From: Methylomonas sp. LL1
Lineage (GTDB): Bacteria > Pseudomonadota > Gammaproteobacteria > Methylococcales > Methylomonadaceae
DNA length: 64,000 nt
Direction of reading: 5' to 3'
NCBI RefSeq assembly: GCF_015711015.1
Contig: NZ_CP064653.1
Location: 4,402,001-4,466,000 of the forward strand
The number at the start of each line of letters is the position of its first letter. The first letter of the stretch is position 1. Of the stretch, positions 1 through 64,000 are shown piece by piece. A program made the translations under genes and the position numbers. Below the pieces are notes generated by a model. That model saw nothing but the letters and a program-made list of their open reading frames with translations, was not told the DNA's origin and did no database searches.

Positions 1-2
1 CT

Positions 3-989
3 AACTTCGACGACCAATCGCTGTTGGATTTAAAGGATGCTGAGCTTCTCAGTCTTTGCTTAAAACTTAATCTCATTACGGAGGATGGCTACTTCTTTCT
101 TGACCACTGCCGGGATATAAGAAATAACTTCTCCGCTGCGCATCCGGTAGTCGGAAAGATCGATGATCATGAGTTCATCGGCTTCGCAAATCGCTGTGCA
201 AAGTACGCGCTCGGGAATGAACATAACCCTGTGGGAGTTGATATTGCTGCCTTTATGGTGGCAATAAAGGGCGGGAAATTTTCCGTTGAGCAGAAGAATC
301 AATGGGTGCAAAGAATTGGGAAAACTCATGAAGCGCAGCAATATCTTCTCTTTGGTTCCCTGCATGGAATATTCAGCGATCCGAGTAGCAATGAAGAAGC
401 ACGAGTTAATTCTCTTTCAATCGCGGCTGAATTTGCACCTAACTTCACCCCGAAGGCAAAATCTGACTTAATAAATCGGCATCACGACTATATTGCCAAG
501 GGTGATGAAAAGCGACATAAAGCATCGCAGCAATTCTTTGAAAAGCTAGGTATGCTTGCGCTGCTTGGTGAGCATGAAGTTCATTCCCTGTTGTCGAATG
601 CGTCTAAACGATTGATGGCTGTTCACCAGGCATTCGATAATTTCTACAACGAGCCGCCGTTCGCCGAACGCTTGTTGCAACTATCGCAACAGGCAGCGAT
701 CCCCGATACCGTAAAAGAGGAGCTCGTCACCACTGTAGTCACTTGTGCAATCGGCAATGCGTATGGCGTGTCTAACGCTGCTGTTCCCTACTATCAAAAG
801 ATGGTCAAAGGGTTTTCACCAAGTGAAGTTGAAATCATGTTGAACTTGCCGAATGCAAAGACAATCGCGGGAGAGCGAATAAAACATTATGCCTCCTGTA
901 AGAATCGTTTTAAAGGTCTCGTTAACTTAATTGACCCATCTACAGTTCCAGCTAAGGCAGGTGCAGCATACAAGCTGTGGACAAAATAG
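3..989 (+). CDS. Hypothetical protein, 5'-truncated, HEPN-like motif
   Basis: The reading frame is open back to the left edge, so the true start lies outside; an in-frame TTG at 24 is unlikely to be the start. About 328 codons are visible, ending in TAG at 987. I do not recognise the family. Near the visible N-terminus (bases 120-143) is RNNFSAAH, an R-x6-H pattern of the kind found in HEPN ribonuclease domains, many of which act in toxin-antitoxin or abortive-infection systems. The rest looks alpha-helical and soluble, without membrane segments or a signal peptide. The partner gene, if any, would be outside the window. A short motif alone does not prove HEPN membership. Confidence 0.6.
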   Translation, partial: NFDDQSLLDLKDAELLSLCLKLNLITEDGYFFLDHCRDIRNNFSAAHPVVGKIDDHEFIGFANRCAKYALGNEHNPVGVDIAAFMVAIKGGKFSVEQKNQWVQRIGKTHEAQQYLLFGSLHGIFSDPSSNEEARVNSLSIAAEFAPNFTPKAKSDLINRHHDYIAKGDEKRHKASQQFFEKLGMLALLGEHEVHSLLSNASKRLMAVHQAFDNFYNEPPFAERLLQLSQQAAIPDTVKEELVTTVVTCAIGNAYGVSNAAVPYYQKMVKGFSPSEVEIMLNLPNAKTIAGERIKHYASCKNRFKGLVNLIDPSTVPAKAGAAYKLWTK

Positions 990-1505
990 CGCTAAATAAT
1001 CATTCCAACGGCTTGCACGAAAAGCCGTGCAAGTCGCTTACTTCAATTTAGAGCAATTTCGAACATAAACCGGCCATTTAAAAATCAACATCGACGGTCA
1101 GGAATTGGCCGGTTTCGAACCTTCGACGTACCTACACCTGCGGTGTGTTTAAACAAAATTCAAACGGGTTCCAACTCTATTTATACATTTTTCCCAAGAG
1201 CGGCGATGCCGAGCCTTCATGAAGGTACTATAAGGAAAAAGGTATGAGCAGCAAAGCTGCTGTAGCCATTTTCACTTAATCTGGTTCCTGGCGCCTGGAT
1301 ATTCCCAGCTAATGTGGTCCCGAAAATAGGATGTAATCGGTTTCTGTGGTTTATGTAATTGGGCCGCTATAGCTAACGCAATCAAAACAAAGTCGCGGTA
1401 TGCGCCGCAATCATTATTCAACGGGGACGACAACATCCGCTGGAACCGCGCAAAAACCGGCCAAGGCCAAAGGCATCGCTTATAATTCGACATTTGCTAT
1501 TTGAG
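990..1505. other. Gene-free interval with hairpins
   Basis: No convincing gene. An 8-bp stem (CTTGCACG at 1012-1019 with CGTGCAAG at 1026-1033) lies 23 bases after the truncated gene and may act in termination, although no T-run follows. A second inverted pair (AACCGGCCA near 1068, TGGCCGGTT near 1106) is more widely spaced. Short frames here have no plausible ribosome site or domain. Confidence 0.4.
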
Positions 1506-1778
1506 ATGAGCTCCGTGGTAGATGAAGCCTTAATTTCTCGTGTGTTGCTGGTGGAAGACGAACCGGCGGCGGCCAAACAGCATTTGCAGGCCAATCAATT
1601 GTATGCGGTTTTGTTGGATTTGCCCCTACCTGACTGTTTCGGATTGAATGTAGTCGAAGTTTGTCGCCAGCATACCGTTCCCTTACCGATGACAGTGTTG
1701 GCCAAGGGTGCACAGGTTTGCCACGTCACGGGCCAATCCAGCACGGCCGATTTCGGCGACAATATCAGGATGTCATGA
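1506..1778 (+). pseudogene. Remnant of a response-regulator receiver domain
   Basis: The 90-residue frame starts like a CheY-type receiver (RVLLVEDEP, acidic pocket) and then jumps to the segment around the phosphorylation site (LLDLPLPD). About 25 residues expected between these blocks are missing, and the C-terminal half is unrelated or lost. The upstream half of the cyclase at 6949 has the same order with the missing part present. The stop overlaps the ATG of the next kinase gene (ATGA at 1775), so translational coupling is preserved although the protein is probably not a working receiver. It could still be translated to deliver ribosomes to the kinase gene. Confidence 0.6.
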
Positions 1779-4360
1779 AGCCTAGATTACTCGCAGCCAT
1801 GCTGGCACTGCTATTTTTTTCCGGCATTGCTGTGGCCGCAGAAACGGTCAGGATAGGCGTGCTGGCGTTCCGCCCCAAGGATCAGACACAGAGGCAATGG
1901 CAGCCATTGGCCGACGGGTTGAAGCGCAAATTGCCGGATCATGAATTTGTGATCCAAGCGCTTAATTATCATGAACTCAGACGGGCAGTAACTAATAACC
2001 AGTTGGACTTGGTTTTCACCAATCCGGCCTATTATATTTTTCTGAAATACCGGCATGGTTTATCCGCGCCATTGGCCACACTAGTCAATTATCAATCCGG
2101 CAAACCGATTTCCGGTTTCGGCGGGGTGATTTTTACCAAGGCCGATCGTGCCGGCTTGAACCGTTTGGCTGATATTCGCGGTAAGACCATTGCGGTTACC
2201 GAGAGGGGGTCGTTCGGCGGCTACCAAATGCAGGCTTATGAATTGGTGCGGCATGGCGTGAACATCAGCCAGGAAGCCAAGCTGTTGATCACCGACATGC
2301 CGCACGACAAAGTGGTTCGCGCCGTTTTGGATGGCCGCGCCGATGTCGGTTTCGTCCGTTCCGGCGTGCTGGAAGCCATGGCGCAGGAAGGCAATATCAA
2401 TTTGGCGGATTTCAAGATACTGAATGAACAACGCCAACCCGGGTATTCGACTTTGTTATCCACCCGTGTGTATCCGGAATGGCCCATCGCCGCGATGCCC
2501 CATGTCGATATTGGCTTGGCCGGCAAGATAACCGCCGCGTTGCTGACGCTGGAGGATGATCCGTCACTGACGGCCGCCATCAAGATTCAGGGCTTCGTGA
2601 TTCCGGCCGACTACGCGCCGGTGGAAGAAGTGTTGCGCAGCCTGCGAGTTTCACCGTTTGATGCGTTGCCTGAAATCACCATTGCCGATTTATGGCAGCT
2701 GTACCGCTGGCAAATTATGGGCGCTTGCGGGGCCGCGCTGGTGATTGTTTTTCTGGGCGTGCGCTTGCTGCGGGTCAATCGCCAACTCACGGTCAAGCAG
2801 CAATTAATCAAGGATCAATCTCAACGTATCAAGGCCAGCGAACAACTGTGGAAATTTGCCTTGGAAGGCGCCGGCGATGGGGTTTGGGATTGGCAAATCG
2901 AGACCGGTAAAACCTATTTCTCCCCGCGCTGGGTTGAGATGCTGGGCTATCAACCGCATCAGTTCGCCAACGACTATGATACCTGGTTCGCCCACATCCA
3001 TGCCGATGATGTCGATATGGTGTTGGCGACCTTGCGCGAATATCTGAATGGCAAGACCGCGTTGTATCAGGTCGAATTTCGAATGCGCTGCAATGACGGC
3101 GAGTATAAATGGATACTGGCGCGCGGCATGGTGGTGGAACGCGCGGCGGACGGCAAGCCGTTACGCATGATAGGTACCCATAGCGATATCAACGAGCGCA
3201 AACAGTTTCAAATTACGCTGCAGAGCAGTTTCGACCTGTTGCACAATCTGGCTCGGCAGATTCCCGGCTTTATTTATCAATACCAACTGTACCCCGATGG
3301 ACGCAGCTGTTTTCCGTTTGCCAGCGCGGGCATAGAGCAGATTTACGAAGTGAGTGCGGAGCAAGTGCGCGAGGATGCCACGCCGGTCTTTGCGGTGTTG
3401 CACCCGGACGACGTCGATGGGGTTTGGGCTTCGATTCAGGCCTCGGCGCAAAACTTGCGGCCATGGCATCACGAATATCGGGTCATCCTGCCTAAAAGCG
3501 GCTTGCGTTGGTTGTTGGGCAACGCGCGGGCGGAACGGCTGGCGGACGGTAGCGTGCTTTGGTACGGCTATGTGTCCGACGTGACCAACCGCAAGGACGA
3601 CGAACTGCGTTTGCAACGGCAAACCGAAGCCCTGCAACGGTCCAATGCCGATCTGGAACAGTTCGCCTACAGCGTATCGCACGACATGCGCCAGCCGCTA
3701 CGAACCATTGCCGGCCATTTGCAATTATTGGAGCGGGGCTTGAAAGACAGCATGGACCAGGAAAATCTCGATAATTTGAATTTTGCACTGGATGGCGCCA
3801 AGCGCATGGACGCGATGATAGTGTCGTTATTGGAATATTCGCGCGTCGGCCGCAAGACCGAGCCGAAGGCGGCGATTCCCAGCCGGGAGGCGCTGGACGA
3901 GGCCTTGTTTTTCCTGGGACCGGTGATCAAACAAAGCGGCGCGGCGGTCACGCCGCATGGCGAGTGGCCGCAAATTTTCGCCAGTCGCGACGAATTGACC
4001 CGCTTGTTCCAGAATCTGATCGGCAATGCACTGAAGTACCAGGCTGTGGGGAGCACGGCGAGGATCAGGGTCAACTCTGAAATTAATAACGGTCTCGAGT
4101 GGCGGGTTGCCATCGAAGACAACGGCATAGGCATAGCCGCCGGGCAAAGCCAAAGATTGTTTCAGTTTTTCAGCCGGCTGCAAGCGCGTAGCCGGTACGA
4201 AGGGACCGGCATGGGACTGGCATTGTGCCGGCGTATCGTCGAGCACCATGGTGGGCGCATTTGGGTTGAATCGGCGGGCGAGGGTCAGGGTTCGACCTTT
4301 ATCTTTGTCATTCCGCTCGAACAAACAGCGGTGGCGGACTCGGCGAGCGGCAGCCCATGA
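1775..4360 (+). CDS. Hybrid sensor histidine kinase with PhnD-like periplasmic domain
   Basis: 861 residues. The N-terminus is a signal peptide (MKPRLLAAMLALLFF...AVAA) followed by a PhnD-type (phosphate/phosphonate-binding, PF12974-like) substrate-binding domain to about residue 300. One membrane helix follows near 313-335, then two PAS domains (about 360-615). A HisKA box with SVSHDMRQP places the phospho-accepting histidine near residue 635. The HATPase domain shows N (NLIGNALKY), G1 (DNGIGI) and G2 (GTGMGLAL) boxes. ATG 1775 was chosen because it starts the signal peptide and overlaps the preceding stop; the frame is open further upstream without homology. The gene overlaps the next one by 4 bases. 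The likely ligand class is an oxyanion or phosphonate-like solute, which is inferred from fold only. Confidence 0.88.
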   Translation: MKPRLLAAMLALLFFSGIAVAAETVRIGVLAFRPKDQTQRQWQPLADGLKRKLPDHEFVIQALNYHELRRAVTNNQLDLVFTNPAYYIFLKYRHGLSAPLATLVNYQSGKPISGFGGVIFTKADRAGLNRLADIRGKTIAVTERGSFGGYQMQAYELVRHGVNISQEAKLLITDMPHDKVVRAVLDGRADVGFVRSGVLEAMAQEGNINLADFKILNEQRQPGYSTLLSTRVYPEWPIAAMPHVDIGLAGKITAALLTLEDDPSLTAAIKIQGFVIPADYAPVEEVLRSLRVSPFDALPEITIADLWQLYRWQIMGACGAALVIVFLGVRLLRVNRQLTVKQQLIKDQSQRIKASEQLWKFALEGAGDGVWDWQIETGKTYFSPRWVEMLGYQPHQFANDYDTWFAHIHADDVDMVLATLREYLNGKTALYQVEFRMRCNDGEYKWILARGMVVERAADGKPLRMIGTHSDINERKQFQITLQSSFDLLHNLARQIPGFIYQYQLYPDGRSCFPFASAGIEQIYEVSAEQVREDATPVFAVLHPDDVDGVWASIQASAQNLRPWHHEYRVILPKSGLRWLLGNARAERLADGSVLWYGYVSDVTNRKDDELRLQRQTEALQRSNADLEQFAYSVSHDMRQPLRTIAGHLQLLERGLKDSMDQENLDNLNFALDGAKRMDAMIVSLLEYSRVGRKTEPKAAIPSREALDEALFFLGPVIKQSGAAVTPHGEWPQIFASRDELTRLFQNLIGNALKYQAVGSTARIRVNSEINNGLEWRVAIEDNGIGIAAGQSQRLFQFFSRLQARSRYEGTGMGLALCRRIVEHHGGRIWVESAGEGQGSTFIFVIPLEQTAVADSASGSP

Positions 4361-6513
4361 CTATCGCTACTTCAGCTAAAGGTCGGAACCGCTCGGCGTA
4401 TTCGCACGGGTTGACCTTTTTGGTGTTGTTCATCACCCTGGCCGCCACGGTGGCTTCATGGCATTCGGCCCAGCGTGATTTGCAGCGCGAAACCCGGACT
4501 TATTTCGATTTCAGGGTACGGCAGCTGTTGGAAAACATGCAGGAACGGTTGGCGGCTTATCAGCAGATGTTATATGGCACACGCGGCCTGTTTGATGCCT
4601 CGGATACGGTCAGCCGCGGCGAGTTTCGCGATTATGTCGCCGCTTTGCGTCTGGAACGGCATTATCCGGGCATACAGGGCGTCGGTTTTTCGTTGCTGAT
4701 TCCGGCGGCCGACAAAGCAAAACATCTGGCCACGATCCACAAACAGGGTTTTGCCGATTACAACCTTCACCCCGACGGCGAGCGCGAGATTTATACCTCG
4801 ATTATCTATCTGGAACCGTTCGAGGGCAGCAATTTGCGTGCTTTCGGCTACGACATGTTTACCGAACCGGTGCGCAACCGCGCCATGGCATATGCCCGCG
4901 ATTATAACGGCATAGGCATGAGCGGCAAGGTGACGTTAGTTCAGGAAAGCGATAGGGATGTGCAGGCCGGTTTTTTGCTTTATTTGCCGGTCTATAAAAC
5001 CGGTCTACCTCACGACAGCGAACAACAACGGCGCGAAAACCTGCTGGGCTGGGTCTACTCGCCGTTTCGGATCAATGATTTCATAGCGGGCGTGGGCGGC
5101 GAGCGTTCCGGCGATTTGGCCCTGGCAATTTACGATGGCGATGGCATCGGCGAACAAAGCCTGATGTACGGCCAGCCGGTTTCAGAGCCTGAAAGTCAAT
5201 GGCTGAATACTATTCAACGCCTTGACATCGGCGGCCATGGTTGGACATTGGTGGTGCGTGCCGGCAGTGATTTTCAGTCAAGGTTGCCGCATGATAAACC
5301 CCGGTTAGTGGCGGGGATCGGCTTGTTGATGAGTTTGCTGTTGACCGTGTTGACCTGGCAGTTGGTCAACGGCCGCGGCCGTGCCTTGCTGTTGGCCAGG
5401 CAAATGACTGAGGAATTGCGCGACAGCGAAAGCCGCTTTCGATTGATGGCCGATTCGGCGCCGGTATTGATCTGGGTGTCAGGTACCGATAAGCTGTGCT
5501 TTTGGTTCAACAAGGTTTGGCTGGATTTCACTGGCCGTACTCTGGATCAGGAATTCGGCAATGGCTGGGCCGAAGGCGTGCATCCGGATGATTTGCAGCA
5601 TTGCCTGGATATTTATATCGGCCATTTCGATAACCGGCAGCCGTTTAGCATGGAGTACCGGCTGAAGCGGCATGATGGCGAATACCGCTGGTTGTTGGAT
5701 AACGGTATTCCGCGTTTCGACCATGAAGGCCATTTTGCCGGTTATATCGGTTCCTGTATCGACATCACCGAGCGCAAATTCATGCAAAGCGCCCTGGAGG
5801 CGCGCAACGCCGATCTGACGCGGTTCGCCGAAGTGTCCGCCCATCATTTGATGGAGCCGACCCGGCGGTTTGCCAGCTATACCCAACGCTTGAAAAAGCG
5901 TTTGTCCGCTTATCCGGACGCCGCCGGGGACGAGGAAGTTCTTATCGATCTGTCCACGTTGGAAGGCGATGCACTGTTGTTGCGCAGCTTGATTCTCGAT
6001 ATTCAACGCTATCTGTCAGCCGCCGAGCCGCGTGGCGAAGTGCGATTATTGGACAGCCGGGCCATTATGGCGGAAATAAGTAGAAAAATGGCGGCCAAAC
6101 TTCAGGCGCTAGGCGCTACGCTGACTGTCGAGGAATTACCGCCGGTAATGCTGGACCGTCCCCGCTTGGCCGACCTGTTCAGCCTGATTTTGGATAATAC
6201 TCTTCGGCATGGGGTGCCGGCCGAGAGCCGAAATCCTCTGCATATCATTCTCGGCGGCCAACGCGAAGGACATGTCAGCCGCTTTTTTATCAGCGATAAT
6301 GGCCCGGGTATTCCTGCTAAGTACCAGACGCGGGTGTTCGAGATTTTCGAGCGGCTGGGGCCGCGCACGGCCGATAGCGGCACCGGTATCGGTTTGGCGA
6401 TTGCCAGGCGTATCGTCGAAAGCCGCCATGGCAGGATAGGCTTTAAACATTTACCGCGGGGCGGCACCTGTGTCGTGTTCGAACTGCCCGATGGAGAACA
6501 ACGTGATACATGA
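4357..6513 (+). CDS. CHASE/PAS sensor histidine kinase
   Basis: 718 residues. An N-terminal membrane helix (about 15-30) and a second near 320-340 bracket a CHASE-type periplasmic sensor with the typical GVGFSLLIP segment. A PAS domain follows (about 360-480). The dimerisation domain reads SAHHLMEP, the variant seen in phytochrome-like kinases whose partner is a small Rcp1-type regulator. The HATPase shows LILDNTLRHG, DNGPGIP and GTGIGLAIARRIVE. It overlaps the upstream kinase by ATGA and the downstream CheY-like gene by about 23 bases, so all are probably translated from one message. The ligand is unknown. Confidence 0.88.
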   Translation: MTIATSAKGRNRSAYSHGLTFLVLFITLAATVASWHSAQRDLQRETRTYFDFRVRQLLENMQERLAAYQQMLYGTRGLFDASDTVSRGEFRDYVAALRLERHYPGIQGVGFSLLIPAADKAKHLATIHKQGFADYNLHPDGEREIYTSIIYLEPFEGSNLRAFGYDMFTEPVRNRAMAYARDYNGIGMSGKVTLVQESDRDVQAGFLLYLPVYKTGLPHDSEQQRRENLLGWVYSPFRINDFIAGVGGERSGDLALAIYDGDGIGEQSLMYGQPVSEPESQWLNTIQRLDIGGHGWTLVVRAGSDFQSRLPHDKPRLVAGIGLLMSLLLTVLTWQLVNGRGRALLLARQMTEELRDSESRFRLMADSAPVLIWVSGTDKLCFWFNKVWLDFTGRTLDQEFGNGWAEGVHPDDLQHCLDIYIGHFDNRQPFSMEYRLKRHDGEYRWLLDNGIPRFDHEGHFAGYIGSCIDITERKFMQSALEARNADLTRFAEVSAHHLMEPTRRFASYTQRLKKRLSAYPDAAGDEEVLIDLSTLEGDALLLRSLILDIQRYLSAAEPRGEVRLLDSRAIMAEISRKMAAKLQALGATLTVEELPPVMLDRPRLADLFSLILDNTLRHGVPAESRNPLHIILGGQREGHVSRFFISDNGPGIPAKYQTRVFEIFERLGPRTADSGTGIGLAIARRIVESRHGRIGFKHLPRGGTCVVFELPDGEQRDT

Positions 6514-6952
6514 CAATACTCCCCCATTTGACATTTTGTTGGTGGAGGATGAGCTTTCGGATGCGCATCTGATCAAGATGGCGATTCGAGAAAACAAGGT
6601 CTGGTGCCGGTTGCACCATGCTATCGATGGAGTCGAGGCCCTGGCGTTTTTGCGGCGGGAAGGCGAGCAATATAAGCAGGTACCGCGTCCTGACTTGATT
6701 CTGCTGGACCTCAACATGCCGCGCATGAACGGTCGCGAGTTTTTGGCCGCCATCAAGGCCGATGACGCGCTGGCAACGATACCGGTGGTGGTGTTGACGA
6801 CTTCGGAAGTCGAACGCGACATCGTTGCCTCTTATAAGCTGGGCGCCGCCAGCTATATCACCAAACCGGTCGACATCGAGCAATTCATCGATGCGATCCG
6901 ACAACTGGACAGCTATTGGTTTACCTTGACCCGGCTGCCGAAAAAAGAATGA
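6491..6952 (+). CDS. CheY-like response regulator (Rcp1 type)
   Basis: A single receiver domain of about 153 residues: FDILLVEDE (acidic pair), LILLDLNMPRMNG (phospho-accepting Asp), VLTTS (Thr/Ser switch) and YITKPVD (Lys). No output domain. The extended spacing before the phospho-site and the KP-x-D-x-x-x-F ending are typical of Rcp1-like regulators paired with kinases such as the one just upstream. The start is uncertain: ATG 6491 lies inside the kinase gene, while GTG 6503 has a GGAG 7 bases upstream. The stop overlaps the following ATG (ATGA at 6949). Confidence 0.85.
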   Translation: MENNVIHDNTPPFDILLVEDELSDAHLIKMAIRENKVWCRLHHAIDGVEALAFLRREGEQYKQVPRPDLILLDLNMPRMNGREFLAAIKADDALATIPVVVLTTSEVERDIVASYKLGAASYITKPVDIEQFIDAIRQLDSYWFTLTRLPKKE

Positions 6953-8634
6953 CTATGAAAAGTGACGTGCCTTGCCGGATTTTGTTGGTGGAGGACGATC
7001 CCGCCGATGCGAACCTGGTCAGGCTGGCGCTAAGAGCGTCGTCCCGTGTTTTCCCGATAGAGCTGGATTGGGTCGGTAGTCTTGCCGAAGCCAGGCAGCA
7101 TTGCCAACAGCGTTTGCCTGATTTAATGCTGCTGGATTTGTCTCTACCCGATTCTCAAGGGCTGGAAAGCTTACACAGCCTGAGGCAATGGCTGGTTGCC
7201 TTGCCTATCATCGTGCTGACCGGTTACGACGATAACGAATTCGCATTGCAAGCGTTGGCGCAGGGAGCTCAGGATTATCTGGTCAAGGGCCGGTTTGACG
7301 ATGACGGTTTGGTGCGGACGATTCGCTATGCGCTGAGTCGAGCAGCCTTGGAGGCGCGGCTGCATGATTCGGAAATGCGGATGGCATTGGCCCTGGACGG
7401 CGCCAAGCTCGGGCTTTGGGATATGCATGTTGCCAGTGGCCGGATGGTCTTCAATGTCTATTGGGCTCAAATGCTGGGTTACGAACCATCGGAGTTAGCG
7501 CCAGAATTGTCGACTTGGGAGGGACTGGTGCACCCTGACGATAGTGCGAGAGTCAAGGCTGCGCTGGAACCTCACTTGCAGGGAAAAACCGCCCAGTACG
7601 AAAGCGAGTACCGGCTGCGGCATAAGGACGGGCATTGGGTCTGGATTTACAGTACCGGCCGGGTCATGGAACGAGATAGCGAAGGACGCGCCATACGGGC
7701 CGTGGGGATTCACCAGGACATCAGCCATCGCAAGCAGGCCGAAGCCCGCGACAGGTTGCTGGTGACCGCGCTCGAGGCTGTGAGTCTGGGCGTGATCCTG
7801 ACTGACACCGAGGCGCGAATCGAATGGGCCAATCCGGCCTTTGCCACGTTAACCGGCTATACGCTTGAGGAAACGGAAGGGCAAAGGCCGGCTGAGTTGA
7901 TCAAGTCCGGTTGCCAGGATTCGGCTTTTTATGAGGCCATGTGGAAAGGCATACGTAGCGGTAAGTCCTGGCATGGCGAGTTGATCAACCGGCGCAAAAA
8001 TGGCGAGCTGTATCATGAGGAGCTGACCATTGCGCCGGTGCCGGATGAAAACGGCATCATTCAACATTTCGTTGGGGTCAAGCAGGATATTAGCGAACGC
8101 AAACGCATGGAAGCCGAACTGCTGGAGATGGCAACCACCGATCCCTTGACCGGACTATACAATCGCCGTTATTTCATGACCCGGCTGGAGGAAGAGTTAT
8201 CGCGCATGCAGCGCTACGATAGCCATCAGGCCTCGGTGTTGATGCTCGATCTGGATCATTTCAAGCTGATCAACGACCAATACGGTCATGCGATTGGCGA
8301 CGAGTTGCTCAAACATTTTGCCGGATTGATGCGGCAGGAAGTGCGAAAAATTGACCGAATCGGCCGGATGGGCGGGGAGGAGTTTGCCATATTGATGGCG
8401 GATACCGACCTGACCGCCGCCCGTTCCTTTGCCGAACGTTTACGTCAATGCCTAGAACAGGCGCCACTGCAAACCGGCGGGCAACGTATCGGAATAACCG
8501 TCAGCATAGGCGTCGCCGCGCTCAATATCGGCGATGTTGATCCCGATGGCGTGCTGATTCGCGCCGATCAGGCCCTGTATCGCAGCAAGGCTTGCGGGCG
8601 AAATCAGGTGCGGGTATTCAGTGCCGGCCTATAG
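6949..8634 (+). CDS. Receiver-PAS-PAS-GGDEF diguanylate cyclase
   Basis: 561 residues. An N-terminal receiver (CRILLVEDDPAD, LMLLDLSLPDSQG, DYLVKGR) is followed by two PAS/PAC modules (about 135-255 and 265-390) and a GGDEF domain. The GGDEF active site is intact (MGGEEFAIL), and DPLTGLYNRRYF and SIGVAA are present, so it should make c-di-GMP from GTP. No EAL domain is seen. The start ATG 6949 overlaps the previous stop by 4 bases; ATG 6955 is an alternative. It is the last gene of the coupled cascade and its probable output. Confidence 0.9.
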   Translation: MTMKSDVPCRILLVEDDPADANLVRLALRASSRVFPIELDWVGSLAEARQHCQQRLPDLMLLDLSLPDSQGLESLHSLRQWLVALPIIVLTGYDDNEFALQALAQGAQDYLVKGRFDDDGLVRTIRYALSRAALEARLHDSEMRMALALDGAKLGLWDMHVASGRMVFNVYWAQMLGYEPSELAPELSTWEGLVHPDDSARVKAALEPHLQGKTAQYESEYRLRHKDGHWVWIYSTGRVMERDSEGRAIRAVGIHQDISHRKQAEARDRLLVTALEAVSLGVILTDTEARIEWANPAFATLTGYTLEETEGQRPAELIKSGCQDSAFYEAMWKGIRSGKSWHGELINRRKNGELYHEELTIAPVPDENGIIQHFVGVKQDISERKRMEAELLEMATTDPLTGLYNRRYFMTRLEEELSRMQRYDSHQASVLMLDLDHFKLINDQYGHAIGDELLKHFAGLMRQEVRKIDRIGRMGGEEFAILMADTDLTAARSFAERLRQCLEQAPLQTGGQRIGITVSIGVAALNIGDVDPDGVLIRADQALYRSKACGRNQVRVFSAGL

Positions 8635-8667
8635 TCTTATGGCCAACCGGAATCCCTCGTTCAACTT

Positions 8668-9657
8668 CTACAACCAGCCCGCCCGCCTCAGTCGCCAATA
8701 CAGCAACAAACTACCTATCAACACGCCGATTACGACTAGAGGATAGCTGTATTCCCAATCCAATTCCGGCATATGTCTGAAGTTCATGCCGTAGAGGCTG
8801 AACAACATGGTGGGAATCGCCAGGATCGCGCCCCAGCCGGCCAAGCGTTTGACCACTTCGTTTTGTCTGACGGTTTCGAAGGTCAGATGTACCTGCATCG
8901 CGGCGATCAACATTTCGCGCATGCCGTCGATCGCCCGATCGATGCGGGTGATGTGGTCGGCAATGTCCCGAAAATACAGGCGTACATCCATCGGGATGTT
9001 GATCTCATTCGAGTGCATCAATACGTTGCAAATATCGGTTACCGGCATAATGACGCCCTGCATTTGAATCAATTCGCGTTTCAATTCGTACAGGCCTTCC
9101 ATGGTTTGCCGGCTGGGGTGATGGGTGAAGATGGCCGATTCCAACGCATCAAAACGCAACTGCAAGCCATCCAGTATCGGCATGTAGTTATCGACGATGA
9201 AGTCCATGATGGCATACAGTGCAAAGCCGGGCCCTTTGGCCATTTGATGCGGCAAGGCTTCACAGCGCGCCCGCACCTTGCTGTGGCTTAACGAGGCACC
9301 GTGGCGGACCGTCACCAGAAAATGATTACCGACGAAAAAATGGGTTTCGCCAAATTCAATACCTTCATTAACCAAGATGGCGGTATGCAAGACGATAAAC
9401 AGCGAATCACCATATTCCTCGATTTTTGGCCGTTGATGGGCGGAGTGGGCATCTTCCACCGCCAGTTCATGCAATCCGAAGACGTCTTGTATTTTGGCCA
9501 GCAATTGCGGGTTTGGTTCACGTAAACCCAGCCAGATAAAACTATCTGGCTGCTTGATGGCATCGCTGATGTGTTCAATGTCGACGTCGCCCGCGCTGAT
9601 TCCGTGTTGATAAGCCACGCCTTTCATGATCATGTTGTTATCGCTAGTGCTTGGCAA
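8668..9657 (-). CDS. corA: CorA-family magnesium/cobalt transporter
   Basis: 329 residues, normal for CorA. A long soluble N-terminal domain is followed by two C-terminal membrane helices, the first ending in the family signature YGMNF, the second YPLVVIGVLIGSLLLYW, with a basic tail. It forms a pentameric inner-membrane channel for Mg2+ (also Co2+/Ni2+). The start is a TTG at 9657: an AGGAG at 9665-9669 sits 7 bases upstream, better than the in-frame ATG at 9633. It converges with the upstream signalling operon. Confidence 0.93.
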   Translation of the reverse strand: MPSTSDNNMIMKGVAYQHGISAGDVDIEHISDAIKQPDSFIWLGLREPNPQLLAKIQDVFGLHELAVEDAHSAHQRPKIEEYGDSLFIVLHTAILVNEGIEFGETHFFVGNHFLVTVRHGASLSHSKVRARCEALPHQMAKGPGFALYAIMDFIVDNYMPILDGLQLRFDALESAIFTHHPSRQTMEGLYELKRELIQMQGVIMPVTDICNVLMHSNEINIPMDVRLYFRDIADHITRIDRAIDGMREMLIAAMQVHLTFETVRQNEVVKRLAGWGAILAIPTMLFSLYGMNFRHMPELDWEYSYPLVVIGVLIGSLLLYWRLRRAGWL

Positions 9658-10189
9658 GAGTTAGCTCCTGAGTTTTGGGGTTGTTCCGGCCGAGAAAGCT
9701 TAGGTTAGAACAAATGAAGCTGTCAGTATGGAGAAGGATGAGTGGCAAAGTCAAAAACCGTGCGGTATTTGATGTGTTGTTGGCTAGAGGTTTTTAGAAC
9801 CGCAAGGCGGGCGGCAATCTTGGGGACGGGGTGGTTTGAGGATGATGAGGTTCAATCCTTGCGGTAATGAACGTGATTTTATGTGGTTATCGCGACGGAT
9901 AGCGTAGGAATTGGCTCTTGCGTCGGAGGGCAGGTATCTTCGACAACCGGTCATGGTTTTCACCCTTTCGGCCAACCGTAAGCTGTTCAAATTCATTCCC
10001 GGCGAATTTGTGCTTGGTCAAAGAGAAAGTATCTAAAGAAGGTCACTCGAATGCCCGCAAAGTACTGGCGGTTTTGTGGTGGGGGACTGTAGGGTTTTCC
10101 TTTCCCTACAGGCCGGTGGTTATTTTTCAATCGTCCCTAAAGCTAGGCCAATCCCGAGCCAAACTCCCGGGTAATGATTTCTTTATGTT
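9658..10189. other. Gene-free interval
   Basis: No gene is supported. Open frames on both strands lack domains and ribosome sites. An 8-bp stem (CTGTAGGG 10087-10094 with CCCTACAG 10104-10111, loop of 9) lies near the 3' end of the PEP-CTERM-like gene and could form a hairpin in the DNA or RNA. The promoter of corA must lie near 9680-9780. Confidence 0.4.
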
Positions 10190-10873
10190 CTAGCAAGAAA
10201 TCTCTGTGCCTAGACGATTTCTGCGCAGCAACGTGAATAAGCCAAAAGCGGAACCAATCAACCATCCAGCGCCAGGAACGGGTACGGTCGTAATAGCGCT
10301 TACTTGAATGGGGCTTGTGGTAGCAATCAGTGAGCCGGTTCCAAAGCCGAGAGAATTTGCCAGTCCAGCCGCGGAAAAGTAAACACTCTCATTACCTAAC
10401 GGGTTAAATAATGAGCCAAAGCCGCTTAACTGTAAAGTGGTAAAGCCTAGTGTGTCGGCGTCAAAGGCAAAGTTTTCTAGTTTTGCAGTCAACAAGTCTC
10501 CACTTATATATACGCCTGGTAGATTTGCAAAGGGATAAGGTATTTCTCCTGAAATTGATAAAGTGCCTGTATTGGCTTTGTAAGAGCCGTCAGCCGAAAA
10601 AAGCGCCGTTAAAATAAATGTAGCGGGATGAGCGGCAGTAGATGTAACACTAGTAGAGCCGTTATTGAAGGTTATGGGCGAGTCGGCATTGGTTGCGGCG
10701 AATAAATAATTGTCACTACCGATGTTAAATAGGTTGATTTGCGCGTCGTTGGTGAAATTGGGGTTCCCGGAATCAGGGATGCCGGGTAAGCTAATCGTTG
10801 AGGCGTTGCTCAATGGCGAATAAGAAATCAGTAATGCCACTGCGCATGCTGCAAATTTTTTGAATATAATCAT
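10190..10873 (-). CDS. PEP-CTERM-like exported protein
   Basis: 227 residues. A signal peptide (MIIFKKFAACAVALLIS...NAS) opens the protein. The C-terminus has the sorting-signal layout: VPVPGAGWL, a short hydrophobic helix (IGSAFGLFTLL) and a basic RRNR cluster. Such proteins are processed by an exosortase-type system and tied to exopolysaccharide production. The middle is a Gly/Ser/Thr/Asn-rich beta-type domain I do not recognise. ATG 10873 was chosen because AAGGTGG lies 5 bases upstream. No exosortase gene is in the window. Confidence 0.75.
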   Translation of the reverse strand: MIIFKKFAACAVALLISYSPLSNASTISLPGIPDSGNPNFTNDAQINLFNIGSDNYLFAATNADSPITFNNGSTSVTSTAAHPATFILTALFSADGSYKANTGTLSISGEIPYPFANLPGVYISGDLLTAKLENFAFDADTLGFTTLQLSGFGSLFNPLGNESVYFSAAGLANSLGFGTGSLIATTSPIQVSAITTVPVPGAGWLIGSAFGLFTLLRRNRLGTEISC

Positions 10874-11137
10874 AATTACCACCTTAGTTAGTTGAACAAA
10901 AAGCTCCCTCTACCGGCAGGGTAGCCGTGCTTAAATTTTAATCATTTAAAATCAATATGATGATAATTTCTATTTCATGGTTTATTAATTAAATCCTAAA
11001 ATGCGAAACGGCCGCATATTTAACCAGTTGATAGGCATATAGATTATAAGGATCAAGCTAACTTTAAGCATGAATGCCCTGCCTCTCCCGGATAAAACTA
11101 TATATCAATTATCAACCTGCATGTAAGATAAGGTGAC

Positions 11138-11179
11138 TTTTAATTCAATTTTAATTCAATTTTAATTCAATTTTAATTC
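11138..11179. repeat. 11-bp tandem repeat, about 3.8 copies
   Basis: The unit TTTTAATTCAA is repeated exactly three times (11138, 11149, 11160) and followed by nine further bases of the unit. An 11-bp period is close to one helical turn, so a bent or protein-binding tract is possible. It lies about 265 bases upstream of the PEP-CTERM-like gene. Confidence 0.9.
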
Positions 11180-11759
11180 GCGGTTTGTTTTTGTTGGTAT
11201 TTAGTTTGCTAATCTTTATATTGTTGGCTGTTTTTGGTGTGGTTTTTAACTAAAATTAATTAATCAATATTGAATAACGTGTATTTATTTTGGATTGATG
11301 TTAATGTGGTCGGTTTGAATGTGCTAGACAAGATTAAGACAGTCGATTTCGACTTAAGCTGTCCATAAATTACTCAATCACTTCTGCAAGGGAATGGAAG
11401 TTATGCCATGCTGGTAGTCGAAAGGCGAGGCAGAAGGATATAACGAGCCCGGCGGCCTTGTAGGCGTGCTTTCTCGTAGCGTGTGTGGCGCGGGGTTCAC
11501 CTTCGGCAAGCGCCAAATCGATGGGACACAAGGGCTTAGGCGCACTGGTTTAAGCGGTTCCTGTTTCAAGGTAATGGTCGAACACCGGCTACAAATGACA
11601 GTTGTCGACGCAAAGCGAAAGGCATGAAGCAGTTTCGGATTCATGAAGGCGCAAATTAACAGGAATAAAAAAGACGTAGTTTGCATTCTAGGTGTTCGGT
11701 TTGAAGCTATCGTATGTCATAAAAATTACTGTGAAAGTAAAAAACGGGAGGGTGCGGTT

Positions 11760-11826
11760 GCTTGTTGGACGGGCGTCGGCGGCAAGGATGCGGCTCGACG
11801 CCTCTCACGGCTCGTGTCCAGCAAGC
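11760..11826. repeat. Nested inverted repeat
   Basis: An outer 11-bp stem (GCTTGTTGGAC 11760-11770 with GTCCAGCAAGC 11816-11826, one G-T pair) encloses a 7-bp stem (GGCGTCG 11772-11778 with CGACGCC 11796-11802). It could be a structured RNA, a terminator variant or the end of a lost mobile element. No T-run follows. Confidence 0.55.
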
Positions 11827-11937
11827 AAGCGTGACCCTGGGACGCTCTCTTTCATGGACTAGGGTGATCTGAGTTTTCATGAGCGTTAGGCTGGGGAATA
11901 CTCAATGGCCTTTTGACATCAAGGTTTTTCAAGCAAT

Positions 11938-13023
11938 GTGCTGAATAAATTCGAAAATAATCCATTCAATATAGCCCAGTGGTCGCCTTCTCAAGGCAGG
12001 TTGGCCACCTTACTCCAGCAAATCGAGAAGCCTATGGGGAAAACCATGCGATCCAAACATCACACCACTTATGCCGCCATCCCTTTTCTAATCTTCGGTA
12101 TGATTCTGATAACGGCATTTTTTCTGAAGTATTTTCAGCCAAGGCTCCCGGAGGTGTTACAGCACTGGGCGGAGCATCTGTCGATTGCGTTGATAGTTGC
12201 GGTGGTCATCGGTTTGACCTATGAATATACCTCGCATTTATTTCGCGAGGAGATACTGAAAAATCTGCTGCACGATAGCCAGGAGCAGGTCTACCAAGCC
12301 TTGCAAGCCTATAGCGTGCTGACGCCGGTTGAAGTATTCCGTTTATTGAAGGAGATAGCCAGCCAGATTAACCAGACGCCGACGCTGATGTATCCGGCGC
12401 GGCCGGAAAGCAACGAATACACGTTCACCGAAAGCATGGATTTTTTCGACACGTTGGTCAATATGCGGCCCAAGGAAATCGTCAATATTCTCGGTACCTG
12501 GATAGAACCCAAAAGCCACAAGAACCTGAAATATTTGGCCAGCGATTTCATCGGCAAATACCAATTGACCGAAATCGCCGAGGAACTACGCCGGCAAGCG
12601 GAACCGATATTACAGATGGGCAATCTGACGGAGGATGATAGAGGTTGGGTGTTGAATTACGTTTGGGCCTATTCGCGTTGCGAGAAGCCCATGTATAAAA
12701 CTTTGGGAGATGTGATGCGCACCACTTCCGATCATGAAATCGAAAAGTGGATTTTGTTTCTGCCGGTGCAAATGCCGTCGCTTGAGCTTGCCAATATGGT
12801 CAACGATTATCTGGAGCGGGATACTTCCATCGCCGACGATAACTTGTTGTTGGTGATTCAAGCGGTTGCTTCCTTGCATCGCGCCGAAATGACCAATGGT
12901 GTAGCCTTGCTGAAGAAATTTCCGAACCGTTTCGGCCCTCATCATCAGGACGATGTAGAACGGATTTGGCGGAATTACGCATTGGAGCCCGAGGAGTTGA
13001 AAGGCATTTTTTTGCAGGCGTGA
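11938..13023 (+). CDS. Hypothetical membrane-anchored protein
   Basis: Up to 361 residues. Two adjacent membrane helices (AAIPFLIFGMILITAFFL and LSIALIVAVVIGLTY) lie near the N-terminus. About 270 helical soluble residues follow, rich in acidic and hydrophobic residues and without a recognised domain. The start is uncertain: GTG 11938 gives the longest form, but ATG 12046 has GGGGA 5 bases upstream and places the first helix about ten residues in. It stands alone between a long intergenic stretch and the convergent carotenoid operon. Confidence 0.65.
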   Translation: MLNKFENNPFNIAQWSPSQGRLATLLQQIEKPMGKTMRSKHHTTYAAIPFLIFGMILITAFFLKYFQPRLPEVLQHWAEHLSIALIVAVVIGLTYEYTSHLFREEILKNLLHDSQEQVYQALQAYSVLTPVEVFRLLKEIASQINQTPTLMYPARPESNEYTFTESMDFFDTLVNMRPKEIVNILGTWIEPKSHKNLKYLASDFIGKYQLTEIAEELRRQAEPILQMGNLTEDDRGWVLNYVWAYSRCEKPMYKTLGDVMRTTSDHEIEKWILFLPVQMPSLELANMVNDYLERDTSIADDNLLLVIQAVASLHRAEMTNGVALLKKFPNRFGPHHQDDVERIWRNYALEPEELKGIFLQA

Positions 13024-13134
13024 TTTTGGTCGAATTATCCTCAATCAACTCTCTTGGCATATTCCCTTTGCCTTCGCTCATCGTTGGCATGCATCAAAAT
13101 CGTGCTGGTGTAGTGATAACCAAAATGAATGTAA

Positions 13135-14634
13135 TCAAACAGCATTTAAGTCCGCCAAAATTTTATCCCCGACCAATTGTCCCGACAGCGTCACCATCGG
13201 CATGCCGCCGCCCGGATTGACACTGCCGCCGACAAAATACAAGTTCGAAAACCGGCTGCTACGTTGCGGCGCCTTGAAGCCGAGATTTTTAAACCGGTCC
13301 GCCACCACGCCGTAAATCGAACCCTGGTTGGAGTAATACTTGGCTTGAATGTCCAGCGGAGTCCAGTATTCCTCGGTGACGATGTGTTGCCTAAGATCGC
13401 TCAGCCCCATGCGTTCCAGCTTGATCAACACCCGCTCGCGCAGAGCCAGATAATCTTCCGGCGTCAGCGGTTTATCGGGATCGATGTGTGGGATGTGCGG
13501 CAGGATTTTGATGATCTCGCAACCTGCCGGTGCCTGTGCCGGGTCGGTTTTGCACGGGGCGACCAGATAAATGGTTGGGTCGTCGGACAAGCGGTGGTGT
13601 TTGAATACCGCATCGAAGTGTTGTCGCGGATGGTCCGAATAAAAGAAGTTGTGGTGCGCTAGTTGCGGGTAAATACGGTTCACGCCCAAATGCAAGACCA
13701 GGCCCGAGCAACTCGGTTCGAAACGCTGCATTTTTTTCAGTTCGGCGGCAGAACTGTGCAGCAGCTTGTCCATGGCCGGAATCACTTCCATGTTCGACAC
13801 TACGATGTCGGCCGCCAATACCTCGCCATTCCGCAATACAACAGCGCTGGCGCGCGAAGCTTGGGTTTGAATTTCCACGACTTCGGCGTCCACGCGGATT
13901 TTTACGCCCAATTCCAAGGCCAGTTTTTCCATGGCCAGCGCCATGCCGTACATGCCGCCCTTGACGTACCATAGCCCATATTGGTATTGAATATACGGTA
14001 ACAGATTCATCAGCGCCGGCGCGTCGTAAGGCGAGGAGCCGACGTATTTGATGAAGTAATTCAGGATGTCGACCAGCTTGGGATCGGAAATAAAGCGGCG
14101 TACGCCTTGGTCCATCGAACGGAATACATCAAAATTCAGGCTGCGCAGCGGGCCGTAAAATTTGATTAATTCCCAAAAGGTATCCAGGCCCTTGGCGAAA
14201 TAGCCGGCTTCGGTTTCGCTGCCGAGTTTTCGCGAATACGCCATGAAGCGTTCAAATTCAGCTGCGGCATTGGCTCCCAGTTTGTCCAGTTCCCGGCGTT
14301 GCTTATCGGCGTTCTCGCACAGGTCGATCACCGTGCCGTCCTCGAAGAAGTTGCGCCAATGCGGCTCGACTTTTTCGATGCCGACATAATCGGCCATGTT
14401 TTTGCCGACCCGAGTAAACAAGGTCTCAAAGACATGCGGCATGGTCAGGATCGACGGCCCCAGATCGAAGGTAAAGCCGTCCTGGGTCAGGATGTTGAGC
14501 TTGCCGCCGACCTTGTCGTTTTTTTCCAGCAGTTCGACCTGAAAGCCTTCGGCAGCCAGCGAAATGGCGGCCGACAGTCCGCCCAGACCCGCGCCGATCA
14601 CGACGACTGTTTGGTTGTTATTATTTTGCTTCAT
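13135..14634 (-). CDS. crtNb: CrtN-like carotenoid oxidase (C30 pathway)
   Basis: 499 residues of the CrtI/CrtN FAD-dependent family: the N-terminal dinucleotide motif VVIGAGLGGLSAA and E-K-N-D-K-VGGK follow the expected order, and the C-terminal FAD motif reads GGSVNPGGGMPMV. The PGGGMP variant resembles CrtP/CrtNb oxidases that turn terminal methyl groups of C30 carotenes into aldehydes, rather than desaturases; this split is inferred. It is the third gene of the operon. ATG 14634 shares one base with the stop of the aldehyde dehydrogenase gene and has GGGA 7 bases upstream; an in-frame ATG at 14652 lacks a ribosome site. Confidence 0.8.
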   Translation of the reverse strand: MKQNNNNQTVVVIGAGLGGLSAAISLAAEGFQVELLEKNDKVGGKLNILTQDGFTFDLGPSILTMPHVFETLFTRVGKNMADYVGIEKVEPHWRNFFEDGTVIDLCENADKQRRELDKLGANAAAEFERFMAYSRKLGSETEAGYFAKGLDTFWELIKFYGPLRSLNFDVFRSMDQGVRRFISDPKLVDILNYFIKYVGSSPYDAPALMNLLPYIQYQYGLWYVKGGMYGMALAMEKLALELGVKIRVDAEVVEIQTQASRASAVVLRNGEVLAADIVVSNMEVIPAMDKLLHSSAAELKKMQRFEPSCSGLVLHLGVNRIYPQLAHHNFFYSDHPRQHFDAVFKHHRLSDDPTIYLVAPCKTDPAQAPAGCEIIKILPHIPHIDPDKPLTPEDYLALRERVLIKLERMGLSDLRQHIVTEEYWTPLDIQAKYYSNQGSIYGVVADRFKNLGFKAPQRSSRFSNLYFVGGSVNPGGGMPMVTLSGQLVGDKILADLNAV

Positions 14635-16220
14635 CAGTAATCCCGTTTCCATGACAACAATATTTTTAAGTTTTGCCAGCGTTGAGTTAGATCGAAAGCC
14701 GAATATTCCTTGAAGGCTTCCAGTGCCGGCCAGTTGCGTTTGATACGCTGAAACAGCGAGCCGCCGCCGTAGACAAAATCGATGAAACCCTTGAACTGTT
14801 TATAGCTAGTATCCGAATAAGGGAACCAATTCGGTTCCTTCGCCAGACTACTGCGGCTGGTTAAACCGGATACCGGATAAGTAAAGTTACGCAAGCCCTC
14901 GGCGCCGTGATAACGGCCGAAACCGCTTTTTTTGACACCGCCGAATGGCAGTCCTGCGTGACCAATGTTTTTTAGCACATCGTTAATCACCCAGTTACCG
15001 GTCTGCAATTGCGCGGCGATGCGTTCGGCCTTGGCTATGTCGCTGCTCCAGATGCTGGCGTTCAAGCCCAATTCGCTGTTGTTCGCTAGGCTTACCGCTT
15101 CGGTTTCATCGCTAAATCTCATCAGCGGCAGTAAGGGGCCGAAGGTTTCTTCGCGCATCACTCGCATGCCGTGATGAACATTCCATAACACCAGTGGGTT
15201 TACATAATTGCCATTGCGTTGCAACGGGCCGGAAGCTTGCGCGCCTTGGGCGATGGCGTCGTCGTAATGCGCTTGCACGATGTCGAACTGCTTTTGGCTC
15301 GTCATTGCCCCCAAATCGCCCCGCGAACCATGGCCGACTTGTAATTGTTTTAAGCCATCCAGCAGCATGGGTAAAAACTGGTCGAAGCAGTCATTTTGTA
15401 CATACAGGCGTTCGATTGAGACGCAGGCCTGGCCGCTGTTACTGAAAGCGCCATATAAAGCCGCATCGCGGGCGCGGGTTAGTTGGGCGTCGGCAAACAC
15501 CAACATCGGATCCTTGCCGCCTAGTTCCAGCATTACCGGGATAGGATGTTGCGCGGCGCGTTGCATCACGGCGCGGCCACTATTCAAGCCGCCGGTGAAA
15601 AATACCAGATCCGGGCCGGCGTCTATCAGTTTCTGGCCGACGCTGCCATCGCCCACTAGCCATTGCACCAGATTGGGCGGCAGCTCCAGACGCCGGCATA
15701 AATCGACGATCAATTGGCCGATCGGCAAGCTTAATTCGGATGGTTTCAAAATCACGGCATTGCCGGCATATAAAGCCGTCAGCAGTGGCGCCAGTGATAA
15801 TTGAAACGGGTAATTCCACGGGGAAATCACTGCCACGACGCCGTAGGGTCTTCGCTCAATTTTGGCGGTGGCACCGGGAAAGGCGAATGGCGAAGTGGCT
15901 ATGTCTTGCGTTCGCAAAATCGAGGTTGCGTGTTTCTCGTAATATGTTGCCAAATCCAAGATTGGGTAAATCTCGCCCAGCAAGGCTTCGGTCCGCACCT
16001 TGCCGGTGGTTTGGACGATGATGTCGCAAAGGTTGTCCAATTCCGACAGCAGCAGCGGCAGCAATTTAGCAAGGATTTTTACCCGGGATTCGGTCGGGAC
16101 ACGCGCCCAATTGTCGGCGGCGGTTCGGGCGGCCAGCATCTGCCGATGAATCGTGTCGCTGGTACTCACCACAAATTCGCCCAGCAGCCGGCCGTCGATA
16201 GGCGAAATGGCCCGCAGCAT
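14634..16220 (-). CDS. ald: Aldehyde dehydrogenase of C30 carotenoid pathway
   Basis: About 528 residues of the NAD(P)-dependent aldehyde dehydrogenase superfamily: SPWNYPF, LKPSE, FTGGLNSGR, catalytic Glu in LELGGKDP and catalytic Cys in SGQACVS. The C-terminus carries an amphipathic extension that may associate with membrane. Between two CrtN-type genes it most likely oxidises apocarotenoid aldehydes to acids, as for the Methylomonas ald gene. The start is not certain: ATG 16220, GTG 16226 (AAGG 7 bases upstream) or TTG 16232 overlapping the upstream stop all keep the domain intact. Confidence 0.87.
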   Translation of the reverse strand: MLRAISPIDGRLLGEFVVSTSDTIHRQMLAARTAADNWARVPTESRVKILAKLLPLLLSELDNLCDIIVQTTGKVRTEALLGEIYPILDLATYYEKHATSILRTQDIATSPFAFPGATAKIERRPYGVVAVISPWNYPFQLSLAPLLTALYAGNAVILKPSELSLPIGQLIVDLCRRLELPPNLVQWLVGDGSVGQKLIDAGPDLVFFTGGLNSGRAVMQRAAQHPIPVMLELGGKDPMLVFADAQLTRARDAALYGAFSNSGQACVSIERLYVQNDCFDQFLPMLLDGLKQLQVGHGSRGDLGAMTSQKQFDIVQAHYDDAIAQGAQASGPLQRNGNYVNPLVLWNVHHGMRVMREETFGPLLPLMRFSDETEAVSLANNSELGLNASIWSSDIAKAERIAAQLQTGNWVINDVLKNIGHAGLPFGGVKKSGFGRYHGAEGLRNFTYPVSGLTSRSSLAKEPNWFPYSDTSYKQFKGFIDFVYGGGSLFQRIKRNWPALEAFKEYSAFDLTQRWQNLKILLSWKRDY

Positions 16221-16228
16221 ATTCACGC

Positions 16229-17764
16229 TCAAGCCTTGGCTTTTTTCAGCCAGGCAGTCGGATTGATCTGTTTAAACGGCACCCGGTGTTTTTTGGAAAT
16301 CAGATTGGATGAAATTCGCGCCGATTCGTAGATGGTCGGCAAGCCACTGCCGGGATGGGTGCCGCCGCCGACTAGGTAGCAATTGTCCAACTCTTCGAAG
16401 CGGTTATGCGGTCGCCAATACAGCATTTGGCTGAATTTATGCGACAGGCTGAAAGTGGCGCCCTTGTAAACATGTTCGTCGCTTTCCCAACTGCCGGGCG
16501 TAATGATTTTCTCGCATTCGATATGCTGGCGAATATCGGTCAAGCCCAGGCGGGTGCCCAGTGTATCCAAAACTTGTTCTCGGACCTCCTGGCAATGCGT
16601 TTGCCAGTCGATGCCGCTGTCGTTGTTGGGCATCGGTACCAGCACATATAGCGCCGATTTGCCGGCGGGCGCCAGGCTGGCGTCGCTTGCCGTCGCATTC
16701 TGCACGTAAAACGAAAAATCCTGGGTCAATGTCTTGTTGCGGAAGATGTTGCGGATATTGGTGGTGTAATCCTTGGCGAAGACGATGGTGTGGTGCGGCA
16801 AGTCGTAGACCGTGTCCAAGCCCAGATAGAGCATAAAGGTGGAGCAGGAATATTCGCGCTTCTCCAGCTTTTGCCGGTCGTATTTTTGTAAGGTGCCGGG
16901 TTCGACCAAGTGGGTCATCGCGTGGGCAAAATCGGCATTGATGATCACTTCGTCACCGCGTACGTGTTCGCCGTTTTGCAGTTTCACGCCTTTGACGCTG
17001 CCGTTTTCGACGATCAAGGATTCGATTTCGGCATTCAGGTGAATTTCGCCGCCGGATTCTTCAATCACTTTCGCCATCGCCGCCGCGATGCGGTTCAGGC
17101 CGCCGGCGACATGATAAATACCGTAATCGTGTTCCAGATAGGGCAGCATGGTAAACAGGGCAGGGCAGTCCCAGGGCGACATGCCCAAATATTTGGATTG
17201 AAAGCAAAACGCCAGCCGCATTTTTTCTTGATCGAAATATTGGCCCAGATTGTTGAACACGCTTTTCGGGAAGGCCAGCCAGGGCAGGGCTTTGATCAGG
17301 TCCAATGATAAAAATGAGGCCAGGTTGGAATAGTCGCGGGTGATGCAGGGATAGAGCCGATTGAAGCGGTTGCGCTCGTTGTCCATGAAACGGTCGTAGC
17401 CGCCGGTGCCTTCGTCGAACACCCGATTCAATTCGGCCCGCATGTTTTCCCGGTCTGAAAACACCGACAATTGGCGGTCGGCATAGACCAGACGATACAT
17501 CGGGCTGAGCGGCATGAATTCGAGGTAGTCTTCGCTACTCCGTCCGCACAATTCGAACATTTCGTCCAGCACGCCTTTCATCAACAAAAAGGTAGGGCCG
17601 GTATCGAAGCTAAAGCCGTTCATCCGGATCGCCCGATTACGGCCACCGACATCGGGGTGTTTGTCGAAAACCGATACCTTGAAGCCACGATGGCTCAGTA
17701 ACATTCCGGCGCATAACCCGCCAGGTCCGGCGCCGACGATGATGATGTGTTTTGAGCTAGCCAT
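16229..17764 (-). CDS. crtN: Diapophytoene desaturase-type CrtN
   Basis: 511 residues of the CrtI/CrtN family. It has the N-terminal FAD motif IIVGAGPGGLCAGML, the VGGR motif and the C-terminal GGGTHPGSGLPTIYESARI region typical of bacterial phytoene/diapophytoene desaturases. It should introduce the conjugated double bonds into the C30 precursor 4,4'-diapophytoene. ATG 17764 begins the FAD fold directly; the frame is open for 50 more codons upstream without homology. It is the first gene of the operon. No dehydrosqualene synthase (crtM) is nearby, so the precursor must come from genes elsewhere. Confidence 0.85.
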   Translation of the reverse strand: MASSKHIIIVGAGPGGLCAGMLLSHRGFKVSVFDKHPDVGGRNRAIRMNGFSFDTGPTFLLMKGVLDEMFELCGRSSEDYLEFMPLSPMYRLVYADRQLSVFSDRENMRAELNRVFDEGTGGYDRFMDNERNRFNRLYPCITRDYSNLASFLSLDLIKALPWLAFPKSVFNNLGQYFDQEKMRLAFCFQSKYLGMSPWDCPALFTMLPYLEHDYGIYHVAGGLNRIAAAMAKVIEESGGEIHLNAEIESLIVENGSVKGVKLQNGEHVRGDEVIINADFAHAMTHLVEPGTLQKYDRQKLEKREYSCSTFMLYLGLDTVYDLPHHTIVFAKDYTTNIRNIFRNKTLTQDFSFYVQNATASDASLAPAGKSALYVLVPMPNNDSGIDWQTHCQEVREQVLDTLGTRLGLTDIRQHIECEKIITPGSWESDEHVYKGATFSLSHKFSQMLYWRPHNRFEELDNCYLVGGGTHPGSGLPTIYESARISSNLISKKHRVPFKQINPTAWLKKAKA

Positions 17765-18005
17765 ACTGTTGATGTTCCGGTAATTTGCCAAGGCATTGAC
17801 TAAAAAATTCCTAATGTACCAGCAAAACCCGAAACCGCCATTTAATGTTTGATGCTCCGCCGAATTGATCGGATATCGATTGAAACATGTGGTCCGGCCA
17901 TGCGGCCTAGCCAACTCTCATTTGTCGGAATGATCTGGCTAAATTAAGCAATTGATGTGAAGATTGAGCCATTCAAAATTGCCTTAAGTTTTATTCGATT
18001 CAAAT

Positions 18006-18812
18006 ATGCCCGATATTTCAGAATACGGCCACAGCAGCAACTTAATCGGTGTGGCGACGCCGTGCATTGTTCACCATATTTTTAATGAAAATCCCAAGCC
18101 GTTGCATATAGCCGGTACCCGCGAAGCGGCGCCAGGCCTGTTCGATCAATTGGCCGAACAGACCACGGTCGAAGCTTGCGGCCGGATATTTCAGGACTAT
18201 ATGTGCGTGGTGTTCGGTTTCGAAACCGAGCAAAGGCTGCGCGACGACCCCCAAGGCAGGCGCCGCTATCGCAACAGCTATCTGAAATTGATTCAAGATT
18301 GGGGGCTGGATTCGAATAACGCCCAGGGCGCGGTTTTGAAGGGCTGGGTGGAAAGCCGCTTCGGCCTGTTTCCCAATTATCATAAACAACAGATCACCAG
18401 TTTCCTGAGCCGGGACTGGGTTATTTATATCGAAGAAAAGATGAACAGCCGTTATCACAATAATTGCATCTATATGCAATTGGATCTGCTGTACGAATAT
18501 TGCCAGTGGGTCATCGAACGCTTCCGAATTCCGGCGGCAACCCATAAAACCCTGTATCGGGGCGTCAATTCCCTGGATGATTGGGTGGTAAAGGAGCAGG
18601 ATAAAACCCATAAAATCGTCCGATTCAACAGCATAGTTTCGTTTACCGATGACCGCTGCATCGCCAGCGAGTTCGGCTCCTATATTCTGGAAGTGGAAGT
18701 GCCCATGGTTAAGCTGATATTTTTTAACGATTTGTTGCCGCATCATGCCTTGCATGGCGAGTCGGAGTATTTGGTAATCGGCGGCGATTATCGGGTCAAG
18801 GTGCAACGGTAA
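18006..18812 (+). CDS. draT: NAD(+)-dinitrogen-reductase ADP-ribosyltransferase
   Basis: 268 residues, the normal DraT length. It carries LYRGVNS and the conserved F-N-S-I-V-S-F-T-D-D segment of the family. DraT transfers ADP-ribose from NAD to an arginine of nitrogenase reductase (NifH) and so switches nitrogenase off when ammonium rises or light/energy falls. Its stop overlaps the start of draG by one base (TAATG), a coupled pair. It diverges from the carotenoid operon across 241 bases. nif genes are not in the window. Confidence 0.94.
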   Translation: MPDISEYGHSSNLIGVATPCIVHHIFNENPKPLHIAGTREAAPGLFDQLAEQTTVEACGRIFQDYMCVVFGFETEQRLRDDPQGRRRYRNSYLKLIQDWGLDSNNAQGAVLKGWVESRFGLFPNYHKQQITSFLSRDWVIYIEEKMNSRYHNNCIYMQLDLLYEYCQWVIERFRIPAATHKTLYRGVNSLDDWVVKEQDKTHKIVRFNSIVSFTDDRCIASEFGSYILEVEVPMVKLIFFNDLLPHHALHGESEYLVIGGDYRVKVQR

Positions 18813-19696
18813 TGTCGAGAGAATCGGTTTCCAATAGGGCATTGGGCGCGTATCTGGGCTTTGCTTGCGGCGACGCGCTGGGAGCGACGGTCGAGTTTAT
18901 GTCAGCGAAACAAATCCAAAAACGCTACGGCGAACATCGGGATATGGTGGGTGGCGGATGGTTGGCGCTGGATGCCGGGCAGGTTACCGACGACACCCAG
19001 ATGTCGCTGGCGCTGGGGCAAGCCATCATCGATCATCAGGGTTGGAATCTCCGGGCGGTGGCCGATAATTTTCTGGCCTGGCTGGACAGCGAGCCGCCGG
19101 ATGTCGGCAATACCTGCCGGCGCGGAATTCTGCGCTATCGCGATAGCGGTTTGTTGTGCGGTTCACCGAGCGAGGATGAGGCCGGCAACGGCGCCTGCAT
19201 GCGTAACTTGCCGGTGGTGCTGGCGACTTTGAACCGGCCGGATCTATTTGAACTCTGGAGTCTTCAGCAAAGCCACATCACGCATCACCACCCGCTATCG
19301 GATGCCGCGACCTTGGCGCTGGGGCGAATGGTTAGTCTGTTAATTAACGGGCAAGGCCCGGATGCCTGCCTACTGGAAGCCGAGCGTTTAATCGCGGTGC
19401 ACGCCGAATTCGCTTACAAGCCGTATCCGGAAAAAGCCTCGGGCTATATCGTCGACACCGTACAGACGGTGCTGCATTATTTTTTCAATAGCGACAGTTT
19501 CGAATCTTGCCTGATAGCCACCGTCAATCAAGGCGGCGATGCCGACACTACCGGCGCGCTGGCGGGAATGCTGGCGGGTGCAAGATACGGCGTCGAACAA
19601 ATTCCGCCGCGCTGGCTGGAGCGGTTGGATGGCGTGGTTGTGGAACGGATACGGAGGCAAGTGGAGGAATTACTGCGGTTGGCGGAAATAAGTTAA
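18812..19696 (+). CDS. draG: ADP-ribosyl-dinitrogen-reductase hydrolase
   Basis: 294 residues of the ADP-ribosylglycohydrolase family. Mn-binding acidic motifs are present: FACGDALGATVEF, TDDTQMSLALG and GGDADTTGALAGMLAGA near the C-terminus. DraG removes ADP-ribose from NifH arginine and reactivates nitrogenase, reversing DraT. Normally it is sequestered by PII-type proteins at the membrane when nitrogen is in excess. It is coupled to draT by a one-base overlap and is the end of the transcript. Confidence 0.94.
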   Translation: MSRESVSNRALGAYLGFACGDALGATVEFMSAKQIQKRYGEHRDMVGGGWLALDAGQVTDDTQMSLALGQAIIDHQGWNLRAVADNFLAWLDSEPPDVGNTCRRGILRYRDSGLLCGSPSEDEAGNGACMRNLPVVLATLNRPDLFELWSLQQSHITHHHPLSDAATLALGRMVSLLINGQGPDACLLEAERLIAVHAEFAYKPYPEKASGYIVDTVQTVLHYFFNSDSFESCLIATVNQGGDADTTGALAGMLAGARYGVEQIPPRWLERLDGVVVERIRRQVEELLRLAEIS

Positions 19697-19711
19697 TGAC
19701 AACATAAATCT

Positions 19712-19734
19712 AAGCCGCGGTTTCCGGGCGGCTT
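19712..19734 (+). terminator. Possible terminator hairpin after draG
   Basis: AAGCCGC (19712-19718) and GCGGCTT (19728-19734) form a 7-bp GC-rich stem 15 bases after the draG stop. There is no clear T-run, so intrinsic termination is only possible. It lies between convergent genes. Confidence 0.4.
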
Positions 19735-19745
19735 GGCTGTTGGAA

Positions 19746-20798
19746 CTAAAAAAACTCCACGCCGCCTTTTTCCCGGCCATTCGTGGTTTTTTCGATTAAA
19801 CCTTGCTCGATTAGCGATTCATAAATACAGACCTGGTTTCTGCCATGTTCCTTGGCATAATACAGGGCTTGATCGGCGCAACCGATCACATTATCCGAAC
19901 CTTCTTGGCTGGTTATCTGCACCACGCCGATGCTAACCGTCACATGTCCGACTTGGGGTAATTCATGGCCCTCGATATTGTGCCTTAAGCGGTCAAATGC
20001 CGCTTTAGCGGCATTCAATCCACACGCTTGCAGCAGAATGACGAATTCCTCGCCGCCGTATCGATAAATAAGGTCTTCGTCGCCGCGAATAACTTTTTCC
20101 ATCTGTCTGGCCACCAAGATCAAAACCTCGTCGCCAAATAAATGCCCGTATCGGTCATTGACGGTTTTAAAGAAGTCAATATCAATAACGCCTAGCCAAA
20201 AGCCCATGGGATCTTTTTCGCGTCTTAACAGGCGGCGGCAATTGGTTTCATTGTTTTTAATCAATAGGCGGGTTATTTCCTTGTCGAGAGTTTCCCTGTT
20301 TAATAATTGGGTTAACTTATCTCGCTGATAATGCTCGATTAATTCTAAATAATTGGAGTAAACCTTGAGCAATCCATGCGCGGTGCGCAGGATGTCGAAG
20401 TCGGGGCTTTCTCGGCATTCTTGAATCAAAATGGCGAAAGCGCCGTTATTATGGTCCAGCGCCGGATAAATCAGATGCGTGACTTTTCCGCTTGGGTCCG
20501 ACACTTGTTCCAGTCCTCCGGACAAAACGGCGGCTTTAATGCCGTTTTTCAGATGTTCGGAAATAACGTGCTGTTTGGCATGCGTACCGGTGGTTTTGAT
20601 TACGCCGTTAACCGAAAACGCCAATAAGCCAACCGTAATGACGGGTTTGGTTGAAATCACTTTATATAAGTGAAATTCTTGGCCGACAGCCAGTTCATTA
20701 AGGGTTTTTAATAAACTTTCCTCAATAATTTCCGGGTCATAATGGCGGGTGATTTCGGCCAGGCTATCAATAATATGAAGGGTGCTAATGTTTTTCAT
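19746..20798 (-). CDS. GGDEF diguanylate cyclase
   Basis: About 350 residues. The N-terminal 170 residues form a soluble sensor-like domain resembling GAF folds but not clearly assignable. A GGDEF domain follows with DKLTQLLNRETLD, RYGGEEFVIL and VSIGVVQI, so cyclase activity is expected. There are no membrane segments. ATG 20798 (MKNISTLHIID) was chosen as the natural start; the frame runs on to 20849 without homology. It ends convergently with draG. Confidence 0.82.
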   Translation of the reverse strand: MKNISTLHIIDSLAEITRHYDPEIIEESLLKTLNELAVGQEFHLYKVISTKPVITVGLLAFSVNGVIKTTGTHAKQHVISEHLKNGIKAAVLSGGLEQVSDPSGKVTHLIYPALDHNNGAFAILIQECRESPDFDILRTAHGLLKVYSNYLELIEHYQRDKLTQLLNRETLDKEITRLLIKNNETNCRRLLRREKDPMGFWLGVIDIDFFKTVNDRYGHLFGDEVLILVARQMEKVIRGDEDLIYRYGGEEFVILLQACGLNAAKAAFDRLRHNIEGHELPQVGHVTVSIGVVQITSQEGSDNVIGCADQALYYAKEHGRNQVCIYESLIEQGLIEKTTNGREKGGVEFF

Positions 20799-21043
20799 CG
20801 GTAATCTGATCAGTGTGCGCCGAGACCTTCGATATAAACCAAACCTCATCCGAAACGGTAAGCAACGAACCGGAAACGGCGTTGCTTGCAGGTTTTTCAG
20901 TGATGTTTTGCCCTATAAGCAATACCGGATAACCAATGGCACAATGCCGTTAATGATGCCTGTTGCCGAGCGGTTGCTCATGTAGCCGATTTACCTACTC
21001 TGAACGAATTGTAGATGATTTTATCGCCGCCGCCCGATGAGCA

Positions 21044-21730
21044 TTAGACGGCGACTCCAAATAGGGCGCCGACAGCCGCGGTTAAAGCCATGGCCGATGC
21101 GCCCCAAAAGCCTACCCTTGCGGTGGCGGCCAGCAGGGAGGCGCCTCCGGCGCGGGCGGACAATGCGCCCAAAAATGCCAGAAACAATAGCGAGCCGCCG
21201 GGAACGCTCCAGAGTAATGCCGGCGCCGGAGCTAGCAGCACTATCAGCAGCGGTAATCCCGCGCCGAGCGCAAAACTAGCGGCCGATGAAAATGCCGCCA
21301 GTACGGGGCGGGCGGCCGATGTATCGGTAATGCCCAGTTCATCCCGGCCATGCGCGCCGAGTGCGTCATGCTGCATCAATTGGGTGGCGACTTGCGCGGC
21401 CAATGCGTGATCGAGCCCGCGTTCGACGTAGATAGCCGTCATTTCCGCGTGTTCGTGTTCGGGGTCGGCGGCCAATTCCTTGCGCTCCCTGTCTAAATCG
21501 GCGCGTTCGCTATCGGCTTGCGAACTGACCGAAACGTACTCGCCGGCGGCCATCGACATGGCGCCGGCTACCAAACCGGCGATGCCGGCGATTAAAATAC
21601 TGTGTTGAGCCGCACCCGCGGTCGCCACGCCCAAGATCAGGCTGGCCGTGGAAACGATACCGTCGTTCGCGCCGAGCACTGCCGCGCGCAACCAGCTTAT
21701 GCGGTGAATTCTGTGTCTTTCGATATGCAT
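21044..21730 (-). CDS. VIT1/CCC1-family Fe/Mn transporter
   Basis: 228 residues. WLRAAVLGANDGIVSTASLILGV and GAMSMAAGEYVSVSSQ are signatures of the vacuolar iron transporter/CCC1 (DUF125) family. About five membrane helices are seen, with an acidic cytoplasmic metal-binding stretch (DRERKELAADPEHEHAEM) between the second and third. It probably exports Fe2+ or Mn2+ from the cytoplasm. It is divergent from the membrane protein gene at 21863. Confidence 0.88.
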   Translation of the reverse strand: MHIERHRIHRISWLRAAVLGANDGIVSTASLILGVATAGAAQHSILIAGIAGLVAGAMSMAAGEYVSVSSQADSERADLDRERKELAADPEHEHAEMTAIYVERGLDHALAAQVATQLMQHDALGAHGRDELGITDTSAARPVLAAFSSAASFALGAGLPLLIVLLAPAPALLWSVPGGSLLFLAFLGALSARAGGASLLAATARVGFWGASAMALTAAVGALFGVAV

Positions 21731-21862
21731 GGCGCCGCTCCGGCTAAGATGGTCATGGCTGGATTATCGGTGAATTTTCGCCGGCTAAAAAATAATTTGA
21801 CATTTTTGATTGTCAGGGCATACATAATCAGTTTAACGCAATCGCTTTTCGGAGGAATTGTT

Positions 21863-22381
21863 ATGTCTCAACCAACTTATCTGGATTCCGTGGATCATCC
21901 CGTTATTGCAATCGTGTCAGGCGTCGATCGAGAAGTCGAACGGGGCGAAGATATTTTGATGCTGGGCTATAGCCTGGTGTTGATGGCGCCGATTTTCGCC
22001 CCGATTGCGCCGCCCAAGGTGCTTTTACCGTTGATGGCGTTGGCGTTTGTCATATCGGTCTGTCTGGCCAGGATGAATTTTTTGGGAATAGGGCGAAAAT
22101 TATCCGCCGCGATGGCTGTTCAGGAAGGCCATGACTTATCGTTGTTGCGCCCGATTACCGATATTTTTGCCGAGCATCCCAAAACTACATTGACCGATGG
22201 TTTCAATCCGCTGAAAAATCCGATGCGTACCGCCAAAAGTATCCTGGGGGCGATGATGATCAATCCGTTCTGGATGCCGATTTTTTATATGCTGGGTTTG
22301 CAGTTCGCGGAAGATAAACAGCTTAGTTTGTTGAACCAGGCCGTGATCGACGTGGAACAAAAAACCGCTCATTGGCGTTAG
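21863..22381 (+). CDS. Hypothetical inner-membrane protein
   Basis: 172 residues with a strong GGAGGA 6 bases before ATG 21863. Two adjacent membrane segments (LMAPIFAPIAPPKVLLPLMALAFV) lie in the middle and a weaker hydrophobic stretch (MMINPFWMPIFYMLGL) near the C-terminus. I do not recognise the family. It stands alone, divergent from the VIT gene, and is expressed from its own promoter in the AT-rich stretch 21780-21850. Confidence 0.7.
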   Translation: MSQPTYLDSVDHPVIAIVSGVDREVERGEDILMLGYSLVLMAPIFAPIAPPKVLLPLMALAFVISVCLARMNFLGIGRKLSAAMAVQEGHDLSLLRPITDIFAEHPKTTLTDGFNPLKNPMRTAKSILGAMMINPFWMPIFYMLGLQFAEDKQLSLLNQAVIDVEQKTAHWR

Positions 22382-22490
22382 GCACAATATTTCTCCGCTA
22401 TTTGCCGCCGGCAGCGGAGGCTGGAAACTCCGGTACCGGCGGCCGATTTTTAGTTTTCTGGCGCCAATCTAATCGGAAGCAAGCCGTCAT

Positions 22491-22892
22491 TTATTGCACT
22501 CTGATCAAGTAACCGTCGGTTTTTTCACAGCCGGGTTTGCTATGCGCGGTGACGCTGATACGGACGAAGCCGTGTTGAAAGGGCCGGTCCAATTTGCCGG
22601 TTACTTCCAGTCGGCCGCTTTTCTGCGGGGTAATTTCGAGTTGTTTCGCGCTGAAGTGTTCCTTGGTCTGGCCGGTACTGATGTTGACTTCAACCGATGT
22701 GGGAACGGTATTGGACGAGGCTACAAAAGAAAATTCGCGAAAGCTTTGCAGATATTTATTGGTCGCCGGCTGAAATTCGGAGAAAGTTGGTTTGACGCAG
22801 CTGCTGGAGCTCGAGCCGCTACCGTAGGCGTGAGCGGCATCGATTTGTAAGCTCAGTAAAACCGCGGTGGTGGTTAAGTAGAGGTATTTCAT
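22491..22892 (-). CDS. Small exported protein, unknown function
   Basis: 133 residues. A signal peptide (MKYLYLTTTAVLLSLQIDAAHA) is followed by a Ser/Gly-rich mature start with one Cys and a beta-rich domain with a second Cys (SKPGCEKTDG); the two could form a disulfide. GGAG lies 6 bases upstream of the ATG. No domain is recognised. The layout (beta strands, hydrophobic alternation) is like periplasmic immunoglobulin-type folds, which is only an impression. Confidence 0.65.
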   Translation of the reverse strand: MKYLYLTTTAVLLSLQIDAAHAYGSGSSSSSCVKPTFSEFQPATNKYLQSFREFSFVASSNTVPTSVEVNISTGQTKEHFSAKQLEITPQKSGRLEVTGKLDRPFQHGFVRISVTAHSKPGCEKTDGYLIRVQ

Positions 22893-22967
22893 GGCTTGCT
22901 CCGCTGTGGGTTATTATTATAAGAGCCCTTAAGATACCAACAATTTGTCAATATGTGAGGAATACCG

Positions 22968-23315
22968 ATGCCATATTTAAAGTTGAGTACCAATGTCGAG
23001 ATCAGCTCGCAACAAACGCCGAAATTGCTGGCCGATTTTTCCCAGCTATTGGCCAAGGAAACCGGCAAGCCGGAGCGTTATGTGATGGTTGAAGTCACCG
23101 GCGGTAAAACCATGCTATTTGGCGGCAATGATCAGCCGCTGGCCTATGTCGAATGCAAAAGTATCGGTTTGTCGCCGGTGCAGGCCAAAACCCTGTCGGC
23201 CGCCATTTCTCGGGTATTGACCTCGCAACTGTCGGTGGCGGCCGATCGGATATATATCGAGTTCAGCAATTGTCCGGCCGAATTTTGGGGCTGGAACGGT
23301 GCGACTTTCGGTTAA
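22968..23315 (+). CDS. MIF-family (phenylpyruvate) tautomerase
   Basis: 115 residues, the normal size of the macrophage migration inhibitory factor family. The catalytic N-terminal proline follows Met1 (MPYLKL). The C-terminal block IYIEFSNCPAEFWGWNGATFG is characteristic of the family. It probably forms a trimer with keto-enol tautomerase activity; the physiological substrate in bacteria is unknown. It is a single-gene unit, with no metabolic context. Confidence 0.88.
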   Translation: MPYLKLSTNVEISSQQTPKLLADFSQLLAKETGKPERYVMVEVTGGKTMLFGGNDQPLAYVECKSIGLSPVQAKTLSAAISRVLTSQLSVAADRIYIEFSNCPAEFWGWNGATFG

Positions 23316-23365
23316 GTCTTGGGCGCGGTTAGCCATAATCCGCGCGCCACGCCTTAAACCACGCC

Positions 23366-25390
23366 TTAAAAAGGTATGAACAATAGAGCCATGACGTCAT
23401 TCCGGTAGCCGTCGGCGGTTTTATATTCCCGATAACCCTTGGATGCCGCCATCCCGAGTACGTAACTTTTATCGCGGAATTGGATAATATCCGAACTGCG
23501 TTGGCCGGTTTTTAGCGCAAAAAAACTGTCGTCCAAATCCAGGGTTTCTCCCGCGTGTAGATCAGGCCGATTGGCCACGGCGATGATGGCTTTTTTTCTG
23601 TCGGCGAACACGGCAAAACAGTCCGGCAAAATTTGTTCTTCCTCGTCTCGCGGCAGAATTTCCAGCAACATCGCTTCAAATTGCGGTTCGCTATCAAATA
23701 CCAGGCCAATCCCACCCAGCACTTTGTTCGAGTCGGCCAAATCGGTTATCGCCGCGTTGTAAATGTAGGTATGGCGTTGTTGATACAGATGAGTGCGAAC
23801 AAACGGCGACACGCTGTAACTCTGGCTGTCGCTGTTTTGCAACGCGGCCTGGGCGCCGGTCGAGTGATCGACCCGAGTGCCGATCAAATTGGCCAGTTTG
23901 TTATTTGAAACAGCCAGAATTTCCCCGTTCAAATCGTAGACATAGAGATTGGTATACACCGTATACAACGCATTGATATATTGCAAGATCTCGCTGATCT
24001 GGTGTTTATCGCCAAGCGAGATGTCCCCATGGGCCAGATTGCGCCTGAATGCCGAGGTCAGCGCCCACCAGCGGCAATCGTTGGCTCTTTCGTACAAATT
24101 GCGATCCATGATGTCGACCGCCAGGGCAGCTAGAAAGCCGGCATTATTCAGATGCGACGACATCACCGTCACTTCCTGCAGACTGTTGACCGACGCGGTA
24201 AAAATGCTGGCGATGTCCGAGCCGATTTGTTTGATGGCTTCCAGAACCGGCATGAATTCGGCGGCATTCTTGCGGGCCGAGGCAATCTGGCCGTTCAGTA
24301 CCAGCAAACCCAGGTCGGCGTTGATGTCGGCCGAGGCTTTGCGAATGTCGCGCAACTGTTGCGGAAAGGAACTGGCCTGATCGATGATGTCCGCGTAATC
24401 GCTACGGGAGGTTGCCGTCGGATCGGGGCAGAAGGCCTTATCCAGCGGTGTCATCATTTGTCCCCGCCAGCCCAGGCCGTAGAAACCTTGATAACCCGCT
24501 GTACGGCGGGTATTGGTGATAAATTCCCGCCGTTGGTGCGGGACGATACGGACGGCGTCCGCGGGACTAAGTTTGGTTTGCAGCGGCAGGGATTGTTCGT
24601 CGCTGCTGGCTATGACCTTGCCGTCGGCGCCCAATATACTGATGATGCCGGCATCGCCGCGATCGAGCAAATTAGCGAAAATGCCCTGCATCTCGTCGTC
24701 GAATCGAAAGCATAGGCATAACACGCCCAAGGCTTTTGAGCCCTTTCGATCGGTTTCGCTGATTTTGCTGGAATAAATCAGCGCGTGGCGCCGGTTGGGT
24801 TGTAGCTCCGAATATCCGAAGCTCTCTAGGTAGTCGCGGTCGCTTGCCAGCGTCTCCGCCAGCAACGGATCGTTGGAAAATTTGACCGGGTTGGATTGAT
24901 CCAAATGGGCGCGGAGTTGGCCCTGGGTGTCGAACAGCATGATTTCATCGTATACGCTGTATTTTTTGACGTATTCCCGCAGGCGGTTTTCGATGAACTC
25001 AATCTGTTGCAGGCTGGGACTCGGTTCGCTCAGAAAAACCCGAATGTCGTCATCGGTCGCCAGGAAACCGACGTCGGCGGTGCGTTCGAATAAATTGCGG
25101 ATCAGCAAGTCGATAGCCACTTGCGCCTTGGATGAATTATCCAGAACCAGCTTCTGTAAATTTTCGAACAGCAGGTTTTGAGTCAGTTTGCGCTGCAATT
25201 CCCCAAATTTGCTTTGGGTGCGATTCATGTCGTCCAAAATGGTGGGGGCGACATTGTGGCTGTTGATTTTGCCGATCAGGGTGATCTTGCCCCACCAACC
25301 GTTCAATTGCGCCAATCGGCTTTCGAAGCTTTTGACATCCGGCATGGCCGTCAAAAGTTTGGATTCATGAGATTCCAGGAGTGTAATCAT
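23366..25390 (-). CDS. Double-Cache protein with MCP-like central hairpin
   Basis: 674 residues with no signal peptide or membrane helix. Two similar sensor halves resembling Cache/PDC folds are seen (about 90-290 and 420-620), each with helix, YDEIMLFDTQG or YVYDLNGEILA strand, and a later motif (LGVLCLCF, LGGIGLVF). The middle (about 355-405: LGLLVLNGQIASARKNAA...I-Q-I-G-S-D-I-A) resembles the tip of a chemoreceptor signalling hairpin. I infer a soluble chemoreceptor-like protein with two sensors. No Che genes adjoin it. The start is uncertain, since no ribosome site is seen before 25390. Confidence 0.6.
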   Translation of the reverse strand: MITLLESHESKLLTAMPDVKSFESRLAQLNGWWGKITLIGKINSHNVAPTILDDMNRTQSKFGELQRKLTQNLLFENLQKLVLDNSSKAQVAIDLLIRNLFERTADVGFLATDDDIRVFLSEPSPSLQQIEFIENRLREYVKKYSVYDEIMLFDTQGQLRAHLDQSNPVKFSNDPLLAETLASDRDYLESFGYSELQPNRRHALIYSSKISETDRKGSKALGVLCLCFRFDDEMQGIFANLLDRGDAGIISILGADGKVIASSDEQSLPLQTKLSPADAVRIVPHQRREFITNTRRTAGYQGFYGLGWRGQMMTPLDKAFCPDPTATSRSDYADIIDQASSFPQQLRDIRKASADINADLGLLVLNGQIASARKNAAEFMPVLEAIKQIGSDIASIFTASVNSLQEVTVMSSHLNNAGFLAALAVDIMDRNLYERANDCRWWALTSAFRRNLAHGDISLGDKHQISEILQYINALYTVYTNLYVYDLNGEILAVSNNKLANLIGTRVDHSTGAQAALQNSDSQSYSVSPFVRTHLYQQRHTYIYNAAITDLADSNKVLGGIGLVFDSEPQFEAMLLEILPRDEEEQILPDCFAVFADRKKAIIAVANRPDLHAGETLDLDDSFFALKTGQRSSDIIQFRDKSYVLGMAASKGYREYKTADGYRNDVMALLFIPF

Positions 25391-25942
25391 GGGCTGTCTA
25401 TCGTTAACAAGTTAAATGAGCGGGATGGATGGCATGAAGCGTCTAAGGCTTTCGTTCAAAATAATTTTCTGAAATTGTTTGGATATTTCTTCTCCTTAAA
25501 TCCCAATGCCATTTTTGCTGATCGAGTATCGCTGGAGGGGCTTTAGCCGCGACCAAGGCTTATCTCGTCGCGGCTGAAACCCCAACTACGCAGCCCAGTC
25601 CGAAAACAACTTTCCAAATGGGGCAAATCGAGTGCTTACCGCTAAAAATTTCGCGTTTGATTCGTCTAAGCAGGATTTATACCAATGGCCGCGTTCAGGC
25701 CTTCCGTTCAGTGGCGTGCCGAATAGATCAATGAATGCACCAAAAATGCACGTTATGCGCTGATATGGTGCTTGATGGACGGGTTTTAACGGCATTTAGC
25801 CGTATTTGGGTTATGCCGCGAAAGCGAAACACTTTGTTTGCGGCTTGCGCTGGTTAGGCGGTTGTGAGTGTGTTAATTTGACGCGATGCCGCTTTCTGCC
25901 GACATGCTTATATTTTCCACATTCAATCATCAGGAGATTCCT
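25391..25942. other. Gene-free interval with REP-like hairpin
   Basis: Between the divergent Cache and bacterioferritin genes. It holds the palindrome at 25537-25583. A 69-codon minus frame (25586-25795) shows no domain or ribosome site. The bacterioferritin ribosome site (AGGAG at 25932-25936) is at its right end. Confidence 0.45.
25537..25583. repeat. REP-like palindrome
   Basis: A 17-base arm (25537-25553) pairs with 25567-25583 around a 13-base loop, all Watson-Crick except two G-T pairs; the core is GCCGCGAC/GTCGCGGC. It resembles the GTCGCGGCT-type REP elements common in Pseudomonas and Xanthomonas genomes. Confidence 0.75.
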
Positions 25943-26407
25943 ATGCAAGGCGATAAAAAAGTCATCGAATATTTAAACAAAGCCCTGGAAAACGAGCTGA
26001 CCGCCATCAATCAATACTTTTTGCATGCGCGCATGTATAAAAACTGGGGTTATCAAAAACTCAACGAAAAGGTTTATCACGAGTCGATAGACGAAATGAA
26101 GCATGCCGATAAACTGATCGAACGGATTTTGTTTTTGGAAGGCCTGCCAAACCTGCAAAGTTTGGGCAAATTGTTGATTGGTGAAAATCCCAAGGAAATG
26201 CTGGAATGCGACCTGAAACTGGAAAAACTGGCCGAACCCTTATTGCGCGAGGCCATTGCCTATTGCGAAAGCGTCAGCGACTATATCTCCAGGGAATTGT
26301 TCGAACATATCCTGGAAAGCGAGGAAGAACATATCGATTGGCTGGAAACTCAACTGGGCTTGGTAGAGCAAATCGGCATTCAAAACTATCTGCAATCGCA
26401 GATGTGA
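25943..26407 (+). CDS. bfr: Bacterioferritin
   Basis: 154 residues, close to the usual 155-160. The four-helix ferritin fold shows ferroxidase ligands in [17 protein letters not shown], the [10 protein letters not shown] block (Glu, His and the haem-ligating Met) and [13 protein letters not shown]. It forms a 24-subunit shell that oxidises and stores iron and binds haem between subunits. AGGAG stands 6 bases before ATG 25943. No ferredoxin-type bfd is next to it. Confidence 0.95.
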
Positions 26408-26440
26408 TTGTTAAGCGATTAATCAAAATTAACCGGCTAA

Positions 26441-26565
26441 GGATCTGGTTGGAAATAATTTCCCTGAATTGATTGTAGGGGCGATTTTAATCGCCCTGGG
26501 CGAATGAATTCGCCCCTACAAGATATTCAAATATCAGGAACTTATTTTTGACGAAATCCTTGGCA
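26441..26565 (+). repeat. Dispersed palindromic repeat, copy 1
   Basis: The segment TGGTTGGAAATAATTTCCCT leads into a double palindrome between GTAGGGGCGA and TCGCCCCTAC (26475-26519): GGCGATTTTAATCGCC and GGGCGAATGAATTCGCCC are each self-complementary. A right-hand block (TTATTTTTGACGAAATCCT) follows. The same blocks recur in inverted orientation at 49757-49870. It probably is a non-autonomous REP/MITE-like element. Confidence 0.8.
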
Positions 26566-26740
26566 AGAATTTTTGGCTAGTGTCATGCAGGCATACATAC
26601 CCCTAGGACAAATGGATTTCCAGGTCACCGGAATGGAGCGTTCTTGCTTCCTAATTTGGCCTAATAATGCATTCAAGCGTGGAGGTAGCTATCGTGCCAG
26701 ATCCCTACACGTGATACGTTAAAGTCATTCTTCGAGTCAT

Positions 26741-27133
26741 ATGATTAGTTCTGTATACGCTGCCTTGTCGGCACTAGTGATCGTATGGTTATCGCTTCGC
26801 GTGATAAATCTACGCCGAACAAAAAAGGTTCGCCTGGGCGATGGGGGAGAACAGGAACTTCAAATTGCTATTCGAGCACAGGGTAACGCCACCGAATACA
26901 TCCCTATCTCAGTTATCCTGCTGTTACTTCTGGAGCTGAATCATGGCCACATGGTCTTGATTCACATTGGTGGCATTGCGGTCCTGGTTGGGCGTCTGAT
27001 ACATGCACGCGGTTTGTTGACCGAAAATCTTGGTTACCGCGTCCAGGGAATGCAAGTGACTATCTTTACCATAATCGGCTTGGCGCTGGCGAATCTGGTT
27101 TATGTTTTGGGTAATGGCTTACAGCTGCTATAG
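26741..27133 (+). CDS. MAPEG-family membrane protein
   Basis: 130 residues with four predicted membrane helices. RAQGNATEYIPI matches the conserved RAxxNxxE-like signature of MAPEG proteins (membrane-associated eicosanoid and glutathione metabolism). Bacterial members are often glutathione transferase/peroxidase-like or of unknown role. No strong ribosome site is visible. It follows the dispersed repeat and is not in an operon. Confidence 0.85.
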   Translation: MISSVYAALSALVIVWLSLRVINLRRTKKVRLGDGGEQELQIAIRAQGNATEYIPISVILLLLLELNHGHMVLIHIGGIAVLVGRLIHARGLLTENLGYRVQGMQVTIFTIIGLALANLVYVLGNGLQLL

Positions 27134-27456
27134 CAAGATGCGCCGGGTTTCAACGATACCTGATAGGTTTCATCGGTGGGAGGATGAAGCAGAGTCGCCC
27201 ACGCTGTTGTTGATGCGCAGAGTCTGGAACTTTATCCGGTCATGAAGGCCAAGGCGTCTACCCGGCAAGGGCTGTTTTTCGATAAGGCCCGAAGATCGGT
27301 GCGGTCGAAGATTCCATCCTGATACAAGCGTTCCTGCCCCGTCTTGATTTCGACAACGGCAATCAGCAGGCCTTCGCAAAGAGCGGGGGCGCCGCCAAAC
27401 AGGACAGATAACGCGGGGTAAGTATTTCGTTCGTGCGATTGCAAAAAAATCAAGTA
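27134..27456. other. Gene-free interval, possible gene remnant
   Basis: On the minus strand a 73-codon frame (27232-27453, TTG start) has protein-like composition but no recognised domain and no ribosome site. It may be the remnant of a gene once following the cytochrome-like lipoprotein. No hairpin stands out. Confidence 0.3.
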
Positions 27457-27936
27457 TCAAGAGGCCGGAACGGTAGAGATATGGAATAGTTCATGACAGG
27501 CTGTGCAGGTGGCATCCATTTGTTTCAACGTGGCCGGAATATCGTCCAGCTGATAGATTTGGTTCCGAGACCTAAGGGTTTTCGCTTCGTCGCGGAGCTT
27601 GTCGGTTAGAGATCGAACCATCTGCTGTTTGTCCGCATCCAGATTCAATTCCGGTTTTACCGCCACTATGCAGTCCACTATGTTTTCGGCGCCATCGGCG
27701 ACCTCCAACACTAGCGAACTTGCCTGCCGACGTTGACTGTCCATTTCCGGTTCGGTCAATCTTCTCTCAAATGTCAGATTGTGCAGTCGGCGAATCAAAT
27801 TCGTCAATTTAGTGCCTTCGATGGCGTGCAATAGGTTCTGGCGGTCGTGGGTGGCCGCCGGTGGTTGTTTCGTGGAAACACAACCGGTCAAGGCCGGTAC
27901 CAGCAATAGTGCAATGATCCGTGAAGTTTTTTGCAT
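27457..27936 (-). CDS. c-type cytochrome-like lipoprotein
   Basis: 159 residues. A lipoprotein signal (MQKTSRIIALLLVPALTGC, Cys lipidated) opens it. A mostly helical domain ends in a single haem motif CTACH at about residue 144, the C-terminal position typical of class II cytochromes (cytochrome c'/c556). ATG 27936 has AGGAGA 5 bases upstream. It is probably a periplasmic membrane-anchored haem protein; its partner is unknown. Confidence 0.7.
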   Translation of the reverse strand: MQKTSRIIALLLVPALTGCVSTKQPPAATHDRQNLLHAIEGTKLTNLIRRLHNLTFERRLTEPEMDSQRRQASSLVLEVADGAENIVDCIVAVKPELNLDADKQQMVRSLTDKLRDEAKTLRSRNQIYQLDDIPATLKQMDATCTACHELFHISTVPAS

Positions 27937-28342
27937 GATTTTCTCCTGGTAAAGTTTATCGCTGGTCGTGGCCGGTGAAGTATGAAGGTAGCGCATGGGC
28001 CATGCCCAATCCCAGCTTTGCAGGACTTACACCGGTAGGTAAAAATAATCCAGGAAGCCGGAAGGCGTGGTTTTTAATTTTCAATCGTTTCGGCGACCCT
28101 GACCAAAATTATTTTATATACAACATAACTTAGTTCTTTGGAATCAACCTAACCAGAATTGCCGTAAATCGTATTGGCTCAAAAGTAAAGGAATTTGATG
28201 GTTATTGTTTGCCGTCAAAAACTAAGACCTATTTTATTGGCCTATGTTGGATAGCGCATAGACCGCAATCTCCCTACTGTATACCCTGAATTTAGGATCA
28301 ATCGGCGCTAGAAGCCTTGTAAAAAGGCGCGCGACGATAAAT
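27937..28342. other. Divergent intergenic region
   Basis: It separates the cytochrome-like lipoprotein from the diguanylate cyclase. It is AT-rich around 28070-28260 and should contain both promoters. No coding frame or clear repeat is visible. Confidence 0.35.
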
Positions 28343-29206
28343 ATGAGAAGTAGTCAACGGTACCGCAAATACATGACAAATCACCCAGAATCAAAATCTC
28401 CAGTTGAGGCAGCGCAAGCCAAACCACTTGCCAAGGTTCTTGAGCAAAGTAGGCAGGCAAAAGATATAGTGGCGGCGTGTGCCGAAGAATTGTCGTCGGT
28501 TAACACGGTGCTCAAAGACGAACTCGCGGGTCAAAATCAACCGTCAGGCCTTGAAGAAGCTCTTGAAAAGAATGAGTCGATCGAGTGCGAGGTACAGGCA
28601 GTGGACGACCATTTGTCAGCCGTGAACCACGCACTGGAGATAGAGGCCGACTTGCGCCAGAGGCTGGAGCAGCAACTGGTCACTGTCACGCATGAAAAAG
28701 CAGTGGCCGATCATGCCGCCGTTCACGATCCTTTGACTGGTTTGCCTAATCGCGCACTGTTCGACGATCGGCTGAAACACGAAATCGCCCAAGTTGAACG
28801 TCAGGGCGTGACTTTGGCTGTGATGTTCATGGACCTTGATGGTTTCAAGAAGATCAATGACACACACGGACACGATGTCGGCGATGCCGTACTGAAAATC
28901 GTGGCCGAACGTTTGAAACAGGCTACTCGCGAAGGCGACACCGTCAGCCGTCAGGGCGGCGACGAGTTTGTATACCTAATGATGGGCATCGCAGGTGATC
29001 GAGACACCATTCCCCTCGCGGAAAAAATCTTGAATTCCATTCAAGAGCCCTGTCAGTTCAGCATAGGCGAACTCATTATCAAGCTGAGCATTGGCATCTC
29101 AATATATCCGAAAGACGGCACTACCGGTCCCGACCTGATCAAGAGTGCCGACAAAGCTATGTACGAAGCCAAACAAAAAAAGTCTGGCTACGCATTTGCC
29201 CATTGA
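28343..29206 (+). CDS. GGDEF diguanylate cyclase with coiled coil
   Basis: 287 residues. The first 120 residues are acidic and helical with coiled-coil character (QRLEQQLVTVTHEKAVADHA) and no sensor domain. The GGDEF domain shows HDPLTGLPNRALF, MDLDGFKKIND, RQGGDEFVYL and SIGISIYP, all consistent with an active cyclase. ATG 28343 or ATG 28373 (MTNHPESK) could be the start. It is convergent with the CheB-like gene. Confidence 0.82.
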   Translation: MRSSQRYRKYMTNHPESKSPVEAAQAKPLAKVLEQSRQAKDIVAACAEELSSVNTVLKDELAGQNQPSGLEEALEKNESIECEVQAVDDHLSAVNHALEIEADLRQRLEQQLVTVTHEKAVADHAAVHDPLTGLPNRALFDDRLKHEIAQVERQGVTLAVMFMDLDGFKKINDTHGHDVGDAVLKIVAERLKQATREGDTVSRQGGDEFVYLMMGIAGDRDTIPLAEKILNSIQEPCQFSIGELIIKLSIGISIYPKDGTTGPDLIKSADKAMYEAKQKKSGYAFAH

Positions 29207-29319
29207 GTCTGAGTCCCGTTTTGTTTGGTATTCTGAGTGTTAAAGGTGGCATCGTTAAAGCTCCACCAAACTTCCAACAATAGTCAATACACCCCGGCTG
29301 GCAATGGTGTAAGCGACTG

Positions 29320-29961
29320 TTACAACAGCTCATGCCTGGCAATGCTCACAAGTTTTTCAGCGATATTTTCCGGCGAAAGCACAAAATCGATGCAACCACT
29401 CGCAATTGCCGTCTCCGGCATGTCCGGCTGAATGGCGGTATCGAGCTTTTGGGCAATGGTGATGCCGCCGGCTTCCTTGATGTCGTAAAGCGCATCGGCA
29501 CCGTCGCCATCATAGCCGGAGACAATCACGGCAACCAACTTACCGTCCCAGTGTTTGGTCAACGAGCGGAGGAAAACCGTGATGACATCGGGCCAGCCAC
29601 GAGGCTTCGATATTGGCTTTAAGTGAAACTGGCCATCGGTGACGTGTAAGTCCCGATTGGCTGGAATGATAAACACGTGGTTCGGTTTAATCAGCAAACT
29701 TTCCGTGATGAGCTCAACCGGCATGGCGCTGTAGCTCGGCAGCACTTCATGCAGCATGGTCGGCATCTTGGTGATGTGATTAACAATGACTATAGCCACA
29801 CCCAGGTTAGCCGGTAAATTTTGCAATAACCTAATGTAAGCGTCGAGCCCGCCCGCCGAACCGCCCACACAAACCACGGGAAAATCGTTCACCAAGGCAG
29901 CCACTTCGTTTACCCCCGGCTTTTCTAATTCATTAACGGCTTCGTATATATCGCGGACCAT
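29320..29961 (-). CDS. Stand-alone CheB-type methylesterase domain
   Basis: 213 residues. The catalytic triad of CheB is present: Ser in GGSAGGLDA, His in VIVNHITK and Asp in SGYDGDGADAL. The usual receiver domain is missing, so activity would not be controlled by CheA phosphorylation in the usual way. AGGAGG lies 6 bases upstream of ATG 29961. Such isolated domains may act on non-canonical receptors. No cheR is adjacent. Confidence 0.85.
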   Translation of the reverse strand: MVRDIYEAVNELEKPGVNEVAALVNDFPVVCVGGSAGGLDAYIRLLQNLPANLGVAIVIVNHITKMPTMLHEVLPSYSAMPVELITESLLIKPNHVFIIPANRDLHVTDGQFHLKPISKPRGWPDVITVFLRSLTKHWDGKLVAVIVSGYDGDGADALYDIKEAGGITIAQKLDTAIQPDMPETAIASGCIDFVLSPENIAEKLVSIARHELL

Positions 29962-30146
29962 GCACGCCTCCTTAACTGTCGATAGACGGCCATCCTATAC
30001 CTAGCTGATCATCACAACAATGCGCTGGAAAACATTGCACTGTTTTGACTTACACCCAGGATATGTTCGTAGTCGTACAGACCGGCTTTAACAGACGCAG
30101 GTATAGTCAACTTAAACCGGAAAGCCTTCCGGATATAACAGAGAAC

Positions 30147-30386
30147 ATGACTATGGAAACCCTGGATAAAGCATCGCACTACGCTCACGATACCTTCGAT
30201 AAGATTGCCCATGCGGCGAACCAGACAGCGGAAGTATTGGGAGAAAAAAGTGAAGACATACTGGATGCCGAGCGAAAATTGATGAGGAACGTACGCCATG
30301 TTGTGCGTGATAATCCCATCACCGCTTTGGGTATCGCGGCTACCGCCGGTTTTCTGCTAAGCCGTTTGCTTACTCACCGTCGTTGA
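30147..30386 (+). CDS. YqjD/ElaB-like (DUF883) membrane-anchored protein
   Basis: 79 residues. A helical amphipathic N-terminal part and a C-terminal membrane helix (TALGIAATAGFLLSRLL) ending in HRR follow the DUF883 (ElaB/YqjD) plan; these proteins tether ribosomes to the membrane in stationary phase in E. coli. The RNV-RHVVRDNP segment before the helix is typical. ATG 30147 chosen (AGAGA upstream); ATG 30153 is close. Confidence 0.7.
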   Translation: MTMETLDKASHYAHDTFDKIAHAANQTAEVLGEKSEDILDAERKLMRNVRHVVRDNPITALGIAATAGFLLSRLLTHRR

Positions 30387-31143
30387 ATCGACAGACGGTA
30401 TGATCCCGGCGTGCGCGAGCCAATGCCGTTAATTGATTGGAAGATATGATCGAGAACGGCGCCAGCCCTTTCGGATTTTCGCCGCAGCTGATAGTTGAGA
30501 ACTCGATACCGCCAAATAAACGCCGCTGGCTGTAAACAGGATTGCAGAGATCCGGCGCGGAACCGCAACTTGTTGAAGCTGCGGATACGGTCGTAACCCT
30601 GGCCCAAGCTGCCGATAACATAGGCGGCGATCCAAATAAACACGACTCGGTAAACCTGTCGCCAGCGCTATAGGCTGCAATAGCTTCAGCGTATTGCGCT
30701 TTATCGAAGCTCTCAAACGCTGTAATACCCGCTATCGATTATTACACCTATTTCTCACAAGCTGTTGCCGAATGGTCGGCCCTAGGTGTTTGCGAAATTG
30801 TTCCGATTGCTGGCGGACCTAGGCAAAAGCCATCGGCGATAATCCGGTCTTGCGCCTTGGCCAACAGCAGAGATGAACCCCATATCCCGAGCTTTTACGC
30901 CAACGGTTGGCTCTCGGTTTGTTCCAGGTTCAATACGTCAATTTCAATACTTCGGTACCCATTTCCTTTTTAAAGCTGTCTTCCAAATAAACTCCGGGCA
31001 GCATCACCCGTATTGGCCGGAAATAATCTCGATTATGGCGGCCAATAACTCTGCTCTCAAGCATAGACAGTTTGGCAAATCAAGGGCGTGGACATAAACT
31101 GTGAAACTTAATTGTATAAAAACGAGGCACCTTGGAGAATCTG
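30387..31143. other. Gene-free interval, probably decayed coding DNA
   Basis: Several overlapping minus-strand frames between 30370 and 31100 have protein-like stretches but are broken by stops and frame changes. I see no domain and no ribosome sites, so this looks like a decayed gene rather than functional coding DNA. The promoter of the TauE/SafE gene should lie near 31070-31130. Confidence 0.4.
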
Positions 31144-31872
31144 ATGGCCCCCGAAATTTTGATCACCGTTGCGGCTACGGCCATCCTACAGACCTTGTTC
31201 GGAGCGGGCGTGCTGTTGTTTGGCACACCTATTTTGCTGCTGTTTGGCTATGAGTTTGTCGATGTGCTGGCCGTCTTGCTGCCGATTTCACTGAGTATCA
31301 ATTTAATGCAAATCGCCAAACATCGGGCGCACATCGATTTTTCGTTTTACCGCAACGTGTTGCTGTTGACATTGCCTCCGATAGCCATTTTCCTGTTTCT
31401 GGTGACGCATGCCCGGATTAACATCGGCATCGTTATCGGGGTGTTTTTGTTGCTGATTGCGTTGAAGGAATTCTCGGAAAAAATCGCCCGCATGATAAAC
31501 AGCGTGATGGAATACGAAAAGCCGTATTTTGTGGCGATGGGCGTGATTCATGGCCTCAGCAATCTGGGGGGATCACTGTTGACCGCGTTGGTCCATCATA
31601 AAAACTATAGCAAGAATATTGCCCGTGCGACGGTTGCGGCCAGCTATGGCACCTTCGCCTTGGTGCAATTGCTGACCCTCTGGCTGTTCAGCAGCGGGCA
31701 AATCGATATATCGGCTAACGAAAATCTGATCTATTTGGTGATAGGGGTGTTGGTATTTGGTTTGACCGACGAAGTGCTGTATGCGCGGATCGATCGCGAG
31801 AAATATCGGTTGATATTTTCGGCGTTTCTCGCGCTTTCCGGCTTGGTGCTCATCATCAAATCGGTGATATAA
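31144..31872 (+). CDS. TauE/SafE-family (TSUP) membrane protein
   Basis: 242 residues with about seven to eight membrane helices. The N-terminal helix contains FGAGVLLFGTPILLLFG and the mid-protein SNLGGSLLTALVHHK, as expected for the two halves of a TSUP anion transporter. GGAG at 31134-31137 places the start at ATG 31144. It is followed after 3 bases by crcB, suggesting a joint operon. The substrate is unknown; sulfur-containing anions are common for the family. Confidence 0.85.
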   Translation: MAPEILITVAATAILQTLFGAGVLLFGTPILLLFGYEFVDVLAVLLPISLSINLMQIAKHRAHIDFSFYRNVLLLTLPPIAIFLFLVTHARINIGIVIGVFLLLIALKEFSEKIARMINSVMEYEKPYFVAMGVIHGLSNLGGSLLTALVHHKNYSKNIARATVAASYGTFALVQLLTLWLFSSGQIDISANENLIYLVIGVLVFGLTDEVLYARIDREKYRLIFSAFLALSGLVLIIKSVI

Positions 31873-31875
31873 GCA

Positions 31876-32580
31876 ATGAATCAGTTGATCGCTATCGCTT
31901 TGGGTGGTTCGGCCGGTGCCGTGGCCCGTTTTCTGGTGGCCAATGGTATTTATGCCTGGCTGGGGCGTAGTTTTCCGTTCGGCACCTTGTTCATCAATGT
32001 GTCCGGCTCGTTCTTGATGGGTTTTTTGACGGTATTGCTGATGCAGCGTTTCACGGTGGCCGTGGAATATCGCGCCGCCATTTTGGTTGGTTTTCTCGGC
32101 GCTTACACCACGTTTTCGACCTTCGCGCTGGAATCGTTTTATTTGTTCGAGGAAGGCGATCTACGAAAAGCCGCATTGAATATATTCTTGAGTGTCGTGC
32201 TGTGTCTGGTGGCTGTCTGGTTCGGCATGCTATTGGGGCGAACAATCCTCGGCGACGGCGCCTATCCTTGGCTGGATGATTTGCCCTATGCCCGGATGAT
32301 GTTGGGCATAGGGATGGCGTTCTTATTGGCCGCCTTGGCGCAATTCATGTTCCAGCGCTTAAGTATGACGGCCGAGTGGCGCTTGATTACGTTGATTCTG
32401 TTGCTGGGAGTATTGACCGTTTCATTGACGCTCTGGCTGGCGTTCAAGCTGTTTCATTTTCAGCTGGAATTGCATGAAATCTTAGGTATTTTTATCACCA
32501 CCAATCTATTGGGTATGTTGGTGATGTGGTTAGGTACATTATTTGGAAATTGGTTATGGCAACTCAATCTATTACGGTAG
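31876..32580 (+). CDS. crcB: CrcB fluoride exporter with C-terminal extension
   Basis: 234 residues, nearly twice the usual 120-130. Residues 1-125 are a complete CrcB/Fluc: GGSAGAVARF, PFGTLFINVSGSF, and GAYTTFSTFALESF with the fluoride-pore phenylalanines. The last 110 residues hold three or four extra membrane helices without CrcB motifs. They could be a degenerate second repeat, as in fused dual-topology Fluc, or an unrelated domain. It overlaps the DUF190 gene by 25 bases. No fluoride riboswitch was recognised upstream. Confidence 0.83.
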   Translation: MNQLIAIALGGSAGAVARFLVANGIYAWLGRSFPFGTLFINVSGSFLMGFLTVLLMQRFTVAVEYRAAILVGFLGAYTTFSTFALESFYLFEEGDLRKAALNIFLSVVLCLVAVWFGMLLGRTILGDGAYPWLDDLPYARMMLGIGMAFLLAALAQFMFQRLSMTAEWRLITLILLLGVLTVSLTLWLAFKLFHFQLELHEILGIFITTNLLGMLVMWLGTLFGNWLWQLNLLR

Positions 32581-32870
32581 CTCGCATTTATCTTCGGGAA
32601 GGCGAGCATCTTCTGGCTAAGGTCATCCAGTTCTTGCACGACGAGGAGAAAGTTTCCGGCGTTACGGTTTTACGCGGCGTGATGGGTTTTGGTCCCGATG
32701 GCGAAATTCGTACCAGCCACTTAGTAGACTTGAGTTTGGATTTGCCGCTGATCATCGAATTTTACGACCTGCCCGAAAGGGTCGAGAAGGTGATCGACCA
32801 CCTACAAAACCACATGGGGCTATCTCATGTCGTGAGTTGGTCGGCGGCTAGCCATATTAGAAGTCTTTAA
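32556..32870 (+). CDS. DUF190-family protein
   Basis: 104 residues. ARIYLREGEHL, VTVLRGVMGFGPDGEI and LIIEFYDLPERVEKVI are conserved in DUF190, a PII-like alpha/beta protein commonly next to crcB. Its function is not established, but the linkage suggests regulation of the fluoride channel. ATG 32556 is inside the end of crcB, indicating translational coupling. An insertion sequence begins 50 bases downstream. Confidence 0.88.
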   Translation: MATQSITVARIYLREGEHLLAKVIQFLHDEEKVSGVTVLRGVMGFGPDGEIRTSHLVDLSLDLPLIIEFYDLPERVEKVIDHLQNHMGLSHVVSWSAASHIRSL

Positions 32871-32922
32871 GCACTTGCCGGGCTGAAAACGGCCCGACAT
32901 GGCGGTAGTCCCGTCTATAAGG

Positions 32923-34112
32923 CAGGGCAATCGCGCTATGTAGCTTCTGTCCCAAAAAGTAACTTGAAGCGATAGTTGTCGTTTAGACAGGCCCGCAGTT
33001 TACGGCGCTTCAAGCTATCTTTAGTTGGACCGTTGTTCCTGAGCAGATTCAAGGCCATCCGTCGCATCAATGCCAGATTTTCGGCGGAATGATCAGTTCT
33101 GGCTCGATTGGCGTCTTCGCCAAATTGCACATCCAACACCCAGTGCTGTGAGTTTTCAATCGCCCAATGTTGTCGGACACCTTTGGCAAAGCGCGACAAA
33201 TCGGTAAATGAGCACAAATAGTAACGATGCTCGACCGAGGTTTTATCGCCGATGATGCGCGTTGATTCAACCCTTCCAACGGCTTGTAGTCCGGCCCAGT
33301 CTGGCTTTTGCGTCAACCAATCAATCTGGGTACTCAAGCTATAGCGGCGTATTTCGATGCGCCCGTGACTTTTGTCGATCGTTTCATGGATGGGTAATCG
33401 ACTTTGGGCATTTTCCGTATCCAGCCAGAGTCGAACGTCTTCGCAAAGCAAGGCGTGATTATCCTTGAGAGCCAACACATAATCGGCTTGCGCCGCGACG
33501 ATGGTTTGGGCAATGGCTTTTTGGCAGCCCATGGCATCAATCGAGATCAAGGCGCCTTGAATATCCAACATCGACAACAAATCCGGAATGGCCGTGATTT
33601 CGTTAGTTTTTTCGCCGACCGCTTGCTGCGCTAATACCCAGCGCGCTTCAGCGGCAAAAGCACTCATCAAATGCACGGCTTTATCTCCTTCACGACTGCC
33701 GCGCAGGGTTTTACCATCCAAACAAACTTGCTGACCCGAAAGGCTGGGCAAGGCCGCCCGCACCCAACACTGAAAGGCATCCGCAAAGGCTTTGGGATTC
33801 AATCGCCCAAATACATCGCTCAAGGTATCGTGCGAGGGAATGCCGTTCGGTAGTGCCAGAAATGTCCTAAGCCAATCTTCTTTTTCTTCGGCAAACTCTT
33901 CCATGCCTACCCAGTCTTCAATGCCACTCAACACCGCGCACAATACAATCATGACAATATCGCCGAGGTTGTGCAGCTTGTTTTTGGTTTCGCGCCGCGG
34001 GTCTTCAAGATTAGCCAAATAGGGCATTGGATCAGGTAACATCTGCGTTTTGGGGCAAATCACTATACTAAACGATAGGATCGGGCAAGTGCTACATAGC
34101 GCGATTGCCCTG
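32923..34112 (-). mobile_element. ISAs1-family insertion sequence, intact
   Basis: 1190 bp. Perfect 22-bp terminal inverted repeats lie at 32923-32944 and 34091-34112 (outer ends CAGGGCAATC). They are flanked by a 10-bp direct repeat GTCTATAAGG at 32913-32922 and 34113-34122, the target-site duplication. The single transposase gene spans nearly the whole element. Undamaged ends and target copies indicate a recent insertion; removing it rejoins DUF190 to the ilvD upstream region. Confidence 0.95.
32936..34063 (-). CDS. ISAs1-family transposase
   Basis: Up to 375 residues. It has the ISAs1-type DDE architecture: an N-terminal DDE_Tnp_1-associated region (LEDPRRETKNKLHNLGDIV, LPSHDTLSDVFGRL), then LDGKTLRGS with the first Asp, ISIDAMGCQK with the second and YYLCS...RQHWAIENSQHWVLDV with the Glu. 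The frame is uninterrupted. The start is GTG 34063, ATG 34042 or ATG 34027; none has a clear ribosome site. It mobilises the element carrying it. Confidence 0.95.
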   Translation of the reverse strand: MICPKTQMLPDPMPYLANLEDPRRETKNKLHNLGDIVMIVLCAVLSGIEDWVGMEEFAEEKEDWLRTFLALPNGIPSHDTLSDVFGRLNPKAFADAFQCWVRAALPSLSGQQVCLDGKTLRGSREGDKAVHLMSAFAAEARWVLAQQAVGEKTNEITAIPDLLSMLDIQGALISIDAMGCQKAIAQTIVAAQADYVLALKDNHALLCEDVRLWLDTENAQSRLPIHETIDKSHGRIEIRRYSLSTQIDWLTQKPDWAGLQAVGRVESTRIIGDKTSVEHRYYLCSFTDLSRFAKGVRQHWAIENSQHWVLDVQFGEDANRARTDHSAENLALMRRMALNLLRNNGPTKDSLKRRKLRACLNDNYRFKLLFGTEAT

Positions 34113-34207
34113 GTCTATAAGGATAGAAAGCGGAAATCCTTTAGCGATTCGAGTAAAATCTCGCTCATTTACCTTCAATTAACTTACAGCTTCCTCCGAG
34201 GTTCACC

Positions 34208-36058
34208 ATGCCCCAGTACCGTTCCCGCACAACCACCCACGGCCGCAACATGGCCGGCGCAAGATCACTGTGGCGCGCCACGGGCATGAAAGAGGAAGAT
34301 TTCACCAAGCCCATCATTGCCGTTGCCAATTCGTTTACCCAATTCGTGCCCGGCCATGTACATCTCAAGGATATGGGCCAACTGGTAGCGCGCGAGATCG
34401 AAAAGGCCGGAGGCGTGGCCAAGGAATTCAACACCATCGCCGTGGATGACGGTATCGCCATGGGCCATTCCGGCATGCTGTATTCACTGCCCAGCCGCGA
34501 TCTGATCGCCGACAGCGTGGAATACATGGTCAATGCCCACTGTGCCGATGCGCTGGTGTGCATCTCCAACTGCGACAAGATTACCCCCGGCATGCTAATG
34601 GCCTCTCTGCGCCTGAACATACCGGTGATCTTCGTCTCCGGTGGCCCGATGGAAGCCGGTAAAGTGAACTGGAACGGCCAAACCCGCGCACTGGATTTGG
34701 TCGACGCCATGGTGGAAGCCGCCGATGACAGAATCAGCGACGAACAAGTCGCCGCCGTGGAACGTTCCGCTTGTCCGACCTGCGGTTCCTGCTCCGGCAT
34801 GTTCACGGCCAACTCGATGAACTGCCTGACCGAGGCCTTGGGGCTTAGTCTGCCCGGCAACGGTTCGCTTGTCGCCACACACGCCGATCGTGAGCAATTG
34901 TTTCTGCGCGCCGGCCGCACTATCGTCGAATTGGCCAAACGTTATTACGAACAAGACGACGCTTCGGTTCTGCCGCGCTCCATCGCTACATTCGAAGCTT
35001 TCCAAAACGCCATGAGTCTGGATGTTGCCATGGGCGGCTCCACCAACACCGTGCTGCACCTGCTGGCGGCGGCGCACGAGGCCGGCGTCGACTTTACCAT
35101 GTCGGATATAGATGCGATTTCGCGCCGGGTGCCCTGTTTGTCCAAAGTCGCGCCGGCCACTCAAAAATATCACATGGAAGACGTGCATCGCGCCGGCGGC
35201 GTGATCGGCATTTTGGGCGAATTGGATCGCGCCGGGATCATCAATCGCGATGTGCCGACGGTGCATGCGCCGACCATGGCGGCCGCGCTCGATCAATGGG
35301 ACATCCAACGTACCCAAGACGAAAGCGTCAAGGAGTTCTATCGTGCCGCGCCCGGCGGTATCCCAACTACCATCGCTTTCTCGCAATCGGTGCGCTATCC
35401 GACGCTGGACGACAACCGCGCCGAAGGCTGTATCCGCGACAAAGCCAATGCCTATTCTCAGGACGGTGGTTTGGCGGTGCTGCATGGCAACATCGCCTTG
35501 GATGGTTGCATCGTCAAGACTGCCGGGGTGGACGACAGCATCCTCAAGTTCACCGGCCGCGCGCGCATATTCGAGAGCCAGGATGACGCAGTCGCCGGTA
35601 TTCTGAACGATAAGATACAGCCGGGCGACGTGGTCGTGATTCGTTACGAAGGCCCCAAGGGCGGCCCCGGCATGCAGGAAATGCTGTACCCGACCAGCTA
35701 TCTGAAGTCCAAGGGGCTGGGCAAGGCCTGCGCATTGCTCACCGACGGGCGTTTCTCCGGCGGCACCTCCGGCCTCAGTATCGGCCACGCCTCGCCCGAG
35801 GCCGCCGAGGGTGGAGCCATCGGCCTGGTGGAAGAGGGCGATACGATAGAAATCGACATTCCCAATCGCCGCATTCATCTGGCGGTGTCGGTGGAAGAAC
35901 TCGAACGCCGCCGGGCCGCGATGCTTGCCAAGGGGCCTCGGGCCTGGAAACCGGTCAACCGTGAAAGAACGGTATCGGCCGCGCTCAGGGCTTATGCCGC
36001 CATGACCACTTCGGCCGCGAAAGGCGCCGTGAGAGACGTATCCCAGGTCGAGCGATAG
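34208..36058 (+). CDS. ilvD: Dihydroxy-acid dehydratase
   Basis: 616 residues, the full length of the Edd/IlvD family. It converts 2,3-dihydroxy-3-methylbutanoate (and the methylpentanoate homologue) to the 2-keto acids in valine, leucine and isoleucine synthesis. Iron-sulfur cysteines are visible in [11 protein letters not shown] and [18 protein letters not shown]; the Mg-binding [13 protein letters not shown] and the C-terminal [21 protein letters not shown] are intact. GAGG lies before ATG 34208. It is not in an ilv operon here. Confidence 0.97.
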
Positions 36059-36384
36059 TAAGAGGCTTCAATCCCGCTGGGTTTCGTGGTCGCGGTTCAA
36101 GCCGACGTGTATATGATTGAAACGTTACGCGAAGTTAATTTAATATCGGTTCTCGGACCGACAGCCGTGTTTGTTGCTTTTGCGCGGCCCCAAAAAAGAA
36201 ACCCAAGAAAAGGCCGACCCGACACCGCCAGTTTCCCGTGCTTCTTGCCAAACACTGCGCTGTTCGGGGCGGTATAGGGGGGATAACAGTATTACTTCGG
36301 TATTATTCCGCTTCGCCAACAATTGCGGGCAAAACCGAGTATCCCTAGGGAGCAAAGACGAGGTTTTTGCTACCTCGAAATCGC
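36059..36384. other. Gene-free interval between convergent genes
   Basis: No gene supported. Frames in this stretch are short and without domains. Homopolymeric runs (CCCCAAAAAAG near 36188) and a GC-rich patch are present but no clear terminator hairpin was found. Confidence 0.35.
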
Positions 36385-37719
36385 TTATTCGGACAGATGC
36401 ATCACCAATCCGTATAACAAGCCGCAGCCGGTCGCCATCACAATCACCAGTGATACAAAGGCAACCGTCTTGGTGGTGCCCAGTATGCTGCGGATCACCA
36501 GCATGTTGGGCAGCGACAAAGCCGGTCCGGCCAGCAACAAGGCCAGCGCCGGGCCTTCGCCCATGCCGCTGCCGACCAGGCCTTGTACGATAGGGACTTC
36601 GGTCAGCGTGGCGAAATACATGAAGGCGCCGGCGAAAGCGGCAAAGAAGTTGGCGCCGATGGAATTTCCGCCCACCGCCACCGACACCCATTCGGATGGA
36701 ATCAGACCCTCGTGGCCGGGGCGGCCGAGTAAGGCACCGGCGATCAATACGCCGATCAACAGCAACGGCAAGATCTGCTTGGCGTAATCCCAGGCGGCGC
36801 CAAACCAAGCGCCGCCTTGATCCTGATCGGTGCTGGTGATCCAGGATAGGCCGATGACGGCCGCAGCAAAAGGCAGCAAGGGTTGGCTGCCGAACAGCAG
36901 CGCCGCCGCGGCAGTCACCACGGCCACCAAGGTCAGGCGGCCGCTCGGCAATTGAAACCAGCGGCTCAAGATGATCGCCAAGGTGACGCCGAACAAACCG
37001 GTCAGCCACCATTTGGCCGCATAAATCGCATGCCACAAGCCTTCTGTGTTATCCGATTTGGCCCAGTTGGCAAACACCAGAATCAACACCAGCGTGGCCA
37101 AAAACAGGCTGTTTTGCCAGAGCGGGCGGCTGGGTTCTTCTTCCGGCAGCGCGACTTGCTTTTTGATCTTTTCCAGTTCTTCCTTGCGAAACAGATAAGC
37201 CATGATCAGGCCAATCACCACGCTGAATAACACCGCGCCCAACGCGCGGGCGATGCCCAATTCCATGCCTAGAATCCGCGCCGTCAAAATGATCGCCAAC
37301 ACGTTGATGGCCGGCCCGGAATACAAAAAGGCTATCGCCGGCCCCAGCCCCGCGCCCATCCGGTAAATGCCGGCGAACAACGGCAACACGGTGCAGGAAC
37401 AAACCGCAAGGATGGTGCCGGACACCGACGCCACCGCATAGGCCACGCCCTTGGGTGCCGTGGCCCCCAGGTACTTCATCACCGCGCCCTGGCTGACGAA
37501 GACAGCGATGGCTCCGGCGATGAAGAAAGCCGGAATCAAACACAGCAATACGTGCTCTTCGGCATACCAGCGCACCAGATACAAGGCTTCCCAGAAGGCA
37601 TTGTGCAAGCGTTCCCAGCTTTGCAGGGCTTCCACCGGCAGGTAAAAACACACCAGGAAGCCGGCGACGATCAGTAATAGCGCCTTCCATTCGTCACGCC
37701 AAAATGAAGTGTTGTTCAT
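36385..37719 (-). CDS. DUF318/YraQ-family permease (ArsP-like)
   Basis: 444 residues, about ten membrane helices in two halves. AVCSCTVLPLFAGIYRMGAGLGPA and FLYSGPAINVLAI in the N-half and GANFFAAFAGAFMYFATLTEVPI in the C-half are conserved in COG0701 permeases, which include the organoarsenical exporter ArsP. GAGGA lies 9 bases before ATG 37719. Downstream of the ars genes and in the same direction, it may export methylated or thiolated arsenic, but COG0701 members also transport other compounds. Confidence 0.8.
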   Translation of the reverse strand: MNNTSFWRDEWKALLLIVAGFLVCFYLPVEALQSWERLHNAFWEALYLVRWYAEEHVLLCLIPAFFIAGAIAVFVSQGAVMKYLGATAPKGVAYAVASVSGTILAVCSCTVLPLFAGIYRMGAGLGPAIAFLYSGPAINVLAIILTARILGMELGIARALGAVLFSVVIGLIMAYLFRKEELEKIKKQVALPEEEPSRPLWQNSLFLATLVLILVFANWAKSDNTEGLWHAIYAAKWWLTGLFGVTLAIILSRWFQLPSGRLTLVAVVTAAAALLFGSQPLLPFAAAVIGLSWITSTDQDQGGAWFGAAWDYAKQILPLLLIGVLIAGALLGRPGHEGLIPSEWVSVAVGGNSIGANFFAAFAGAFMYFATLTEVPIVQGLVGSGMGEGPALALLLAGPALSLPNMLVIRSILGTTKTVAFVSLVIVMATGCGLLYGLVMHLSE

Positions 37720-37811
37720 GGTCGTTTTCCTCTGGGTTTTTGCTCGAGCCGGAAAAGCGCTTGGCAATTTTTGTAATTGAATGGGTTACCAATGCCACTC
37801 AGGATGTAGAT

Positions 37812-37887
37812 GTAGGGTACGCATTGCGTACCTTGTTGGGCGTTCCAAATACCTAGGCGTTAAAAAGGTACGCGGTGCGTACCCTAC
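37812..37887. repeat. REP-like long inverted repeat
   Basis: A 21-base arm (37812-37832) matches the complement of 37867-37887 at 19 positions, spacer 34. Each arm is itself near-palindromic (GGTACGCATTGCGTACC). It lies between the permease gene and the glycine-zipper protein gene, inside a gene-free stretch (37720-38029) that otherwise shows nothing. Confidence 0.8.
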
Positions 37888-38029
37888 AAGACTCGTAAGG
37901 CGGATTCGCCGATTGGCAATCCGCCATAGCTTTGAAGAGCGTTGGCGTTTTGCTATCGCGAAAACGCCCTACGATCTCCGGTTTTAAACGATCAGGATTG
38001 CTTTGGCTCCGCAGAGGCTAGTCGAACGG

Positions 38030-38842
38030 TTATTGCCAACTACCGTCAGATATCCGGCAGGCGGTTCTTGTCGAGCCATCGAGTAAACGACCGCTTTGAG
38101 TCAACTGGTAACTAAATTCGCGGCACCAGTTGCCGTCGGGATTCTGGAAACTACGTAACGGGACGATACGGTATTGGTTCGTGCCGTTGTTCCAGTCGAT
38201 TGGCCGTTGATCATATCCGTACTCCAGCGATTGGCTAAAACAAAAACGATCCCCGTCATCCATGCTTTGCCCGATTTGATTGCCCAGCATTTGATTAACC
38301 ATCGCACCGGCAATGGCTCCCATCATGGAATTACCGCCTCCTACCATAGTGCCTATGGCGCTACCTATCGCGTTTCCCATATTAGGTCCGCTGTTATAAG
38401 CCGACTGTGGGCGATTACAGCGTCCCTGGCCAATGCCATAGGTGTCGGCACCGTAACGGGAGCTGTAACGAGTATCGTATCCTCCCCAATAGCGATTGTT
38501 AGACCGAGTGCCTCGGTCGTAATCACCAGGATGTTCTTTTTTATATTCCTTTTGCATTTCCTTATGATCTTTTCGCTCCTCGCGCTGCATTTCTTCTTGA
38601 TGCTTGCGAGTTTCCCGCTCCATTTCCTCCCAGTGTTTGCGTTCTTCGCGATCGATCTCTTCCTGATGTTTTTGTTCCTCGCGCTGCATTTCTTGATACT
38701 TTTTTTGCGCTTCACGTTGATGCTCCTGGAAGTCTTTTCTGGCCTCCCAGTCATCCTTATTGGGAGGATCGGCAAGACAGGGCGAACTCATAAGAGCGGT
38801 GGCTAAAATGACTTTAAAACCAGTGATGAATTGGATATTCAT
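38030..38842 (-). CDS. Exported protein with 11-residue repeats and glycine zipper
   Basis: 270 residues. A signal peptide (MNIQFITGFKVILATALMSSPCLA) is followed by five exact 11-residue repeats at 43-97 of the form REERKHWEEME, encoded by five 33-base units (38552-38716). They predict a right-handed hendecad coiled coil. A Tyr/Arg-rich linker and a glycine-zipper segment (GNAIGSAIGTMVGGG, MMGAIAGAMVNQML) then lead to a C-terminal domain with two or three Cys like that of 17-kDa surface antigens. It is probably an envelope protein; its function is unknown. Confidence 0.72.
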   Translation of the reverse strand: MNIQFITGFKVILATALMSSPCLADPPNKDDWEARKDFQEHQREAQKKYQEMQREEQKHQEEIDREERKHWEEMERETRKHQEEMQREERKDHKEMQKEYKKEHPGDYDRGTRSNNRYWGGYDTRYSSRYGADTYGIGQGRCNRPQSAYNSGPNMGNAIGSAIGTMVGGGNSMMGAIAGAMVNQMLGNQIGQSMDDGDRFCFSQSLEYGYDQRPIDWNNGTNQYRIVPLRSFQNPDGNWCREFSYQLTQSGRLLDGSTRTACRISDGSWQ

Positions 38843-39117
38843 AATACTCCCTCGTTTTATATTTTTTAAAAAACTGCCGATGGCGGCTTATGCCGTAAAA
38901 CGCAGATCAAAACACGAAAAAATGCATCAGCATCATAAGTTCCGCACATTACCTGTAATCGGACAAGGTTTCTATTTATCTGAATGATTGTCTGCTGTTT
39001 TGCGGAAGCAGCAGTTCGCAACTGACGATATTGGGCTTCCGATTTAGCGGGAGAGACGAACGTGAAATGTCAGAGGCTCCGATTGGTTGCAAGTTGGCTT
39101 TCCCTTGTTCCATCCGC

Positions 39118-39360
39118 TCAACCCAAATGGGCGGCGATTTCATCGGGCGTTAAAATCTTGCCCTGGCTGACCACCTCATCGTTGACGACCAAGGCCGGAG
39201 TTGCCATTACTCCCCGCTCGACGATTTGCATCATGTCGGTGATATGTACTACTTCAGCGGTGAGATTTCGCGAGGCAACCGCTTCCCGTGCGTTGGCTTC
39301 CATCTGCTGGCATTTCTTGCAACCCATTCCAAGAATCTCGATTTTCACTGTGTCGGTCAT
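39118..39360 (-). CDS. Small thioredoxin-fold disulfide protein
   Basis: 80 residues. The motif GMGCKKC gives a redox-active CxxC, and VMATPALVVNDEVVSQGK supplies the cis-Pro, matching the thioredoxin_3 / redox-active disulfide protein 2 family. These are frequent neighbours of COG0701 permeases. AGGAAA precedes ATG 39360. It is transcribed with the ars genes, and may help shuttle electrons to an arsenate reductase or the permease. Confidence 0.85.
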   Translation of the reverse strand: MTDTVKIEILGMGCKKCQQMEANAREAVASRNLTAEVVHITDMMQIVERGVMATPALVVNDEVVSQGKILTPDEIAAHLG

Positions 39361-39437
39361 GGCATATTTCCTGTGGTTGGTAAAAAACATTCTGTCGGGT
39401 GGTCGCGTTTTAATGCACTCTCGAGTGTCGTTGCAAC

Positions 39438-39896
39438 TTATCGGATGCCTGGCGCTTTGGCGATGGCCACGAAGTTTCCTTCAAAATTGCCCGCCGGCTG
39501 CCCCTCGTAGTCAAGGATAGCTGAAATCGCAATTCGGGCGCGGCCTCTACGGGAGAGCGTGCGCATGAAAACATCCCACGCTTCCGGCTGCTTGATGAAC
39601 GAACGCGCCGTAAATGTGCCATGAATCGGCCGTTCATAGCTCATGGTATTGTTTTGAATCACGATGCCACTGGTGATACCTGCGCTTTTCAGGCGAACAT
39701 GCACCAGTGACCATGCCGCCAGGGTTGCTACTGCCGAGGCGCTGCCACCGAACACGGATTCGGTGTGATTGATGTTGGGCGCCAACGGTGCGCTCAGAAT
39801 AACCCTTTCTTGGTTTGCTTCGAATACGCTGACCTGCATGGCTTTTGACAGCGGGATATGGTCATGTAGATACTGCTCAAGTGTTTGCGGATTCAC
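39438..39896 (-). CDS. YiiD-type thioesterase-like protein
   Basis: 152 residues of a hot-dog-like fold: APLAPNINHTESVFGGSASAVATLAAW and the GRARIAISAIL segment resemble the putative thioesterase domain of YiiD. GTG 39896 has AGGA 8 bases upstream; the frame extends another 15 codons upstream, overlapping the methyltransferase gene. The methyltransferase stop is 4 bases before this GTG, consistent with co-transcription. Its substrate is unknown. Confidence 0.75.
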   Translation of the reverse strand: MNPQTLEQYLHDHIPLSKAMQVSVFEANQERVILSAPLAPNINHTESVFGGSASAVATLAAWSLVHVRLKSAGITSGIVIQNNTMSYERPIHGTFTARSFIKQPEAWDVFMRTLSRRGRARIAISAILDYEGQPAGNFEGNFVAIAKAPGIR

Positions 39897-39900
39897 GGGC

Positions 39901-40719
39901 TCATTCCTTCGTGGCGATTGCGTAAATGACGTTGGTCTCAATCGCTGTCACTCGCTCTTCAAAAAGACGGGACAAGTTGCCTTGGCGCACACGCTTGAAA
40001 GTATCCGGGGCCAGTTGCTCAAGCGTGCCTCGATAGCCGCTGCCCATCGCGATCTTCCACCAATCTTCCGGCTCGTTCAAAGGATGTGTGCCAGATTCGG
40101 CCAGGATATCGACAATTTGCACACCGGCTTCCGCCAGCATCTGCCTGAGACCGTCCGGTTCCGAGATGCGCTCCCATGGATTGAAGGCTCGGTGTAAATC
40201 CGGGCGTTCAAGATGGATGGCTTCCCAGAAGGCGCCGTTGGCCGGCTCGAACAGATTCGGTCCCCAGGTGGTGATGGCCAGCCGGCCGCCGGGTTTCACC
40301 ATGCGCCATAATTCCCTGACCGCCGCGTTCATGTCCGGCACGAAAAATATGCCGAACACGCAAACCACCGCGTCGAAGCTGTGATCGGGATAGCCCAAGG
40401 CCAGCATGTCGTCGACCCGGAATTCGATGTTGGTCATTCGCTGGGCTTCGGCCTTGGCTCTGGCCAGAGCTATCAGACGTTCGGCGAGATCGGCGGCCAC
40501 CACGTAGCCTTCCGCGCCAACCCTATCCGCCGCCGGTAGTGCCGAACCGCCGCTGCCGGAACAAACATCCAGCACCCGTTCGCCGCTTTTCAGTTCGAGT
40601 CGTTCGATAGTTCGCCGGCCAAAGCGATGCCAGAACGAGCTGACCGGATGGTCGAAGTGGTCGGCGGCGGCGTTGTAGGCCATCGCGGCTTTGGCATTGG
40701 CTTGCTGATGTAGGCTCAT
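39901..40719 (-). CDS. Class I SAM-dependent methyltransferase
   Basis: 272 residues. The SAM motif I is VLDVCSGSGGSAL, motif II AVVCVFGIFFV, and a later LWRMVKPGGRLAITTWG is typical of Methyltransf_11/UbiE-like enzymes. It lacks the conserved cysteines expected of the arsenite methyltransferase ArsM, so it should not be called arsM from position alone. GGGG stands 7 bases upstream. It lies 4 bases after acr3. Confidence 0.83.
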   Translation of the reverse strand: MSLHQQANAKAAMAYNAAADHFDHPVSSFWHRFGRRTIERLELKSGERVLDVCSGSGGSALPAADRVGAEGYVVAADLAERLIALARAKAEAQRMTNIEFRVDDMLALGYPDHSFDAVVCVFGIFFVPDMNAAVRELWRMVKPGGRLAITTWGPNLFEPANGAFWEAIHLERPDLHRAFNPWERISEPDGLRQMLAEAGVQIVDILAESGTHPLNEPEDWWKIAMGSGYRGTLEQLAPDTFKRVRQGNLSRLFEERVTAIETNVIYAIATKE

Positions 40720-40723
40720 TGGA

Positions 40724-41782
40724 TTACCCCACGGCGTAAATGCGTTTCCTGAAGAAAAACGCCGCGTTCACCAGTGCAATCATCACCGGCACCTCGATCA
40801 ACGGCCCGATCACTGCCGCAAACGCCGCGCCGCTGTTGATGCCGAAAACCGCAACGGCCACCGCAATCGCCAGCTCAAAATTGTTGCTGGCGGCAGTGAA
40901 TGCCAGTGTCGTGGTCTTGCCGTAATCGGCGCCGATGGCCTTGCCCATCAAGAAACTGACCAGAAACATCACCACAAAGTAAATCAACAGCGGTATCGCG
41001 ATGCGCACCACGTCCATCGGCAATTGCACGATCAGATCGCCTTTCAAGGAAAACATCACCACGATGGTGAACAGCAGGGCGATCAGCGTCAGCGGGCTGA
41101 TTCTGGGTACAAATTTTTGCTGATACCAGTCCTTGCCCTTGGCTTTGACCAACAGCAAGCGGGTCGTGAATCCGGCGATGAACGGAATACCCAGATAGAT
41201 GAACACGGTTTTGGCGATTTCGCCTATGGTGATGGCCACCAGGCTGCCTTGCAGCCCGAATAATGGCGGCAGCACGGTGATGAACAGCCAGGCGTAGACA
41301 CTGAAAAACAGCACCTGGAACACACTGTTGAAGGCCACCAATGCGGCGCAGTATTCGTTGTCGCCGCGCGCCAGTTCGTTCCAGACGATCACCATGGCGA
41401 TGCAGCGGGCCAGGCCGATCAGGATCAGGCCCGTCATGTATTCAGGATAATCGCGCAAAAAAACGATGGCCAGCACGAACATCAACACTGGGCCGATTAT
41501 CCAGTTTTGCAGCAGCGAAATACCCAGCACCCGCCAATTACGGAATACATCGCCCAGTTCTTCGTAATGCACCTTGGCCAGCGGTGGGTACATCATCAGG
41601 ATCAGGCCGATGGCGATCGGGATGTTGGTAGTGCCGACCGATACCGCGCGGTTGAAGTCGGTGACTTCGGTTGGAAATGCAAAACCGATGCCGACGCCGA
41701 TCGCCATGGCGATGAAAATCCATAACGTCAGGAATCGATCGAGAAAGGATAAGCGGGCATTGGGGCAGTTGGGCGTACTCAT
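40724..41782 (-). CDS. acr3: Acr3-type arsenite efflux pump
   Basis: 352 residues with ten membrane helices. The conserved Cys is in [16 protein letters not shown] and the carboxyl-half signature is [19 protein letters not shown]...[10 protein letters not shown]. Acr3 exports As(III) by proton motive force, and can be driven by ArsA ATPase, which is encoded upstream. AGGAGA precedes ATG 41782. Operon member. Confidence 0.93.
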
Positions 41783-41798
41783 TAAAGTCTCCTGATGG

Positions 41799-42242
41799 TT
41801 AACTTACCTGTTCGGGCGCAGAGGGTTTGCAGCAAGCCGAAGCTTGCTCCAGTTTTATGACTTGGTCTTCGCCGAACATAGGAATCGAACTCAAGGAATG
41901 GAAAGCCTCCCAGGGAATGCCTTGCGGATCGACGCTCCAGTATTTATCCGATTGCACGTAGCAACAGGCGGCTTGTTTTTGTTCGGTAACCGGCAAGGCG
42001 GCTGCGGCAAGACCGTGCTGTACGGCCTCCAGTTCATCGCTCGATTCGACCTGAATACCAAGATGATCCAGTCCCGGCTGGCGGCCGCGACTAGAGATGG
42101 CAAAGTTGACCCGCGGATCGTCCAGCAGCCATTTGGCGTAATCGGCTTCGAGAACCGTGGGCGTGCTCTGAAGCAGGGCACTGTAAAAATGAATGTTTTT
42201 CTCAAGGTCATCGACGGCGATGTGGATGTGTAGGCGTTTCAT
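41799..42242 (-). CDS. arsI: ArsI/CadI-type glyoxalase-fold protein
   Basis: 147 residues. One vicinal-oxygen-chelate domain ([38 protein letters not shown]) carries metal-ligand His and Glu positions. The Cys pair CCYVQ and the C-terminal ASACCKPS match the ArsI/CadI family, where ArsI is a C-As bond lyase degrading methylarsenite. Start ATG 42242 overlaps the arsC stop by 4 bases (ATGA); the frame upstream is not homologous. Activity as lyase is inferred from family and context. Confidence 0.85.
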
Positions 42243-42784
42243 GGCGATGGCTCCGGTTGGGCTAGGGTGAACGATGTAGTCTCGGTTTGTTGAGCCCGCG
42301 CGATGTCGTCGAGCCGGTAGTTCAGGGTGGCGGCATCCAGTTTGGCTAGCGATAAGCTGCAAAATAGTTCGATGCGCCGTTTCAACAAACAATAGGTGTC
42401 GAAAAACAGTTTTTGCATACGCTCTTCGCTGGCATACAGCATGGCCGGGTCTGCTATGTCCCAATGCGCCCGCACCGGTTGGCCTGGCCAGATTGGGCAG
42501 GCTTCGCCGGCGGCTTTGTCGCACACGGTAAACACAAAGTCAAAGCGCGGCGCGGCCTCGGTTGCGAATTCGTGCCAATGTTTGCTGCGCAATTCGCTGG
42601 TGTCGTGATGGAAGCTTTTCAGCAAACGGATGGCGAGTGGATGTACTTGGCCGATGGGTTGGCTGCCGGCGCTAAGGGCCCGAAATCGGCCGCCGCCGAT
42701 CTGATTCAGTATGGCTTCGGCCATGATGCTGCGCGCCGAGTTGCCGCTACAGACAAATAACACGATGTAGGTTTTTTCAGTCAT
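42239..42784 (-). CDS. arsC: Arsenate reductase, LMW-phosphatase type
   Basis: 181 residues. The LMW-PTP-like active site is CSGNSARS (CX5R), and the redox pair lies in FTVCDKAAGEACP. It reduces As(V) to As(III) using thioredoxin or glutaredoxin. A tail beyond about residue 135 is longer than in minimal ArsC. It overlaps arsI by 4 bases and follows arsA. A second arsC copy is present at 45207, so two isozymes sit in one operon. Confidence 0.92.
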   Translation of the reverse strand: MTEKTYIVLFVCSGNSARSIMAEAILNQIGGGRFRALSAGSQPIGQVHPLAIRLLKSFHHDTSELRSKHWHEFATEAAPRFDFVFTVCDKAAGEACPIWPGQPVRAHWDIADPAMLYASEERMQKLFFDTYCLLKRRIELFCSLSLAKLDAATLNYRLDDIARAQQTETTSFTLAQPEPSP

Positions 42785-42800
42785 GCTGCATCGGGGTGGG

Positions 42801-44555
42801 TCACGGCTTGCCGGCCAGTTTTGATAAACGCTCGACTCCCACCGGTTCTTCATGCATCAATGGCACCACGGCATAACGCTGGGCGTGTTGGTTGGCGACC
42901 GCTTCGATTTCGCGTAGCTCATTGGCGGCGCGTTGTCGCAGCAAGGGCGAATGCACGGTCGTGGCGGCAATGCTGTGGTTGATAATCCAGGCCCAGGGTT
43001 CGATGCCGGCCCGGAGCAAGTCGGCTTGCAGATTGGCGGCCTCCAGCACCGGGGTTGTTTCCGCCAACGTCGCAATCAAGACCTTGGTTTGCTTGGGGTC
43101 TTGCAATTGCATCATCGGCGTCAGGTAATCAGCGCCACTGGCCATTTGTCGCGACACTTCGCGGTGATAGGCGCCGGTGGCATCCAGCAGTAGCAAGGTA
43201 TGTCCGGTCGGTGCCGTGTCCATCACCACGAACTTGCTGCCGGCCTCGCGGATGATGCGTGAAAAGGCCTGGAACACGGCGATTTCCTCGGTGCAGGGCG
43301 AACGCAAATCTTCTTCCAGCAAGGCCCGGCCTTGATCGTCGAGCTTTGCGCCCCTGGTTTCCAGCACATGCCGGCGATAGTTCTCGGTTTCGACCCGTGG
43401 ATCGATCCGGCTGACGCTCAGGTTTTCCAGCGCGCCATCCAATGTTTCGCTCAAATGCGCGGCGGGATCGGAGGTGGATAGATGCACCGGCAGGCCACGC
43501 CGCGCCAAGTCAACGGCAATCGCGGCGGCCAACGTGGTTTTGCCGACGCCGCCCTTGCCCATCAGCATCAGCAGGCCATGACCGTCTTGGGCAATCTGAT
43601 CGACCAATTGGGCGAGATTGGGTTGTTCCAGTTCTATAGGCGAATCGACACGGGTTTGCTCTTGCGCGGGTGATTCCAGAAATAGCTGGCGTAGCGCGTC
43701 CAGCCCCACCAAATTGAACGGTTTCAGCATGACTTGATCGCGAGGCAGGCCTTGCAACACTTCCGGGATGGTTTGCAACGCGTTTTGTTCGCGTTGATAA
43801 ATGGCGGCGGCCAAGGGATCGTTGCCGGTTTCGCCATGAGGCAAAATACCGTTGATGACCAGGTGCTGCTTCCTCAGTCCAAGCCCGGCCAGTTCTTGAT
43901 GAGTGCGGGCGACTTCGCGCAAGGTGGCTTGCTGGGCGCGCGCCACCAGGATCAACCGCGTGCGGGTTTGGTCGGCCAGCGCGTCGACCGCCGATTTGTA
44001 TTGTTCGCGCTGTTTTTCCAGGCCGGCCAGCGGCCCCAGGCAGGAGGCGTCGCCTTTACCTTGTTCCAGAAAGCCGCTCCAGGCGCCGGGCAGTTGCAAC
44101 AGTCTTATGGTGTGGCCGGTCGGCGCGGTGTCGAACACGATGTGATCGTAAGCCGCGGTCAGCCCGCTATCGGTCAACAGTGCGGTGAATTCGTCAAACG
44201 CGGCAATCTCGGTGGTGCAGGCGCCGGACAATTGTTCTTCTATGCCTTTTACCACCGTTTCCGGCAGCAGGCCGCGCACCGGGCCGACGATGCGGTCGCG
44301 GTAGGCTTGCGCCGCCGCTTGCGGATCGATTTCCAGCGCCGCCAGGCCCGGCACGGCCGGAATGGCGGTAATCCGATTGCCGATGTTTATGCCGAATACC
44401 TGGCCCACGTTGGAAGCCGGATCGGTGCTGACCAACAATACTTGCCGGCCGCCACTGGCCAGTTGCATGACCGTGGCACAGGCGATCGAGGTCTTGCCAA
44501 CACCGCCCTTGCCGGTAAAAAACAGAAACTTGGGCGGGTTGATCAGAAATTCCAT
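42801..44555 (-). CDS. arsA: Arsenite-stimulated ATPase
   Basis: 584 residues with the duplicated architecture of ArsA: a P-loop GKGGVGKTS near residue 13-21 and GKGGVGKTT in the second half. The signal-transduction motif DTAPTGHT occurs in both halves. It energises efflux through the partner pump, here Acr3. ATG 44555 has GGAG 8 bases upstream; an in-frame extension upstream has no homology. It lies between arsD and the second arsC. Confidence 0.96.
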   Translation of the reverse strand: MEFLINPPKFLFFTGKGGVGKTSIACATVMQLASGGRQVLLVSTDPASNVGQVFGINIGNRITAIPAVPGLAALEIDPQAAAQAYRDRIVGPVRGLLPETVVKGIEEQLSGACTTEIAAFDEFTALLTDSGLTAAYDHIVFDTAPTGHTIRLLQLPGAWSGFLEQGKGDASCLGPLAGLEKQREQYKSAVDALADQTRTRLILVARAQQATLREVARTHQELAGLGLRKQHLVINGILPHGETGNDPLAAAIYQREQNALQTIPEVLQGLPRDQVMLKPFNLVGLDALRQLFLESPAQEQTRVDSPIELEQPNLAQLVDQIAQDGHGLLMLMGKGGVGKTTLAAAIAVDLARRGLPVHLSTSDPAAHLSETLDGALENLSVSRIDPRVETENYRRHVLETRGAKLDDQGRALLEEDLRSPCTEEIAVFQAFSRIIREAGSKFVVMDTAPTGHTLLLLDATGAYHREVSRQMASGADYLTPMMQLQDPKQTKVLIATLAETTPVLEAANLQADLLRAGIEPWAWIINHSIAATTVHSPLLRQRAANELREIEAVANQHAQRYAVVPLMHEEPVGVERLSKLAGKP

Positions 44556-44581
44556 GGTTGGGTCTCCGGCTTTAGTCAACA

Positions 44582-45190
44582 TTAACGGCAGCAACCGCCG
44601 CTTTCGGCCGGCTTCTCGGCGGACGAGACGCCGCAGCAAGCGGAAGCCGTGCTATCGGTCGAGGGTTTATCCAAGATGCGGCTGGCCAGTTCCAGCATGT
44701 TTTTGGCGGAGGCCTGTTTGACCATGTCGCCGATCTCGACCGCCTGCTGCATGGCTTGGTTGTCGACCCCGAGTTTGCGGGCTTTGTCGTAATGGAACTT
44801 GAAACAGGGCTCGCAGCCGGCGGCTATCGCCGCGCCCAGCGCGATCAATTCCACTACTTGTTCGCTTAGTTGAGACGATGCCGATGCGTTGATACCTGCC
44901 CAATGCGCCAGTTCGTCTCGGCTAGGATAACGGCCGGCCAGCATCAGCGCGCCGTCGACCAGAATTACGGGCAAGGCCTCCGCGCCGGAATTTTCCAGAA
45001 ATGTCTTGACTACCGGGCTTTCGGCAAACGCCATCGGTTGCTGGGCCAGGTTGAAGCGTTCCACGGTTGCCCCGTTTTGCTTGGCCCACTCCACATCGGC
45101 GGAAAAGTCGACCAATTGCTGGTCGACGTCCACGCCGCAGACACCGGTGCTGCAGCATAGGGCGGGGTCAAATATTTGTATCGTTGTCAT
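44582..45190 (-). CDS. arsD: ArsD metallochaperone fused to AhpD-like domain
   Basis: 202 residues. Residues 1-105 are an ArsD chaperone: FDPALCCSTGVCG gives the As(III)-binding cysteines and ELAHWAG ends the domain. Residues about 115-175 are an AhpD/carboxymuconolactone-decarboxylase-like module (GAAIAAGCEPCFKFHYDKARKLG, Cys-x2-Cys-x3-His). The tail has further Cys pairs (ACCG, GGCC). Classical ArsD is about 110-120 residues. AGGAG lies 7 bases upstream. Possibly a chaperone with a linked thiol-redox function. Confidence 0.88.
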   Translation of the reverse strand: MTTIQIFDPALCCSTGVCGVDVDQQLVDFSADVEWAKQNGATVERFNLAQQPMAFAESPVVKTFLENSGAEALPVILVDGALMLAGRYPSRDELAHWAGINASASSQLSEQVVELIALGAAIAAGCEPCFKFHYDKARKLGVDNQAMQQAVEIGDMVKQASAKNMLELASRILDKPSTDSTASACCGVSSAEKPAESGGCCR

Positions 45191-45206
45191 GACGGGACTC
45201 CTAAAA

Positions 45207-45686
45207 TTAAGGTAACAGGTTGCCGATGCGGTCCAATTCGACTTTCAAGCGCTCGCGGTCGTTGGCCAATTCGTTCAAGGGCAAGGCCAGAAAGGTTTCG
45301 ATGCGATGGCGCAAAATGGCGTAAGCGGTCTCGAAAGCTGCTTTGATTTCGGCTTCGCTGCCTTCTGCGTGCGCAGGGTCTTCCACGCCCCAATGAGCGC
45401 GCAACGCAGGGCCGAGGTAGGCGGGACATGTTTCGTTGGCTGCGTTGCCGCAAACACTGATAACAATATCCGGCGTCAAGGGCAGATCATTCCAGGATTT
45501 GCTGAAATAGCCCGAGGTCGATATACCTTTCTCTTCAAGCAAGGCCAATGCTCGGCTGTTCAGTCTGCCTAAAGGCTTGCTGCCGGCGCTGAGCGCATGC
45601 CAGCCTTCACGGGCCAGGTGGTTGAAAAGGGCTTCGCCCATCAGGGAGCGGCAGGAGTTACCGGTGCAAAGAAACAATACATTCAT
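45207..45686 (-). CDS. arsC: Arsenate reductase, LMW-phosphatase type (second copy)
   Basis: 159 residues. The catalytic loop is CTGNSCRS, and the second redox Cys pair is in SVCGNAANETCP, typical of thioredoxin-dependent ArsC. It starts at ATG 45686, with the arsR stop at 45689-45691 just before it, so the two are almost contiguous. It differs clearly from the ArsC at 42239, so the pair is not a recent duplication. Confidence 0.93.
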   Translation of the reverse strand: MNVLFLCTGNSCRSLMGEALFNHLAREGWHALSAGSKPLGRLNSRALALLEEKGISTSGYFSKSWNDLPLTPDIVISVCGNAANETCPAYLGPALRAHWGVEDPAHAEGSEAEIKAAFETAYAILRHRIETFLALPLNELANDRERLKVELDRIGNLLP

Positions 45687-45688
45687 AG

Positions 45689-46057
45689 TCAAGAGTCCGC
45701 TTGGGTGGATGAAGGAATGGGTTTGGTGTCGCAGCAGTCCGCTGTCGAATCTGATTCGAAACACTGCTGGGGATGGCCGGTGCAGCATTCGGCGGTCAGA
45801 TAAGCGATCAAATCCCGCATCAGGGTTAAATTGGCCCTATAGCGTTGGTAACGGCCCTCGGAGGTGACGTTGATCAGCCCGGAGTAGGTCATCGCCTTCA
45901 GATGAAAGGACAGATTGGTGGGCGGCAAGCCCAGTTGCGCGGCGATTTCGCCGGCGACCAAACCGTCGGGCGCGTTTTTGACCAGCAGCCGGTAAACGTC
46001 CAGCCTTACGCCGGAGGCCAGCGATTCGAAGATTGTTGTGGCAAGTTGAGTATCCAT
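45689..46057 (-). CDS. arsR: ArsR-family arsenic-responsive repressor
   Basis: 122 residues. A winged helix-turn-helix is visible (GLVAGEIAAQLGLPPTNLSFHLKAM). Cysteines are clustered near the C-terminus (AECCTGHPQQC and DCCDT), a different position from classical ArsR cysteines in the DNA-recognition helix, and probably bind As(III). It is the first gene of the operon and should repress it. ATG 46057 was chosen; a ribosome site is not obvious, so a leaderless or short-leader start is possible. Confidence 0.93.
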   Translation of the reverse strand: MDTQLATTIFESLASGVRLDVYRLLVKNAPDGLVAGEIAAQLGLPPTNLSFHLKAMTYSGLINVTSEGRYQRYRANLTLMRDLIAYLTAECCTGHPQQCFESDSTADCCDTKPIPSSTQADS

Positions 46058-46402
46058 TGGGCAACTATACAACAATTATTGAACTATTAAAACAATCGCG
46101 TGTTGTAAGGGGCCGCATCGTATTAGCTATGCTGATCGTCGGTTGCAGGCTATCTGCGGACATTCCCGCCATCGACATGGAACCAACTTGAACGACTGCT
46201 CCCAAGCAATAGGCACTCGTTCACGAATCGCACAATATTCCGGAAAGGCAAGATTTCGGAGAATTAGCGATCACCCTCGTATCCGCATTTGCGTGAAGCG
46301 TCCGTCGCCTGTGTAGCCGTTTTGCAAGGTGGGGTAGCGCACAGACGACTTTCACACTTCGGCGTAGATTTAAACGCTATCCTCTACCGGAAGTAAATCG
46401 CC
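46058..46402. other. Promoter-bearing intergenic region (arsR / DUF5610)
   Basis: An AT-rich stretch just upstream of arsR (46058-46100) contains the near-direct repeat AACTATAC and AACTATTA around a CAATTATTG core. It is a reasonable operator candidate for ArsR, but not proven. The remainder shows nothing clear. Confidence 0.4.
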
Positions 46403-47041
46403 ATGCTTGAAGAAGATGATTCATCAACGATTAATGCCCGCCTGCCAGATCCTCAGGTCTACACTGTGGTGTCCAGCGCCCGTTCGAACGAAGCACTGTC
46501 GGAAAATTCGGCGGTATCGACGTTAGCCAAGACAAAGAGCCAACAGAATGCCGCCATTGTCCAGGCATCGCTTGATGTGTCTATCCAGTCGAAAAACGAG
46601 CCACTTGCTTTGCTCCTGAAGACGGCGATCACCGGGATCAATGAATTGCTAAAATCAGAATTTGGCGTCGATGCTATTCAGGCCGCCGCCAGTCAGGACA
46701 ACACCCCCACCGGCACGGCGGGCCGCATTTTGTCGCTCTCGACTGGCTTTTTTGAGGCATTCAAGCGGAACCATTCAGACGAAAACCCTAACGACGTGTT
46801 GACCAAATTCATGGATACCATTCGCAGTGGGTTCGAGAAAGGTGCTAAAGAAGCCCAAGGAATCCTGAAGAGCTTGGGGGTTCTCGGCGGCGATATAGCC
46901 AGCAACATCGATAAGACCCTAGAACTGGTCCGGCAAGGCTATATCGACTTTGAAGACGCGCAACGTAGCAGTCTATTGCGCACCTCAAACGGGAGTCCGG
47001 CGGACCCTCAGGCAAAACCTGTCTCGACACAAATTCAATAA
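46403..47041 (+). CDS. DUF5610-like protein
   Basis: 212 residues, soluble. The central block NEPLALLLKTAITGINELL, then TAGRILSLSTGFFEAF and GILKSLGVLGGDIASNIDKTLELV is the layout I associate with DUF5610 proteins. A disordered Ser/Thr/Asn-rich N-terminus (about 50 residues) precedes it. GGAAG lies 9 bases before ATG 46403. The function of the family is unknown. It is a single-gene unit. Confidence 0.68.
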   Translation: MLEEDDSSTINARLPDPQVYTVVSSARSNEALSENSAVSTLAKTKSQQNAAIVQASLDVSIQSKNEPLALLLKTAITGINELLKSEFGVDAIQAAASQDNTPTGTAGRILSLSTGFFEAFKRNHSDENPNDVLTKFMDTIRSGFEKGAKEAQGILKSLGVLGGDIASNIDKTLELVRQGYIDFEDAQRSSLLRTSNGSPADPQAKPVSTQIQ

Positions 47042-47397
47042 TTCAATTTGGTTTGTTTAAACAACCGACAGAAAACCCCGCGTAGATTAGCGACAGCTTA
47101 ATCGGAGGGATGTCGACTTCGAAATGTGCGATTTCTCAAGCTAATCTACATTTTGCCTGGCGCCCAAGCTCCAGCTTGGGCGCTTTATCTTGGAAGCTCT
47201 GGCTTCCCTTCAAAACAGGAAGCTGGAGCTTCCGAGCCCTGAGTTACCAACCTGGAGGTTGGTAACCAGAGAAACCCCGACTCATTTAATAAGCGCCAGT
47301 TCAGTCCTACCGATAAAGGGCTTTGCCTTGCTCAATCAGCCTGCCAACTTGCCCTCTCTGTTGCGAGAGCGACAAAATCAGTTAATTCGGAACGTCC
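47042..47397. other. Gene-free interval with palindrome array
   Basis: It lies between convergent genes. The only clear content is the row of palindromes at 47160-47266. Confidence 0.5.
47160..47266. repeat. Array of four perfect or near-perfect palindromes
   Basis: Four hairpins in 107 bases: 47160-47183 (11-bp stem, GCGCCCAAGCT arm), 47192-47207 (6-bp stem GGAAGC/GCTTCC), 47218-47233 (7-bp stem GGAAGCT/AGCTTCC) and 47243-47266 (11-bp stem, GTTACCAACCT arm). Three have a 2-base loop (CC or GG) and the second a 4-base loop. They share the form arm-CC/GG-arm and look like members of one dispersed small-repeat family, though their sequences differ. Confidence 0.85.
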
Positions 47398-48198
47398 TTA
47401 TTCGATACCCTGAACCGTCACGTTTTGGCCCCACAATACCGATATGATCGTGCGCGCGTCATCGGGATCGGCGCTTGAGAAAAATCTTGCTTCCGCCGGA
47501 CGGGGGTGGGGTGTCGATACACACTGGTCGCCGAGTCGGCGAGCGACTTGCCGCGCAACTGCTACGGCCGGATCGACGATCGCAACGTCCGGCCCGACGA
47601 TGTCGCGGATGAGTTGAGCGAGAAAGGGATAGTGCGTACATCCCAGCACCAGCGTATCGGCGCCGGCCGCCAGCAGCGGCGAGATGTATTCGACCAACAG
47701 AGCACGGCTCGCGTCGCTGAGCAACTCAGCCTTTTCGACTTGCTCCACCAAGCCGGGGCAGGGCTGCAACAGGATTTCGATATTCTGGCCGTGGGATTGG
47801 CAGAGCCTGGCGACGCTGGGGCTGGCGATAGTCTGGCGGGTAGCCAGTACCCCGATAACGCCGGTTCTGGTGTTTTGCGCCGCCGGCTTAATGGCCGGTT
47901 CCATCGCTACCACCGGCACCGGGCACCATGAGCGAATCCTCTCGATCGCCACCACGCTGACCGTGTTGCAGGCAACTACGATTGCCTTGGCGCCCCGGGT
48001 GAGCAGAATCTCGGTAATCTTGGTGGCCCTAGCGGCTATAAAGCCAGCATCCCGGTCGCCGTAGGGCGCGTTGCCGGAGTCGGCGACGTAAATCAAGTTT
48101 TCCTCGGGAAGCTTGGCGTGGATGGCGTGGAGAACGGACAATCCGCCCACGCCTGAGTCAAATACCCCGATGGGGGCGTCGTTGCCAAGGGCTGTCAT
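47398..48198 (-). CDS. murI: Glutamate racemase
   Basis: 266 residues. The two catalytic Cys are in VVACNTVSV and LGCTHYPFL, and FDSGVGGLSVL and DSGNAPYGDR are the substrate-binding motifs. It supplies D-glutamate for peptidoglycan. ATG 48198 (MTALGNDAPIGVFDSG) begins the domain; an in-frame TTG at 48255 would add 19 residues. Neither has a strong ribosome site. An IS110-family element lies directly upstream. Confidence 0.93.
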   Translation of the reverse strand: MTALGNDAPIGVFDSGVGGLSVLHAIHAKLPEENLIYVADSGNAPYGDRDAGFIAARATKITEILLTRGAKAIVVACNTVSVVAIERIRSWCPVPVVAMEPAIKPAAQNTRTGVIGVLATRQTIASPSVARLCQSHGQNIEILLQPCPGLVEQVEKAELLSDASRALLVEYISPLLAAGADTLVLGCTHYPFLAQLIRDIVGPDVAIVDPAVAVARQVARRLGDQCVSTPHPRPAEARFFSSADPDDARTIISVLWGQNVTVQGIE

Positions 48199-48467
48199 AG
48201 CTCGGTGCGAAATATCGATATCAAAAGGGCGGAAATCCCTGTTTAAACTTTTCAATACGGGTGTGTTAACCGGTTTGTGCCGAACAAAGTGAAGCGTATC
48301 AATTGCGACCGATACGGCATTTTACCTTGGTACATCCTACACTTTTACACAAAACGTGTGAATGGCCTAATGCGTCGGGGGAAGCAACTTTTCGTCAAAA
48401 ACAAGTTCCCGATATTCGAATGTTCTGTAGATACTCTGTTCCAAGTCAACAAAATTCCATCACTTTT

Positions 48468-49505
48468 TCACTCAGCGATGATGGGTGTCGGAATGACATA
48501 AAACCGTGTGTTATCGAACGGCTGGTCGTGCTTTAGCATGCCATGGATCGCATGCAGTAATTTACGCATCACTGCGCAGACGGCCTGTAAAGGTTTCTTG
48601 CCGTTGTCGACCAAGTGCTGGAAATAAGCGCTGACATGGGGATCATGCTGTTTGGCGCTCAAGGCCGGCATATACAATGCCGAGCGAATATGCCGGTTAC
48701 CCGCCTTGGACAGCCGCATTTTCTTATGTACGCTTTTGCCGGATTCAAAGGCTTTGGGATCGAGCCCGGCAAACTTGACCCATTCGCGATGCGACAGGTT
48801 GGGTGGCAATAACAGCAGTTCGCCCATCAAAGCAATGGCGCTGGTTTGGGCAATGCCTTTGATGCCGGTCAGCAACTCAAAAACACGCTTGAGTTCCGGG
48901 TGCTGGTTGATCAAGGTCATCGCTTCGGCGGCCAAGGTATCGATGCGTTTTTCCAATTGACTGATCGCCAGCTTGGCATCGCGCAGCAACGCCTTTGGAG
49001 TTTCCTGAGTCGCACTCAGTGCATGCAGATGGTTTTTCGCGGCAGCTTTCTGACCGGTCAGCGCATCAATGCGGCGGGCAAACCCGCGCAAAGCCAGGGT
49101 CTGATTCGATGGCCGGGTCCAGGCGACAAAGTCCATGCGCTCGACGTATTCGGCCAGGGTATTGGCATCAACGGCATCGGTTTTGCTGTTTCTCATCAAC
49201 ACCTTGGCGAAGTTATGCGAGGCCTTGGGATTGACGACCATCACGGGAATACCGGCGTCATGCAACGCAATTGCCAGGTCGAAATGGTAAATGCCGGTGG
49301 CTTCCAGGCAGACTTTGATGCCCGGCAGCTTGATCAGCTTGTTGACCAAGCGGGCACGGTCAGAGCGGGTATTGGCATATTTTTGTGGATCGAACGACTT
49401 GCCGTTCTTGCGGATCACCAGCACCAATTCATCGGCTCCGACATCCACGCCGGCAAACAGGCGGTGGATAGATTCAGCGATGGCATTGATTGGGAGGTTC
49501 GTCAT
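48468..49505 (-). CDS. IS110-family transposase/recombinase
   Basis: 345 residues. The N-terminal RuvC-like DEDD domain shows FAGVDVGAD, LEATGIYH and SKTDAVDANTLAEY acidic positions. The C-terminal Tnp_20 domain has LTGIKGIAQTSA and KAGNRHIRSALY, with the catalytic serine. IS110 recombinases form a complex with a bridge RNA read from the adjacent non-coding DNA and insert at specific sites. The frame is intact. Confidence 0.95.
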   Translation of the reverse strand: MTNLPINAIAESIHRLFAGVDVGADELVLVIRKNGKSFDPQKYANTRSDRARLVNKLIKLPGIKVCLEATGIYHFDLAIALHDAGIPVMVVNPKASHNFAKVLMRNSKTDAVDANTLAEYVERMDFVAWTRPSNQTLALRGFARRIDALTGQKAAAKNHLHALSATQETPKALLRDAKLAISQLEKRIDTLAAEAMTLINQHPELKRVFELLTGIKGIAQTSAIALMGELLLLPPNLSHREWVKFAGLDPKAFESGKSVHKKMRLSKAGNRHIRSALYMPALSAKQHDPHVSAYFQHLVDNGKKPLQAVCAVMRKLLHAIHGMLKHDQPFDNTRFYVIPTPIIAE

Positions 49506-49539
49506 AATCGTTTTTTAATTCAGTTAAAGGTTAAGTACA

Positions 49540-49671
49540 CTATTCACCGGTTCCCGACCCTGCGCATGCACCTACCTTCCTTGTGTATGCAGGCTCTAAG
49601 CCTCGGATACTCCACGGTATGGGTGAATAGGGCGGGGGCCAATCTACAGCACAGGCTCTGGTATTTACCAG
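49540..49671 (-). ncRNA. Candidate IS110 bridge RNA
   Basis: The transposase-upstream segment is dense in stems: CTATTCACC (49540-49548) pairs with GGTGAATAG (49622-49630), enclosing GCATGCA/TGTATGC (49564-49590, 13-base loop) and AGGCT/AGCCT (49591-49603). CTGGTA/TACCAG forms a stem at 49658-49671. IS110-group elements encode their bridge RNA here. Loop identity with target or donor sites was not worked out, so this is an inference from position and folding. Confidence 0.5.
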
Positions 49672-49756
49672 TCCTCAGGGGCGAACGGCCTCCCAATGAA
49701 CGATGACAGCTTAATCGGTTCTTCTAGGCTATCGGTTGTTAAAATTCATCATACAA

Positions 49757-49870
49757 GGGGGCGAATTCGCTACGCGCTCTTACGGGGCATTCGCCCTGGG
49801 CGATTAAAATCGCCCCTTGAATTCAGGGAAATTATTTCCAACCAAATCCTGAGGAATTCGTCACAAATAA
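49757..49870 (-). repeat. Dispersed palindromic repeat, copy 2
   Basis: On the minus strand the order TTATTTGTGACGAATTCCT, TGGTTGGAAATAATTTCCCT, GGGGCGATTTTAATCGCCC, GGGCGAAT matches copy 1 at 26441. The right palindrome is longer here because extra bases separate the arms. Identity in the two main blocks is nearly complete. Confidence 0.78.
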
Positions 49871-49871
49871 C

Positions 49872-49936
49872 TTCCCCTTTGGCAACGGCTCCATGCGTTG
49901 CCCTACCATGCAGTGGTCTTTGCCAAAGAGGGGGAA
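49872..49936. repeat. Compound hairpin
   Basis: TTCCCCTTTGGCAA (49872-49885) pairs with TTGCCAAAGAGGGGGAA (49920-49936) with one bulge region; inside it GGCAACG/CGTTGCC (49881-49902) forms an alternative stem. It may be a terminator-like or repeat structure near the end of the small membrane-protein transcript at 50012. Confidence 0.5.
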
Positions 49937-50011
49937 TAAATGCGCGATTCGGTGCAATCCGAATGACGGGAAGTTTTTGCAACCATGCCCTAAGCTACTC
50001 TCGGCATTAAT

Positions 50012-50158
50012 TCAGCTATAGTCATGAATACTCAGCAATAGCGTAGAAATCGCTAATGCCACCCCAAAAACAGTTACCTTCCAAGCATCGGGACCGATGT
50101 TGTGTTTCAGCCAGGATAAAAACGAAAGACTTTGAGTTTTTCTTATTGCTTCAGACAT
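50012..50158 (-). CDS. Small single-pass membrane protein (48 residues)
   Basis: ATG at 50158 with AGGAG 7 bases upstream; the product begins MSEAIRKTQSLSFLSWLK and ends HDYS. One membrane helix (VTVFGVALAISTLLLSI) follows a basic amphipathic N-terminal segment and a HNIGPDAWK turn. It lies 130 bases downstream of the desaturase gene on the same strand. No family is recognised. The strong ribosome site, clean stop and helix suggest a genuine gene. Confidence 0.65.
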   Translation of the reverse strand: MSEAIRKTQSLSFLSWLKHNIGPDAWKVTVFGVALAISTLLLSIHDYS

Positions 50159-50287
50159 TTATAGACTCCTGTGGGTTGACAACTTTTTGGGAGTCGATTC
50201 TATGTGGTGAGTTTTTCTAATTCCGTGAGCTTGATCCCGAATTAGGGTTCTACTCCTATTTCAGCACCTTCTTTACGATGCTCGGCC

Positions 50288-51415
50288 TCATGACGCAATC
50301 GCCGGCTTCAGCATAGAGGTTTTGCCCACCATCACATCCACCGCTTTCAGCAGGCGCTTAAAAACGGATTGTTGGCAATATGGGATATTATGCTTTTTGC
50401 ACAATGCCTCCACTTGTGGCTGCAATTTCTGATATTGGCTTAACGGCATATCCGGCCATAAGTGATGCTCGATTTGATAATTCAACCAGCCATAGAAAAA
50501 GTCATTGAAATTGGACCCGGTCGGATAATTGACCGAACCCAATATCTGCCTCAAGTAAAACTCGCCCTTGCCCTTGGCTTTTTCGTCGAACATCATCACA
50601 TCGTCGCCGGCATGATTGGGAATCATCACTAGAAAACTGTGCATATTGGTCAAAATTTCCGCCAGTATGGAGTTGATCAATACGCTGACGGCGGCAAATG
50701 TGCCCAATGGCAAGAACAACAACGGCAGCAGTACAAAACGATAACCGATATACGGCAAAACACTTTGCAGCCATAGCGCTCGTCCTTGTGGTGTAAACCA
50801 ACTCCAGGCCCCGAGACGGGTGGTTTCTGGCGCGGGTCGGTCTTGTTGCCGGGCGGCATTGAGAACCAATTCCTTATGAGTGCGGGGGGTGTAATAAATA
50901 AACTTCCAGATGCCGGAAAATAACGCTACGATCACATAGCGTTGCCACATCGGCAGACTGGATTGTCTGAGCCATTCCATGTTGTGCTGCGCATTGTTCG
51001 GGTCGGCTTTTTCACCCAGTTTGTAATGATGCAATACATCATGTTCGTGATGCCAACCCTCCGTGGTAAACCAATCCGGCCAATCCAGGAAGCGCCGCCA
51101 GCCCCTCGCAAATTTTTTACTGGTGTAATTTTTGTCCGCGCCGTCAACTTTGTCATAGGCTCTATGTACTATTGGATGCCCCACTTGCGTCCAACGCGTG
51201 AAACTGCCTTGGCTGATGAACAGCGCGGAAATAGGATTGGGCATCAGCCAGGCCGTGCCGTAGCCGATGATAGAGCACACTTTCCCCCAGCGCTCCATGC
51301 TTTTTAAATGGTTAAAATCCTCGAGCCCAATATTGGTCAAGGCTTGTTGATGAATTTGGGTGATGTCCTTGGCTAATTGCTCGCGATCGACCGACTGGTA
51401 ACTATTTAAACTCAA
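50288..51415 (-). CDS. Membrane fatty-acid desaturase
   Basis: 375 residues. Three histidine boxes are present: [19 protein letters not shown] and QIEHHLWPD. Four membrane helices separate them. It should introduce a double bond into an acyl chain; the type (front-end, delta-9-like) is not clear. TTG 51415 is the only start upstream of the conserved core (MERWGKV), with a weak ribosome site. It lies upstream of the small membrane-protein gene on the same strand. Confidence 0.85.
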
Positions 51416-51879
51416 AACGTATTGTCTCTATGAAGTGCAATGATGGGATTTTAAAGCCCGCGCGCCCATGGCTAATAAGCCAATCGACCCAATGACTGTT
51501 AAATTTCGGTGGGGCAAAAAAAAGGCCTACGTTTTACCGTAAGCTCTCGATACATTTGATTTCCCCAGTTGGAACTCCAACCGCCAACCTAGCGCTTCAC
51601 GGCGCTTTGGCCCGCGTACAACCTTGTTTGCCCGCTGATCAAGAAAAATCGTTGAGGAATCTTACACTTGATTTTGTTCAGAGACAATTCTTTTGACGGA
51701 AAAGCCGAGCCGCCATTTCCAGCGGACCAAAAACCGGCCCGGAAAGACAGGTTTTAACGTCGGCATCGACTGCTGGGCAGGGCGGTTCAGGCTATGATTG
51801 CGCGATGATCGGCTACCTTGGCGCACGGAACGGCTATTCAGCTTGCAGCGAAACGCTGATAAAGTAATACCTCTAAATA
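51416..51879. other. Divergent intergenic region
   Basis: It separates the desaturase and DUF3422 genes and must contain both promoters. Frames here (for example 51662-51970 on the minus strand) have no domain. No repeat or hairpin was clear. Confidence 0.35.
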
Positions 51880-53202
51880 TTGACCAGAATACTCGTGACC
51901 ACCTTATTTCAAATCCCCCAAAATCATCCGCAACGGTTTGTCTTGCATAACGAAGTCCATGCCAGGGCATCGTCTATTTTGAGTTTGCCGGTTAGAGCCA
52001 GCTATCTTGCATTGTCGCTATCCAGCGAGGAAAAAGCACTGGAACGCCGGCATCTGAAGGCGCTGTGCGAACGATTCGGCGTTACACCGCCGGACAATGA
52101 CGCCGATCACTTCAGCGCCAATTTCGATGCGTTTCAAATGAGCTGGGAGCAACACGGAGAATTCAGCACTTACAGTTTTTATGCTTACGACTCGGATGGA
52201 GAGCCGTTTTCGGACCCCGCTTTAAAAAAAGTTCCGGTTGATTGGTTATCGCGGATCAACGGGCAAGTGATCGTTGCGGCTCATGCTAGCGTGGTGTCGG
52301 CGGCGGACGTGAATTATCAGGACGAAATGGACTTGTCGCCTTTAATGGCATACTTTGCCGGCAACCCTATCGTCGGCTCCAAAGTGACCGGTGGTGCCGC
52401 CGCCGTTTTCACCGATTTCCGGATTCATGTGGATGGCTTCAGCCGTTTTTTGGTGGTGAATCATAATTTAAGAACCGCGCAGGCCGGGCGGCTGTTGCAT
52501 CGGTTATTCGATATTGAAGTTTACCGGGTCATGGCGCTATTGGCGTTTCCGATCGCGCGCAAATTGTATCCGGAACTAAAGAAGGCCGATCGGCAGTTGT
52601 ATACCATCACTAACTCGATGACACAGCCGGATAACGACGACGCCAAACTGCTGGATGAATTAACGGCATTGGCGGCGGAAGTGGAAAACCATATTTCGAC
52701 CCATCAATTCCGTTTTGCCGCCGCCAGCGCTTACTATCAACTGGTCGGGCAACGCCTGTCGGACTTGCGTGAAGTGCGGATTCAAGGCATTCAAACCTTG
52801 GGCGAATTCATGAAACGGCGCCTGGAACCGGCCATGACTACCTGCAATTCGGTATCGCACCGTTTCACATTGGTTTCGGAACGCGTCAGCAATGCCAGCC
52901 AGTTATTGCGTACCAAGGTTGATATTCTGATCGAACGGCAAAATCAAGGCTTGTTATCGTCGATGGCCTTGCGGGCGAAAATGCAGTTGCGCATGCAACA
53001 AATGGTTGAAGGTATCTCGATGGTGGCCATTACCTATTATGCCGCAAGCCTAATCGGCAAAATCGCCGAAGCCTTGCATGGCCTGGGTTGGCATGTTGAT
53101 GCCGAACTGGTTGAGGGAGTATCGATTCCTTTTATTTTGGTCATCATCGCCATCAGTACCAAACGGATTCATAAAATTATTGCCAGCACTACCGATTCGT
53201 AG
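51880..53202 (+). CDS. DUF3422-family membrane protein
   Basis: 440 residues. VLHNEVHARASSIL near the N-terminus, GSKVTGGAAAVFTDFRIHVDGF and the two C-terminal membrane helices (MVAITYYAASLIGKI, IPFILVIIAISTKRI) are typical of DUF3422. The function is unknown. TTG 51880 or GTG 51895 could be the start; neither has a strong ribosome site. It is a monocistronic gene divergent from the desaturase. Confidence 0.85.
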   Translation: MTRILVTTLFQIPQNHPQRFVLHNEVHARASSILSLPVRASYLALSLSSEEKALERRHLKALCERFGVTPPDNDADHFSANFDAFQMSWEQHGEFSTYSFYAYDSDGEPFSDPALKKVPVDWLSRINGQVIVAAHASVVSAADVNYQDEMDLSPLMAYFAGNPIVGSKVTGGAAAVFTDFRIHVDGFSRFLVVNHNLRTAQAGRLLHRLFDIEVYRVMALLAFPIARKLYPELKKADRQLYTITNSMTQPDNDDAKLLDELTALAAEVENHISTHQFRFAAASAYYQLVGQRLSDLREVRIQGIQTLGEFMKRRLEPAMTTCNSVSHRFTLVSERVSNASQLLRTKVDILIERQNQGLLSSMALRAKMQLRMQQMVEGISMVAITYYAASLIGKIAEALHGLGWHVDAELVEGVSIPFILVIIAISTKRIHKIIASTTDS

Positions 53203-53412
53203 GTTTTTAAGGCTGCACTAAATTAACTTTTTCGACGGGGAAAACGGTATAAGTGGTTGATTTCGTTCATGGCGAGATAGTTGAGCCATGAGTCAAATCT
53301 TTGTATGGGTTTGTTTTTTGCTGATTAAGCCGGCATGGCCTCAAAAAAAGTTCAGCCGGCCAAATTTCAAACTGAACCACGGCCTTACAGGGGTGAAGCT
53401 TGTGCGAGTGTC

Positions 53413-54324
53413 TCACATGCCGAAGTAAACATAGCAGGCTACCGCGGTGCTTCCCAAGCCGATAATTTTGATTTTATTTGCTAAGGTCTGTTCGCTCCAA
53501 TAATAAAGGCAGCTGGATTTCTTGCGTGACCAGTATTGAAGTAGGCTGTTTTTCAACCGCAGGAAAATCGCGGGGAGCATCCGGCCCAAAAAGTACAATG
53601 CGCCAAGCCCCAACGTGGCCAGTAGATAAAATACGATCAGTTGAGTCTGATGGCGGTCGGTGTGGAACAGGTGTTCAACGATATGATCCAATCCCAATTC
53701 CAGGTATTCGAAAGCTATGTGCGATAGGTGCAAAACTATCTCAAGCAGTTGGTGTTCCACGCTGAGCAGTAGATCGAAAGCTTGGTCGGGAGCCGCCAAA
53801 ATAGTCAATAATAAAAGGGCTATAAACCCGTTCAAGATCCATTGCCGTTTTTTTCTTCCGTCGACAAATCGCTTCAATAACTCGCTATCTTCGCGCGTAA
53901 TATTGACAAATTGAGCACCGATTGAATAAGGGTAGCGGTCGCTTTCGAAAGGATTGCTGGGTTTGCAATAAACCACTTTGCAGCAGCTCATGACGGCCGT
54001 CATGCTGGATAGCAAAAGGATTCTGAGCATCAGAAAGTCGCCGGGTTGTAACTTGTCCTCGCAGGTAAAAGCAATGCCGCTGGAACTAATATTGACATTC
54101 AGTGTGTCGTTTTCCTTGCTTTGCGAGAATGGAAATGATGAATCGGCGGTCGAGCGGTCGGCTGATTGATGTTGGCTGTAATCCTGTAAAACGTTGTCAA
54201 ACTGAGGCGGGGTGTCGGTCGGTTGATCGTGCTCAATTTTTTGGTAAAACAGATTTGCCTGTTCATATACCCGAAACGCATGCCTGCGATTTGATTTTTT
54301 GTTGTTTGGCGCTGTCGCTGGCAT
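53413..54324 (-). CDS. PilZ-domain protein with membrane anchor
   Basis: 303 residues. The PilZ motifs RRHAFRV (RxxxR) and NISSSGIAF (D/NxSxxG) sit at about 13-20 and 77-85, separated by an unusually long, Gln/Ser-rich loop. About 155 residues of PilZ-type fold are followed by three or four hydrophobic helices (NGFIALLLLTILAA, LIVFYLLATLGLGALYFL). It should bind c-di-GMP and transmit it to a membrane process. The effector is unknown. Confidence 0.8.
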   Translation of the reverse strand: MPATAPNNKKSNRRHAFRVYEQANLFYQKIEHDQPTDTPPQFDNVLQDYSQHQSADRSTADSSFPFSQSKENDTLNVNISSSGIAFTCEDKLQPGDFLMLRILLLSSMTAVMSCCKVVYCKPSNPFESDRYPYSIGAQFVNITREDSELLKRFVDGRKKRQWILNGFIALLLLTILAAPDQAFDLLLSVEHQLLEIVLHLSHIAFEYLELGLDHIVEHLFHTDRHQTQLIVFYLLATLGLGALYFLGRMLPAIFLRLKNSLLQYWSRKKSSCLYYWSEQTLANKIKIIGLGSTAVACYVYFGM

Positions 54325-54447
54325 TGAAAATCTCGGATCCTGGTTATCACATCCGGCAGATAGTAGCTAAATATGCAATGTTAATACAATGGAACACTGG
54401 TGTTTATTTTTCAGGCCAATCGGAATAACCTATTCGGCAATAAATTT

Positions 54448-55020
54448 ATGCAAGAGAAAAGTCATTTGCAACGCTTAATTGGGTTTCTGAGTATCATTTT
54501 TTTAGCCGGCTGCGCCACGTTAAGTCAGGAAGAATGCGTGCGCGGTGATTGGTTTGGATTGGGTATTCGCGACGGCCATGCCGGTGAAACAAATAGCCGC
54601 CTTTATGAGCACCAAAAGGCTTGCTCTGAATATGGCATTGCGCTGAATAATGAAGCGTATTTTGCCGGGCGCGAGCAAGGGCTGTGGGACTACTGTCGGC
54701 TTGATAACGCCTTTAGAACCGGTTTGGAGGGGCAACCGTATCGTCACGTGTGTCCGCCATCAATCGATGCCTTGTTTCAGCGCTACCATTCCGCTGCTTT
54801 TGCTGTTTATGCGGCGCGCGCCGATCTGGATAGGCTCGATGACGAACTTTCCAGTAGGGAATACAATCTGCAAGATAAAAAATTAACCGATAAAGAGCGG
54901 GCAAGGATTCGTCACGACATTAGGGATTTGGATCGCAGGCGCGACCAGCTACGCCATGACCTGTATTACCACGAGCGGCTACTGGATGATTTCCGCCGCG
55001 AAGCCAATTCATATCGCTAA
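54448..55020 (+). CDS. DUF2799-family lipoprotein
   Basis: 190 residues. Lipobox FLAGC at the end of the signal peptide. EECVRGDWFGLGIRDG, GREQGLWDYCRLDNAF and YRHVCPP are conserved in DUF2799 proteins. A long charged coiled coil (DRLDDELSSREYNLQDKK) ends the protein. ATG 54448 is preferred over the upstream frame start because it begins the signal peptide. Its function is unknown. Confidence 0.8.
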   Translation: MQEKSHLQRLIGFLSIIFLAGCATLSQEECVRGDWFGLGIRDGHAGETNSRLYEHQKACSEYGIALNNEAYFAGREQGLWDYCRLDNAFRTGLEGQPYRHVCPPSIDALFQRYHSAAFAVYAARADLDRLDDELSSREYNLQDKKLTDKERARIRHDIRDLDRRRDQLRHDLYYHERLLDDFRREANSYR

Positions 55021-55621
55021 ATAACGCCGGAGCGCTGCTTTGTTCACGCGGGTCGATTTCAATCGCCACCATTGGAATCAATGGTTTGCCATTCGTCCAG
55101 ATTCTGTAGAAGGATCGGATAAGGGCTGTCTTTAGTGTCGTTTAGTCGTACTTGATCGGCTATGCCGTGGCTGTTTTATTTGGCTATGTTTGCGTTAATC
55201 GTTGAAACAACATCGAAACCGGGATTTGCGCCATAAGTATCAAGGTGAAAAACCTTCGCCATCCCTGGCGTCTGGACTCGGCAGTGCATGCCGGGGCGAC
55301 GCTAACTTTATGGTGGTTGTCGGGCTTAACCAGCATTCGAGGTGTGGCGTTGTTTGCTCCGAAAGTCACGCCAGTCTAGGCGTTTGCGGTGCGATCGGTT
55401 GGCGAGGTTGTCATTCCAAAAGGATAAAGATTTGAAGTAGCGTAAGTAGGGCTATAAAAAAACTATGTTATATGACATAATAAAACTGAGTTAGATAGCC
55501 TGATTTTTACGATTCTTACGGGTTTTTTATTTTTTTATCAATAAAAACAATGTCGTGAATCATGGCATCTTTTATGCCTCATCTTTCCAGTGATTTATTT
55601 TTACTTGGTGAGGTTAAAAGT
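55021..55621. other. Gene-free interval
   Basis: No gene supported. It is AT-rich near 55440-55560, with TATGTTATATGACATA as an imperfect palindrome (55463-55478) in a position suitable for a regulator site of the following cluster. A GC-rich sequence near 55250-55300 resembles degenerate repeat DNA. Confidence 0.35.
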
Positions 55622-55861
55622 ATGGCTCAAGAGTTAATCGCTTCTAATTACGTGGCAACAGCGGAACAAATCAATACCGGCGCGTTGATGCTGGGAGCGG
55701 GATTGGCTTTGACATCAATGATTCTGCTGCCGGCCTTGGCCATGCGTTTGGGCTTGAGTGCGAGCCTGACCGGCGCATTGAGAATCGCCTTGATGAAGGC
55801 GTCTAGTCGTGCGGTTGCCGTCCGGGCGCCCGATCAAAATCAACAACGCTTGTTGCGTTGA
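55622..55861 (+). CDS. Small membrane protein, copper cluster
   Basis: 79 residues. An N-terminal hydrophilic segment (MAQELIASNYVATAEQIN) is followed by a long hydrophobic stretch (TGALMLGAGLALTSMILLPALAMRLGL) that may form one or two helices, and a basic tail. ATG 55622 has GAGG 8 bases upstream; an upstream ATG at 55562 lacks one. No family is recognised. It lies first in the plus-strand cluster leading to the P-ATPase, with 155 bases to the next gene. Confidence 0.55.
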   Translation: MAQELIASNYVATAEQINTGALMLGAGLALTSMILLPALAMRLGLSASLTGALRIALMKASSRAVAVRAPDQNQQRLLR

Positions 55862-56016
55862 GCTGATGGGACGGTTGTAGTACTCCGGGAGGTGGCTATT
55901 TTATTGTGGGCTTTGATTGATTTGGTCGGTTTGCTTTGTTGTTTTAGTAAGACGGAAAGTTATAATGCTCGCCTTATTCCGTTGGGTTTTCTTTATAAAT
56001 CTGCTCTGAATTGACA

Positions 56017-56193
56017 ATGAATGATAATAAAAAACAGTGTGATCTTTGCGGTCTGGATGTCGAAGTCGAAGGGTTTGAACTAAAAACCATTGAAGGTGAC
56101 AAACGCTTCTGTTGCGAAGGATGCAAGGGCATTTATCAGATGTTGCATGAAGATCAGGTATTAGCCGAAACACCCGACGATGCAAAAAATTAA
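56017..56193 (+). CDS. Stand-alone P-ATPase-type metal-binding domain
   Basis: 58 residues. CDLCGLDVE near the N-terminus and FCCEGCKGIYQML near the middle match the PF12156-type metal-binding domain normally at the N-terminus of CcoI/FixI P-type ATPases. Here it is a separate polypeptide. It should bind one thiophilic metal, probably Cu(I). ATG 56017 (TTG 56011 possible) has no clear ribosome site. It lies in the cluster with the P-ATPase at 57293. Confidence 0.72.
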   Translation: MNDNKKQCDLCGLDVEVEGFELKTIEGDKRFCCEGCKGIYQMLHEDQVLAETPDDAKN

Positions 56194-56221
56194 ATGAATT
56201 AAGCACGAGGGTATCGTATTT

Positions 56222-56503
56222 ATGGCACACAATCAGCAAACAAAAGATTCCATGGGCAAGCAAGTCATGGCGGGCACATTGGCAACCGCGACAGTCAATA
56301 CCGGGGGAAAATTAATGAGTAAAGTCACCAAGCATCCGCTGCTGGTTTTCGGCCTGGGCATGGTTGCCGGCTATTTTGTATATAAATACCGGAAAGATAT
56401 TATCGCCGGTGCCACCAAAACCATTGATGCCGGTAAGGATTTTGTATTGCATCAAAAAGAGAATCTGGAAGATTTGGTTGCAGAGGCCAAGGAAGATAAA
56501 TAA
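56222..56503 (+). CDS. Small YtxH-like single-pass membrane protein
   Basis: 93 residues. One membrane helix (PLLVFGLGMVAGYFVYKY) follows 37 polar residues; the tail is a charged helix (HQKENLEDLVAEAKEDK). GAGGG lies 10 bases upstream. The plan (hydrophobic helix then charged coil) resembles YtxH-type proteins, but no motif is decisive. Its place in the metal cluster suggests an accessory role. Confidence 0.6.
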   Translation: MAHNQQTKDSMGKQVMAGTLATATVNTGGKLMSKVTKHPLLVFGLGMVAGYFVYKYRKDIIAGATKTIDAGKDFVLHQKENLEDLVAEAKEDK

Positions 56504-56554
56504 TTCCGCCATTGTGTGATGCGTTGATTCATCTCTACGTGTAGTTTTAATTTG

Positions 56555-56597
56555 AAACGGGCGCGCCTGCTTTACAGGTTCGCCCGTTTTGCTTTTG
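56555..56597 (+). terminator. Intrinsic terminator-like hairpin
   Basis: AAACGGGCG (56555-56563) pairs with CGCCCGTTT (56581-56589), followed by TGCTTTT. This gives a 9-bp stem with a T-rich tail, 14 bases before the next gene, so it may split or attenuate the cluster. Confidence 0.65.
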
Positions 56598-56610
56598 TAT
56601 CGTGTTGATT

Positions 56611-57225
56611 ATGGCTATCCAAAAAGAATTCGTATTGCGTTACCGGTCGGAGGGGCATGTTCGCTTCCAGATACCGCGGCGGGCCACTCAAGCGCAAGTC
56701 GCTAAACTGATCACCGACAACATTTTGGCGATTGAGGGTGTTTATGCCGTCAGTTTGTTTCGGCGTTCAAAAAAACTGGTGATCCGCTACCATGAAAATG
56801 TCTTGAGTTTTATCGATATGGCCAGACAACTGCATGTCGCTTTGGCGGCATTGGAGCAACAAGGCTGGTTCGATCCTCAAGCAATTGTCGAGTTATCCAA
56901 AAAACCACGGTTGGGCCTGAAACACAAGTTCAAGGCCGGTAAAATCAAGCGCTGGTTCGGTGAAAAAGTTACGGCGGCCAAGGAAACCGCGCAAGCGGCC
57001 AAATTGTTGGGCAAATTGAGTAGCAAAGGCCCTACAGCCTTGATCAAGGATCCTGAAAAAGCGATTATCGGTTTTTTAAACGATATTTTGGTGTTGTATC
57101 TGATCAAGGTGCATTGGACCCGGATCACTCAACAATGGCTGGTGAAACCCTTCGTGCATCGCTATGAATGGTTGGCTACGTTTTACCTCTTCTTCCTGTT
57201 AGTGCGTTCGCGCAGACCCAAATAG
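56611..57225 (+). CDS. HMA2-like domain protein with membrane tail
   Basis: 204 residues. The first 90 residues resemble the HMA_2 ferredoxin-like fold (FVLRYRSEGHVRFQIP, IEGVYAVSLFRRSKKLVIRYHE) without the CxxC of classical HMA domains. A basic amphipathic segment follows, and near the C-terminus two hydrophobic stretches (AIIGFLNDILVLYLIKV, WLATFYLFFLLV). Its N-terminal fold is like the N-terminus of the P-ATPase encoded 68 bases downstream. The metal-binding mode is unknown. Confidence 0.68.
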   Translation: MAIQKEFVLRYRSEGHVRFQIPRRATQAQVAKLITDNILAIEGVYAVSLFRRSKKLVIRYHENVLSFIDMARQLHVALAALEQQGWFDPQAIVELSKKPRLGLKHKFKAGKIKRWFGEKVTAAKETAQAAKLLGKLSSKGPTALIKDPEKAIIGFLNDILVLYLIKVHWTRITQQWLVKPFVHRYEWLATFYLFFLLVRSRRPK

Positions 57226-57292
57226 TTTTCCGATCCGGCGGCTGATGTGGCTCACAGCCGCCGGATTGGCGGATCATTGTTCAGAGGAACCC

Positions 57293-59740
57293 ATGGACTC
57301 CGATATTCGCGATTACAAACATTTTACTATTCAGCATCAATTAACAAACCGTGTCCGCATCATTACCCCGGTGTTGAAAGACGATCCGGAGCGCGGCTAT
57401 ATCCTGGAAATTCTGCTGAAAAAACGCCCGGAAATCAGCGTTGTTCGATCGGTTTTCGGGATCGGTTCGGTGGTGGTCGAATTTGACTCCAGCCGCCTGC
57501 CGAAAAAAAACCTGTTGATCATGCTGGATGCGGTGTTGGGTAATATCGCTCAAAAACAGCCGACGGTTAAGAACAACAAGAAAAAGCAGTTCGAAGGCCC
57601 GGTGCAGGACATCGATTTGGCGGTGGAAGGCATGAGCTGCGCCTCTTGTGCCTTATTGATCGAAATGGTGCTGAACCGCGACGAGCGAGTCAAAACCGCC
57701 AGCGTCAATTTCGCCACCCAAACCGTCAATGTGCAGGGGCAGTTGAGCAAGGCTGATGTGGTGCATCAAATCGAAAAACTGGGCTATAGCGCCTTGATGG
57801 TGGATACCCTATCGCAAAGAAAGAAGCTCATCGAAAAGGAGCATCATCGAATTGACGCGGCCCGGCGTCGATTTGTATGGGCAGGGCTTTTGACCATACC
57901 CGTGGTCGGCGTGGCGATGGCGATGAATACCTCGCGTTGGGCGCACTGGTTGCAATTTGCCTTGACTACCCAAGTAGTGTTCGGCACCGGCAGCCAATTT
58001 TTCGGTAAAGCCTACCGTCTGGCCAAACAGCGAGCGGCCAACATGGATACCCTGATCGCCCTGGGCGTGGGCTCGGCTTATGGCTACAGCGTACCGTCCT
58101 TGTTCCGCCAACGCGGTCATGTCTATTTCGAAGCCGCCGCCGCGATTATCACCTTCGTGTTGTTGGGACGCTATCTGGAAGAGCGCGCCAAGGGCAAGGC
58201 CGGCGAGGCTATCCGTAAGTTGGTGGATCTACAACCGCAAACCGCCACCTTGCTGAAAGACGGTCAGGAAATCGTGGTCGATGTCGACGAGGTTCTGGTC
58301 GGCGATTGGGTGTTGGTGCGGCCTGGGGAACGGATTCCGACCGACGGCAAGGTAGTGTTTGGTTTATCCACGGTCGATGAGGCCATGGTCACCGGTGAAA
58401 GCATGCCGGTGGTCAAAAATATTGGCGATGCGGTGATTGGCGGGTGCGTGAACGGCAACGGCGTACTGCATGTGGAAACCACGGCGGTGGGCATGGATAC
58501 CGTGCTGGCCGGGATTGTACACATGGTCGATCAGGCTCAGGCCACCAAACTACCGATACAAAAACAGGTCGATAAAATTTCCGCCGTTTTCGTGCCGTCG
58601 GTTATGGCGATTTCCGCCGCGACTTTGTTCGGCTGGATGTTGGCCGGCGCACCGTTCGCCTTCGCCTTCGGCAACGCGATTACCGTGCTGTTGATAGCCT
58701 GTCCCTGCGCGCTGGGTTTGGCGACTCCGGCGGCGATCATGGTCGGTACCGGTCAGGCGGCTAAAAAAGGCGTTTATATCCGCAACGGCGAGAGCCTGGA
58801 AGTGGCCAGCCATCTGAATGCGATCGTGTTCGATAAGACCGGCACCATTACCGAAGGCAGACCCAAAGTCAGCGAAGTGTTTAATCTGTCGGGATTTGAC
58901 GATGCTGTATTGGTAACGCTGGCGGCCTCCGCCGAACACGGTTCCGAACATTTTCTGGGTAAAGCCATCGTCGAGTTTGCCCGCCAAAAAAATATCGAGC
59001 TGCGCGAGTGCAGTTATTTTTACAGTGAAACCGGTCGCGGTATCCGCGCCGAAGTGGATGGTTATAAATTATTGCTGGGTAATCAAGACTGGTTGCGTAG
59101 TCAAAACACCGATATTTCCAAGTTGGAGTTGGCGGCGGACCGGTTTGCGGAGCAAGGAAAAACTCCGGTATTTATGGCGATCAACGGCGAGGCGGCGGCG
59201 ATTTTTGCCATTGCCGATAATCCGCGTCCAGAGGCCGCCGCCGCGATTATGCGTTTGCATGAATTGGGCATTAAAACCCTGATGGTGACCGGCGATACCG
59301 AAAAAACCGCTTATTACATTGCCGACCGGGTCGGTATCGCCGATGTGGTGGCCAACGCCAAGCCGGACGAAAAATTGCGGATCATTCAGCAGTTGCAGAG
59401 CGAGGGGTTTCGGGTCGGCATGATAGGCGACGGTATCAACGATGCGCCGGCGCTGGCGGCGGCCAATGTCGGCTTTGCCATCGGCAGCGGCACCGATGTG
59501 GCGATCGAGTCGGCGGATTTGACCCTGGTGCAGGGCGATATTTCCAAGGTCACCGAAACCATAGAGCTCAGCGCATTCACGATACGCGTCATCAAACAAA
59601 ACTTATTCTGGGCCTTTGGTTATAACACCATCGCAATTCCGGTGGCGGCCTGGGGCAAACTGAATCCGATGATAGCATCGGCGGCGATGGCGTTGAGTTC
59701 GGTTTCGGTCATTGTTAACTCATTACGATTAAACAAATAA
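57293..59740 (+). CDS. copA: Cu(I)-type P1B ATPase
   Basis: 815 residues. The N-terminus has an HMA_2-like domain (about 10-75) and a classical HMA domain with GMSCASC (about 110-175). The core has TGESMP, the metal motif ACPCALGLATP, DKTGTITEG (phosphorylated Asp), MVTGDTEKTA and MIGDGINDAPAL. In the last helices NTIAIP and AMALSSVSV are determinants of copper-type (P1B-1) transporters. AGAGGA precedes ATG 57293. It exports Cu(I) or loads periplasmic copper enzymes; the next gene starts immediately after the stop. Confidence 0.92.
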   Translation: MDSDIRDYKHFTIQHQLTNRVRIITPVLKDDPERGYILEILLKKRPEISVVRSVFGIGSVVVEFDSSRLPKKNLLIMLDAVLGNIAQKQPTVKNNKKKQFEGPVQDIDLAVEGMSCASCALLIEMVLNRDERVKTASVNFATQTVNVQGQLSKADVVHQIEKLGYSALMVDTLSQRKKLIEKEHHRIDAARRRFVWAGLLTIPVVGVAMAMNTSRWAHWLQFALTTQVVFGTGSQFFGKAYRLAKQRAANMDTLIALGVGSAYGYSVPSLFRQRGHVYFEAAAAIITFVLLGRYLEERAKGKAGEAIRKLVDLQPQTATLLKDGQEIVVDVDEVLVGDWVLVRPGERIPTDGKVVFGLSTVDEAMVTGESMPVVKNIGDAVIGGCVNGNGVLHVETTAVGMDTVLAGIVHMVDQAQATKLPIQKQVDKISAVFVPSVMAISAATLFGWMLAGAPFAFAFGNAITVLLIACPCALGLATPAAIMVGTGQAAKKGVYIRNGESLEVASHLNAIVFDKTGTITEGRPKVSEVFNLSGFDDAVLVTLAASAEHGSEHFLGKAIVEFARQKNIELRECSYFYSETGRGIRAEVDGYKLLLGNQDWLRSQNTDISKLELAADRFAEQGKTPVFMAINGEAAAIFAIADNPRPEAAAAIMRLHELGIKTLMVTGDTEKTAYYIADRVGIADVVANAKPDEKLRIIQQLQSEGFRVGMIGDGINDAPALAAANVGFAIGSGTDVAIESADLTLVQGDISKVTETIELSAFTIRVIKQNLFWAFGYNTIAIPVAAWGKLNPMIASAAMALSSVSVIVNSLRLNK

Positions 59741-60613
59741 ATGGAAAACAGTATGGAGGGCATGGATCATTCCGTGCATGCGATGAACCACATGGATCAT
59801 GCGATGCACGGCATGGCGGAGGTCGCATCCGCCACCGGTTTTGACTATTCGCTGGCCTTTGTCGCCGGCTTTTTAGGCAGCGGCCATTGTTTGGGCATGT
59901 GCGGGGCGTTGGTATCCGGTTATTTCATGAAAACCGGCAAAAACAAGAGTTATTTGCCGTATTTTGCCTACCAATTCAGCCGCATCAGTGTGTATACCGC
60001 GGTTGGCGTGCTGGCGGCCTCGCTGGGAGTAGTGCTGGTGTCCAGCGGCATGTTCGGTAAGTTGCAAAGCATTTTGCAAATGTTGATCGGCTGTGTGGTG
60101 ATCATCCTGGCCTTGGGCATTTTAGGCTGGATACCCTGGCAGGGCTCGATCCGTTTGATCCCGATGCAAGTGCTGCGAAAAGGCTACGCCAGTGCCAGCC
60201 AAAAAGGCCCGGTATTGGGCGCGATGACGGCAGGATTATTAAACGGCCTGATGCCGTGCCCCTTGACCTTTGCGATGGCGGTAAAAGCCACCACAGCCAC
60301 CAGCTTGCTGGAGGGTGGCGCACTGATGCTGGCCTTTGGCGCCGGCACCTTGCCGATGATGCTGTTTATCAGCGTGGCCTTCGGCAAGATGAGCGCAAAG
60401 TTGCGCGGCTTTATGTACAAGTCCGCGGCCGCGATCATGATGTTCATGGGCCTCAATACCATCCATAAAGGTCTGAGCTTTTATCTGGACGAGGATTTCA
60501 GGCACAGTACCTTTCTGATGATGGTCAAAACCAAGCTGGATGCGTTCGACGTATTCATAGGTCAAACCATGGATTACATTGCCGGCATGATCAGCGCGAT
60601 TCAGTCCATGTGA
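59741..60613 (+). CDS. DsbD_2/TauE-like membrane protein with Met/His-rich tail
   Basis: 290 residues. The first 27 residues are rich in Met and His (MEGMDHSVHAMNHMDHAMHG), a periplasmic Cu-binding type of tail. The membrane part has GSGHCLGMCGAL and GLLNGLMPCPLTFAM, the CxxC-like and CP motifs of the PF13386 (DsbD_2, UreH/TauE-like) proteins often next to CcoI-type ATPases. It starts directly after the copA stop. It may hand copper from the ATPase or act as a thiol-redox partner. Confidence 0.8.
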   Translation: MENSMEGMDHSVHAMNHMDHAMHGMAEVASATGFDYSLAFVAGFLGSGHCLGMCGALVSGYFMKTGKNKSYLPYFAYQFSRISVYTAVGVLAASLGVVLVSSGMFGKLQSILQMLIGCVVIILALGILGWIPWQGSIRLIPMQVLRKGYASASQKGPVLGAMTAGLLNGLMPCPLTFAMAVKATTATSLLEGGALMLAFGAGTLPMMLFISVAFGKMSAKLRGFMYKSAAAIMMFMGLNTIHKGLSFYLDEDFRHSTFLMMVKTKLDAFDVFIGQTMDYIAGMISAIQSM

Positions 60614-60647
60614 TGAGCTGGGTTTATTCGTTTCTTCGAGGTCATTA

Positions 60648-61499
60648 TTGGCCAGCATTCTAGTCGTCGGTTGCGGCGATGTCGGTTACCGGGTGGCGCT
60701 GGCTTTGCGAGGGCTGGGGCATCGGGTAGTCGGGCTTAAGCGACAGCCGCCGCCGGCGCCATCCTCCTTTCCCATCCTGACCGCCGATATTCGGCGAGCT
60801 TCCACGCTGACTGCTGTATCCACCGAATTTGATCTGCTGTTATTTATCGTCTCGCCCGGCAGTCGAGAACCGGATGCTTATCGGGCCGTGTACGAGATTG
60901 GCTTGAATAATCTGCTGACACACTTTGCCACGGCCGGGCGGGCGCCGAAATGGTTGATGGTTTCGTCAACCAGTGTCTACGGCCAAAATCGCGGCGAATG
61001 GGTGGATGAATCCAGCGTCACCGAACCTCAATCGGCCACCGCGCAGTGGCTGGTTGCGGCCGAGCAACGTTTATGGATGGCCGACGCCAGTCATTGTGTG
61101 GTTCGATTCTCTGGCATCTACGGCCCCGGCCGCGACTGGTTGTTACGGCGGGCGGCACTAGGCGAAAGCATTCAACAACAACCGCCCACCTATACCAATC
61201 GCATACATCGCGACGATTGTGTGGCGGCGCTGGTATTTTTAATCGAAAAACAATTGGCCGGCGCCGGCTTGCAGTCTTGCTATCTAGCCAGTGATAACGA
61301 GCCGGTGCCGTTGTGGGATGTGATGTGTTGGATCGCCGATCAATACCAATATCCCACGCCCACGGCCTTGACCATGCCGGCCGACACCGGGCAAAACAAG
61401 CGTTGTAGCAATGCGCGGCTCGCCGCGCTGGGTTATGTATTTTTGTATCCAAGCTACCGCGACGGCTATCTGAAGCCGCCAAAGCCGGAGGCTGTCTAA
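60648..61499 (+). CDS. NAD-dependent epimerase/dehydratase-like (YeeZ type)
   Basis: 283 residues. The Rossmann motif ILVVGCGDVGYRVALAL opens it. SSTSVYGQ and FSGIYGPGRD are extended SDR features; the catalytic Tyr-x3-Lys is replaced in part, so a dehydrogenase role is uncertain. TTG 60648 is preferred because GAGG lies 7 bases upstream. Its stop is at the left edge of the origin-like region, and the last 10 bases belong to a direct repeat. Confidence 0.78.
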   Translation: MASILVVGCGDVGYRVALALRGLGHRVVGLKRQPPPAPSSFPILTADIRRASTLTAVSTEFDLLLFIVSPGSREPDAYRAVYEIGLNNLLTHFATAGRAPKWLMVSSTSVYGQNRGEWVDESSVTEPQSATAQWLVAAEQRLWMADASHCVVRFSGIYGPGRDWLLRRAALGESIQQQPPTYTNRIHRDDCVAALVFLIEKQLAGAGLQSCYLASDNEPVPLWDVMCWIADQYQYPTPTALTMPADTGQNKRCSNARLAALGYVFLYPSYRDGYLKPPKPEAV

Positions 61500-61559
61500 A
61501 TTTTACACAATTCAAGATAAGGTATTGATAGATATGATTTAATCTAATCAATTCGCACA

Positions 61560-61594
61560 TTATCTACAAACTTATCCACATGAATTGGGGATAA
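61560..61594. promoter_or_regulatory. DnaA-box module 1
   Basis: TTATCTACA (61560-61568), TTATCCACA (61572-61580) and TGGGGATAA (61586-61594, reverse). The centre box is perfect; the outer ones have one mismatch. Confidence 0.65.
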
Positions 61595-61732
61595 ACCGGA
61601 TTAATTCGAAATCATCTCGGGATAACTTGGGTTGTCAGTGGCTTGGCCGTGTCAATACCCAAGGCTGTTTAAAATTTAGACAATTCAAGTCAACTATTTG
61701 AAAAGTAAAGATATTTAATTTTAAATATCAGC

Positions 61733-61767
61733 TTGTCTACAACATTATCCACAGATTATGGGGATAA
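61733..61767. promoter_or_regulatory. DnaA-box module 2
   Basis: TTGTCTACA (61733-61741), TTATCCACA (61745-61753) and TGGGGATAA (61759-61767, reverse). The offset from module 1 is exactly 173 bases. Confidence 0.65.
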
Positions 61768-61897
61768 CCGTGGATAGACAAAATACGCGGTTTTTTCGAT
61801 GAATACGGTGAGGACAGGATGGGTTTTAGCCGTGCTCAAAAATCAACATGTTATTTAACTCATTGATATATGGATTATATATTGACTATTACGCAAG

Positions 61898-61932
61898 TTA
61901 TCGACAATGTTGTCCACAGAAAATGTGGATAA
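61898..61932. promoter_or_regulatory. DnaA-box module 3
   Basis: TTATCGACA (61898-61906), TTGTCCACA (61910-61918) and TGTGGATAA (61924-61932, reverse; perfect complement of TTATCCACA). The offset from module 2 is 165 bases. Confidence 0.65.
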
Positions 61933-62014
61933 CTGTTTTATTATGTGCTCCATGTTGAAAACTATGCCGCGCTAGCGGATGTGATAACTATCGATTTAAC
62001 TTTGTTAGCCGAAC

Positions 62015-63832
62015 ATGAAATCCAATACCGCCGATAAGCCTTTCCAACGCGCCGCCGTGGCGCCAGCGCTGCCAACACACACGGTCAGTTTTATTATTTT
62101 TTGTCTGCGCCGGTTTCGGGCCTTGGTTTTGCTGATGATGTTGCTGGAAGCCGGGCAGGCCGCTGGTAGTATTCTGGTGCCCTATGCAATCAAGGCCTTG
62201 ATGGATGCGGTCGCGGTTCAGCCGAATACCGAGGCTTTGTGGGAAACCTTCAAGCAGCCTTTGTTGTTGCTGGCGGGGATCAATCTGGCCGAGATTCTGT
62301 TCAGCCGCGCCAGCGGCGCGCTGCTGATCATCATGGGGCCGCGCTTACGCCAACGCACCAGCCGTTTGCTCTATGCTTATTTGCAACAACATTCGCCGCG
62401 TTATTTCGGCAATCATTTTGCCGGCAGTCTGGCGCACCGGGTCAGCGAAACCGCGATGAGCGTCAATCATACTACTTGGTCGGTACTGTGCGATTTCTGG
62501 CCGATCAGCGTGACCTTTATGGTGTCGGTGGTATTGTTGCTGAATGTGCATACCGGCTTGGGTGGATTCGTGGCCGGCTGGGTGTTCTTGTACGTGGCTT
62601 CATCCTATTGGCTGGCGACCCGCTGCCAACCCTATACGCAAAATTATGCCGCCACCCGCAGCCTGGTGAACGGCAAGATCGTCGACGTAGTCACCAACAT
62701 ACTGAATGTCAAGCTGTTTGCTCGGCTGGATTACGAACGGGAATATTTGGACGGTATTCTGGAAACCGAAGTGCGGGAAGGTCGGCGTACCTTCTGGTAT
62801 ATGGAACGGGTGCGCTGGTTTCAGTTTACCGCCGCGGCCATACTGAAAATCGGCACCATAGGCTATGCCTTGATGTTATGGAGCCGGGGCGACATCAGCG
62901 TCGGCGATTTTGCGATGAGCACGGGCCTGGCGCTGCTGATCATCGGTGACGCCCGCAACCTGACCCGCCGCTTCCTGGAGTTCTTCGAATATGTCGGCAA
63001 CGTCGCCAATGGGGTCGATACCATCGTCAAGCCGCATGAAATCATCGATGCGGAAAATGCCCAGCCTTTGCAGGTGAGGGAAGGGCGGATCGAATTTCGT
63101 GAGGTCTGTTTTGCCTACGAAACCGGCCGGCCGGTATTCGAGAATCTGAATGTCGAAATCCAGCCGGGGCAGCGAGTGGGCTTGGTCGGCTTTTCCGGCT
63201 CAGGCAAATCGACCTTTGTCAGCCTGATTTTGCGCAACTATGAACCGCAGTCCGGCCACATCCTGATCGACGGGCAGGACATTGTTCAGGCTACCCAGGA
63301 GTCCTTGCACCGGCAGGTCAGCTTGATCCCGCAAGATCCCAGCCTGTTTCATCGCAGCCTGAAGGAAAATATCGCCTATGGCCGCCTGCAAGCCAGCGAC
63401 GACGAGATACGCGAAGCAAGCCGTCTGGCGCATGCCGACGGCTTCATCGAGGCCATGCCGGAAGGCTATGACGCCCTGGTAGGCGAACGCGGCGTCAAGT
63501 TGTCGGGCGGTCAACGCCAACGGATCGCGATTGCCAGGGTCATGTTGAAGGATGCACCGATTCTGATCTTGGACGAGGCGACTTCCAGCCTGGATTCCGT
63601 CACCGAAAAGACCATACAGGAAAATTTGGATAGAGTCATGGGGCGTAAAACCGTGATCGCGATTGCCCACCGCTTATCGACCATTGCCCATCTGGACAGG
63701 ATTTTGGTATTCGACCAAGGCCGGATAGTCGAGGACGGCAGCCATGATGATTTACTGGCCAAGAAAGGCTTTTACCACCAATTATGGGCCATGCAAGCGG
63801 GCGGCTTTTTACCGGATCAGCAGGGCGAATGA
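62015..63832 (+). CDS. ABC exporter, fused membrane and ATPase domains
   Basis: 605 residues. A six-helix type IV ABC exporter membrane domain (about 25-330) is followed by an ATPase domain: Walker A GFSGSGKST, signature LSGGQRQRIA, Walker B ILILDEATSSLD and the switch His in IAIAHRLSTIA. It probably works as a homodimer and exports a lipid, peptide or drug; the substrate is not evident. ATG 62015 has only a weak ribosome site. Its promoter is presumably inside the origin-like region. Confidence 0.9.
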   Translation: MKSNTADKPFQRAAVAPALPTHTVSFIIFCLRRFRALVLLMMLLEAGQAAGSILVPYAIKALMDAVAVQPNTEALWETFKQPLLLLAGINLAEILFSRASGALLIIMGPRLRQRTSRLLYAYLQQHSPRYFGNHFAGSLAHRVSETAMSVNHTTWSVLCDFWPISVTFMVSVVLLLNVHTGLGGFVAGWVFLYVASSYWLATRCQPYTQNYAATRSLVNGKIVDVVTNILNVKLFARLDYEREYLDGILETEVREGRRTFWYMERVRWFQFTAAAILKIGTIGYALMLWSRGDISVGDFAMSTGLALLIIGDARNLTRRFLEFFEYVGNVANGVDTIVKPHEIIDAENAQPLQVREGRIEFREVCFAYETGRPVFENLNVEIQPGQRVGLVGFSGSGKSTFVSLILRNYEPQSGHILIDGQDIVQATQESLHRQVSLIPQDPSLFHRSLKENIAYGRLQASDDEIREASRLAHADGFIEAMPEGYDALVGERGVKLSGGQRQRIAIARVMLKDAPILILDEATSSLDSVTEKTIQENLDRVMGRKTVIAIAHRLSTIAHLDRILVFDQGRIVEDGSHDDLLAKKGFYHQLWAMQAGGFLPDQQGE

Positions 63833-63900
63833 GTTGGACAAAATGATTTTCGAAGATGATCCTGCCGGACCCGTTTGGGATGGCAACCGGACCTTTCGTT

Positions 63901-63947
63901 GAGCGGAGCCGAAACGATAGCCGGCTTCGGTTGCTTCGGCTCCGCTC
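63901..63947. repeat. REP-like hairpin after the ABC exporter gene
   Basis: GAGCGGAGCCGAA (63901-63913) pairs perfectly with TTCGGCTCCGCTC (63935-63947). It lies 69 bases after the stop and could serve as terminator or REP; no T-run follows. Confidence 0.65.
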
Positions 63948-64000
63948 AGCACTAGTCCGCTCGGCCCACGGGTTTGAAAATCCGATTTCGGCACTTGACT

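Follow-up and report, generated by a model that had tools for sequence, protein, structure and literature searches.

DARS1 and DARS2 of E. coli, the closest described counterparts of the locus considered here, share the spacing of their DnaA boxes, with box I opposed to boxes II and III (excerpt of PMC5742627), and a head-to-head contact between DnaA molecules on boxes I and II has been proposed as the trigger of ADP release (excerpt of PMC8682772). As read from two extracts of the MG1655 sequence, each numbered separately, the boxes of DARS1 lie at 5108(+), 5122(-) and 5134(-) of one and those of DARS2 at 3136(+), 3150(-) and 3162(-) of the other, in both cases with gaps of 5 and 3 and with box I opposed; on the other strand both cores therefore read + 3 + 5 -. 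Two IHF matches end at 74 and 58 nt from the DARS2 core and are separated by 3 bp, in line with the published description of IBS1-2 (excerpt of PMC4245941), where a shift of the IHF sites by 5-10 bp is also described as lowering DARS2 activity in vitro. Excerpts of PMC12371093 and PMC4585315 were drawn on as further literature, and no report of DARS in methanotrophs, of DnaA boxes in Methylomonas or of tandem DARS was found among the open-licence PMC papers listed.

The window analysed, a stretch of 64,000 nt, corresponds to positions 4402001-4466000 of the chromosome contig (C2, 4,798,577 bp) of Methylomonas sp. LL1. Within it, a gap of 515 nt separates the stop codon (61499) of a gene of the NAD-dependent epimerase/dehydratase family (60648..61499, + strand) from the ATG (62015) of an ABC transporter permease/ATPase gene (62015..63832, + strand), which is MsbA-like, scoring under the MsbA cut-off; both genes lie outside the element. 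The gap holds three modules on the + strand, each composed of DnaA boxes in the order + + - with gaps of 3 and 5, a geometry identical to that of the two E. coli cores. Module 1 (61560..61594) consists of box III at 61560-61568(+), TTATCTACA, box II at 61572-61580(+), TTATCCACA, and box I at 61586-61594(-), TTATCCCCA; module 2 (61733..61767) of boxes at 61733(+), TTGTCTACA, 61745(+), TTATCCACA, and 61759(-), TTATCCCCA; and module 3 (61898..61932) of boxes at 61898(+), TTATCGACA, 61910(+), TTGTCCACA, and 61924(-), TTATCCACA. The module starts are 173 (modules 1 and 2) and 165 nt (modules 2 and 3) apart, and a repeat of 27 bases at 61490 and 61663 has 24 of 27 positions equal by eye, a 37-base version being listed at 81%. 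Direct reading of the boxes thus bears out the threefold arrangement, the 173-base spacing and the repeat described in the sequence-only reading. The old tandem duplication proposed there is likewise supported, since copies 1, 2 and 3 recur in eight genomes and same-numbered copies across genomes are somewhat more alike (80-83% identical) than different copies within one genome (77%).

Other short elements accompany the modules. A weak fourth DnaA-like box, TTATCCCGA (61617..61625, - strand, 2 mismatches), lies 22 nt 3' of module 1, and its GGATAA is kept in all eight arrays. Downstream of module 3, the 9-mer TGTTGAAAA (61953..61961), which read on the - strand (TTTTCAACA) may represent a weak DnaA-like box, is identical in 8/8 arrays. 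No ORF of at least 80 aa lies wholly inside the gap, into which an antisense 180-aa ORF (61018-61560) extends by 61 nt.

Several scans indicate how unusual this concentration of boxes is. Eight DnaA boxes at no more than one mismatch fall within 500 nt at the array, the highest density in the DNA scanned, where the only other reported clusters of at least four boxes are found beside dnaA (4) and at C2:4195505 (4). A 35-nt module pattern, to which the array modules show 0 mismatches by construction because it was fitted to them, gave a single match at up to 6 mismatches, itself at 6, when 40 samples (20 kb each, 800 kb in total) from this chromosome were scanned. Close box pairs outside the array numbered six, three of them facing with a gap of 5, in 1.144 Mb of chromosome, a scan which included the window and two stretches chosen because they hold modules. 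Among the eight array genomes the DnaA boxes are conserved while the spacers drift, and box III carries T or G at base 6, where the consensus has C, in 24/24 units.

The trio geometry is not restricted to the array. A general pattern of three DnaA boxes with gaps of 3 and 5 (up to 3 mismatches) was found in all 61 Methylococcales genomes searched (37 of the genus Methylomonas and 24 from other families of the order), with 1 to 8 matches each, a count in which one site may appear on both strands and the array itself contributes three; the modules of the relatives fit the pattern at 0-3 mismatches. Since neither the reversed trio nor a control with gaps of 4 and 6 matched in any of the same 61 genomes, we infer that the trio spacing is probably under selection in Methylococcales.

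Each module of the array is also preceded by an IHF-type site at a fixed distance. The exact consensus site TAAGGTATTGATA (61518..61530, + strand), the IHF-like site CAACTATTTGAAA with one mismatch (61691..61703, +) and the exact site TAACTCATTGATA (61856..61868, +) end 29 nt before modules 1, 2 and 3, respectively; the second is overlapped by an opposite-strand match with one mismatch (61688-61700, -), and near the third there is a second exact match on the other strand (61841-61853). When the 75 nt upstream of each of the 24 units (eight genomes, three units each) were scanned, a match to YAANNNNTTGATW with at most one mismatch ended exactly 29 nt before the module in 20 units, 11 of these being exact. 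Shuffled upstream sequences gave a match anywhere in the 75 nt in a mean of 2.8 cases (largest 7) at this threshold, and an exact one in 0.18 (largest 2). The 24 units share ancestry, so that the fixed spacing represents conservation and not 24 independent events; over the 66 nt upstream, IHF site included, units of the same number share 50-56% identity. For 9/24 units the upstream DNA also holds IHF-type matches on the opposite strand, and a few extra ones were seen on the same strand.

A composite of IHF site, 29-nt spacer and module, allowing up to 3 mismatches, matches 23 of the 24 array units and occurs in 35 of 311 genomes, eight of which are the array genomes. In the remaining 27 (of 303 non-array genomes) each match has 2-3 mismatches; four of them are Methylomonas (G002, G005, G011 and G020), with one composite each at 3 mismatches. 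As far as such matches can suggest, units spaced at 29 nt may also occur singly, without an array. In G002 and G005 the composite is carried by a second contig (241 kb and 149 kb, respectively), perhaps a plasmid.

Single modules, on the other hand, follow a different arrangement: in a selection of 32 non-array loci (3 from the same genome and 29 from relatives), the IHF match lies 84-87 nt upstream of the module in 21 by raw count. One of these modules, at C2:4195505, is located immediately 5' of priA, with dsbB on its other side, and has its IHF match 85 nt away; since a priA match was present at 9 of the 30 relative loci examined around modules, the priA-side module may be the classical DARS of the clade. 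Another, at C2:955086, has an IHF match at 86 nt and precedes a gene for pyruvate:ferredoxin oxidoreductase, near the terminus and separated from dnaA by 47% of the chromosome; a gene of this kind was found at 5/30 of the same relative loci.

The IHF distance in the array is thus 29 nt, and not the 58-74 nt of DARS2 or the spacing one turn farther seen in most of the single modules examined. Given that E. coli DARS2 is sensitive to IHF displacement, an array with its site at -29 may work differently. Fis-like 15-mers were tentatively placed at -66 to -52 from module 1 (61494..61508, + strand, 2 mismatches, overlapping the epimerase stop) and from module 2 (61667..61681, +, 1 mismatch). Among the 16 units 1 and 2 of the eight genomes, 15 have their best Fis-like match beginning at -66, many of these matches being no better than shuffles, and the corresponding count for units 3 is 0/8. 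The DARS2 order of core and IHF, perhaps followed by Fis, is preserved in the array, the Fis-like sites being weak. The array combines a DARS core with a different IHF distance.

With regard to the proteins that such an element would require, the genome carries dnaA, hda, ihfA, ihfB and a fis-type gene: Hda (TIGR03420) and both IHF subunits, alpha and beta, score above cut-off, and the Fis-type protein reaches the cut-off exactly (99 of 99 bits) when the genome is searched and falls marginally short of it (98.7) in a trimmed scan. HU/IHF-family matches number nine in all, and two adjacent HU/IHF-type genes are found at C1:47920-48556, on a 125-kb contig.

All three modules hold three boxes each, with box I opposed and with the DARS1/DARS2 spacing, at a non-coding chromosomal site away from the origin. 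The locus is best read, with a confidence that is fair rather than high, as a tandem triple DARS-like element that would recharge DnaA off the origin with the assistance of IHF, tuning the timing of initiation. In this proposal, the unit is formed by an IHF-type site, a 29-nt spacer and three boxes, III and II being head-to-tail and 3 nt apart, II and I facing at 5 nt. By analogy with the E. coli DARS, ADP-DnaA would assemble on the box trio, DnaA molecules on the facing boxes II and I would make a head-to-head contact leading to the loss of ADP, and apo-DnaA would then depart and take up ATP. The bending by IHF beside each trio could promote or time the assembly, and three such units in series are proposed on this basis to raise the output or to sharpen the switch. 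What the sequences establish is the box geometry, the constant spacing of the IHF-type sites, their conservation, the place away from the origin and the presence of the genes for DnaA, Hda, both IHF subunits and a Fis-type protein; binding of DnaA and IHF, nucleotide exchange and cooperation between units are inferred. Several observations speak against this reading: the IHF-type site at -29, the opposite-strand and extra IHF-type matches, the array's restriction to 8 of 37 Methylomonas genomes by a strict pattern, the departure of box III at base 6, the weak Fis-like sites that are missing from that place in unit 3, and the common descent of the 24 units. Replication of the locus would fall some way into the round (in four genomes, roughly 20-38% of the chromosome length separates it from dnaA), and it would help to set the initiation time. 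A more ambitious version can be put forward only tentatively: that the array is a distinct class of DnaA control, in which three IHF-DARS units with rigid 29-nt spacing form a cooperative, ultrasensitive recharging switch in part of Methylomonas, beside single elements with IHF at about 85 nt.

The main rival is a datA-like role, in which IHF would bend the DNA between box clusters so that ATP-DnaA would assemble and be hydrolysed, or DnaA would simply be stored; it is considered rather unlikely. It draws on the array being the densest box cluster in the DNA scanned and on IHF-type sites 2 and 3 being flanked by DnaA clusters, like the site in datA, E. coli datA also containing an exact IHF match among its boxes. 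However, no 3/5 trio exists in datA, where the box at 2407 of the extract read faces the following one across a gap of 3 and the IHF match ends 84 nt before this facing pair, and the arrangement of box 2, IHF and box 3 with datA spacings is absent from the array. The recurrence of the 3/5 trio across the order, and not of the 4/6 control, also speaks against this role. The DnaA reservoir that the sequence-only reading had offered was close in kind, as far as an off-origin locus for DnaA-binding control is concerned, but the trio and the IHF-type site point to a DARS-like element and not to simple storage.

The distribution of the array bears on a second alternative, that of a DnaA/IHF-controlled promoter region for the downstream ABC-transporter gene, which we regard as distinctly unlikely. 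By a strict two-module pattern, the array was found in 8 of 37 Methylomonas genomes, in none of the 274 other genomes of the order (311 in all) and in none of the 368 others of a class sample (369 including the window's genome), although diverged arrays could be missed since boxes II and I had to fit this pattern perfectly. Modules 1 and 2 are 171-173 nt apart in all eight arrays, and modules 2 and 3 155-178 nt. Seven of the eight lie between the epimerase and ABC genes, with a DsbD-type gene preceding, and the array is directly upstream of the ABC gene in 7/8 array genomes, as a promoter role would have it. In the remaining case (G015) some 550 extra nt separate the array from the gene, and yet neither the units nor the 3' 9-mer has been lost. 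Moreover, no module was present upstream of the ABC gene in 22 of the 30 loci examined out of 35 found (up to 900 nt, two having shorter upstream DNA), and promoter-like sites are at chance level, on which grounds the promoter reading was rejected. A link with the epimerase gene was rejected too: 15 of 22 epimerase loci have neither the array nor either neighbour (within 1.5 kb), with no DnaA box at up to one mismatch in the 800 nt scanned at these 15, and the array of G029, a genome 78% complete, is present without an epimerase match. In a tree of the ABC protein (30 of the 35 genomes with a match), array carriers are clustered, with 2 changes against 7.2 in shuffles; the deep forks are weak, so that one gain with losses is not distinguishable from other histories.

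The sequence-only reading had also raised the possibility of a chromosomal origin away from dnaA, with the skew minimum as its check. An oriC in this position, or a second origin, could be expected to show the DnaA boxes, the IHF-type sites and the A+T-rich DNA (64% A+T upstream of the ABC gene) seen here, but it is very improbable and was rejected on skew and on the position of dnaA. The cumulative GC skew, calculated from the window and from 40 samples (20 kb each), reaches its minimum at the 3.60-Mb sample and its maximum near 1.0 Mb, and a contiguous 280-kb scan places the minimum at about 3.51-3.54 Mb, adjoining dnaA (3,501,035), which has a four-box cluster of its own beside it at 3,502,341. 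The array, at 4.4636 Mb, is 0.963 Mb (20% of the chromosome) from dnaA and so away from the minimum, and the GC skew is positive on either side of it with no switch. Furthermore, the distance between array and dnaA varies between genomes (21, 35 and 38% of the chromosome in three other single-contig ones), and by the strict pattern the array was not found in 29/37 congeners. If the origin is at dnaA, the array strand is co-directional with the replication fork in 4/4 genomes, skew having been read in LL1. The site is thus probably a control of replication timing rather than the origin itself. As regards composition, the skew turns negative at 34001-42000 of the mostly positive window, perhaps through a local inversion or an acquired stretch, and the samples C2:4080001-4100000 and C2:4680001-4700000, whose G+C is low (0.44 and 0.41, the other samples having about 0.50-0.57), may be acquired islands.

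Finally, RNA hairpins or terminators, for which boxes II and I would be an inverted repeat with a 5-nt loop and which could account for one terminator-like match at module 3 (shuffle mean 0.4), are scarcely credible, as the arms differ in many units in the manner of DnaA boxes with no matching change opposite (judged by eye), box III and the spacing of the IHF sites are left unexplained, and no Rfam family reached its gathering score, whereby a structured RNA was rejected.

In comparison with the known systems, the DARS-like array shares with E. coli DARS1 the three boxes with gaps of 5 and 3, the opposed box I and an off-origin, non-coding location; DARS1, however, is a single core in another gene context (between bioD and uvrB) and, unlike the array, lacks an IHF match in the region that reaches from 150 nt ahead of the core start to 100 nt past it. 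With DARS2 it has in common an identical core geometry, IHF sites beside the core and perhaps Fis sites farther out, but DARS2 has one core in a total of 455 bp, IHF matches ending 58 and 74 nt away instead of 29, and a proven Fis dependence where the array has only weak Fis-like sites. The likeness to datA consists of an IHF site among DnaA boxes and of DnaA control away from the origin, and the difference lies in the missing 3/5 trio and in the other spacings. The single DARS-like modules of Methylococcales, such as that beside priA, have the same trio geometry and differ in being one module, with the IHF match in 21/32 of the non-array loci at 84-87 nt and not at 29. In the excerpts of PMC8682772, PMC5742627 and PMC4245941, DARS are described for E. 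coli and proteobacteria close to it; the array and the trio modules in 61/61 Methylococcales genomes suggest that DNA-driven recharging of DnaA may reach farther and take different architectural forms. With three units occurring naturally in series at a new IHF spacing, the locus would, moreover, offer a direct test of IHF geometry and copy number in DnaA reactivation.
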